Source of the DNA: a virus
IMG/VR virus record: IMGVR_UViG_3300017731_000018
Coordinates: 1-33,598 of that record
Strand: one strand, 5' to 3'
Length of the DNA stretch: 33,598 nucleotides
Shown: positions 1 to 33,598 of the stretch, in pieces
Position numbering within the stretch: position 1 is the first letter of the stretch
Layout: each line of letters begins with the position of its first letter
Made by a program: the position numbers and the translations under genes
The notes under the pieces: generated by a model
The model's input: the letters and a program-made list of their open reading frames with translations, nothing else
What the model was told of the DNA's origin: nothing
Databases searched by the model: none

Positions 1-1
1 A

Positions 2-880
2 CTTAATCTAGCAAAATATAACGAGTGGAAAGATTCTAATTTGATATATGATAGTGTATTATTTTTAGATGGTGTATTAGAAGAATTTATACAAAAATCA
101 AAAGGTATGCAAGGTTTTTCTAACGCCGTAAGATCTGCTGAAAAAGGTAGAGCTTTAGGGTTAGGAGTTTTAGGTTGGCATACATATTTACAACAGAAAG
201 GTTTACCTTTCGAAGGATTATTAGCACAATATGAAACAAGAAGAATATTTAGTCAAATCAAAATTGAGAGCGAAAGAGCAAGTATGGCGCTTGCTGAAGA
301 GTTTGGCGAACCGCTGTGGTGTGTTGGCACTGGGTTTAGGAATACTCACCTTCGCGCTATTGCTCCTACTGTTTCTAACAGTAAACTTGCTGGTAATATC
401 AGCCCTGGAATCGAGCCTTGGGCTGCTAACGTATTTACGGAACAAAGTGCTAAGGGTACTTTTATAAGAAAAAACCCTACGCTAGTTGCGTTATTAAAAA
501 AGCATAAGCTTGATAATAACAAAATATGGAATAAGATATTAGAAGATGGAGGATCTGTTCAAGGTATTAAAGAACTAGATAAAATTATGATTGGACCACA
601 AGACAGCGTTCCAGTTAAAGAAGTATTTAAAACTTTTAAAGAAGTTAATCAGTTAGATTTAGTAAAACAAGCTGGTATCAGGCAACAGTATGTTGATCAA
701 TCAGTTAGCTTGAATCTAGCTTTTCCTTCTGAAGTTGATCCTAAGTTCCTTAATAAGGTACACTTAGAAGCTTGGAAGGACGGAATAAAAACTTTGTATT
801 ATATGCGGACGGAATCGGTGTTGCGTGGTGATATTGCAGCTGCCGCTATGAATGAAGATTGTTTGAGTTGTGATGGTTAG
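2..880 (+). CDS. nrdA: Ribonucleoside-diphosphate reductase large subunit, C-terminal part (5' truncated by window)
   Basis: This is the catalytic subunit of class I ribonucleotide reductase, which reduces ribonucleotides to deoxyribonucleotides for phage DNA synthesis. The frame is open to the left edge, so 292 C-terminal residues are visible and the true start lies outside; the TTG at 41 is not a real start. Visible family motifs are NTHLRAIAPTVSNS, then a NISPGIEPWAANVF block, the tyrosine pair in KTLYYMRT (the radical-transfer tyrosines of the family), and a short C-terminal tail with Cys-x-x-Cys (CLSC), which in this family relays electrons from thioredoxin or glutaredoxin. It is the only + strand gene in the window, converges on the structural operon, and ends at a strong terminator. 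The small subunit (nrdB) is not seen and may lie to the left. Confidence 0.95.
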   Translation, partial: LNLAKYNEWKDSNLIYDSVLFLDGVLEEFIQKSKGMQGFSNAVRSAEKGRALGLGVLGWHTYLQQKGLPFEGLLAQYETRRIFSQIKIESERASMALAEEFGEPLWCVGTGFRNTHLRAIAPTVSNSKLAGNISPGIEPWAANVFTEQSAKGTFIRKNPTLVALLKKHKLDNNKIWNKILEDGGSVQGIKELDKIMIGPQDSVPVKEVFKTFKEVNQLDLVKQAGIRQQYVDQSVSLNLAFPSEVDPKFLNKVHLEAWKDGIKTLYYMRTESVLRGDIAAAAMNEDCLSCDG

Positions 881-888
881 TTGTTCAC

Positions 889-919
889 AAAGGGGGTGTT
901 ATCGCATCCCCTTTTTTTT
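889..919 (+). terminator. Intrinsic terminator of nrdA
   Basis: A ten-pair stem (AAAGGGGGTG with CATCCCCTTT, one G-T wobble) closes a six-base loop TTATCG and is followed at once by a run of T. It starts 9 bases after the nrdA stop. On the - strand the hairpin is followed by only three T, so it is mainly a + strand terminator, though it separates the two convergent transcripts. Confidence 0.9.
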
Positions 920-1172
920 ATTTAGCACCGCAAGGTTTACCCGTAGCGATGTTAACCCATCTTTCTTTTTGAAACCAGTCTCTTAATGTAGCACCTTTTT
1001 TACGAACACCTTTTACATTTGATTCACTAGACCTTTTATATTTACCTTGAGCGGCGGCTGTGCGTTTAGCACGTATAACTTTTTGCCTTTCAGCTTTGCT
1101 CATGCTTTTATATTTAGCATAAGGTAAACAAACTTTCTTGGTACCACCACCTTTTATTTTACTTTTTGGCAT
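918..1172 (-). CDS. Small basic Cys-containing protein, unknown function
   Basis: An 84-aa Lys/Arg-rich protein beginning MPKSKIKGGGTKKVCLPYAKYK and ending TGKPCGAK, with one cysteine near each end. The ATG at 1172 is preferred over an upstream GTG that adds seven residues. The segment around YKSMSKAERQKVIRAKRTAA is predicted helical and strongly positive, and the C-terminal part has several aromatics (WFQKERW). It is the last gene of the leftward transcription unit, its start overlaps the end of the 44-aa gene by 14 bases, and its stop sits against the nrdA terminator. Similar short basic proteins occur in marine phages, but I know of no demonstrated function; nucleic-acid binding or virion packing is only a guess. 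Confidence 0.75.
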   Translation of the reverse strand: MPKSKIKGGGTKKVCLPYAKYKSMSKAERQKVIRAKRTAAAQGKYKRSSESNVKGVRKKGATLRDWFQKERWVNIATGKPCGAK

Positions 1173-1293
1173 TTTTAGGTTTTTTATGTCCACATCCTTT
1201 TTTCATAAGTGCTTTATGTTTTTTTAAACTTGTAACATTATGTACTGATCCGTCTTTACAATACATTTTATGTGATGGTATTTTATCTTTCAT
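1159..1293 (-). CDS. 44-aa basic Cys/His-containing protein, unknown
   Basis: Found by reading the gap between its neighbours. ATG at 1293, TAA at 1159-1161. The peptide begins MKDKIPSHKMYCKDGSVHN and ends GCGHKKPKNAKK; it has two Cys and five His in 44 residues, so metal binding is conceivable. It overlaps the end of the upstream HExxH gene by 11 bases and the start of the next gene by 14, which fits the packing of this block and leaves no unused space. Lys content matches its neighbours. I do not recognise the family. Confidence 0.6.
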   Translation of the reverse strand: MKDKIPSHKMYCKDGSVHNVTSLKKHKALMKKGCGHKKPKNAKK

Positions 1294-1660
1294 ATTGTTT
1301 TATTTTTTTAGTTTTGTGTATAGCTTCTTTTTCCCATGGTAAATCTCTTCTTTTTGTGTCGATTTTACTTGTAGGTATTGTTATAGTTTCTGAGTTTCTA
1401 CCAGGTTTCCATTTGTATCTTAGGCTATTAAAATCTAATCTACCTTCTTCCATTTGTTTTTTATGTACTTTTTCATGCTTAATAGTTTTAGCCATTTGAT
1501 GTGGTTTTATTCTTTTATTAACGTATATAGTTTTATGCTCGTCTATATAACCCCAATGTTTATCAGTTGGCATATCAACTAATTTTATAACGTTATCGTT
1601 ATGGTTAGACGCGAGATGTAAACTTAATACATTATTTACACTTTTCATTTTAAATGCCAT
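1283..1660 (-). CDS. Small HExxH protein, putative gluzincin-like metallopeptidase
   Basis: A 125-aa protein with a zincin signature: His62-Glu63-Lys-Val-His66, followed about 44 residues later by PWEKEA, whose Glu110 or Glu112 could be the third zinc ligand. The HExxH sits in a predicted helix (MAKTIKHEKVHKKQM). No signal peptide is seen, so it would act inside the infected cell or in the virion. Short proteins with this HEKVH...LPWEKEA arrangement are, from memory, recurrent in marine phages; a substrate is not known. Its ATG shares a base with the upstream stop (TAATG), suggesting translational coupling. Catalytic activity is inferred from the motif only. Confidence 0.7.
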   Translation of the reverse strand: MAFKMKSVNNVLSLHLASNHNDNVIKLVDMPTDKHWGYIDEHKTIYVNKRIKPHQMAKTIKHEKVHKKQMEEGRLDFNSLRYKWKPGRNSETITIPTSKIDTKRRDLPWEKEAIHKTKKIKQYER

Positions 1661-1902
1661 TATTTTTTCTTTAACCTATTTACAGCTTTATTTCTAGCAC
1701 ACTTCATCTTAGCAGCATAACTAGGGTTACGTTTTCTATTAAAAACTATTTGCTGATTTAAACTACCAACTATTTTTTTTACGTTACCTTTTCTTGATTT
1801 TATCATCCAGCTAGCAAGCGCGCTACAAGATAAATTTTTCATTTTACCTTTAGCGTCAGGTGCGTCTGAGTCTTTCCACGTGGGTCTTTTATGCTTTGCC
1901 AT
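1660..1902 (-). CDS. 80-aa very basic protein, unknown
   Basis: Lys/Arg-rich protein (start MAKHKRPTWKDSDAPDAK) with a central block LSCSALASWMIKSRKGN and a C-terminal run rich in Arg, Lys and Asn ending RLKKK. Two Cys are present. Start ATG at 1902 overlaps the end of the upstream gene by 14 bases; its stop overlaps the next ATG as TAATG. The mix of a short hydrophobic/aromatic core with a strongly positive surface resembles nucleic-acid-binding peptides, but no named fold is recognised. Similar sequences are, from memory, present in other uncultured marine phages. Confidence 0.75.
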   Translation of the reverse strand: MAKHKRPTWKDSDAPDAKGKMKNLSCSALASWMIKSRKGNVKKIVGSLNQQIVFNRKRNPSYAAKMKCARNKAVNRLKKK

Positions 1903-2170
1903 ATTTTCTTTTTAATGCGAGTTTACATCTTTTAGCTATACGGGCTTGTTCTCTTTTACCCGCTGCTTTGGATCTCTGTTCAACAACAGTTAGTATTTGT
2001 ATTTTTCTAGCATATGTTTTACTTATGCGCTTAACTTTTGCACACGTAGCTCTTGCGTCAGCCGGTGTTGCAAACTTTATAGTAACAGTATCTTTAGGGT
2101 TTTCATCAGTGTATAACCTTCTACTACTACCTTTAGGTTTCTTACCTGTACCTTTTACTGGGTCTGGCAT
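1889..2170 (-). CDS. 93-aa basic conserved phage protein, unknown
   Basis: Begins MPDPVKGTGKKPKGSSRRLY, followed by a TDENPKDTVTIKFATPAD segment and a long basic helical half (SKTYARKIQILTVVEQRSKAAGKREQ region). The N-terminal PKGSSRRLYTDENPKDTV motif is, from memory, recurrent in marine phages and some large algal viruses, where it is an uncharacterised domain. Its ATG shares a base with the stop of the 45-aa gene (TAATG). The function is unknown; net charge is strongly positive, as in the rest of this block. Confidence 0.75.
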   Translation of the reverse strand: MPDPVKGTGKKPKGSSRRLYTDENPKDTVTIKFATPADARATCAKVKRISKTYARKIQILTVVEQRSKAAGKREQARIAKRCKLALKRKYGKA

Positions 2171-2307
2171 TATTTTTTAGATTTACCCATTTTACCTGGA
2201 CCGCCAGCTTTAGTACATCTTACACCCCACCCAGAAGCGTAAGCGCTAGGCCACACTTTAAATTTTCTTTTTGCTGCAGCTTTACAAGCTGGACTAATTT
2301 TTCCCAT
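2170..2307 (-). CDS. 45-aa basic protein with KRKFKVWPSAYASGW motif
   Basis: Found by reading the gap. ATG 2307, TAA 2172-2170. The peptide starts MGKISPACKAAAKRKFKVWP, continues with SAYASGWGVRCTKAGGPGK and ends MGKSKK. The KFKVWPSAYASG core is, from memory, a short conserved motif in marine phages and large eukaryotic viruses, annotated only as a domain of unknown function. Both ends are joined to neighbours by TAATG overlaps, which strongly supports expression as part of the operon. Two Cys flank the motif. No function can be assigned. Confidence 0.75.
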   Translation of the reverse strand: MGKISPACKAAAKRKFKVWPSAYASGWGVRCTKAGGPGKMGKSKK

Positions 2308-2522
2308 TACTTTTTAATTTTCTCAAATGAACTTATGCCGAAGCAACCTAATGTAACCCATACAAATGAGTTATAAACTACTTCGTTTATTATTAAATCT
2401 TTGTCCGCTATAAGACTTGTCATTAAATCAGCTATAGCAAAACACACCATTACAACAAATGAAATAAAACCAACTAGATTTTTTTCATTTATATCATTTT
2501 TATCTTTAAATAATGCCCACAT
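2307..2522 (-). CDS. 71-aa two-helix membrane protein, holin candidate
   Basis: After a short polar start (MWALFKDKNDINEKN) there are two hydrophobic segments: roughly residues 17-39 (LVGFISFVVMVCFAIADLMTS) and 47-65 (VVYNSFVWVTLGCFGIS), with a charged tail EKIKK. Size, two membrane spans and charged C-terminus fit small phage holins, which time lysis by opening the inner membrane. However, the endolysin gene is 1.8 kb upstream and other small membrane proteins lie nearer to it, so holin identity is not settled. The gene starts two bases after the upstream stop and its own stop overlaps the next ATG (TAATG). Confidence 0.7.
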   Translation of the reverse strand: MWALFKDKNDINEKNLVGFISFVVMVCFAIADLMTSLIADKDLIINEVVYNSFVWVTLGCFGISSFEKIKK

Positions 2523-2524
2523 AT

Positions 2525-2692
2525 TTATTTTTTGTTACCTCGTGAGTATGGAAAAATAGCGTTCATTGCTTTTCTTCTACCCTCACAACCACAAGGTATG
2601 TTTAAACCTTTTGATACTTTATCAACAACAGACTTAATTCCTGTTGCTTTTGTAAACTTCTGTATACTATCTCCTAATCCTCTTGATTTCAT
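2525..2692 (-). CDS. 55-aa conserved small protein with Cys-Gly-Cys motif
   Basis: The start at ATG 2692 (MKSRGLGDSIQKFTKATGIK) is chosen over a longer reading because GGAGGTG lies seven bases upstream; note that these bases also encode the end of the upstream gene, so the match could be partly coincidental. Sequence features are GLGDSIQKFTKATGIKSVVDKVS, then PCGCEGRRKAMNAIFPYSRG. The GLGD...KATGIK...CGC..R...N..FPY pattern is, from memory, widespread in marine phages with no known role. A CGC pair could bind metal or form a disulphide. Confidence 0.75.
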   Translation of the reverse strand: MKSRGLGDSIQKFTKATGIKSVVDKVSKGLNIPCGCEGRRKAMNAIFPYSRGNKK

Positions 2693-2693
2693 A

Positions 2694-2942
2694 TTAACAC
2701 CTCCATCTTTTTCTAGCTGCTTTACCTCTTTCACTAGTCCAATTTTTTGATCTAGCGCAAAATGATTTTCTACGTTTAGCAGCTTTACTACCTTTTTTAA
2801 CTTTACCTGTTACAGCTGTCTTTAATTTACTACCAGGGTTTTTACGTCTATATGCTGCCACTCCTTTTTTAGTCATACCAGCGCCTTCTTTAGTTGATCT
2901 AAAGTTACGTCCTTTGCCCCTTGTAGTTTTTCTTATAGCCAT
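2694..2942 (-). CDS. 82-aa Lys/Arg-rich protein, conserved SFCARSKNW...RKRWRC family
   Basis: An extremely basic protein with the segments GAGMTKKGVAAYRRKNPGSK, LKTAVTGKVKKGSKAAKRRK, SFCARSKNW and a C-terminal GKAARKRWRC. This layout is recurrent, from memory, in marine phages and in nucleocytoplasmic large DNA viruses as an uncharacterised domain. The regular Gly/Lys/Arg spacing suggests nucleic-acid contact, and the two Cys near the C-terminus could pair. It starts six bases before the stop of the secreted thioredoxin-like gene ends, and its own stop lies two bases before the next start. Confidence 0.8.
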   Translation of the reverse strand: MAIRKTTRGKGRNFRSTKEGAGMTKKGVAAYRRKNPGSKLKTAVTGKVKKGSKAAKRRKSFCARSKNWTSERGKAARKRWRC

Positions 2943-2947
2943 TATAA

Positions 2948-3274
2948 CTATTTATTTTCTTTAACTTTATTTATAAGTTCTTGTATTTCTTCTCTTGTAG
3001 CTTTAATTTCAAATGATATGTCAGCTGCAAATTGCCCCTTTACTTTACCATCTGATCCTATAACTACAATAACAGGCACCGCTGTTATGCTTTGTTTAAC
3101 GCTCTCAGGTTGCTCTTCTAGCCAAGCGTATTGAAGCGTGGCGTTTTTAAGCCCTCTAATGTTATAGTTATTTCTATCATTCCACTTGTAATTAAAATGA
3201 ATTACCTTAACTCGCTCTTGGGCATGAGCGAAAAACCCACATAATATAAATAGTATTGTTATTAAATTTTTCAT
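2948..3274 (-). CDS. Secreted thioredoxin-fold-like protein lacking CxxC
   Basis: A 108-aa protein with a signal peptide of about 20 residues (MKNLITILFILCGFFAHAQ, cleavage expected near Ala-His-Ala|Gln, a style frequent in flavobacteria). The mature part begins VKVIHFNYKWNDRNNY and later has VPVIVVIGSDGKVKGQF, like the beta-strand and cis-proline region of thioredoxins. Where an active thioredoxin has WCxxC, this protein has NYKWND, so it should not be redox active. It would act in the periplasm or outer envelope of the infected cell. The ATG overlaps the upstream stop (ATGA). Fold assignment is by eye and moderate; function unknown. Confidence 0.75.
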   Translation of the reverse strand: MKNLITILFILCGFFAHAQERVKVIHFNYKWNDRNNYNIRGLKNATLQYAWLEEQPESVKQSITAVPVIVVIGSDGKVKGQFAADISFEIKATREEIQELINKVKENK

Positions 3275-3582
3275 CTTTTATAAACTTTATCTTCTAATTC
3301 TTTTATAGACTGTTTATTGTCTAGTATATCTTCTTTTAACACGTCAGTTGATTTTTCTATCTGTATGATAGTAGATCTAACAAGCTCGTCCTTTAATTGA
3401 AACTCCATTTTTTGTACAAACTCTTCACTGCCAAAATTATTTATTTTATTGTTCAGATCTTGTATTTCTCCTTCCAATGTAAACCACATGCTAGCTAGTG
3501 ATATTGCACCACCAACTAATATAGCTATAGTTTTAAGGTCTAATTTTACTTCCGTGTCTTCACTAATTTTTTTTGTTGCCAT
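3271..3582 (-). CDS. Membrane-anchored coiled-coil protein (paralogue of the gene at 4768)
   Basis: A 103-aa protein using ATG 3582 (MATKKISEDTEVKLDLKT); a GTG 36 bases upstream would overlap the lipoprotein gene. One membrane span (about residues 20-38, IAILVGGAISLASMWF) is followed by a charged heptad-like helix to the end, KELEDKVYKR. This matches the architecture of the gene at 4768-5070: both have a K-[LI]-D-[LV]-K-[TS]-I-A-I start to the span and end E-[DN]-K-[VI]-Y-K-R. Next to a lipoprotein and near an endolysin, an inner-membrane spanin or holin-associated role is possible, but this is inference. Confidence 0.7.
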   Translation of the reverse strand: MATKKISEDTEVKLDLKTIAILVGGAISLASMWFTLEGEIQDLNNKINNFGSEEFVQKMEFQLKDELVRSTIIQIEKSTDVLKEDILDNKQSIKELEDKVYKR

Positions 3583-3595
3583 CGTTGTTTTTGTG

Positions 3596-4087
3596 TTAGT
3601 TATTTTTTTTACCGCCACCTGTTGATGTCACCGTATTGGTAGCTACAGGAGCGCCAGCGCCACCAGTTGTGTTGCCACCATAGCCTTGTGAACCACTTGT
3701 ACTACCAACGGCTATTGGTGCATTATTATTAACATTGGGATTTGGTGTTATGTGTCCATATGTACCCTTAGCGTGACCGTGGTATCTCCATCTGCTATCA
3801 TGATACCTGTAATCATACCTATAATCATTATACGGGTTATAGTATCTATTATCTTGCCACCTTACAAAATCATATCCCACCACATTATATGTTCTCTGTG
3901 GTTGTATATCCTGTATTCTTATTTTAACAGTATCACCCATTTCAGTTAAAGCAAGTACGTGAGTAACCATTATTTGGTTACGTGGATACATCATAGATGA
4001 GCAACCACTTAATATAGCGAACGCTAATATACTTATTAATATTCCTATTGCTATTAATCTACCTGTGTCTCTTTGTTTTTCTGTCAT
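3596..4087 (-). CDS. Predicted lipoprotein with Tyr/Arg/His-rich region, o-spanin candidate
   Basis: ATG 4087 gives 163 aa: MTEKQRDTGR, a hydrophobic stretch (residues 11-25) and a lipobox Leu26-Ser-Gly-Cys29 followed by SS, so signal peptidase II processing and lipid attachment at Cys29 are predicted. After a short beta-like part (VTHVLALTEMGDTVKIRIQD) comes a segment packed with Tyr, Arg and His (YNDYRYDYRYHDSRWRYHGH) and then a Gly/Asn/Thr/Ser-rich tail ending GGGKKNN. The ATG overlaps the stop of the 33-aa membrane gene (TAATG). Outer-membrane anchoring near lysis genes suggests an o-spanin, but it is longer than usual and has a low-complexity tail; an envelope-modifying role is an alternative. 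Confidence 0.75.
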   Translation of the reverse strand: MTEKQRDTGRLIAIGILISILAFAILSGCSSMMYPRNQIMVTHVLALTEMGDTVKIRIQDIQPQRTYNVVGYDFVRWQDNRYYNPYNDYRYDYRYHDSRWRYHGHAKGTYGHITPNPNVNNNAPIAVGSTSGSQGYGGNTTGGAGAPVATNTVTSTGGGKKNN

Positions 4088-4188
4088 TAATTCCAAATTT
4101 TTACGTATAATCCTAATGTTAAAATGCCAATAAATGCTATTATATATAAACCACCTAAAATACACACAAGCTGACTATCAGGCTGCAT
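4087..4188 (-). CDS. 33-aa single-span membrane peptide
   Basis: Found by reading the gap. ATG 4188, TAA overlapping the lipoprotein ATG as TAATG. MQPDSQLVCILGGLYIIAFI then GILTLGLYVKIWN: one membrane span covering about residues 7-28 with almost no soluble part. Position between the endolysin and the lipoprotein, and the coupling to the latter, support a lysis-related or anchoring role, but tiny hydrophobic ORFs can arise by chance. No family is recognised. Confidence 0.55.
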   Translation of the reverse strand: MQPDSQLVCILGGLYIIAFIGILTLGLYVKIWN

Positions 4189-4198
4189 GTTATTCCAT

Positions 4199-4330
4199 TT
4201 ACTCTTTATATTTCGTGTCGTCTTTATCATGTATATCTTTTACTAGTATTTTAGTTACGTAGGCTAAAACGCCAAAAATTATTACCGGTAATGTGTTATA
4301 CTCCGTATAAACTGTACTTAGTTCTTCCAT
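4199..4330 (-). CDS. 43-aa single-span membrane protein, lysis cassette candidate
   Basis: Found by reading the gap. ATG 4330 preceded by AAAGAAG, TAA at 4201-4199. MEELSTVYTEYNTLPVIIFG, then VLAYVTKILV and a charged tail DIHDKDDTKYKE. One span (about residues 14-30) with an acidic N-terminus and a charged C-terminus, like small holins or pinholin-type peptides. It overlaps the end of the M15 endolysin gene by 35 bases, which is consistent with a lysis pair. Function is inferred from position and topology only. Confidence 0.55.
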   Translation of the reverse strand: MEELSTVYTEYNTLPVIIFGVLAYVTKILVKDIHDKDDTKYKE

Positions 4331-4757
4331 CTTCTTTGTAAGCTACGAGACACTTATTCCTGTTCTCGCCTGGATTTATATAGCTTACATGAACCCAGTT
4401 AGGATTCTTGTTATCGCCAAACTCCCAAATCATTTGATCAAATTCTAAGTTATCTCTTATATAATTAAACATCTCAGCGTTAGTTTTATGCCCGTATACA
4501 TCATCAATGTCAACAGCTTGCCCGTTACAATGCTGCGATTTTTCACTTCCGCCAATAGCTTTATTTAATTCTGGTCCACGGTAAAATGAATTTATCCTGA
4601 TAGGACCACCAGCCCACTCTCTTAGTGGTTCAAATACCTTAACTGCTAACATCTTCATGTTATTTAGATGCGCTTCAGTGGGTTTATTTTCTAGACCAAG
4701 GCGCTTAGCGGTTATGCTATACACACCTTCGTTCATACTAATATGTTTGCTTATCAT
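4296..4757 (-). CDS. M15-family peptidase, endolysin
   Basis: A 153-aa D-Ala-D-Ala-carboxypeptidase-like protein (M15_3 type) that should cleave peptide cross-links in peptidoglycan. Visible signature: INSFYRG with Arg60, then S-Q-H76-C-N-G-Q-A-V-D83 (the His and Asp zinc ligands), WEFGDN with Glu112 as likely catalytic base, and W-V-H123 as third ligand. The whole length is the catalytic domain; there is no separate wall-binding domain and no signal peptide, so it needs a holin for release. It lies in a block of small membrane proteins and a lipoprotein, which supports the lysis role. Start ATG 4757 fits the family's N-terminal NEGVYS region. Confidence 0.9.
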   Translation of the reverse strand: MISKHISMNEGVYSITAKRLGLENKPTEAHLNNMKMLAVKVFEPLREWAGGPIRINSFYRGPELNKAIGGSEKSQHCNGQAVDIDDVYGHKTNAEMFNYIRDNLEFDQMIWEFGDNKNPNWVHVSYINPGENRNKCLVAYKEDGRTKYSLYGV

Positions 4758-4767
4758 AAATTAAAAA

Positions 4768-5070
4768 TTATCTTTTGTATATTTTATTCTCTATATCACT
4801 AACTTTTTTCTCTAGCTTTTCTAGTTCTTTTTCTAAATAATGAACCTTCTGTTTAAGTAATAAACCATCAGACGTTTCTTTTACTTCATAAGTTGGTAGT
4901 TCTTTAGCTAGCTCTATTTCTTGCTTAAGGTTGTTATAACCCATAGTACCTGATATAATAAAACCGATAACAATCGCAATGCTTTTGACATCAATTTTAA
5001 AATCTGGTTTCTTATCGCCATCAATATCTATACCGATAGTTTTATCGCCTAGTTCTTCTATTTGTTTCAT
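4768..5070 (-). CDS. Membrane-anchored coiled-coil protein (paralogue of the gene at 3271)
   Basis: A 100-aa protein: acidic N-terminus (MKQIEELGDKTIGIDIDGDK), one span at about residues 30-46 (SIAIVIGFIISGTMGY), and a long Glu/Lys heptad helix ending KKVSDIENKIYKR. Architecture and several residues match the gene at 3271. The ATG overlaps the upstream stop (ATGA), so the two are translationally coupled. Located just before the endolysin, it may be an inner-membrane spanin, holin or anti-holin-like component; none of these is proven by sequence. Confidence 0.75.
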   Translation of the reverse strand: MKQIEELGDKTIGIDIDGDKKPDFKIDVKSIAIVIGFIISGTMGYNNLKQEIELAKELPTYEVKETSDGLLLKQKVHYLEKELEKLEKKVSDIENKIYKR

Positions 5071-5372
5071 TGTGAGAGTGATTTAAAAAAGTCATATATG
5101 TGTTTGCCTATTAAGCCAAAAAATCCTAAACCTAATGCGTTTCTCCACTTAACAGTTTCGTTTCTAAAATTTGAATTTTGTTTGACTTCTGCCCAGACAC
5201 CTTCTTTTGGATCAAAGAGGTTGTTTTTTATAAAGCGTAAATCGTCTTTTACGTCTTCATGTGCAACTTGATTATCTTCTTTTAGAGTTTGTAATTCAGT
5301 GAATATCTGCTCTATTTGATATTCTACCAATTTTAAAAGCTCTTTGGTTGTCTGATTTTTATTAATAGCCAT
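5067..5372 (-). CDS. Coiled-coil protein with C-terminal membrane segment, holin-like candidate
   Basis: A 101-aa protein. Residues 1-50 are amphipathic (TTKELLKLVEYQIEQIFTEL then KEDNQVAHEDVKDDLRFIKN), a middle NNLFDPKEGVWAEVKQN segment follows, and the C-terminus has a hydrophobic stretch (about 78-96, ALGLGFFGLIGKHIYDFF). The helix-then-C-terminal-span order resembles haemolysin XhlA-like phage lysis proteins, but identity at key positions cannot be checked. It sits between the giant virion gene and the lysis block and is coupled to the next gene by an ATGA overlap. Confidence 0.7.
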   Translation of the reverse strand: MAINKNQTTKELLKLVEYQIEQIFTELQTLKEDNQVAHEDVKDDLRFIKNNLFDPKEGVWAEVKQNSNFRNETVKWRNALGLGFFGLIGKHIYDFFKSLSQ

Positions 5373-5389
5373 AGTTAATTATCACGCGT

Positions 5390-8300
5390 TTACCATAAAA
5401 TGTTACTACCTTTTTTACCTTTTTTCTTTTTTGCTAATTTTTTAGGTTTATTGTCAATCCCAACGTCCCAAGTGTTCCATCCTAAAACCAAAGCTATTCG
5501 CTGCCAAGCTTTATTATTTTTGTCTAATGCTGCTCTAGCATTTTGCACATCTTTTAATGCTCTGTCTAACGGCACGTTTGTAGCTGCTGATACAGTGTTG
5601 GCAACTGCTTCGTAGACTGGATTGTCTATGTGAAAGCCTTTTTTACTTATTTCATCTCTATTAAACTTAATAGCCTGCGTCGCGCTATATACTTTTCTTA
5701 ATTTACTACCTATTGTTGGCGATAGATTAATGCCTTCTAGTATTGTATAAGCATGATCCGCTCTTGATCCTTTTTTCTCTTGTTTAACGAATTGTAAAGC
5801 CATGTTCTTCAACGTAGACGCCGCAGCACCATAAACACCTGTGCCTCTTAGTATAGTATCAGCCATGTTATTTGCTACTCTAGCGTACTTTTGTTTATCT
5901 TTTTCTTCATCTTCATCTTCGAAAGCCATGCTAAACAATGCGTTTTGCAACGCTGAGAATATAAAGTTTTGTATAGCTCCATAATATAATATCTTTGATA
6001 TGTTTGTTTTAGCATCACCTCTACCGTTTTTTAAATCTAACGCAGCTTTTTTTATTAATCTCGTATACTGCATTGGCGTGTTTTGAAATGCTAATATAAA
6101 CCTACCAAGTGGACCAGCTTGCTGTTGAGATATTAAGTCTGGTCTTGCTGATTGCTGCGATACTTCAGAAGTCTCTTGAAAATCTTGAAATGCTTTATCT
6201 TTAGCTTCATTTTCACTTAACCCTTGTTTTTTATAAGTGTTTAATCTATTTCTGTAAAATGCAGCACCACCTGAAGCAATAGCGAAACTATCAGCCATTT
6301 GTGTAAAGACAAAACCTCTTCTTAACATATAAGAAACTAAAGCATTAAATTTATTTTTTGATCCAGCTGCTTGATTAACTATTTCAGAGGCACTTACATC
6401 CGTTTGTAATCCTCTTCTTCTTTCTTTTAGCATATCTGAGTTAAATATAGTAGCAAAATCTTTGGCGTATTGTGGAAAATTTCCAATGGCTTTTGCAAAT
6501 TTAAGTGGATTATTATCAGACCAATTTATAAAGTTAAGTGTTGATAACGTTTGTAATATAGCAGATCTTCTATTAAAAAACATTATAGTGCCAACAGAGT
6601 TATTTATCCACTCTGTAAAGTCATTGACTAGTTTATTTTGACCTTGAGTTCTGTTACTACCTATTTCCATACGGTAAAGTATATCTTCTAATGCTTCTCT
6701 ATAATTATTACCATATAGTGCTTGTAGTTTATTTAAATTATTTTCAGAGAATATTATATCTACATTTTGTTTCCACTCTTTTAAATACTTTGCTCTATTA
6801 ACTCTAACGTTAACATCACGTAAATCGCTTTCTATCGTAGAGGCTAGCCAAGAGGAACCATCTGGTATTATATAACCAGTTTCAAGCCCTGCTATGTTAG
6901 CTACTTGATCACCGTACTCTACTAAACGTTGGTTGTCATTTACCATTTTAAGTAAAGCCGCTTTATCTCTTTTTGATAAACCAGGTATATCAATGTTATT
7001 TTTATCCATAATATATACCCTTATGGCTTGATCAAAAGTATAGTTGTTGTAATCAGTAGCTTTTAATAGTTTTTTCTTAACATCTTTGTAGTCTTTTTTA
7101 AGCTGATCATATTGATTAACTATTTTTTGCTTAGCCGCGTTCATGTCTCTTGTAGCTCTTGCAAATGGATCAATTAAATTTTTCTTAAAAAACTTCTTTT
7201 GACTATCACCCTTTTTACCTTTGCCTAACAATGGATACATTAAACCCATAAAATCTTCAGCGCTATATGGTATAAATATATTTTTAAAGAAACTATCTTG
7301 ATTAGCTCCTCTTACCCTAGCTGTTGCGTCTGAAAATGTAGCGTTTGGATCAATGCCCGTGTTTTCACTCAATATTTCATTGAAGTCATTATCAAGCGAT
7401 TTACTTAATTGCGCTTTAGCTTGTTGCACATCATACTTAACATCAACTTGACTTAATACATCTTGCACTGCTTTAACGTTTTTATATGCGTCATCTCCAA
7501 AGAAAAAGTTATTATAACCGTCTGCAACCTTATCTAATATAAATTGTGCTTTAGCTTCAGGGTTACCATTTTCTAAGCCTGTAATGTTTTTAATTTTTAC
7601 ATTTAACCCAACACCTTTTAAAAACTTATGTATAGCTGGTGCGGCTGATTGAGGTCTAGCCGTTAATATAAATATATCTTTATTACCAAACTTACCTTTT
7701 ATTTTTTGAGCTAACTCAAAGAACGGTCCTTTAGTTGCGCCTTTAACTTTTTCAAACTGTGAAAAATCAAAAGTAGCGCCTTGTTTTTCTAGTAGCTCAG
7801 CTTGCTCTGCAAACTGCTGTGCGTTTAATTTTCCTTTTTTACCATCAGGCATTTCAAATAAAACCTTTTCTTTTGTATTTGCTAGCGTTTGATCAAAATC
7901 AAAAACACTTATTCCTTTTTCAGGGTTGTTAAAAGTTCTTGAAAATGATATAGCGTTATCAATTACTTTTAATTGATCTTCAACTTGATCAGACGTTTGG
8001 TTTGGTTTATTATTTATTGTTTTACTTGCTAAAACTAAATTAGCATTTTTATTTTTTTCTTTTGATACGTAGTTATCAGCTATCGCATCAAAAACCCTAA
8101 CAGCATCTTTAGCTTTTATTTGTCCAATTATTTGTTTGTGGATTAAATCTTGAGCCAAGCTAATTACATCTTGAGTCGGTTTGCCTTTAAAATTAAACCC
8201 ATATTTTTCAGCGACACTTTTACCATCTACTATTAAATCAAATGGGTTTATACCACCGTCTTTTGCATTTACCTCTGGATTAAAGTACCTTATTAAAACA

Positions 8301-11300
8301 TCGGGCATGTTTGTAAAGTCACCTGATTTAATAGCTTCTTGTAACTTGTCCATGTAAAACTTAGGCATAACCTCTTTGTACCCAGCGGCTGTTACTTTGT
8401 TGTCGTCAGTTCTTTTTATACCTATTCTATAGTAACTTTCTTTAAAAAAGTTAGCTACTTCTTTAAATTTACCCTTAACAACGCCTACCTCATAGGCTAT
8501 TGATGTTGCTATTTTATTTGTTAATACGTGCTCATCTGCGTCTGGTTTCTTTAGGTTGTTTAACGTGCTATCATAACCTCTAACAATAGCTAGTTGTCTC
8601 ATGAAATGACCAGTGCCTCTTGAACTAGTAGACATTATAGCTGCTATTGCTTGATTGCCTTTTGGTGTTTTTGCTATTTCGTTAAAAGTTTTTAATAAAG
8701 ACTCTGTACCTTTATAATTTTCATTAATATAATCTAAATGCTTTTCGTTGTTTTGTATTGCGTTATTTGTGTATACAGAACTTTGCAAAGCAGTGCCAAT
8801 GTTAGTATCAAGTTTAGCATTTGATTTTATTTGATTTTTTATAGCGTCTCTTCGTAACTTAGCTCTTTGATCGCTAGTAAAAAACCATCCGTATTTTTGA
8901 GATCTTTTTAAGTCTTTACCAGCGTTAGCAAAAGATCCAGCTGATAATAATTTTTCCATTGGTATGGACGTTTGAGATAAAACATCCAACACAATACCTT
9001 TAAGTAATTTAATATCGCTAGTGTCTGTGTTTTTTAATTGGTTTAATTTTAATTTATTAAGCAGTTCTGTTATACGTGATTTACCTGTGGTAAATTGGCT
9101 ATTGCTAAGTTGTATTTCAGATTTACCTGCGGCTATGTTTCTTACAGACTGCTCATATTCTTTATTTTTAACAAGCTCGTTTCTTAAAACTGTATTAGTT
9201 GCTAACTTACCATATAAAGACATCATAGCTTTTACAGCTTGAGCTTCAGGCGTTCTTGGCCCAAAGTCAGTAGATTTTTTACCTTCAACAATACCAAAAG
9301 CTTCCAAAAATTCTTTTTTAGTTATATTATCTTTTAATTTATAAGGTGATAAGCCTGCGCCTTTAGTTATCCTAGCTTGTTTAGTATAAAATTTATTTAA
9401 TAAACTTTTAGCAACACCGGTTGATGTACCTATAAGTTTTTCAGTCGCTGCTTCTGTTACAGCACCTTCGGGTAGTAATGATATTAAATCTACAGCATTA
9501 GCTCTAATAAACTTCAAAGCATTTTCTTTTTCTTGCTTTGTTAAGTTAGCAGTTGGGTCTGTTATTTTTTTACTTGGCACCTCAAATACTCTAGCTGTAT
9601 TTTCAGCAGATAAATCTTTGACGTTTTTAAATGTTAAATTTTCTATATCTAAACCTGGTATTTTAGAAGCAATGTCGTTAATAAAATCTTCTTTTATATT
9701 TTCATCTCTAGCTAAATCAATTGGATTAATTTTTCTAGCCTTAGGCTTTTCAGTAACTTCAGGTAAAGCTGTTTCTTCTGCTGCTACTTTTCTAGCTTCA
9801 GTTATATCTGTTTCAAAAACATCTTTAGTACCAGCTGTACCTTTTCTAAATACATTACCAATTTTATTTGATAATTGTGAATTTATCCAACCAGATAAAC
9901 TATCATTAACTTCTGGATTAAAGTTTCTAATATGAGGTATTAATTCAAATATAGTTTCACTAACAAAGTCTTCAGCTGAAAAACCTGGTGGTTGATTTCT
10001 AGGTATTTTGCTTTTAACTAAACCATCTAATCTATCATATAACTCTTCAATGGCTTCATCAGCTTTACCAGCATCCCACTGCTCTTTAGTTGTATTTTTA
10101 CCAAGCTTGTTTATTTCAGACTCATTACTTGATGTAACAGACTTTTGTATATCTTGTTGAGCTATAGCTTCCCTTACTTCTTGTTTCTTATCTTTTCTTT
10201 TATTTTTAAGATCATTTAATTTATTAGTATCTCTTGGGTTTGTGTCTTCTATTTGCGCGTCTAACTCTCTGCCTTCTTCTTTTAATTTATTCACTAAATC
10301 ACTTATATCCTCACCACGGCTAGCTCTATCACTATAGTCTAATAAAAAGTTATATGCTGACTTGCCTGTTTTAAAGCTAGCATTATCATAGCCAAACCTT
10401 TTAAATATACTAGAAAAATTACCTGCTACACCTTTCCACCATGCACCATCTGTAGCATTATACTTTATGTCTTTCTTTACTATAGCATCGTGAAATATAT
10501 TTAAATACTCCTCCGCATAATCTTCAAAAGCTTTTTCTGTGCCATCTTCATTGTACCTATAATTTTTATCAATACGATCTTGTACAATTTTTATTTCTTT
10601 AGCTGATAGTTGTTTTCTAAAGTTGTTTATTAAAGCAATACCAGATGGTGTGATATTACCGTTAGCGTCTCTTATTACGTTTTTAACTATATCATGTAAC
10701 AACTCGTGTGATCCAACTGATATAGCACCTGTTTCTATTGATGCTGTTCTATTTATATGTAATACGCCATTTAAATAAAAACCATCTACACCACTAACAT
10801 CTATTGATTCTTTAGGATCAGCACTGTCATATACATCTTGAAACTCATCTGTGTTATCGTAAACAACGACTTCATCTGGCCTTTTGTTTTTTCTAGCAAA
10901 CTTTATATTTTCATTTAATCTTCTTTTAGTTGTAGAATTAAATATATTACTTGAGCCTCTAGCTAACTGATCTATTTCTTTTTTTATTTCAGACTTTACT
11001 TCTTCGTTAGTTTCTGATTTATAATCTTTAATTTTATTTAATCGCTTGTCTGTTAAGTTACCAAGGTTAGTTAACTCTTCTTGCTTTAAATTTTTAAGGT
11101 TGTTTTGTATTTTTCTTCTTTTATTAAGTATATCACCAACCTCTTTTTCAATTTTATTTTCAATTATTTTTTTGCCGTCTTCTGTTTTAGCTTCATTTAA
11201 AGTTACTTGCAGTTTATTTATATTGTCTGCTCTTTTAGTCAAGTAATCTCTGTCAGCTTTACTCATAAATAAATTAATCGCGTGCTCTTGTAGAGCAGAC

Positions 11301-12604
11301 TCAGATGTCATTAAGTTTTGCATTGTACTAGTGGTACCACCCATAGCCACACCTAATATAAAAGCATCCGACTTATCTCGCGTTATTTTACCAATGTCAT
11401 TATATATGTCGCCATATGATTGATCTTTTAATGTAAGCCTATCTATTATTTCTGCTGTCATCTCAACCGCTAGTTCTTCTGTACCTTCAAGACCAGCTGT
11501 TGTTATTGTATTTACTAATCTACCAACAGATCCTTTTGTTAAATTTTCAACAGCTTTTTTACCTGCGCCTTTAGCAAATATACCAGTACCAAATAATAAT
11601 CTTTGTGTTACTAAACCACCTGCTACTTCTACAGCTGCCGTAGAACCCGCGTTAAGCATTGCTAAACCGACTGTTTTGTTTGGGTTATCTTTAAATACCT
11701 CTTCAAATTTACTACCATACATGCCAGCTCCCATTGTCAGTAACGCTGGGGCTCCGCCAGCCGCAGCTACTAAAGTAGGTGCTGTTTGTATCATGCCATT
11801 AACTATTTGGCTACCTGCATCAAACAAGTTACCTTTTCCTAACGCTGATATTATATCCCCATCATATTTAGTTATGTTTTTCTGTACTTGCTCTTGATAC
11901 TTTTTAACAGGCTTAGACATTGAAGTTAACTTATTTAAAGGCTGTAAAAAAGCTGGCATAGTTGGAGAATAAAAGTCTGCTAGTTCTTGCGCGTTTACTT
12001 TAGTTTCAATTTCTTTACGCTCTTCTTCTGATATATCAGCTAATAAAAAATTTGGTATGCCAAACTTTCCGTCTGAGTACCTATCAAATAATTCTGATTT
12101 ATATTTAATAGATTTTCTTGCATCTGAAAGCCAAGCTAATGGTGTAGATAAAGCAATTTTAAAAGACTCATCTACGTCAATAAAGTCTGTATCACCACGT
12201 ACTTCCGCTGCTAATGCTGTTGGTGAAAACACAACTTGCGCCGCTTGTTTTAATTCATCGTATTGAGATATACTTTTTATATCTCTCATTTGTTCGTATG
12301 AAGCTTTGATTGGTTTGCCTTGCCTGTTAACATTAGGCGTTGTGCTAACTATGTCCTGCATTGTAGAAATTTTAGGAACAGCACTCATAGTAAATTTTGA
12401 ATAATCTGGCTTTGGAGTTAAATAATTTTTATTAATATGATCAACAGTATCTTGATTTAATTTAGAAGGTTCGTATTTAGAGTAAAAATCATTGACAAAC
12501 GCAGACACGTCGTTGCCATAATTCTCCTCTACATATTTTATTTTATCGTCAATATTTTCGTTAGGTGCATACTTACGATAAAGATCTCTTATTAAATCTT
12601 GCAT
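5390..12604 (-). CDS. 2404-aa polyvalent giant protein, probably virion-carried and ejected
   Basis: Domains seen in order: N-terminal DLIRDLYRKYAPNE helix unit; Gly/Ala-rich hydrophobic region (about 268-345) that may contact membrane; long coiled coil (about 450-560); zincin motif HELLH at 633-637 with a later EDYAEEY acidic run as possible third ligand; a segment at about 860-925 resembling sigma-70 region 2 (SAEDFVSETIFELI, FNPEV, SGWINSQLSNKIGNVFRK); HAD phosphatase-like domain about 1565-1720 with FDFDQT (Asp1569, Asp1571), FILTARP and FFFGDD (Asp1704, Asp1705); C-terminal region (about 1950-2260) like the large polyvalent protein-associated domains of phages; a hydrophobic stretch near 2200-2230; a Lys-rich tail. 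Polyvalent proteins are known to enter the host with DNA and act early. It follows two internal-virion-like genes, consistent with ejection. Catalytic functions are inferred from motifs. No frameshift or internal break is seen over 7.2 kb. Confidence 0.85.
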   Translation of the reverse strand: MQDLIRDLYRKYAPNENIDDKIKYVEENYGNDVSAFVNDFYSKYEPSKLNQDTVDHINKNYLTPKPDYSKFTMSAVPKISTMQDIVSTTPNVNRQGKPIKASYEQMRDIKSISQYDELKQAAQVVFSPTALAAEVRGDTDFIDVDESFKIALSTPLAWLSDARKSIKYKSELFDRYSDGKFGIPNFLLADISEEERKEIETKVNAQELADFYSPTMPAFLQPLNKLTSMSKPVKKYQEQVQKNITKYDGDIISALGKGNLFDAGSQIVNGMIQTAPTLVAAAGGAPALLTMGAGMYGSKFEEVFKDNPNKTVGLAMLNAGSTAAVEVAGGLVTQRLLFGTGIFAKGAGKKAVENLTKGSVGRLVNTITTAGLEGTEELAVEMTAEIIDRLTLKDQSYGDIYNDIGKITRDKSDAFILGVAMGGTTSTMQNLMTSESALQEHAINLFMSKADRDYLTKRADNINKLQVTLNEAKTEDGKKIIENKIEKEVGDILNKRRKIQNNLKNLKQEELTNLGNLTDKRLNKIKDYKSETNEEVKSEIKKEIDQLARGSSNIFNSTTKRRLNENIKFARKNKRPDEVVVYDNTDEFQDVYDSADPKESIDVSGVDGFYLNGVLHINRTASIETGAISVGSHELLHDIVKNVIRDANGNITPSGIALINNFRKQLSAKEIKIVQDRIDKNYRYNEDGTEKAFEDYAEEYLNIFHDAIVKKDIKYNATDGAWWKGVAGNFSSIFKRFGYDNASFKTGKSAYNFLLDYSDRASRGEDISDLVNKLKEEGRELDAQIEDTNPRDTNKLNDLKNKRKDKKQEVREAIAQQDIQKSVTSSNESEINKLGKNTTKEQWDAGKADEAIEELYDRLDGLVKSKIPRNQPPGFSAEDFVSETIFELIPHIRNFNPEVNDSLSGWINSQLSNKIGNVFRKGTAGTKDVFETDITEARKVAAEETALPEVTEKPKARKINPIDLARDENIKEDFINDIASKIPGLDIENLTFKNVKDLSAENTARVFEVPSKKITDPTANLTKQEKENALKFIRANAVDLISLLPEGAVTEAATEKLIGTSTGVAKSLLNKFYTKQARITKGAGLSPYKLKDNITKKEFLEAFGIVEGKKSTDFGPRTPEAQAVKAMMSLYGKLATNTVLRNELVKNKEYEQSVRNIAAGKSEIQLSNSQFTTGKSRITELLNKLKLNQLKNTDTSDIKLLKGIVLDVLSQTSIPMEKLLSAGSFANAGKDLKRSQKYGWFFTSDQRAKLRRDAIKNQIKSNAKLDTNIGTALQSSVYTNNAIQNNEKHLDYINENYKGTESLLKTFNEIAKTPKGNQAIAAIMSTSSRGTGHFMRQLAIVRGYDSTLNNLKKPDADEHVLTNKIATSIAYEVGVVKGKFKEVANFFKESYYRIGIKRTDDNKVTAAGYKEVMPKFYMDKLQEAIKSGDFTNMPDVLIRYFNPEVNAKDGGINPFDLIVDGKSVAEKYGFNFKGKPTQDVISLAQDLIHKQIIGQIKAKDAVRVFDAIADNYVSKEKNKNANLVLASKTINNKPNQTSDQVEDQLKVIDNAISFSRTFNNPEKGISVFDFDQTLANTKEKVLFEMPDGKKGKLNAQQFAEQAELLEKQGATFDFSQFEKVKGATKGPFFELAQKIKGKFGNKDIFILTARPQSAAPAIHKFLKGVGLNVKIKNITGLENGNPEAKAQFILDKVADGYNNFFFGDDAYKNVKAVQDVLSQVDVKYDVQQAKAQLSKSLDNDFNEILSENTGIDPNATFSDATARVRGANQDSFFKNIFIPYSAEDFMGLMYPLLGKGKKGDSQKKFFKKNLIDPFARATRDMNAAKQKIVNQYDQLKKDYKDVKKKLLKATDYNNYTFDQAIRVYIMDKNNIDIPGLSKRDKAALLKMVNDNQRLVEYGDQVANIAGLETGYIIPDGSSWLASTIESDLRDVNVRVNRAKYLKEWKQNVDIIFSENNLNKLQALYGNNYREALEDILYRMEIGSNRTQGQNKLVNDFTEWINNSVGTIMFFNRRSAILQTLSTLNFINWSDNNPLKFAKAIGNFPQYAKDFATIFNSDMLKERRRGLQTDVSASEIVNQAAGSKNKFNALVSYMLRRGFVFTQMADSFAIASGGAAFYRNRLNTYKKQGLSENEAKDKAFQDFQETSEVSQQSARPDLISQQQAGPLGRFILAFQNTPMQYTRLIKKAALDLKNGRGDAKTNISKILYYGAIQNFIFSALQNALFSMAFEDEDEEKDKQKYARVANNMADTILRGTGVYGAAASTLKNMALQFVKQEKKGSRADHAYTILEGINLSPTIGSKLRKVYSATQAIKFNRDEISKKGFHIDNPVYEAVANTVSAATNVPLDRALKDVQNARAALDKNNKAWQRIALVLGWNTWDVGIDNKPKKLAKKKKGKKGSNILW

Positions 12605-12615
12605 ATTATATTATT

Positions 12616-14118
12616 TTAAAGCCCCTTTTCTCTACCAGTTGGTGTTGTGTTACCTCCTGTGATTGTAGCAAAGTAGTTTGGATCGTAATTAAAAATACCC
12701 ATAGCTGACAAAGTTTCTTTAGTAATATCAGCTGAGTTAGTAACTTCTATCCTATATGGAAAACTTTTTACCTTATTATCATCAGCTTCTCTCATCCTAA
12801 ATATTTCAGGCACTGAGTTTTCACCCGTGGTTTTTCTTTTATATTTTGTGTTAAATTCATTTGTTATACTTGCTACAGTAGGTGGCTCTTCATCTGGACT
12901 GTTTATTTTAGCGGCTTGTTGTTTTGCTTCTATGTAATTTTTTAAAGCTTCTGATCTACCAAGATAAATATGATCGGCGTTTTTACTAACGCTATTTATT
13001 TCGCTAGCAACGTTTTGCCCTACAATATCTGCCATAGTTTCATAATCTTTAACCTCTTGCGCTTTAGAAAAAAGATCTTGCAGTGGGCCTTGCACACCTA
13101 GTACACCAAACTCTATTTTTGTAATAGGTTGAATATCTCTATTTACTACTGTGTTTATTTTATCATAAATAGTAGCTAGCGTGTTATTAGAAGATGCTAT
13201 TCTGGCACTAAAGTTACTAGCGTCTTTTGCTTTTAATCTATTAGCTTTAACACCAGTTATTTGTGACTTATACCACTCGTTTATTTTTTCTCTTCTTCTA
13301 ACATCTTCATTTTTACCTTCTTCTATATTACCTTGTTGAGTAGAATTAAGTAAGTTTTCAAATATAAATTCAACTTCTTCTTGATCTATGTTACCTAAAC
13401 CTTGATCTAAAGCTTCTTTTATAGATTCTTTTGTGGTATTTGTATCACGCATACCGTCTTTTTCTTCTTGTCTTTGATTAGCAATACCTATAATGTTTTT
13501 TATTTTTGTGTCTACCTTAGCTTTCTTATTCTTGTAATCTGTAGAAGATGCTTGTATGTTACCTAATAACGTTGCAAGTTGGTTATGACTCATAGTTTTT
13601 GTTTTACCATCTACAGTATATGATATTTCACCTACGTATCTTGCTTGTCTACTTGAGTCATCTATTACCATTTTAACATCTACGTTTTTGTTTTCCATAG
13701 CACTAGATAATTCCATCCAGGTTTGGTTGTTGATATTTGTTTTATCTAATTCTAATGGCGTAACAAAAACACCTTGTGCAAAATTATTTAATACACCAAC
13801 TACTTCGCCGTGTGATTTAGCTAAAGTAAGCTGTTCCGTTTTGTTTAATTTATTTTGCATGATAAAGTCTGTACCCGCTTTAACTGAATCAAATAACGCT
13901 TCTTCTCCATTGTTGTTATATAGTTCAGCAGCATCAAGTTTTTCATACATCTTGTTACCAACCGCGAATACTTCGTTTTCATACTTTTCTTCTCTAGCTT
14001 GCTTTTCTTTTCTGTAAGCATCCACGGCTGCGTATGCTTTATCAAAATTGTTTTGAAAAGCTTTTAAGTTTTTACTTGGATCTATTATTGTTACTTGTGG
14101 ATTTTCGTATCTTCCCAT
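12616..14118 (-). CDS. 500-aa putative internal virion protein
   Basis: A largely helical, charged protein without membrane segments or recognised motifs. N-terminal part (MGRYENPQVTIIDPSKNLKA, then QNNFDKAYAAVDAYRKEKQA) is coiled-coil-like; the middle is rich in Asn, Lys and Asp; the C-terminus has a small beta-like part around SFPYRIEVTNSADITKETLS. It lies between the small membrane-interacting protein with the predicted frameshift and the 2404-aa giant, the place occupied by ejected internal proteins in short-tailed phages. Begins 13 bases after the end of the -1 frame extension of the upstream gene. Role is inferred from order; sequence alone gives no function. Confidence 0.7.
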   Translation of the reverse strand: MGRYENPQVTIIDPSKNLKAFQNNFDKAYAAVDAYRKEKQAREEKYENEVFAVGNKMYEKLDAAELYNNNGEEALFDSVKAGTDFIMQNKLNKTEQLTLAKSHGEVVGVLNNFAQGVFVTPLELDKTNINNQTWMELSSAMENKNVDVKMVIDDSSRQARYVGEISYTVDGKTKTMSHNQLATLLGNIQASSTDYKNKKAKVDTKIKNIIGIANQRQEEKDGMRDTNTTKESIKEALDQGLGNIDQEEVEFIFENLLNSTQQGNIEEGKNEDVRRREKINEWYKSQITGVKANRLKAKDASNFSARIASSNNTLATIYDKINTVVNRDIQPITKIEFGVLGVQGPLQDLFSKAQEVKDYETMADIVGQNVASEINSVSKNADHIYLGRSEALKNYIEAKQQAAKINSPDEEPPTVASITNEFNTKYKRKTTGENSVPEIFRMREADDNKVKSFPYRIEVTNSADITKETLSAMGIFNYDPNYFATITGGNTTPTGREKGL

Positions 14119-14131
14119 AATTTAATTTTTA

Positions 14132-14236
14132 TTAGTCTGTAAACGAAGTGTTAATTAGACTTTTGTCACTATAAATATCTTTTGATAAATCTGCCAACCT
14201 TTTATCTGCATTGCCCCGTCTTGCGGGGCTTACTAC
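14132..14236 (-). other. Minus-1 frame extension (34 aa) of the internal virion protein
   Basis: After reading S-G-K at the slippery site, a -1 shift continues as VVSPARRGNADKRLADLSKD and then IYSDKSLINTSFTD before TAA at 14134-14132, giving a product of 283 aa instead of 249. The -1 frame has no ATG of its own. It fills almost exactly the 114-base gap before the next gene, which starts 13 bases later; that is the only gap of this size inside the internal-virion block. The extension is charged and helix-like and has normal codon use for this genome. Confidence 0.65.
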
Positions 14237-14242
14237 TTTCCC
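14213..14242 (-). promoter_or_regulatory. Predicted -1 ribosomal frameshift signal (slippery GGGAAAG plus hairpin)
   Basis: In the reading direction: heptamer G GGA AAG (14242-14236) in the correct phase X XXY YYZ, a six-base spacer TAGTAA that includes the zero-frame stop, then a hairpin GCCCCG-CAAGA-CGGGGC (14229-14213) of six G-C pairs and a five-base loop. GGGAAAG is the known slippery site of the lambda G-T tail gene. Spacer length and stem strength fit stimulatory elements of -1 frameshifting. The stem is all G/C in a very AT-rich genome. No T-run follows it on either strand, so it is not an ordinary terminator. Confidence 0.75.
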
Positions 14243-14982
14243 GAGCCATCACCAAAACCATCCGCGCCAAGCGCCATTAAGCTTCCTCCTACAGTACCTA
14301 TTGCGCCAAATATAGCTTCGTTACTAGCTGATCTAAATGCTGCAGCTTGTGCTTGTGAATTATCAACCATTGTTTGCAGTCTATTTAACTGCTGTAAATC
14401 TCTTGCTTCTTGTTGTTGGAAAGTAAACTGATCACCCGCTGTTCTAGCTTGCTGCACTCTAGCAGCTTCACTCATTAATGCTCTTTGCATTTGTGCTTCA
14501 CCTTGCGCTCTTAATCTAGCGTTTTGTGCTTCCTGTTGTTGTATTGTAGCAGAAACACCTCGTTTACTTCTTAACGCTGCTTGTGCTAAAGCTGTTGCTC
14601 CACCCGCACTAGCGCCAGTTGCTCTTAATGTATCTAAAGAACTAGCTAATGATAAGTCAGCTTCTTCTGCTTGAAAATCAGCTGCTTGCGTTGCAACTTG
14701 TAGATTAGCAAACGGGTTGCTTATCATACCACTTAAATCTTGTATGTTTGCAAAAGGATCAATTATCTCCTGTCTATTAGCCTCAGCTTCTGATAACTGA
14801 TCTTGAAAGTCTTGCTGTCTTGCCCTTGCTTTTCTAGCTCTATTAGCGTTACTTATACCGCCAATAATACCTCCTAGCGCAGATACAGCGGCACCTATAA
14901 TAATAGGTGCTACGCTCTTATGAACCTGCAAATCAGGATCACCGTTCCAAAAAATATCTAATATGTGTATTAACTCTTGCAT
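14233..14982 (-). CDS. Internal virion (gp14-like) protein, zero-frame product
   Basis: A 249-aa protein with one hydrophobic Gly/Ala segment near the N-terminus (about residues 23-43, VAPIIIGAAVSALGGIIGGI) followed by a basic patch (NANRARKARARQ) and then a long Gln/Ala/Arg-rich helical body, ending in a second hydrophobic stretch (AIFGAIGTVGGSLMALGADG). This layout resembles the small internal virion proteins of podoviruses (T7 gp14-type) that form part of the ejection channel, but similarity is architectural. The final codons TCG GGA AAG TAG contain the slippery heptamer GGGAAAG, so a second, longer product is predicted (see the extension and signal entries). Gene order (just upstream of other internal proteins) supports the role. 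Confidence 0.75.
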   Translation of the reverse strand: MQELIHILDIFWNGDPDLQVHKSVAPIIIGAAVSALGGIIGGISNANRARKARARQQDFQDQLSEAEANRQEIIDPFANIQDLSGMISNPFANLQVATQAADFQAEEADLSLASSLDTLRATGASAGGATALAQAALRSKRGVSATIQQQEAQNARLRAQGEAQMQRALMSEAARVQQARTAGDQFTFQQQEARDLQQLNRLQTMVDNSQAQAAAFRSASNEAIFGAIGTVGGSLMALGADGFGDGSGK

Positions 14983-14985
14983 GTT

Positions 14986-16335
14986 TTAATTTTTTACTTC
15001 TGTAGACACAGCAAATATTTCAGCTTTATCAGTGCCTTGATCTGGTGTGTTTTCATTTGGTTTCCAATATTCTAAATCAACTTCTAAGTGATGACCTCTA
15101 AGTCCACTTATTTGAAAATAAGAGTTGTCATAGAACTGATCTGTATTTTTAGCTTGTATAGGGCTAAAATATTTTCCTTCTTTTTTAACAAAACCAGCAT
15201 ATTGTATTGGTGCTGTATTAGGTATAATTACACCTTCTTGAGGAATTTTATATGCTTCTTGTGTTATTGCTGTATATGTTGTAGCGCTCGTGCTATTATT
15301 ATATGCTTTTGTTGCGGGTTCAGCTGTCCAACCAGTGCTACCTTCATAGTTTACAGTTAAAAAGTTTTTAGATGTAGAGCGCATATCATTGAATATAATA
15401 GACACGTTACTTGGATCTGACTGCGCTGCTCCATAAAAATTACTTCTTCTTACGTCTGTAACATAATGAATATATAAGTTTTCACCACTGTATGTATAGT
15501 AGTTGTTTTGCAAACTAAAGCCAAATGATGGTTTATATGTATAAAAACTCACCCAGCCTTTAGCTTTTTCATCATAAGCTACCGTAGCGTAATCTGTTTT
15601 TGTTACAGTTGTAGTTAATCCAGTTGCTACTTTACTACCTTGTATGCTGCTACCTTGTAATGATAATATGTAATGACCCTTTTGCTCGTCATACATGCCA
15701 TATAAAGATGTGGAATTTTTTAAGTTATCTCTAAACCAATCGCGCATACCATAATCTGATATAGGCGTTAGGCCATCTCTTGATAATCTCATTATTGTAC
15801 CTCTTGTTTTATCAGCAAAATATTTTCTACCACCATGATAAGCAAAGCTTTCAGGGTTTGTGCTTATACCATACTTACCCAAGTAAGGTGATATGTTACC
15901 TATTACTACATCCGAAACTGCTCTTATTGGTTTACCTTCTGCTGTAAATATCGCGTCTTTATCTATTAAAGCTTGACTTACTTTGTTTTCTTGAAATATA
16001 TTTAAATTAGTATCTTCTGCGTACAGCTTTTGTATTGATCCATTAGCTAAATCAACAGCTTTAGTTATTGGTTTACCTGTAGGAAACTGATTGGTATCAT
16101 TAACTTTTGTTTTAGAGTTAAACACACCTGAGTGTATCATTGCGTTTTCTCTAGTTCTCATGCTGTATTCATCATCAACAATATAAGCTTTAACGCCAAG
16201 GTCAACAGACTTTTCGTTAAAACCACCTTTTATTCTTGATTCTTCAACGTGATACCTACCAGGTTCAGCACTGCTAGTGCCGCCACCTGCTAAAATAAAT
16301 GTATTGTAATAAGCTACTTCTAATATTGCTCCCAT
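14986..16335 (-). CDS. 449-aa structural protein (tail/neck-like), partner of the split structural gene
   Basis: Begins MGAILEVAYYNTFILAGGG and contains the blocks GSIQKLYAEDTNLNIFQENK, SPYLGKYGISTNPESFAYHG, TRGTIMRLSRDGLTPISDYG and GMYDEQKGHYILSLQG. These blocks are, from memory, part of one long uncharacterised structural protein in many uncultured marine phages, usually fused to the region encoded by the two upstream ORFs here. The repeated short beta-strand phrases and GMRDWF, SDYGMRD motifs suggest a beta-propeller-like or beta-rich tail component. It starts two bases before the previous stop ends (TAATATG) and is followed within a few bases by the frameshift gene. Functional assignment is structural by context only. 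Confidence 0.75.
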   Translation of the reverse strand: MGAILEVAYYNTFILAGGGTSSAEPGRYHVEESRIKGGFNEKSVDLGVKAYIVDDEYSMRTRENAMIHSGVFNSKTKVNDTNQFPTGKPITKAVDLANGSIQKLYAEDTNLNIFQENKVSQALIDKDAIFTAEGKPIRAVSDVVIGNISPYLGKYGISTNPESFAYHGGRKYFADKTRGTIMRLSRDGLTPISDYGMRDWFRDNLKNSTSLYGMYDEQKGHYILSLQGSSIQGSKVATGLTTTVTKTDYATVAYDEKAKGWVSFYTYKPSFGFSLQNNYYTYSGENLYIHYVTDVRRSNFYGAAQSDPSNVSIIFNDMRSTSKNFLTVNYEGSTGWTAEPATKAYNNSTSATTYTAITQEAYKIPQEGVIIPNTAPIQYAGFVKKEGKYFSPIQAKNTDQFYDNSYFQISGLRGHHLEVDLEYWKPNENTPDQGTDKAEIFAVSTEVKN

Positions 16336-16336
16336 A

Positions 16337-18571
16337 TTATGAACATTGTGAAATTGATGTTATACTATAATTACCACCACTACCAGTGTGATTAGCAGCA
16401 TAATAATATCCTGCGTCGTAAAATCTAAACTGTCTTAAACCTATATCTGTACCAGCAAACTGACCAGCAAAAACTTTATTACCAACAACTAACTTGTTTG
16501 CGTTTAACGAAGCGCCTGTACCCTTTTCAACCCAAACTGTTACATCGCTACCAGTGGTACAAACGTTAAAACTACTGTCTGTTCTAAACGTGCTTTGCAC
16601 TCTTGTGTCTATAGAGTTTATGGTAACGGAGTGAGTATTTGTTAAACCTTCGGCATCAGTAGCGGTTACTACCACGTTTTTATTTCCTAAGTTTTTCCAC
16701 GTTGTTCCGTTGTAAAAAGATGTTGTTGTAACGGTATAATTTCCTGCCACTGATGATGATATAGCAAAGTAGTTATTATATTGTGATCCTGCTGATGCAG
16801 CTACTGAATAAGATAAACCAGTTTTATCTGCTGTTGACAAAGCAGCGCCGTTAGTAGCAGTTCCTGAAAATATAGATGTTCCACCGCCCGCATCAACAGA
16901 GACTGAAGCTGGATTACTACTAGTATTGTTGCTTGATGTAACGCTAGGCGCTGAGTTACTTATTGATAACGAAAGCGTATCTGTTGTTGACCCTGCACTA
17001 GACTCTGTGTATCTTACTGTTAATGTTATATTATCTAAATTAGCATCGTTTGCTCTTGCGAAATCTGCCGATGTTGTTAAAGCACCTGATCCACTTAAAG
17101 CAAAGCTACCAGTTACATTGTCGCCATTTTGCCTTACAGCGCTAAGCAGTTGAAAAGTAATACTACCACCACCACTAGCTGTTGCTTGTAAATTACCACC
17201 TGTTATTGCAGCGCCGCTACTTGTATTTTCCGCAAACGTATCACTAGTAGAATTATCATTATATCTTAAATTAGATGGTACGCCAGTAATATTAGCCATC
17301 TGTTTATTTAAATCATCAATCAAGCCACCAGTTGCTGTTCCATAGTATATATCTAACTTTGATTCAAATGGTTCTGTTTCAAAAACACTTAAACCATCTT
17401 TGTAGTTTGATATAAATAATAAATCTTTAGCTACAAATGTTTGATCACCTCCAGAATATGTTACCAATATTGTGCCTGATCCAGAGGCGCCTGTTACTTT
17501 TAATGGTACATTAATATTATCTAGTGTTATTCTAGGTCCAGTTATAATAGAGTTAGTTACAAAATCAGTATTATTATCTCTAAACACATTGACTTGACTA
17601 GCACTACTACCATCATCAAACACAGACACCCTTATACCTGCACTATTAGCTGTGTCAGCTGCTACTCGTAAGTTAGGTAGTTCTGCTACTAAAGGATTTC
17701 TATCAGAACCATAAACAAAAGGCAATACAGAAAAACCTGTAGTACCAGATGTTTCACCTTTAAAATCATCATTAGTTGCTTGTAAAAATAAATTTTGATC
17801 TTTAGCATTACCTATACTTATAACATTAATAAGCTTATCATTACCGTCTGTGTTTGCTTTTGAGTACGCTATGCTTGAACTGTCAGATATTACTTTAGGA
17901 AACAATCTAGCTTCAGAACCAGAAACACCAGGCCTTGTAACATCTTCATCGTTAACAGATCTTGGTATTTTATTTATATTATCACCATGCAACGTTAACC
18001 AACTTCTACCACTAGTTGTGGCACTTTTTTCATTATCAATGTTATTCCAGTCGTCCGCTGGGTGCGGTGCGTAAACATTATAATATTCTTGTTCAGTTTG
18101 TTTTACAACTAAACGCCAAGAGTACCAACCATATGGATTTGACGCGCTATACATTTCTGATTCGGGTACTATTCTTGAATCTTTAAATTCTATATCTAAA
18201 GCTTTACCTATTATATTTGCTTCATCACTAGACCAACTGTGAGCACTGTTTACAAATTTATTACCAGAATCATTTTGTACCGTAAATGTATCTGATTTAC
18301 CTTCAGCACCTTCGTCATTAGAAGATAATATAACTGATGATTGTCTACCAAACCTATCTGATAACACAATACCAACTTGATATGTTCTTCTTTGTTTTAT
18401 AGAATTAAACTTATATGTTTTTTCTGTATGTTGTAATAAGCCCGCCGCGTTACTGCTGCCTCCAGAAAACTCATGAAATCCTTTTCTATTAGCATTTATC
18501 AAATAATTTATACCTGTTCTATTGTTCTCGTCTCTTGGTAAATTATAATTTTCGGTAAAATTACCATACAC
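16337..18571 (-). CDS. Structural protein, 3' part of a gene broken by in-frame TAA; carries cadherin-like insert
   Basis: 744 aa counted from a GTG at 18571, but the frame stays open upstream to the TAA at 18619-18617, so the real N-terminal end is the preceding ORF (see 18617). First 120 residues (VYGNFTENYNLPRD, then SIKQRRTYQVGIVLSDRFGR) are conserved phage structural sequence, followed by a region with WYSWRLVVKQTEQEYYNVYA. From about residue 430 the protein is Ser/Thr/Asn/Gly-rich with repeated Ig/cadherin-like strands (TDTLSLSISNSAPSVT, then TSIFSGTATN and VVTATDAEGLTNTHSVTIN). The C-terminus has ANKLVVGNKVFAGQF and ends SQCS. A surface-exposed or fibre-like role of the insert is inferred. 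Confidence 0.75.
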   Translation of the reverse strand: MYGNFTENYNLPRDENNRTGINYLINANRKGFHEFSGGSSNAAGLLQHTEKTYKFNSIKQRRTYQVGIVLSDRFGRQSSVILSSNDEGAEGKSDTFTVQNDSGNKFVNSAHSWSSDEANIIGKALDIEFKDSRIVPESEMYSASNPYGWYSWRLVVKQTEQEYYNVYAPHPADDWNNIDNEKSATTSGRSWLTLHGDNINKIPRSVNDEDVTRPGVSGSEARLFPKVISDSSSIAYSKANTDGNDKLINVISIGNAKDQNLFLQATNDDFKGETSGTTGFSVLPFVYGSDRNPLVAELPNLRVAADTANSAGIRVSVFDDGSSASQVNVFRDNNTDFVTNSIITGPRITLDNINVPLKVTGASGSGTILVTYSGGDQTFVAKDLLFISNYKDGLSVFETEPFESKLDIYYGTATGGLIDDLNKQMANITGVPSNLRYNDNSTSDTFAENTSSGAAITGGNLQATASGGGSITFQLLSAVRQNGDNVTGSFALSGSGALTTSADFARANDANLDNITLTVRYTESSAGSTTDTLSLSISNSAPSVTSSNNTSSNPASVSVDAGGGTSIFSGTATNGAALSTADKTGLSYSVAASAGSQYNNYFAISSSVAGNYTVTTTSFYNGTTWKNLGNKNVVVTATDAEGLTNTHSVTINSIDTRVQSTFRTDSSFNVCTTGSDVTVWVEKGTGASLNANKLVVGNKVFAGQFAGTDIGLRQFRFYDAGYYYAANHTGSGGNYSITSISQCS

Positions 18572-18616
18572 AATTCTATTACCAGTGACTTCTTGAGCTT
18601 TAGCTCTTAATGGTAC

Positions 18617-19984
18617 TTAATCGTATACTCTTGTGGTTTGATCTTCTGGTAAAACTTTATAAGGTTTTTCTGATTTATATATATATTTTAATTGCTGTCT
18701 ATAGTACCTAAAGAAAAATGTTAATGTAGCATTATCACCAAAAGTTACATTGTCAGATACTGTTATTGAAGTTCCGGCGTTATTAACAGTTACTACAGTA
18801 GTTACACCAGACTGATGCGTTAATTGCATACCAACTTTTACATTAGTGTTAGCATCAATGGCTATAGTTGTGCTATTGTTAACAGCACCGTTAGTTTGGC
18901 CTGATATTTCAACAGGTTTTATTTCGTACTGCTCAATATTACTTGTGAAACTACTATCGTCTACTACCAATTTAGCAACTGCATATACAGCCACGCCATC
19001 TGATTCTTTTAATAATATCTCAACTTGTTTTATATTATACGGGTTGCTGTATGTTGTGGTGGGACTGTACTGCGCTGTTTTAAATTCATCAGCGTTAGGC
19101 AATGGTATTCTTAGCTCTACAAAGTTGTAGGCGTTTTCCATAATATCTACACTACCTTTTTTATAAATATCTTCTGCTGTTATTAAAACGTCTGGTTCGC
19201 CTGATGTAGTATTTTTAGAATTAGCGTTAGAAGCTCCCAATACTGGTGATATAACACCGTTGTTTAATGGTTTAAAAATAATTTGCGTAAATGGTGCCAT
19301 GGTAGAATATTCACCGTCGTCAAATTTATATCTATAAGAAAATCTAACAAAATTTTCTTTTAAATAATCTGACTTAACGTTACTGTCTCTTTTTAATGTT
19401 GTGCCGTCTCCAGCAGCACTAGTATTATATAACACCGGTGGTATATATGGCGTGAGTTTAGCTACGCTTATTTTTTCTTCTGAATCATAATAAGCACTAT
19501 TAGCAAGCGCTGTGTCAATGTTTATTTTTCTTGGTTGATTGTAGTTATCGGTCCAAAACAATAAATTATCAATTACGTTAACGCCTGTAATTAAATGAGC
19601 TTTGCTGAAGTTTAAAAAATGACCATTAACTAATATTTTTAATTCACCAGCAGCACTTAACATATATATTCTACACACATTACTGTTAGTAGCTCTAGAC
19701 ATGTTCAACACGTTACCGGTATCACCCGTAAAGTTTGTTACAAACCAATAAATATTTTTTGTTTTTGTGTCAGCGTAGTAACCTATTGTTTCAGCGTTAG
19801 AAATATTTATATCGTCGTGCTTCAGCTTATTGCCTAGTACGTTTTCTATAGCACCAACGTCACTATCTTCAGAATCATTTATCAAGATGTTTTGTGCGTT
19901 TCTATATTCACCTTTAGGCAAGACTCTTTCGTCGAGGTCTTTGTTCATCTTGCCTTTCAGAAACGTGTTTTTTATTTCTGGCAT
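18617..19984 (-). CDS. Structural protein, 5' part (455 aa) ending at in-frame TAA
   Basis: Starts MPEIKNTFLKGKMNKDLDER, then VLPKGEYRNAQNILINDSED, an SDVGAIENVLGN motif, and a LLFWTDNYNQPRKINID block with a beta-propeller flavour. It ends LPEDQTTRVYD followed by TAA, and the same frame continues VPLRAKAQEVTGNRIVYGNF with no further stop until 16337. In related marine phage proteins, as I recall them, Lys occupies the position of this stop (RVYDKVP...). The whole reading frame would be 1215 codons. This may be a natural nonsense change, a readthrough site or a sequence error; the second half lacks a good ATG start. It is a long structural protein of the neck or tail, by context. Confidence 0.8.
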   Translation of the reverse strand: MPEIKNTFLKGKMNKDLDERVLPKGEYRNAQNILINDSEDSDVGAIENVLGNKLKHDDINISNAETIGYYADTKTKNIYWFVTNFTGDTGNVLNMSRATNSNVCRIYMLSAAGELKILVNGHFLNFSKAHLITGVNVIDNLLFWTDNYNQPRKINIDTALANSAYYDSEEKISVAKLTPYIPPVLYNTSAAGDGTTLKRDSNVKSDYLKENFVRFSYRYKFDDGEYSTMAPFTQIIFKPLNNGVISPVLGASNANSKNTTSGEPDVLITAEDIYKKGSVDIMENAYNFVELRIPLPNADEFKTAQYSPTTTYSNPYNIKQVEILLKESDGVAVYAVAKLVVDDSSFTSNIEQYEIKPVEISGQTNGAVNNSTTIAIDANTNVKVGMQLTHQSGVTTVVTVNNAGTSITVSDNVTFGDNATLTFFFRYYRQQLKYIYKSEKPYKVLPEDQTTRVYD

Positions 19985-19988
19985 TTAA

Positions 19989-21125
19989 TTAATGTTTAAT
20001 ATGTTTCGACTTACCTTTCATAATTTTTGTTATCTCATGTAAATTAATATTTGATAACCTTAGCTTTGCGTTACGCATAGCAGCTCTTCTATCTTTTTTA
20101 GCTCTTTGCACTTGATATTCTGGCACCCCAAGTTTTGTTGATAATATAGCGTGATACACATATTTGTATAGAGCGTCTTCTGCTAACTTAGATATTTTCA
20201 TTTCACTATCAGTTGCTAAACCATCTGATATATATTTTATTGTTATGGTTCTTTCAGCTAAATCACTGCTAAAGCCAAATTGACCATTAGCCTCATCAAC
20301 AACAAACACTCCATTAAAATTAGCTATCACTGGATCAATACCAAACCTAGAGCCTCTATTGTAAGATCTTGCTGCTAAGTAATGCGTATATAAGTAGTAG
20401 TCGTCGTTTTTTAAGTTACCACTAAGTACGTTATGATCAAAATCTTTAAATTTAGTTTGAATAGAAGATGGTGTTGTTGTTAACGTATCACCTTGGCCGG
20501 TAAATAGATAATTACCATCAGCATCTTGTCCTACAGATTCTGAGGCTCTTGATGTAAATGACGCGGGAAATATAGGGTGCTCTAAACCACCAGTGTCCAC
20601 CCATGATAGCATTATATAGCTTACATAATCTTGAGGCATAGGTAGCGTTAAATCTAAAGGTACATCAACCTCCTGTATTTTTTCAACTCTTGAAATATCA
20701 TAAGCAAACTCCTGTATACCTCTTTTAACATGAAATAAAATATCTGATCTTTTTGTTTTATTTAAAACCTTGCCATCTCCAACGTAACCATACATAAAGT
20801 TATTAACTATATCAGCTAGCTTAACATACCTGTAATCACCTAACGATCTATCAGTAAGCTTAACCAATACAGTGTCCCCAGCAACAGGTAAACCGGATGT
20901 AAAGTGTATAATACCATCACTAACAGCTGTGCCAGATTTTGGGTAAGTATATTTATCCCTACCAACCTCAGTGCCGTTAACAAATACAATAAAGCCATTT
21001 TCATCAGCGGGTTTAGTATCTACAGTAAGTACGTATTCGCCATTACTAGCCTGTGAAGTACTTGTAGTGAACTTCTGACTTGAGGTGTAATAATGTTCAG
21101 CTTTTGTTGTTCCTAGTAGTCCCAT
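19989..21125 (-). CDS. 378-aa structural protein, neck/ring or connector-like
   Basis: N-terminal part is beta-rich and Ig-like (SQASNGEYVLTVDTK, GFIVFVNGTEV), followed by a helical region with the block YVKLADIVNNFMYGYVGDGK, then VLNKTKRSDILFHVKRGIQE and a DLTLPMPQDYVSYIMLSWVD segment. C-terminal half is basic and helical (EYQVQRAKKDRRAAMRNAKL). This protein type is, from memory, recurrent after the major capsid gene in uncultured marine and crAss-like phages, where the genes in this place build the ring/neck. Exact role cannot be assigned. It starts 3 bases after the upstream stop and is followed by the long split gene after a 4-base gap. Confidence 0.75.
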   Translation of the reverse strand: MGLLGTTKAEHYYTSSQKFTTSTSQASNGEYVLTVDTKPADENGFIVFVNGTEVGRDKYTYPKSGTAVSDGIIHFTSGLPVAGDTVLVKLTDRSLGDYRYVKLADIVNNFMYGYVGDGKVLNKTKRSDILFHVKRGIQEFAYDISRVEKIQEVDVPLDLTLPMPQDYVSYIMLSWVDTGGLEHPIFPASFTSRASESVGQDADGNYLFTGQGDTLTTTPSSIQTKFKDFDHNVLSGNLKNDDYYLYTHYLAARSYNRGSRFGIDPVIANFNGVFVVDEANGQFGFSSDLAERTITIKYISDGLATDSEMKISKLAEDALYKYVYHAILSTKLGVPEYQVQRAKKDRRAAMRNAKLRLSNINLHEITKIMKGKSKHIKH

Positions 21126-21128
21126 AGT

Positions 21129-22157
21129 TTATTGTCTTGATTTTGAAATGTTAGTTGCTGTATTTAATTGCGTCGCAGCTTGGATAACCGCAGGATCCTT
21201 AATTACTAAGCCTGCATATGCTAATATTGATAGTATCAACCCAGGTTCTAGTGACTCGTGAAGTGTAAAGTTAGTAGAGCCAAAAGTATTTCCACTATAT
21301 AAATCTGTAGCGTTTATATTTATTAAAACATTTGTTGCTCCACTACCACCACCTAAACTTGACTTTGGTATTGAAAGTTGTGCGTTAGCTGTATAGCCAG
21401 AGCCAGCTGATGTAACCTCTATTGCAGATATCACACCACCACTTACTACTACTGTAAGTTTAGCTCCACTACCACCACCACCGCTAGGCGCTATATCTGA
21501 GTAAGTAGCGTTTGAAGCTCCACTTAAGTTTGCCGCGATTGACGTTAATGTGCTTGTTTTTATAATTAAACCACTCGCAATAAATGGATTAATATCATAT
21601 ATTTGAGTTCCGTACGTTGAGTCAACGCTATAACCAAATCTTGGATCATCTGGCTTTTGTATGTATTGTAACTTTATATCACCTAAAGTCCAGCTGTTAT
21701 CTGTTAACGCAGGCTCAATTATTATGTCGTTTGATCTTTGGTAATATACAGGAAATGATGTAGATGGTTTTGTTAACGGTGACGATTTTAGATATGCTAA
21801 TCTTTTTTTATCTACCTTTTCTACTGAAACTGTGCCGCTTGTGATTGTAGCATCTATAGTTCTATACAAGTCGGTGGGTAGCGTACCTACACCATTAGTT
21901 AATGTTATATCCGAAGTCTTATAATGGACGTCGATTTGTTCTTCAATTTTTTCAGCTAAATCCGCATAACCTTCATTGGTACGGTTTACATTTTCTAAAT
22001 TTAAAAAACGATTGTAATCATAAAATAAAGCATCTAATATTTCTATTTGAGCTTGCTGCGCTAAGTTATTAAATTCAGATGGCGTTAGGTAACCTCTTTG
22101 CTCTTTATTTAATATTGATAACACGGTTTGGTAAACTCTATTTACGTTAATAGCCAT
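21129..22157 (-). CDS. 342-aa structural protein with inserted GSGYT-type beta module, ring/neck-like
   Basis: N-terminal helical part (RVYQTVLSILNKEQRGYLTP, then SEFNNLAQQAQIEILDALFY) resembles the ring/neck proteins that follow the capsid gene in crAss-like and other short-tailed phages. Around residues 212-265 there is a Gly-rich beta insert (GGGGSGAKLTVVVSGGVISA, then IEVTSAGSGYT) of the kind often found repeated in phage tail and neck proteins. C-terminus is helical (GLILSILAYAGLVIKDPAVI). Homology at residue level cannot be proven here, so the ring-protein label is inference; structural role by position is more secure. Confidence 0.75.
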   Translation of the reverse strand: MAINVNRVYQTVLSILNKEQRGYLTPSEFNNLAQQAQIEILDALFYDYNRFLNLENVNRTNEGYADLAEKIEEQIDVHYKTSDITLTNGVGTLPTDLYRTIDATITSGTVSVEKVDKKRLAYLKSSPLTKPSTSFPVYYQRSNDIIIEPALTDNSWTLGDIKLQYIQKPDDPRFGYSVDSTYGTQIYDINPFIASGLIIKTSTLTSIAANLSGASNATYSDIAPSGGGGSGAKLTVVVSGGVISAIEVTSAGSGYTANAQLSIPKSSLGGGSGATNVLININATDLYSGNTFGSTNFTLHESLEPGLILSILAYAGLVIKDPAVIQAATQLNTATNISKSRQ

Positions 22158-22159
22158 AA

Positions 22160-22215
22160 TTTCTTTTTTTTATAGTAAGTGATCACCTATAAAGATGACC
22201 ACCTCTATAAATGAT
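22160..22215 (-). other. Short intergenic stretch with imperfect stem
   Basis: The 60-base gap between the 252-aa and 342-aa genes contains GTGGTCATC and GGTGATCAC separated by seven bases, a nine-pair stem with two wobble pairs. It is not followed by a T-run in the reading direction, so I do not call it a terminator. It may affect mRNA stability or the start of the next gene. Confidence 0.25.
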
Positions 22216-22217
22216 TT

Positions 22218-22976
22218 TTATTTTAGTTTTTTCTCAACTGTTTTAAAAATATCAATACCGTCATCAGTTTTAAAATACGCAGCTAGTGCTGAGTATGGAT
22301 TTTCATCAAATGGTACTTTAATTAATGTTTTATCAGTTGATCCCCATTTAAACGTTCTTTGATCATTAGATAATTTAATGATACCTTGTTCAACTGACTT
22401 AATACCCATATTTCTAATGTTTATATTTTCATCAGTAGCGAGTTCTAAGAACAATTTTGGGTTGTTTTGCGCAAATATTAAAGCGTCACGTTTAAGCTCC
22501 TTAGAAGTCATCGTAGATACTTCATTTCCTACTTCTGACCTTAGTATTGCTTCCATGTGATCAACATCTAAAGTTTTTACTAGGTTCATAGCTTGTAGCT
22601 GTAATTCTAATATGTCAATATCAGTTTCAGCCTCTACATCTGCATCAAATTCTTTATATACCGATCCCGCATCAGGATGATATATTGAAAGAAACTGTTG
22701 TAAAGTAGCTTGTTCTTTTTCAACAAATAAGTTTCCGTTTCTAAAAACAATATGGCCAAGTCTTTGTGGCCCTTTCATTTCATCAACAAATACTGTTTTT
22801 TGATTTCTACAATACTTTATTTCTCTCTCATAACCGGTTTCATTATCAAACCAGTATAATCCTCTTGATTTCATCATATAAACTGGAGGTATTCTATCAC
22901 CCATTAGCTCATATAATCTATCTTTTACTTGCCACTTATTAGTGGGCTTTTCTGTTACGTTTGTTGTTTTTTTCAT
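22218..22976 (-). CDS. 252-aa conserved protein following the capsid gene, unknown
   Basis: Starts MKKTTNVTEKPTNKWQVKDR. N-terminal half is beta-rich with RGLYWFDNETGYEREIKYCR, RLGHIVFRNGNLFVEKEQAT and LQQFLSIYHPDAG; the C-terminal half is helical and acidic (DIDILELQLQAMNLVKTLDV, SVEQGIIKLSNDQRTFKWGS). The block GHIVFRNG...YHPDAG..Y.EF and later EAILR.EVG..VS.M.SKELKRD are, from memory, conserved in uncultured marine phages just after the capsid gene. Function is unknown; head decoration, head completion or assembly chaperone are possibilities. A UUCG-loop terminator lies between it and the capsid gene, so its expression may be lower. Confidence 0.75.
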   Translation of the reverse strand: MKKTTNVTEKPTNKWQVKDRLYELMGDRIPPVYMMKSRGLYWFDNETGYEREIKYCRNQKTVFVDEMKGPQRLGHIVFRNGNLFVEKEQATLQQFLSIYHPDAGSVYKEFDADVEAETDIDILELQLQAMNLVKTLDVDHMEAILRSEVGNEVSTMTSKELKRDALIFAQNNPKLFLELATDENINIRNMGIKSVEQGIIKLSNDQRTFKWGSTDKTLIKVPFDENPYSALAAYFKTDDGIDIFKTVEKKLK

Positions 22977-22993
22977 GATATAATATAATAAAA

Positions 22994-23029
22994 GTTAAAA
23001 AAATAAAGCGCTAGGCGCCGAAGCGCCTA
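22994..23029 (-). terminator. Intrinsic terminator after the major capsid gene (UUCG tetraloop)
   Basis: In the reading direction, TAGGCGC-TTCG-GCGCCTA forms a perfect seven-pair stem with the very stable C(UUCG)G loop, followed after GCGCTTTA by seven T. It lies 23 bases past the capsid stop. It would end or thin out transcription after the capsid gene, which must be made in the largest amount, while leaving partial readthrough into the neck genes. Confidence 0.85.
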
Positions 23030-23051
23030 ACTCTTTAAAAAATAATGTTAA

Positions 23052-24497
23052 TTATTTTATTAATACAAAGTTGTTTGCAGCTTGTACTACTAAACATCTT
23101 TCAGATAGATAGTTAATCTCCATCTTATCGATGTTTGAACTAGTTGGTCCACCAACTGATCCAGTCACCCAAGACTTTAATTTTCTATCATCTGTTTGTC
23201 CAGCTCTATATCTAACGTGTAAGAAAGGTTTTCTTACGTTAGCCCCTACTTGCTGATCATATACTGAAGAAGTACCTGCAGGAATTAAAACTCCCTTGAT
23301 GTCTCCAATCATGCCTCTTGTAGAAGAGTCGTTTAGATATTTCCAGTCTGTTTTGTAGAAGTCATACGAACCTCTTCTAAATCCTGTAAATCCAAGGTTA
23401 AGTGCCATGTCTTCAGAGTTTTCAAATACTCCGTAAGCAGTACCACCTTGTGATCCAACAGATATATTAGCTAATATGTCATCAAATACTAGATTAGATG
23501 ATCTATCTAAGTAAAGCATATTTTCTTCAATAGCTCCTTGCTTATCTAATTCAGCTAAAAGATTGTCAAAATCTGCTAAACCATCGCCAGTTGCGTCTAC
23601 TAAATTAGTAGCTACAATACCTCTGTTTTCAATAGCAGAGAATAAACCTTCAGAACCTGCAACACCTACTTCAGAGTTTGCAGTAGCTGTACCAGATACC
23701 GCTGCTTTTTCAGCTTCAACTAATGACATCTCCATGTAATCATTGAATCTGCTTCTAGTGTCACCTGAAGATTTTAAATACCATAAGTATCCACCTTGTC
23801 CAGACTCACCAGCTACTTCGATCCAACCGATCTGAGCAGTGTCAGAACCATTGATTTCAAAGTGATCTTTGATAATCATTGGTTGATTAGTAAAGGTCTT
23901 GAAGTTAGGCTCAATTGAACCAGACATAGTATCAGTACCCTTGTCAAACTCAGAACCATATACGAAGAACGTAATAGCTACAGCAGTATCACCACCAGCT
24001 AACGTTGCTAAGTCATCAAAATGCTGAGCACCATATGGTCTTAATGTTAAAGTATCAGTTGCTGTTTCAGCACCTGCAGTACATAATGCTTTACATACTT
24101 TAGTACCAGCACCACCAACAATAGAAGCTACTACAGTAGCACCTTTTCTTACTGCGTGAGCTATGTTAGATCCTGACTGGTTGTCAATATCTTTGATAGC
24201 TGTTACAACACCGTTTGTACAGTTGATTGTACCTTTATAAGCTAAATGTAGTCTACCTTGCTCAGACCAAATTACTTGATCAGATTGTAAAGGCATTTCA
24301 GCACTTAGCATAGCTAGAAATCCAGATATAGTTCTGTTACCATATCTATCGACTTCTTGCTCGTATAATTCAGGTAGATACTGTTGTGTCCACCCGTTGC
24401 TTTGGATATCTAAATAGTTAGATGCCAAAGTCATTTTTTGATAAGCTGGGCTTACCAAATTGGCCACTGCTGGGCCAGAAAAACTTGCACTTGCCAT
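23052..24497 (-). CDS. Major capsid protein (HK97-like)
   Basis: A 481-aa protein starting MASASFSGPAVANLVSPAYQ. Evidence for capsid: position straight after portal and an acidic scaffold-type gene; size; alternating acidic helix and beta character, with sequence EMPLQSDQVIWSEQGRLHLA near residue 70, a Gly-rich middle (VVASIVGGAGTKV), the E-loop-like and P-domain helices (YLWYLKSSGDTRSRFNDYME), and a C-terminal part KPFLHVRYRAGQTDDRK. No proteolytic cleavage site is obvious. It is flanked by an efficient terminator downstream, as expected for a highly expressed gene. Start ATG lies in an A-rich leader (TTAAAATTTAAAAAA). Assignment to the crAss-like or a related capsid clade needs a profile search. 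Confidence 0.85.
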   Translation of the reverse strand: MASASFSGPAVANLVSPAYQKMTLASNYLDIQSNGWTQQYLPELYEQEVDRYGNRTISGFLAMLSAEMPLQSDQVIWSEQGRLHLAYKGTINCTNGVVTAIKDIDNQSGSNIAHAVRKGATVVASIVGGAGTKVCKALCTAGAETATDTLTLRPYGAQHFDDLATLAGGDTAVAITFFVYGSEFDKGTDTMSGSIEPNFKTFTNQPMIIKDHFEINGSDTAQIGWIEVAGESGQGGYLWYLKSSGDTRSRFNDYMEMSLVEAEKAAVSGTATANSEVGVAGSEGLFSAIENRGIVATNLVDATGDGLADFDNLLAELDKQGAIEENMLYLDRSSNLVFDDILANISVGSQGGTAYGVFENSEDMALNLGFTGFRRGSYDFYKTDWKYLNDSSTRGMIGDIKGVLIPAGTSSVYDQQVGANVRKPFLHVRYRAGQTDDRKLKSWVTGSVGGPTSSNIDKMEINYLSERCLVVQAANNFVLIK

Positions 24498-24525
24498 TTT
24501 TTTTAAATTTTAATGTTTAACTTGT

Positions 24526-25704
24526 TTAATAATTTTTAAGTCGAAATTTTTGGCTAGAACTATTATCGCCGCTTATAACTCTCATTTTTTGGTTGCCGAT
24601 TTTAACTTGACCATCTGAAGTTTGTCTATTAACATTAATGTTTTTAGCTTCACTAGTCATTTGCTTTACAGCATCGGCTTTACCTTGTTCATAAAAATGA
24701 TTTGCTAAAGCGTCAGCGTTACGCGCAGAAAATAAAGCCTTGTGATAACCCTTAGCGTCTTTTAATAAATTATCTTTATTAATATACCCACTAAAAGCTT
24801 TTAATACATCACTCTGTGCTTCTTTAGTTTGCGTCGCGTCTTTAACGTTGTAACGATATTTTTTGTCCCCAACTTGAAAATCAAAACCTTTGAAGTTCTC
24901 ATTAAATACTTTATCAGTTTCTTTATTAAAGTGTTTCTGTTGTTTTGCGTTTAGCTCCTCAACCTTAACCTGCTCATCATTGTAACGATTGAAAAAATCT
25001 ATAGCCTTTTGTTGTTCTGGAGCTAACCTTGAACCCAACTTGACTTCTTGGTAATATTTGCTCTTCAAACCTTCCAAATGGTTTTTAGCTTGTGCAACCG
25101 CTTCTTTATAAGCAAGCTTTTTTCGCTTTATGTCCCTTGGCTCATCTGTTTCTTCATCGTAGCTAAAATTATCTTCTAACATAAAATTAACTTCATCTGA
25201 AGACAAATGAGGTTTTGTAGACTTGTAGTACTCTCGCAAGAGCGCTTCGTTATCTACGTTTGAGTAATCCGCGTTGAGTCGAACATAATCCTCTAACGTT
25301 CCACCAGTCTCATCCATAAAGTCTATAACTTTTTGTATGTTCTCTGGTAGTTCCACTTCTGGAGTTTTTTCTTCAATTTTTTCTTCAACCTCTTCTTCTA
25401 CAGTTTCTTCAATAGTTTCAGGTTGCTCTTCTTCATCAGTTACTTCTTGTAGTACTGACTCTTCTGTTGGTTCTTCCTTCACGGGCTCTTCAACAGGTTC
25501 TACGTTAACCTTAGCATCAACTGGTTTTTCTTCTTCAGTTGGTTCTTCTAGGTTCATCTTGTAAGTACCGTCTTCCTGGAAGCCAGTATCTTTTTTAGGT
25601 TCTTCAGCCGCTTGCTCTTCAACTACAGTTTCTTCAACTACAGTTTCTTTAACTACAGTTTCTTCAGCCGCTTGCTCAACAACCTCTTCTTTGTTTTTTG
25701 CCAT
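24526..25704 (-). CDS. Acidic protein, scaffold candidate
   Basis: A 392-aa protein whose first about 115 residues are dominated by Glu with Val, Thr and Pro (EETVVKETVVEETVVEEQAA, then long EEP/EEK runs); the rest is helical and charged (KNHLEGLKSKYYQEVKLGSR, EELNAKQQKHFNKETDKVFN). A disordered acidic N-terminus plus helical body, lying between portal and major capsid genes, is what scaffolding proteins of tailed phages look like. No protease motif is seen. The DNA for the acidic part contains a 15-base tandem repeat at 25621-25665 and a flanking direct repeat, so its length may vary. Scaffold assignment is by position and composition. Confidence 0.7.
   Translation of the reverse strand: MAKNKEEVVEQAAEETVVKETVVEETVVEEQAAEEPKKDTGFQEDGTYKMNLEEPTEEEKPVDAKVNVEPVEEPVKEEPTEESVLQEVTDEEEQPETIEETVEEEVEEKIEEKTPEVELPENIQKVIDFMDETGGTLEDYVRLNADYSNVDNEALLREYYKSTKPHLSSDEVNFMLEDNFSYDEETDEPRDIKRKKLAYKEAVAQAKNHLEGLKSKYYQEVKLGSRLAPEQQKAIDFFNRYNDEQVKVEELNAKQQKHFNKETDKVFNENFKGFDFQVGDKKYRYNVKDATQTKEAQSDVLKAFSGYINKDNLLKDAKGYHKALFSARNADALANHFYEQGKADAVKQMTSEAKNINVNRQTSDGQVKIGNQKMRVISGDNSSSQKFRLKNY
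25601..25677 (-). repeat. 15-bp tandem repeat x3 inside a 60-bp-period direct repeat, scaffold N-terminus
   Basis: Three copies of AACTACAGTTTCTTC (the middle copy with one mismatch, ...TTT) stand at 25621-25635, 25636-25650 and 25651-25665. A 17-base direct repeat TCTTCAGCCGCTTGCTC occurs at 25601-25617 and 25661-25677. They encode the E-T-V-V-E units between two E-Q-A-A-E-E units. All lengths are multiples of three, so slippage would change protein length without breaking the frame. Confidence 0.9.
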
Positions 25705-25730
25705 AATATAATACTATAAAATTAAAAAAA

Positions 25731-28148
25731 TTACCTTGGTTCAAATTGCTCTAAACCAAAGCCGTCTAAATTATCAAAACCAGCAGACTCAAACTTTTTA
25801 GCTGGTAAATCTTTTTTTCTTTGTTCTATCATTTCAGACTGCTGACTAGCTTGTATTCTAGTTCTTTCGTCTTTACGATCTTCTTTGTATCTCTCTTTAT
25901 CTTTAATCACTTGCTTTTCACCTTCTTTAAGCTTCATGCTCAACTCAAATTCATGTAACATTAATTCTTTTTTTATTCTAGCTTCGGTTTCCATTTTTTT
26001 GATATCAAACTCTAGCTGCGCTTGATTAACTTGCACTTTACTTTGAGATATACCTTGCTGTTTTTGTATTTCAGCAGCAGCTGCAGCTTCAGACGACTTG
26101 GCGTTGACCTGAGCCTGTACTTGTTGGTTTTCTCGTGCCCTCTGTTGATCTCTTTCAAACTTTTTACGTCTTCTTAATTTAAGTAGCTGGTTTGCTAGCT
26201 TTAAATTTTTAACTTCACGTACATCAATTACATCTTCTAAATCAATCTGTTCTTTTTGTAAAGCAATTTGTATGTTATTTTCTAATAATTGTTTATCTTC
26301 TTCGTCTGGCGCTAGTTCTAAAAATATACCAAAATCATGTATATGTAACTCTTTTATTTCATTTAACGTACCTACGTTAAACTTACCTAGTGAGTTAATA
26401 AATTGATTTTTAGTATTAGAGTATTCTAATACATCAGATATTCTTAACGAGCAAGACTCAGCTGTTTTTAGAGCCAAGAATAAACTAGCATCTAAAACGT
26501 GCTTAGTAGCTGTATTGCTATTAGCTGCTGCTATTTTTTGTAAGCCAACAAGAGCCATTTCATTTGGCTTACTACCATCTCGAGCTTCATTTAAACCTGT
26601 TACATCTCTAATCATTTGTAAATAATAATTATACGACTGTATTAAACTAGCTATCTTAGCATTACCACCACTTGATTGTAGTTCACGTACTGGTATTTTA
26701 CCAGCGTTTATATCACCATCTTGTGTTAATGATCTACCTACAACACTACCAGTTTGAAAATACATGTTTAGTGCTTCTTGAGGATTATAATTAGTCCCGT
26801 TGCCTAAATCTAACTCTGCTAAACCGTCAGCATCTAAATAAACACCATCAGGAACCACACGTGACATTACCTGCTGTAACTTAAGGTGCGTTAGTTGTAT
26901 CATATCAGCAAACGTAGTCATACGACTAACTAAAGACTCTGGCCTTCCCTTATACACTCTCGGTGCCACTAAGTTGTAACCCATTTGAACTTTAGTTATG
27001 TCAGACTTTGGTCTTGTCATGTTCTCACACATTTTCCAGTCAAGCAATTTATTGTGCCCCATTATCTTAACACCTGAATATAATACTTCTATAGACCTTG
27101 AAACTCTGTCAAATCTTGCTCTTTGATCTTTTGGTGGATTAAATTGATCGTCTTTTTTTAATGCTTTCTGTGCACCTGTTTTTGTTTCCTTTAGTTTATA
27201 AACTTGATTGTGAAATGTTTTGTACTCAAAGTGTAGCACGTTAACATAATTAGTATTTTTTATATCTTCAGGGTAATAAATATGTTGGTCATAATTAGCA
27301 CTTTGATATTTTTCTTCTAAATCCTTAACATCTTCTTCTGTTAACTCTGGAAATTGTTTTTTTAAATCTGTTATAGTTGCCCTTCTAACTTCACCAAAAT
27401 AATATAAATCATCAAAATATGGTGACTCACTATATGAATATACTATATTAGCAGGATCAACATATTCTATTTTTATACCCTCAGCAGTGTTAAAACTATT
27501 TTTAACGCAAGCCATACCTAACACGGTTAAATCATAATTAAGTCTTTTTTTAACTAAATCAAACTTATTTAAATCTAAAATATTTTTTAATGCTTCTTCT
27601 TGTGCTATTTCTACCGATTGCTTGTAATCAAGCTGCATGTGCAATGATAATTCTTCTGTAGTTTCAGGAATTTTGTTTTTATCTATATTAAAAGAATCAA
27701 TACCAGTTGTATTAAAAATTTCTTGTTTAAAATCTTTTGTTTGCATATCTTCAACAATAGATTCAATATAACCTGTTCTTTGTTCTAAGGCCACTGGATC
27801 TTGTGAAAACGCTTTAATATCATATAGCCTGTCAGATATGCCATTAACTACTATATCAACAAACTTTGGAATTATCGGAACTGGTTTCCAGTCTAAATTA
27901 AGATAAGATAAATCACCATTAATAGATAATTCATCTTTATATTTTTGAATAGCTTGTTCTCCTCTTGCGTATAAACGTAACTCGTGAAACCTACTTTGTG
28001 TGTTGTAATAACGAGAAGTTCCGCTATCGTGTTTAAACCATTCTGATTCTATAGCTCTACCAACCTGCAAGCCATATTCCAAACTAGACTTCTCAGCATC
28101 AGGCACCGCCTGACTTGGAAAGCTAGACTTACTATTTGTTTTAATCAT
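25731..28148 (-). CDS. Portal protein
   Basis: An 805-aa protein directly after the large terminase, the usual portal place. Evidence: N-terminal region with RFHELRLYARGEQAIQKYKD, PVPIIPKFVDIVVNGISDRL, IEYVDPANIVYSYSESPYFD and the helix LTHLKLQQVMSRVVPDGVYL, all in keeping with long portal proteins (crAss-like/marine type, about 800 aa). The C-terminal 170 residues are a Gln/Glu/Lys-rich coiled coil (QQGISQSKVQVNQAQLEFDI, KMETEARIKKELMLHEFE), which in long portals extends as barrel or inner core. The portal forms the ring through which DNA is pumped and on which the terminase docks. Its ATG overlaps the terminase stop by 8 bases. Confidence 0.85.
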   Translation of the reverse strand: MIKTNSKSSFPSQAVPDAEKSSLEYGLQVGRAIESEWFKHDSGTSRYYNTQSRFHELRLYARGEQAIQKYKDELSINGDLSYLNLDWKPVPIIPKFVDIVVNGISDRLYDIKAFSQDPVALEQRTGYIESIVEDMQTKDFKQEIFNTTGIDSFNIDKNKIPETTEELSLHMQLDYKQSVEIAQEEALKNILDLNKFDLVKKRLNYDLTVLGMACVKNSFNTAEGIKIEYVDPANIVYSYSESPYFDDLYYFGEVRRATITDLKKQFPELTEEDVKDLEEKYQSANYDQHIYYPEDIKNTNYVNVLHFEYKTFHNQVYKLKETKTGAQKALKKDDQFNPPKDQRARFDRVSRSIEVLYSGVKIMGHNKLLDWKMCENMTRPKSDITKVQMGYNLVAPRVYKGRPESLVSRMTTFADMIQLTHLKLQQVMSRVVPDGVYLDADGLAELDLGNGTNYNPQEALNMYFQTGSVVGRSLTQDGDINAGKIPVRELQSSGGNAKIASLIQSYNYYLQMIRDVTGLNEARDGSKPNEMALVGLQKIAAANSNTATKHVLDASLFLALKTAESCSLRISDVLEYSNTKNQFINSLGKFNVGTLNEIKELHIHDFGIFLELAPDEEDKQLLENNIQIALQKEQIDLEDVIDVREVKNLKLANQLLKLRRRKKFERDQQRARENQQVQAQVNAKSSEAAAAAEIQKQQGISQSKVQVNQAQLEFDIKKMETEARIKKELMLHEFELSMKLKEGEKQVIKDKERYKEDRKDERTRIQASQQSEMIEQRKKDLPAKKFESAGFDNLDGFGLEQFEPR

Positions 28149-30360
28149 TCTTTATAATTTTTGATAATGTTCCTTTATTATTATACCTTGAAAATCCAAA
28201 GTTAATTTTTGTGGTAGTTTTTTCTGGTGTAGGTCTATATAGGTGTCTATTACACGCCATTATAGCTAATCCAGAGCTTATAGCGGCATCAAATTTTGTT
28301 CTTTTGTTTATATCAAACCTAGCCCAATCATTTAACGTTCTGTTAAAAGGCACGTTACCGTAAGCACCTTCATTATTTAAACCTACATATTGCGATATAT
28401 AACTTTCAATAGCAGCAGCGTGAGATTGTCTTATATCTTCACTAGAGTTTGGTATACCTCCTATTTCTTTTTCAGCAACAGATAATTTATTCCATATTTT
28501 ATCTGGTCTATTCATAGAGTAACCTCTATAGCCTCTTCTTTTTAAATAGTATAATAATCTTGGTTTATTATTTTCAGCAAGTAGTGGCATGCCGTAAAAC
28601 ACCAGTGCCATTAAAACATCCTCAAAAAACATTTCTGCTGTTTGTGGCCTTGCTATGTATTCTAAAAAAAAAGTATTAGGCGGTGCATTTTCCATGCTAA
28701 ACTTTGTTAAGCCATGCAAGGAACCTTTTGAGCCCTTACCATCTACAGTACCTGATATATCATAACTATCACAACCAAAAGCTCCAATATGCTCATTACC
28801 TGGGTATTTACCATTTCCCTTGATTATGATTTTATTTTGTAAATCAACTGTTGGTATCCATGACACATAGAATCTACCGTTTTGTATGTCTGGAGTAAAC
28901 GTTACCCTAGTATCTTTTATTCCATTATCCCAAGCAAAATTTCCACGTGTCGGCTTTTTATTCTCTTCGTTATAATCTACTTGCTCATATATTTTTACTA
29001 AATTAAATATACTGTTTCTAGTTTCGTCTCTAAAAGCGTGTTCTTCGGTTCTTGGAAACTGACGGTAAAACTCATTTAATGCGTCTTGATCATTTTTGAG
29101 CCCTTCAGCTTCGTTTTGCCAGTGCTCAATAACACCCGTGTCAATGACATCGCCATGTGGACCAATTGCTTCTTTTTGTGGAGTTTCAAAGACAGGTATT
29201 CCATATTCATCAATGAAACCCTCATAATTCCACTCCATTGGTATAAAAAAAGAGTAAAGACCCGAATTAGTTTGACCATTTCTGTTTCGTTTGGTAACAT
29301 CTGAATTATAATATAGTTTTTTAAAATTATCACCTCCTTTGTCCAGCGCGTTACACGTTGATCCCATCATGCATTTACCTATAATTCTACTACCTAATCT
29401 TAGAGTTGTTTTAGTTACTCTCCAGTTATTTAATATATTATCTGGTCTTTCCCATTTGCCTGATTCATCATGAGCAAGAATTTTTAATTTCTCACCGTCA
29501 TATGAATTATCACCGGTATTTTTCCAATCGATAGTCGTATCAAGACCGGTAAGTTCTTCTGGTTGATCACTTGTGGCTGTGGTGAGCTTTCTTCTTGTAA
29601 GCCTAGACGCAGGTACTCTGTACGCCAATTCTGTCTTCGGCCTGTCCATTCCATCCTGTATAGGTTTGAAAAAGAAAGGATAGTTGACTGATATTGGTAC
29701 AACTTTATCTGTAAACATCTTTTTAGCATCGGCACCAGACTTAGATAATATACCGAATCTCGCATCTGATGATATTGTGGCAAGGTTAACGATTTCACCT
29801 GAGGCCATAAATGAAAAACCAGACCGTCTGTTTTTGAGATAGCACATGCCATATGATCTAACGTCTGCTTTACAGGCTTCCCAGAATATAAAGAATAATC
29901 TATTTGCTTCTCTAAAATCAGGATGCCCAACGTCAATCTTTGACCATTGGAGGTACATGTAATGAGTACCAGTAATATAAGTAGGCACGTTCTTATTGTA
30001 ATACCAAAACCCTTCATCTCTTTTCGTAAACTCTCCTTCAATATAGTCAATATATTTATTTTTAAATTCATTAGGATAATCTCTCCAATCAAATATAGTT
30101 TTTATTCTATTAAGCTCTTTTGGATATGGTGTTACCTCCCATTTGTTGCTTTTAAATTTTGTAATTTTTTTAGGTTGCTTTGGTAAAGCTATTTTAAGAT
30201 TTTGTATTTCTATAATATCACCTATTTGCCCTGTTTTACTTATAACTACAATATGATTTTCTTTATTATAACCATATTTCCATTTCTTACCCTTATTGAG
30301 CCTTTTAATGGTATTTATCTTTATTGGTTCAATAGTTTTATATAGCTGTTGCTCGTGCAT
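28141..30360 (-). CDS. terL: Terminase large subunit
   Basis: A 739-aa packaging ATPase-nuclease. The ATPase part shows a degenerate Walker A around residues 173-184 (KNRRSGFS at 176-183) and a Walker B KILAHDESGKW with Asp298-Glu299. The nuclease (RNase H-like) part begins near GAFGCDSYDISG with Asp531 as the likely first metal ligand. It pumps DNA into the empty head through the portal encoded next and cuts concatemers. Its ATG shares a base with the stop of the small gene upstream (TAATG), consistent with coupling to a small terminase candidate. Length is typical of crAss-like/marine large terminases. I rate the family assignment as secure, the lineage as unproven. Confidence 0.9.
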   Translation of the reverse strand: MHEQQLYKTIEPIKINTIKRLNKGKKWKYGYNKENHIVVISKTGQIGDIIEIQNLKIALPKQPKKITKFKSNKWEVTPYPKELNRIKTIFDWRDYPNEFKNKYIDYIEGEFTKRDEGFWYYNKNVPTYITGTHYMYLQWSKIDVGHPDFREANRLFFIFWEACKADVRSYGMCYLKNRRSGFSFMASGEIVNLATISSDARFGILSKSGADAKKMFTDKVVPISVNYPFFFKPIQDGMDRPKTELAYRVPASRLTRRKLTTATSDQPEELTGLDTTIDWKNTGDNSYDGEKLKILAHDESGKWERPDNILNNWRVTKTTLRLGSRIIGKCMMGSTCNALDKGGDNFKKLYYNSDVTKRNRNGQTNSGLYSFFIPMEWNYEGFIDEYGIPVFETPQKEAIGPHGDVIDTGVIEHWQNEAEGLKNDQDALNEFYRQFPRTEEHAFRDETRNSIFNLVKIYEQVDYNEENKKPTRGNFAWDNGIKDTRVTFTPDIQNGRFYVSWIPTVDLQNKIIIKGNGKYPGNEHIGAFGCDSYDISGTVDGKGSKGSLHGLTKFSMENAPPNTFFLEYIARPQTAEMFFEDVLMALVFYGMPLLAENNKPRLLYYLKRRGYRGYSMNRPDKIWNKLSVAEKEIGGIPNSSEDIRQSHAAAIESYISQYVGLNNEGAYGNVPFNRTLNDWARFDINKRTKFDAAISSGLAIMACNRHLYRPTPEKTTTKINFGFSRYNNKGTLSKIIKND

Positions 30361-30635
30361 TATTTAGACTTACTTTCTGCGAATCCTCCAAAAGCCTGTG
30401 GCTTATTCCGCTCTTTTGGTTTACCATCTATAATAGCGTTTTCTTCATCAATACGGTTTAGTATTTCAAACGCATCGAATATAGCTAATTTTTTAGTTGC
30501 CGCTGCGTTTTTTAATCTATCCGCGGAAACATCATCATCACTGTCAACTATTTTTTCTTTAGCAACTTTTATTAACTCGTCAACTGCCCTGTACCCAGCC
30601 TCAATTATACTCTTTTTTTTCTGGTTTAGATTCAT
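30360..30635 (-). CDS. 91-aa small terminase candidate
   Basis: A mostly helical protein: MNLNQKKKSIIEAGYRAVDE, then LIKVAKEKIVDSDDDVSADR, KNAAATKKLAIFDAFEILNR and an acidic, then basic end (AFGGFAESKSK). It lies immediately upstream of terL and its stop overlaps the terL start (TAATG). The position fits a DNA-recognition subunit, but it is short for that family and no helix-turn-helix is clear. The core DAFEILNRIDEE is, from memory, conserved before terL in uncultured marine phages. Its start overlaps the upstream gene by 35 bases. Confidence 0.6.
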   Translation of the reverse strand: MNLNQKKKSIIEAGYRAVDELIKVAKEKIVDSDDDVSADRLKNAAATKKLAIFDAFEILNRIDEENAIIDGKPKERNKPQAFGGFAESKSK

Positions 30636-31134
30636 ATTTAATTGTAATAAAATTGTTTTTTACTCTGTATAGCTTAATATCATCGATAATAAACTCGTAC
30701 TCAGCGACTGGTAAATAACCTATAATATCTTCTTTGCTATATATATCAGAGTATTTAACTTTACCTACACCTTCTTTAATTGGCTCAACAAACGTGTAAC
30801 CAGGTATAGGTTTCCAAACATCATTTTGTTTATAAGCGTATATTTGTAAGTCATCAATTTTATACAGACTATCATTTATATAGCTACCACTATTTTTTTC
30901 TTCGCCTTTGGCGTTATGCCACCTTCTAAAAACATTGTGATGAACAATTACCTCATCGCCTTTATTTATGGGTGTCTTAAACTGTACGGGTAAACCCATT
31001 ACAATAGCTTGCCTACTAACGCTACTAAATGAGGATATTTCTGTGTTTAAAATAAGTTCTTTATTACCTATTTTTTTAGTATTATTATAACGTTTATCTT
31101 TAGGTTTTACTAAAAAATAAAAAGTACTATTCAT
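30601..31134 (-). CDS. 177-aa GroES-like (co-chaperonin fold) candidate
   Basis: Begins MNSTFYFLVKPKDKRYNNTK. Features like the GroES/T4 gp31 fold: an initial VKP strand, a polar loop (RYNNTKKIGNKELILNTE) in the place of the mobile loop, then SVSRQAIVMGLPVQFKTPIN KG followed by GDEVIVHHNVFRRW, and a later strand with IDDLQIYAYK. Gp31-like proteins help the host GroEL fold the phage capsid protein. The position upstream of the terminase-portal-capsid block fits this. However, the protein is longer than GroES (about 95 aa) and has C-terminal additions (KVKYSDIYSKEDIIGYLPVA). Assignment is by pattern only. Its ATG overlaps the preceding stop (TAATG). Confidence 0.55.
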   Translation of the reverse strand: MNSTFYFLVKPKDKRYNNTKKIGNKELILNTEISSFSSVSRQAIVMGLPVQFKTPINKGDEVIVHHNVFRRWHNAKGEEKNSGSYINDSLYKIDDLQIYAYKQNDVWKPIPGYTFVEPIKEGVGKVKYSDIYSKEDIIGYLPVAEYEFIIDDIKLYRVKNNFITIKYESKPEKKEYN

Positions 31135-31352
31135 TAATACTCAAGATTATATTCTACTGATATTGCCATATTTTTGTTAAAGTCTTTCCAAGGTATAACA
31201 TCTTTATTTTTAGATATAAAAATGCTAAACTTTGTGTCAGACTCAACAATATCACAAATGACGTGCCCGCCGTAAACCTCTTGGCCAACGGCGTAATGCA
31301 TTGCGTCATTTTTATAATCTTTCCCAATACTAATTTTGCGTATCAGCTTCAT
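31134..31352 (-). CDS. 72-aa protein, unknown
   Basis: Start at ATG 31352 (MKLIRKISIGKDYKNDAMHY), chosen over a TTG nine codons upstream that would add MHHFLKTWK. The protein has AVGQEVYGGHVICDIVESDT and KFSIFISKNKDVIPWKDFNK, a small mixed alpha/beta composition. The start overlaps the end of the upstream 89-aa gene by 23 bases, and its stop overlaps the next ATG (TAATG). No family is recognised; small accessory or assembly role in the structural operon is all that context allows. Confidence 0.65.
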   Translation of the reverse strand: MKLIRKISIGKDYKNDAMHYAVGQEVYGGHVICDIVESDTKFSIFISKNKDVIPWKDFNKNMAISVEYNLEY

Positions 31353-31599
31353 CTTCCACGTTTTCAGGAAGTGGTGCAATAGATCCGTCTTGTATGTTAA
31401 TACTTACTTTTCCGTACTCCTCTTCTAGTTTACCTTGAAACTCAGTTAACTCAGTTTGCATTTTTACTACGGCGTGTAGTAGGTTATGTTTCTGAGATTC
31501 TAAGCCACCAAGCTGTAATTGTGCTTGGTTAATTTTGTTAACGTGTCCTTGAAGTTCTTTTAATTGTTCTTCAGAGATATTTTCTACTTCTTTACTCAT
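31330..31599 (-). CDS. 89-aa coiled-coil protein, unknown
   Basis: MSKEVENISEEQLKELQGHV then NKINQAQLQLGGLESQKHNL and LHAVVKMQTELTEFQGKLEE give a continuous amphipathic helix, followed by a short acidic tail (NVEDEADTQN). No membrane span. Similar small coiled-coil proteins are common in phage structural operons. Preceded by an AT-rich gap with a hairpin (31631-31665), which might hold a promoter or processing site for the terminase-portal transcript. Function unknown. Confidence 0.7.
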   Translation of the reverse strand: MSKEVENISEEQLKELQGHVNKINQAQLQLGGLESQKHNLLHAVVKMQTELTEFQGKLEEEYGKVSINIQDGSIAPLPENVEDEADTQN

Positions 31600-31630
31600 A
31601 ATTAATTTAATTTAATTGTTAAAAATTTAC

Positions 31631-31665
31631 TTTAATATTATTACATATAATATAACAATATTAAA
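31631..31665 (-). other. AT-rich inverted repeat between the 123-aa and 89-aa genes
   Basis: TTTAATATTATTA and TAACAATATTAAA flank a nine-base loop: 13 pairs including one wobble, all A/T apart from that pair. It lies in an 84-base gene-free gap. The gap is extremely AT-rich and could contain a promoter; I see no clear Bacteroidota TAnnTTTG box. The stem is too weak for a confident terminator call. Confidence 0.35.
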
Positions 31666-31683
31666 TAGCTATTGTCACTGCTA

Positions 31684-32055
31684 TTAAGCGTCTGCCATAC
31701 CTTTATAAAGATCCATTGCTTTTGCAGCAACGTAAGCCTGTTTTACAGGGTTTTTAGCGCTATCTTTCAAGTCCATATCAAATGATCCGCTTATTGAGCA
31801 GATGTGATTGTTAGGATTTGCATCTCTAGCAGCTTTATCTTTATAAACATTTGCGTGCCAATTTCCAATTGTATTTTGTGTCCACCTATCAGCTTTCACT
31901 TCAGGAGTTTTAATTGTACCATCAGAATTGTACACAGCTGCAGTCTTCACGTAATTCTCAGAATTGCTACTACAACTCCAATTTACGCTTGATATTTTTA
32001 CATACGCATCTGCTACCGCGATGCCTTTGTAATCATATGATCCTTTTAATGCCAT
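31684..32055 (-). CDS. 123-aa protein, probably structural, unknown
   Basis: Begins MALKGSYDYKGIAVADAYVK and contains ISSVNWSCSSNSENYVKTAA, then TQNTIGNWHANVYKDKAARD and an end KAMDLYKGMADA. The beta-like N-terminal half and helical C-terminus are in keeping with small minor virion proteins (adaptor or head-tail accessory), which I recall as widespread next to fibre genes in marine phages. No motif is diagnostic. Follows the fibre gene after a short hairpin and precedes an AT-rich gap. Confidence 0.65.
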   Translation of the reverse strand: MALKGSYDYKGIAVADAYVKISSVNWSCSSNSENYVKTAAVYNSDGTIKTPEVKADRWTQNTIGNWHANVYKDKAARDANPNNHICSISGSFDMDLKDSAKNPVKQAYVAAKAMDLYKGMADA

Positions 32056-32071
32056 GTTTTTAAATTTAAAG

Positions 32072-32099
32072 GTTAAACAAATTAGCTGTTGCCAGCTAA
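32072..32099 (-). terminator. Probable terminator after the tail-fibre gene
   Basis: In the reading direction, TTAGCTG-GCAA-CAGCTAA forms a seven-pair stem with a GNRA-type loop, followed by TTTGTTT. It lies 9 bases past the fibre stop. The T-run is interrupted, so it is a moderate terminator at best. Confidence 0.5.
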
Positions 32100-32107
32100 A
32101 TATCTTA

Positions 32108-33598
32108 TTACTTGTTTTCGAGTGCTTTTACTCTAGCGAGTAAATCTTCGTTTTGAGCTTTTAGTTCTTGTACGGCTTTTACTAACGTAGCTGTTATTGC
32201 ATTGTAATCTACAGACTTATGATCATCAAGCTCACCCTGTGTGATCCATTTAGAAACTACAGCCTCAACCTCTTGAGCAACAAAGCCAGTGTGCACGTCA
32301 TCTGTTGAACTATTGATCCAATTAAAGTTTCTTGGTCTTAGTGATGTTATTTCAGATAAACCATAATCAGAGTCTACAATATTCTCTTTTAATCTTTCAT
32401 CTGAAATAGCTGAATAATTCAATACAAAAACACTACCACTGTTACTAGCGGGTCTTATATACCAATCACCATTTGATCCATAGTGTATGTGTGAGAACGT
32501 ACTACCTTTACTACTATGTGGTCCAAGTCGAACAGTACCATCGGTGTTATTATTTCCAAAAACTTGCAACGTTGCTTTTGTATTATCAGCATCAACACTT
32601 GTACCGATGGCTAATACAGGCTCGGATGTGTTTCCCGCGTCTAACTCCATTATTCTTGTTGTGCCATTATACCAAGCAAAATCTCTACTATGTGTGCCAA
32701 ATTGATATTCACTGTTTTGCTGACCTATGTGTCCATACGCGTCGTAATCACTCGTTGATCCAAACTCTATCACTGGACCGCCAGAGTGAGCTGAATCCAT
32801 AATTATTTGATAGTTATTTAATGATCTTACGTAACCTGTTCCTGTTAATTGACCTTCAAAAGTTGCGTTTGTACTTGAATCTAATGTTAGCGCTAAACTA
32901 CCACCCCCATTAGTTGAAAATTTTAAATCGTTGTTTGCTGTAGATTGTATTCTTGCTCTTTCTCCTGATGTGTCATTAAAAAATAAATAAGCACTTGCAG
33001 CATCAGAAGATTGTATTTGCATACCTGCCCAATTCCCCGTTGATACTGAATTTACAGTAGTTGTGCCCGAAGTAGTTGCTGTAATATTTCCGCTTGATGC
33101 AACATCACCTGCAAAAGTTGCGTTCGCGTCTTTGTCTATTGTAAGTTGATTTGTACCACCTTTTCTTATTCTAAAATTATTACCACCACTACCACCAAAT
33201 GACCTGTCTAAAATGAAGTTATGGTCTTGATTTTCATCTATGTCATTAGAAGCTGTTAATGTTATATCAGTATCAGTAACATGGGCTTGGAATCTCTCAG
33301 AACTGTTTCTTCCTACGTTAAGAGTGCCAGTTGAACCTCCAGTATATATATCAACATCACCTGCAAAAGTTGCATCACCACCGCTCAATGTTAATACTGA
33401 TGCTGAAGTTGCATCACCTAAATAAGTTTGGGTACCATTGTGACTTAATATGTTATCACCATTCCATCGTATAGGTTGTGAGTCTGATAGGTTTATACTT
33501 GCTATAAAATAAGCTCTAGCAGCATCATCTAAATACATACCAGATGTATCATTACCACTTAAATATAAAATATCACCGCTACCAGCAAACAAAGCAAT
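32108..33598 (-). CDS. Tail fibre/spike with C-terminal S74 intramolecular chaperone (N-terminal part outside window)
   Basis: Frame is open to the right edge; 496 residues are visible. The body is beta-rich with repeats of ATFAGDV/ATFEGQL type, typical of trimeric fibres. The last 98 residues are a peptidase S74 domain: SDERLKENI has the catalytic Ser397 and Lys402 (numbered from the TTG at 33592, five residues apart as in the endosialidase chaperone), followed by LRPRNFNWI, GFVAQEVE and a coiled coil (LVKAVQELKAQNEDLLARVK). The chaperone domain drives trimerisation and then cuts itself off just before the Ser, so the mature fibre ends near residue 396. It recognises the host surface. The true start lies to the right. 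Confidence 0.9.
   Translation of the reverse strand: MALFAGSGDILYLSGNDTSGMYLDDAARAYFIASINLSDSQPIRWNGDNILSHNGTQTYLGDATSASVLTLSGGDATFAGDVDIYTGGSTGTLNVGRNSSERFQAHVTDTDITLTASNDIDENQDHNFILDRSFGGSGGNNFRIRKGGTNQLTIDKDANATFAGDVASSGNITATTSGTTTVNSVSTGNWAGMQIQSSDAASAYLFFNDTSGERARIQSTANNDLKFSTNGGGSLALTLDSSTNATFEGQLTGTGYVRSLNNYQIIMDSAHSGGPVIEFGSTSDYDAYGHIGQQNSEYQFGTHSRDFAWYNGTTRIMELDAGNTSEPVLAIGTSVDADNTKATLQVFGNNNTDGTVRLGPHSSKGSTFSHIHYGSNGDWYIRPASNSGSVFVLNYSAISDERLKENIVDSDYGLSEITSLRPRNFNWINSSTDDVHTGFVAQEVEAVVSKWITQGELDDHKSVDYNAITATLVKAVQELKAQNEDLLARVKALENK
33101..33373 (-). repeat. Dispersed 21-base repeat in the fibre gene
   Basis: The same 21 bases (AACATCACCTGCAAAAGTTG plus C) stand at 33101-33121 and 33353-33373, encoding the ATFAGDV unit; a shorter variant is at about 32862-32880. 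The units mark repeated beta-strands of the fibre shaft and could recombine to change its length. Confidence 0.75.

Follow-up and report, generated by a model that had tools for sequence, protein, structure and literature searches.

A very probable −1 ribosomal frameshift signal ending the gene of a small, putative ejection protein in uncultured phages of Bacteroidetes-type bacteria

A 33.6-kb IMG/VR record (the window, that is, the whole stretch of DNA analysed) carries, at the end of the gene for a 249-aa small virion protein, a GGGAAAG heptamer that we interpret with high confidence as a −1 programmed ribosomal frameshift signal, predicted from the sequence to give a minority isoform of 283 residues (249 + 34). 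A dozen relatives have both the signal and the tail, so that the signal is very probably real; it represents a known mechanism in an apparently new gene class. The original prediction of a programmed −1 frameshift at this site is strongly supported by three lines of comparison: the co-occurrence of its elements in homologues, a coding signature in the −1 frame and one relative, L084, whose tail is homologous to a zero-frame C-terminus (relatives are designated by L numbers). The features of the site and its neighbours are as follows:

14233–14982, minus strand: zero-frame gene of 249 aa, gp14-like small virion (putative ejection) protein; from the ORF list, with more than 180 homologues
14236–14242, minus strand: putative slippery heptamer GGGAAAG in the phase G GGA AAG (codons TCG GGA AAG)
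14233–14235, minus strand: zero-frame stop TAG, abutting the heptamer
14232–14230, minus strand: second in-frame stop TAA, in tandem with TAG
14213–14229, minus strand: putative stimulatory stem-loop GCCCCG-CAAGA-CGGGGC; relatives have hairpins of other sequence in the same place
14135–14236, minus strand: predicted −1 frame extension of 34 residues, VVSPARRGNADKRLADLSKDIYSDKSLINTSFTD; the pooled extensions of relatives have coding-like GC
14132–14134, minus strand: −1 frame stop TAA; the start codon of the next gene comes after 13 bases
12616–14118, minus strand: next gene, 500 aa, in gp15-like position by synteny with phi38:1 gp100
5390–12604, minus strand: giant protein of 2404 aa, in gp16-like position by synteny with phi38:1 gp101 and elemo gp18

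The spacer between the heptamer and the stem consists of the six bases TAGTAA. All six pairs of the stem GCCCCG/CGGGGC, which closes the loop CAAGA, are G-C, and the stem-loop alone has a calculated energy of −11.1 kcal/mol. From the end of the 249-aa gene to the next ATG (14118) there are 114 bases. The phase of the heptamer, the TAG, the 6-base spacer, the all-GC hairpin, the 34 open −1 codons and the 114-base gap had all been described beforehand, and every one of them proved correct base for base. Apart from this site (14242–14236), no gene end of the window has an in-phase GGG-type heptamer. GGGAAAG is present there three times, with 2.7 copies expected by chance, and the local folding energy in comparison to shuffled sequences is ordinary (z = −0.68); the window sequence alone therefore proves nothing and comparison had to decide. 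An Rfam search gave no match for the signal, and the exact signal of the window has no other copy in IMG/VR. Readthrough of the TAG was ruled out as a source of an extended protein: it would add nothing, since the in-frame TAA follows at once.

According to the proposed mechanism most ribosomes would read the 249-aa protein and halt at TAG. A minority would pause at the GC stem 6 bases further on, slip back by one base on G GGA AAG (tRNA-Gly to GGG, tRNA-Lys to AAA), bypass both zero-frame stops, add 34 residues and terminate 13 bases ahead of the next gene, resulting in a mixture of short and long copies. Both forms would most likely enter the virion together with the other internal or ejection proteins, where the tail, which is linker-like and flexible and carries a short motif, could serve as a docking tag needed on few subunits only. 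The slipping of ribosomes at a minority rate, the packaging of both forms and the docking by the tail are what we infer for this step, and the distinct role in the ejection channel suggested at the outset would be of the same kind.

The terminase, portal and capsid proteins of the window are related to those of Flavobacterium elemo phages, Cellulophaga phi38:1-type phages and a spring-water podovirus, and the carriers of the site are uncultured phages of Bacteroidetes-type bacteria. Cultured phages were searched at the DNA and protein level, the queries being the 249-aa protein, L144, L204 and the region of the window; there was no match, and hence no isolated phage with the site is available. 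The gene order in the window (terminase, portal, 392 aa, capsid and, further on, tail, 249 aa, 500 aa, 2404 aa) is the same as in phi38:1. At the end of the structural module stands a trio of a small, a medium and a giant gene, with sizes of 249-500-2404 aa in the window, 200-549-1691 aa in phi38:1 (gp99/gp100/gp101) and 202-450-3694 aa in elemo (gp20/gp19/gp18). Small ejection proteins of the T7 gp14/P22 type have ∼200–250 aa and are encoded by the first gene of such a trio (PMC8954989). The window protein resembles them in size and trio place, its small gene being followed by gp15-like and giant gp16-like genes, but has no sequence match to T7 gp14 or P22 gp7, nor to any other PDB chain or named Pfam family. 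The family profile matches phi38:1 gp99 with an hhalign probability of 94.5; gp99 is annotated, by similarity, as a structural protein and shares one PHROG of virion structural proteins with elemo gp20. Weak PHROG matches of the 249-aa protein include DNA pilot and ejection proteins. Because of the trio organisation, the gp99 homology and these weak matches, a small ejection protein, gp14-like by synteny and homology and probably among those that enter the cell before the DNA does, is a fair inference from sequence. The name given to the protein at the outset, small ejection protein, thus fits its gene-trio place and its homology, the function in ejection itself being putative.

A tail assembly chaperone of the lambda G/GT type, whose gene usually precedes that of the tape measure, was also considered and rejected: the 249-aa protein matches no tail-chaperone family and the module is podovirus-type.

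A search for relatives of the 500-aa protein of the next gene found none. In this protein (12616–14118) residues 216–264 give a below-cutoff match to Phage_TAC_15 (E = 3.6e-4). The 2404-aa protein (5390–12604) contains a sigma-70 region 2-like stretch at residues 855–921, just under the Pfam cut-off (E = 1e-4), and further on a HAD-phosphatase-like motif, FDFDQTLANT, recognized by eye.

IMG/VR and genome contigs, searched with profiles and proteins, yielded 226 usable gene ends of the family, 183 of them distinct. In 168 of these 183 the gap is short (next gene start within 50 bases; median 13 bases) and in 15 it is long (59–162 bases). A canonical in-phase heptamer at the stop (GGGAAAG/C/T or AAAAAAG) was found at 14/15 long-gap ends versus 6/168 short-gap ends (Fisher 1.7e-15, with related sequences treated as independent), and off-phase heptamers in the same place at 0/15 long-gap ends. 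None of the 168 short-gap homologues has GGGAAA in phase at the stop. The set compared with control gene ends gave GGGAAA at the stop in 11/14 long-gap versus 0/161 short-gap focal ends; among the controls, which are other gene ends of the same loci, heptamers were found at 0/18 long gaps and GGGAAA at 0/557 short gaps. Furthermore, all 15 long-gap homologues have an open −1 frame across the gap; in the set compared with controls it stays open over 60% or more of the gap in 14/14 focal long gaps, compared to 2/18 control long gaps. Nearly all long-gap homologues have hairpins, which differ in sequence and start 3–7 bases past the heptamer; those of L230 and L176 are weak. Both elements of a frameshift site are hence found together, an in-phase heptamer at the zero-frame stop and a downstream structure, for which a distance of about 5–9 bases is usual, with a spacer of 6 bases in the window and 3–7 in relatives. 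By sequence, the combination of heptamer, hairpin and open −1 frame among relatives is far beyond chance.

The individual cases are not uniform. L008 has a long −1 tail but an imperfect heptamer, GTCAAAG; L010 and L230 carry GGGAAAT and L113 carries GGGAAAC, heptamers that by E. coli rules are expected to shift poorly. L154 and L156 are near copies, so that the number of distinct long-gap lineages is one fewer. L167, with the heptamer AAAAAAG on a contig that ends early, is a probable further case. The signal is absent from 168/183 of the family and so cannot be essential for genes of this class. When the whole of IMG/VR was scanned without bias, the pattern GGGAAAGTAR N2–3 GCCC N4–9 GGGC was found at only 16 sites, five of which (four distinct) are ends of the small-virion-protein gene.

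The comparison also bears on whether the −1 frame codes for protein. L084 has GGGAAAG, the hairpin GCCCAGGGAATTGGGC and the −1 tail VTAQGIGRPPVEVGEEWGSYTPSL. In the related L077 the zero frame reads PPTEVGETWGSYTPTL; the alignment of this stretch with the −1 tail of L084 scores 82 (best of 60 shuffles: 37), and the tail codons of the two differ by 9 synonymous and 3 non-synonymous changes. The −1 tail of L078 aligns with the zero-frame tail of L046 with a score of 60 (null maximum 52). L144, L141 and L176 have WAVND in common in the −1 frame, with 6, 8 and 19 substitutions at codon positions 1, 2 and 3, respectively. In this clade one heptamer is GGGAAAG and the others (L141, L176) are AAAAAAG; the slippery property persists through this change of letters, alongside the conserved WAVND. 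Beyond the hairpin the pooled tails show a G+C content of 0.39, 0.51 and 0.20 at the three codon positions. The median distance from the −1 stop to the next ATG is 13.5 bases, close to the median of 13 bases for the zero-frame stops of the other family members and to the 13 bases in the window. The tails resemble linkers and carry short motifs that are specific to lineages: a motif common to all of them was looked for and sharing was found within some lineages only, and none of the zero-frame tails of the family is a significant match for the tail of the window itself. We conclude from these sequence comparisons that the −1 frame is under protein-coding selection in several relatives.

That L077 holds the L084 tail in frame would also be expected if an indel or a faulty assembly had disrupted the frame, the extension then being the former C-terminus of one continuous gene. 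The window does contain another broken gene, so that mutations or contig errors in this record are possible: at 18617–18619 (minus strand) a single in-frame TAA splits a large tail-protein gene (RVYD*VPLRAKAQEVTGNRIVYGN), the flanking ORFs of 455 aa and 449 aa match the start and a later part of one family of 1474 positions, phrog_14478, and we take this TAA to be a mutation or contig error. At the focal site, however, 14 of the 15 breaks coincide with a canonical heptamer in phase, nearly always with a hairpin, and on many separate contigs, and none with an off-phase heptamer; random indels would not produce such a pattern, and we consider this explanation improbable. Slightly less probable still is that the hairpin acts as a terminator, attenuator or mRNA-processing element in a long intergenic gap in which the −1 frame happens to be open. 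In an AT-rich genome, a GC hairpin that comes immediately behind a stop and has an ordinary shuffle z-score would suit such an element, but its reading as a terminator was rejected, as no T-run follows the hairpin and a terminator scan does not include it; moreover, the −1 frame spans the focal gaps far more often than the control gaps, with coding GC3 and conserved amino acids. Transcriptional slippage at an A-rich run, giving a second class of mRNA instead of ribosomal slippage, is the least probable of all, for although L141, L176 and L167 have A6G, the A run of most members, which have GGGAAAG, is just three bases long and thus not long enough for RNA polymerase to slip, and the hairpin spacing of 3–7 bases fits ribosomal slippage.

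With programmed −1 frameshifting as the preferred reading, we turn to its distribution in the family. On a FastTree tree of 179 members, in which the near copy L156 was left unlabelled, the tail/heptamer trait requires 12 changes, at least nine of them on well-supported branches. The 28-member clade of the window includes L078 and L113, which have the GGGAAA/GCCC...GGGC layout in common with the window. Loss of the heptamer in homologues had been named in advance as a finding that would speak against the signal. Such loss does occur, as L009 and L018, close relatives of L010 (GGGAAAT plus tail), lack the heptamer; yet they lack the tail as well, and the joint loss counts in favour of the signal. 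In some relatives the tail is in frame on every copy, and in most there is no such tail; partial decoration by frameshifting would then be one setting of an adjustable trait. We propose tentatively, and at somewhat less than an even chance, that the C-terminal tail is an exchangeable tag, lineages switching between its absence, its presence on every copy (in frame) and its presence on a set minority (frameshift), and that such a minority would break the symmetry of the ejection ring so that few subunits dock a partner.

In tailed phages recoding has been documented mostly for tail chaperones, capsid or tail-tube proteins; the slippery site of lambda G/GT is GGGAAAG too. We know of no ejection-protein isoform ratio that is set by recoding. 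In T7 and T3 a −1 shift near the stop of gene 10 gives a minority, C-terminally extended form of the major capsid protein (10A/10B) in the virion (PMC5009743, PMC9965538), the T7 site having an imperfect heptamer and a stimulatory element more than 200 bases away (PMC5009743). A minority extended virion protein is likewise predicted here, although from a small putative ejection protein and with a hairpin 6 bases on. The Kuravirus YF01 capsid gene has a frameshift at the identical heptamer near its zero-frame stop, producing a −1 extended isoform (PMC9965538); its extension comprises hundreds of residues, in contrast to the 34-residue tail of a small internal-protein candidate. In lambda a low-level −1 shift links the two products of G/GT in a fixed ratio (PMC5009743), but the lambda chaperone is absent from mature virions and belongs to long-tailed phages, unlike the podovirus-type module without chaperone match studied here. 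A review of ejection proteins (PMC8954989) nowhere mentions frameshifting, and a search of open-licence papers, with most subscription journals outside its scope, found no literature on recoding in the small ejection-protein gene class, in agreement with the original statement that no such report was known.

A recurrent site with in-frame, frameshifted and tail-less relatives offers natural experiments, by which the need for differing DNA-ejection subunits becomes testable. It also means that, in a large group of environmental phages, the tails of virion proteins escape gene callers.

GGGAAAG, a stop and a hairpin were also seen at the ends of other genes. In L251 (∼8664–8689, minus strand) this signal joins a 102-aa ORF, which has no Pfam match, to a 105-aa −1 ORF, by eye a classical tail-chaperone arrangement. 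In L239 (∼11876–11903, minus strand) it ends a long, possibly virion-associated protein whose −1 extension matches Peptidase_M15_3. In L243 (∼3876–3901, minus strand) and L236 (∼2731–2757, minus strand) the genes that end in GGGAAAG, a stop and a GC hairpin are those of small proteins that seem to be anchored in a membrane; in L243 the product of the −1 frame is a glycosyl hydrolase 108 lysozyme and in L236 it is lysozyme-like by eye, and the two are possibly anchored lysozymes made by frameshifting.
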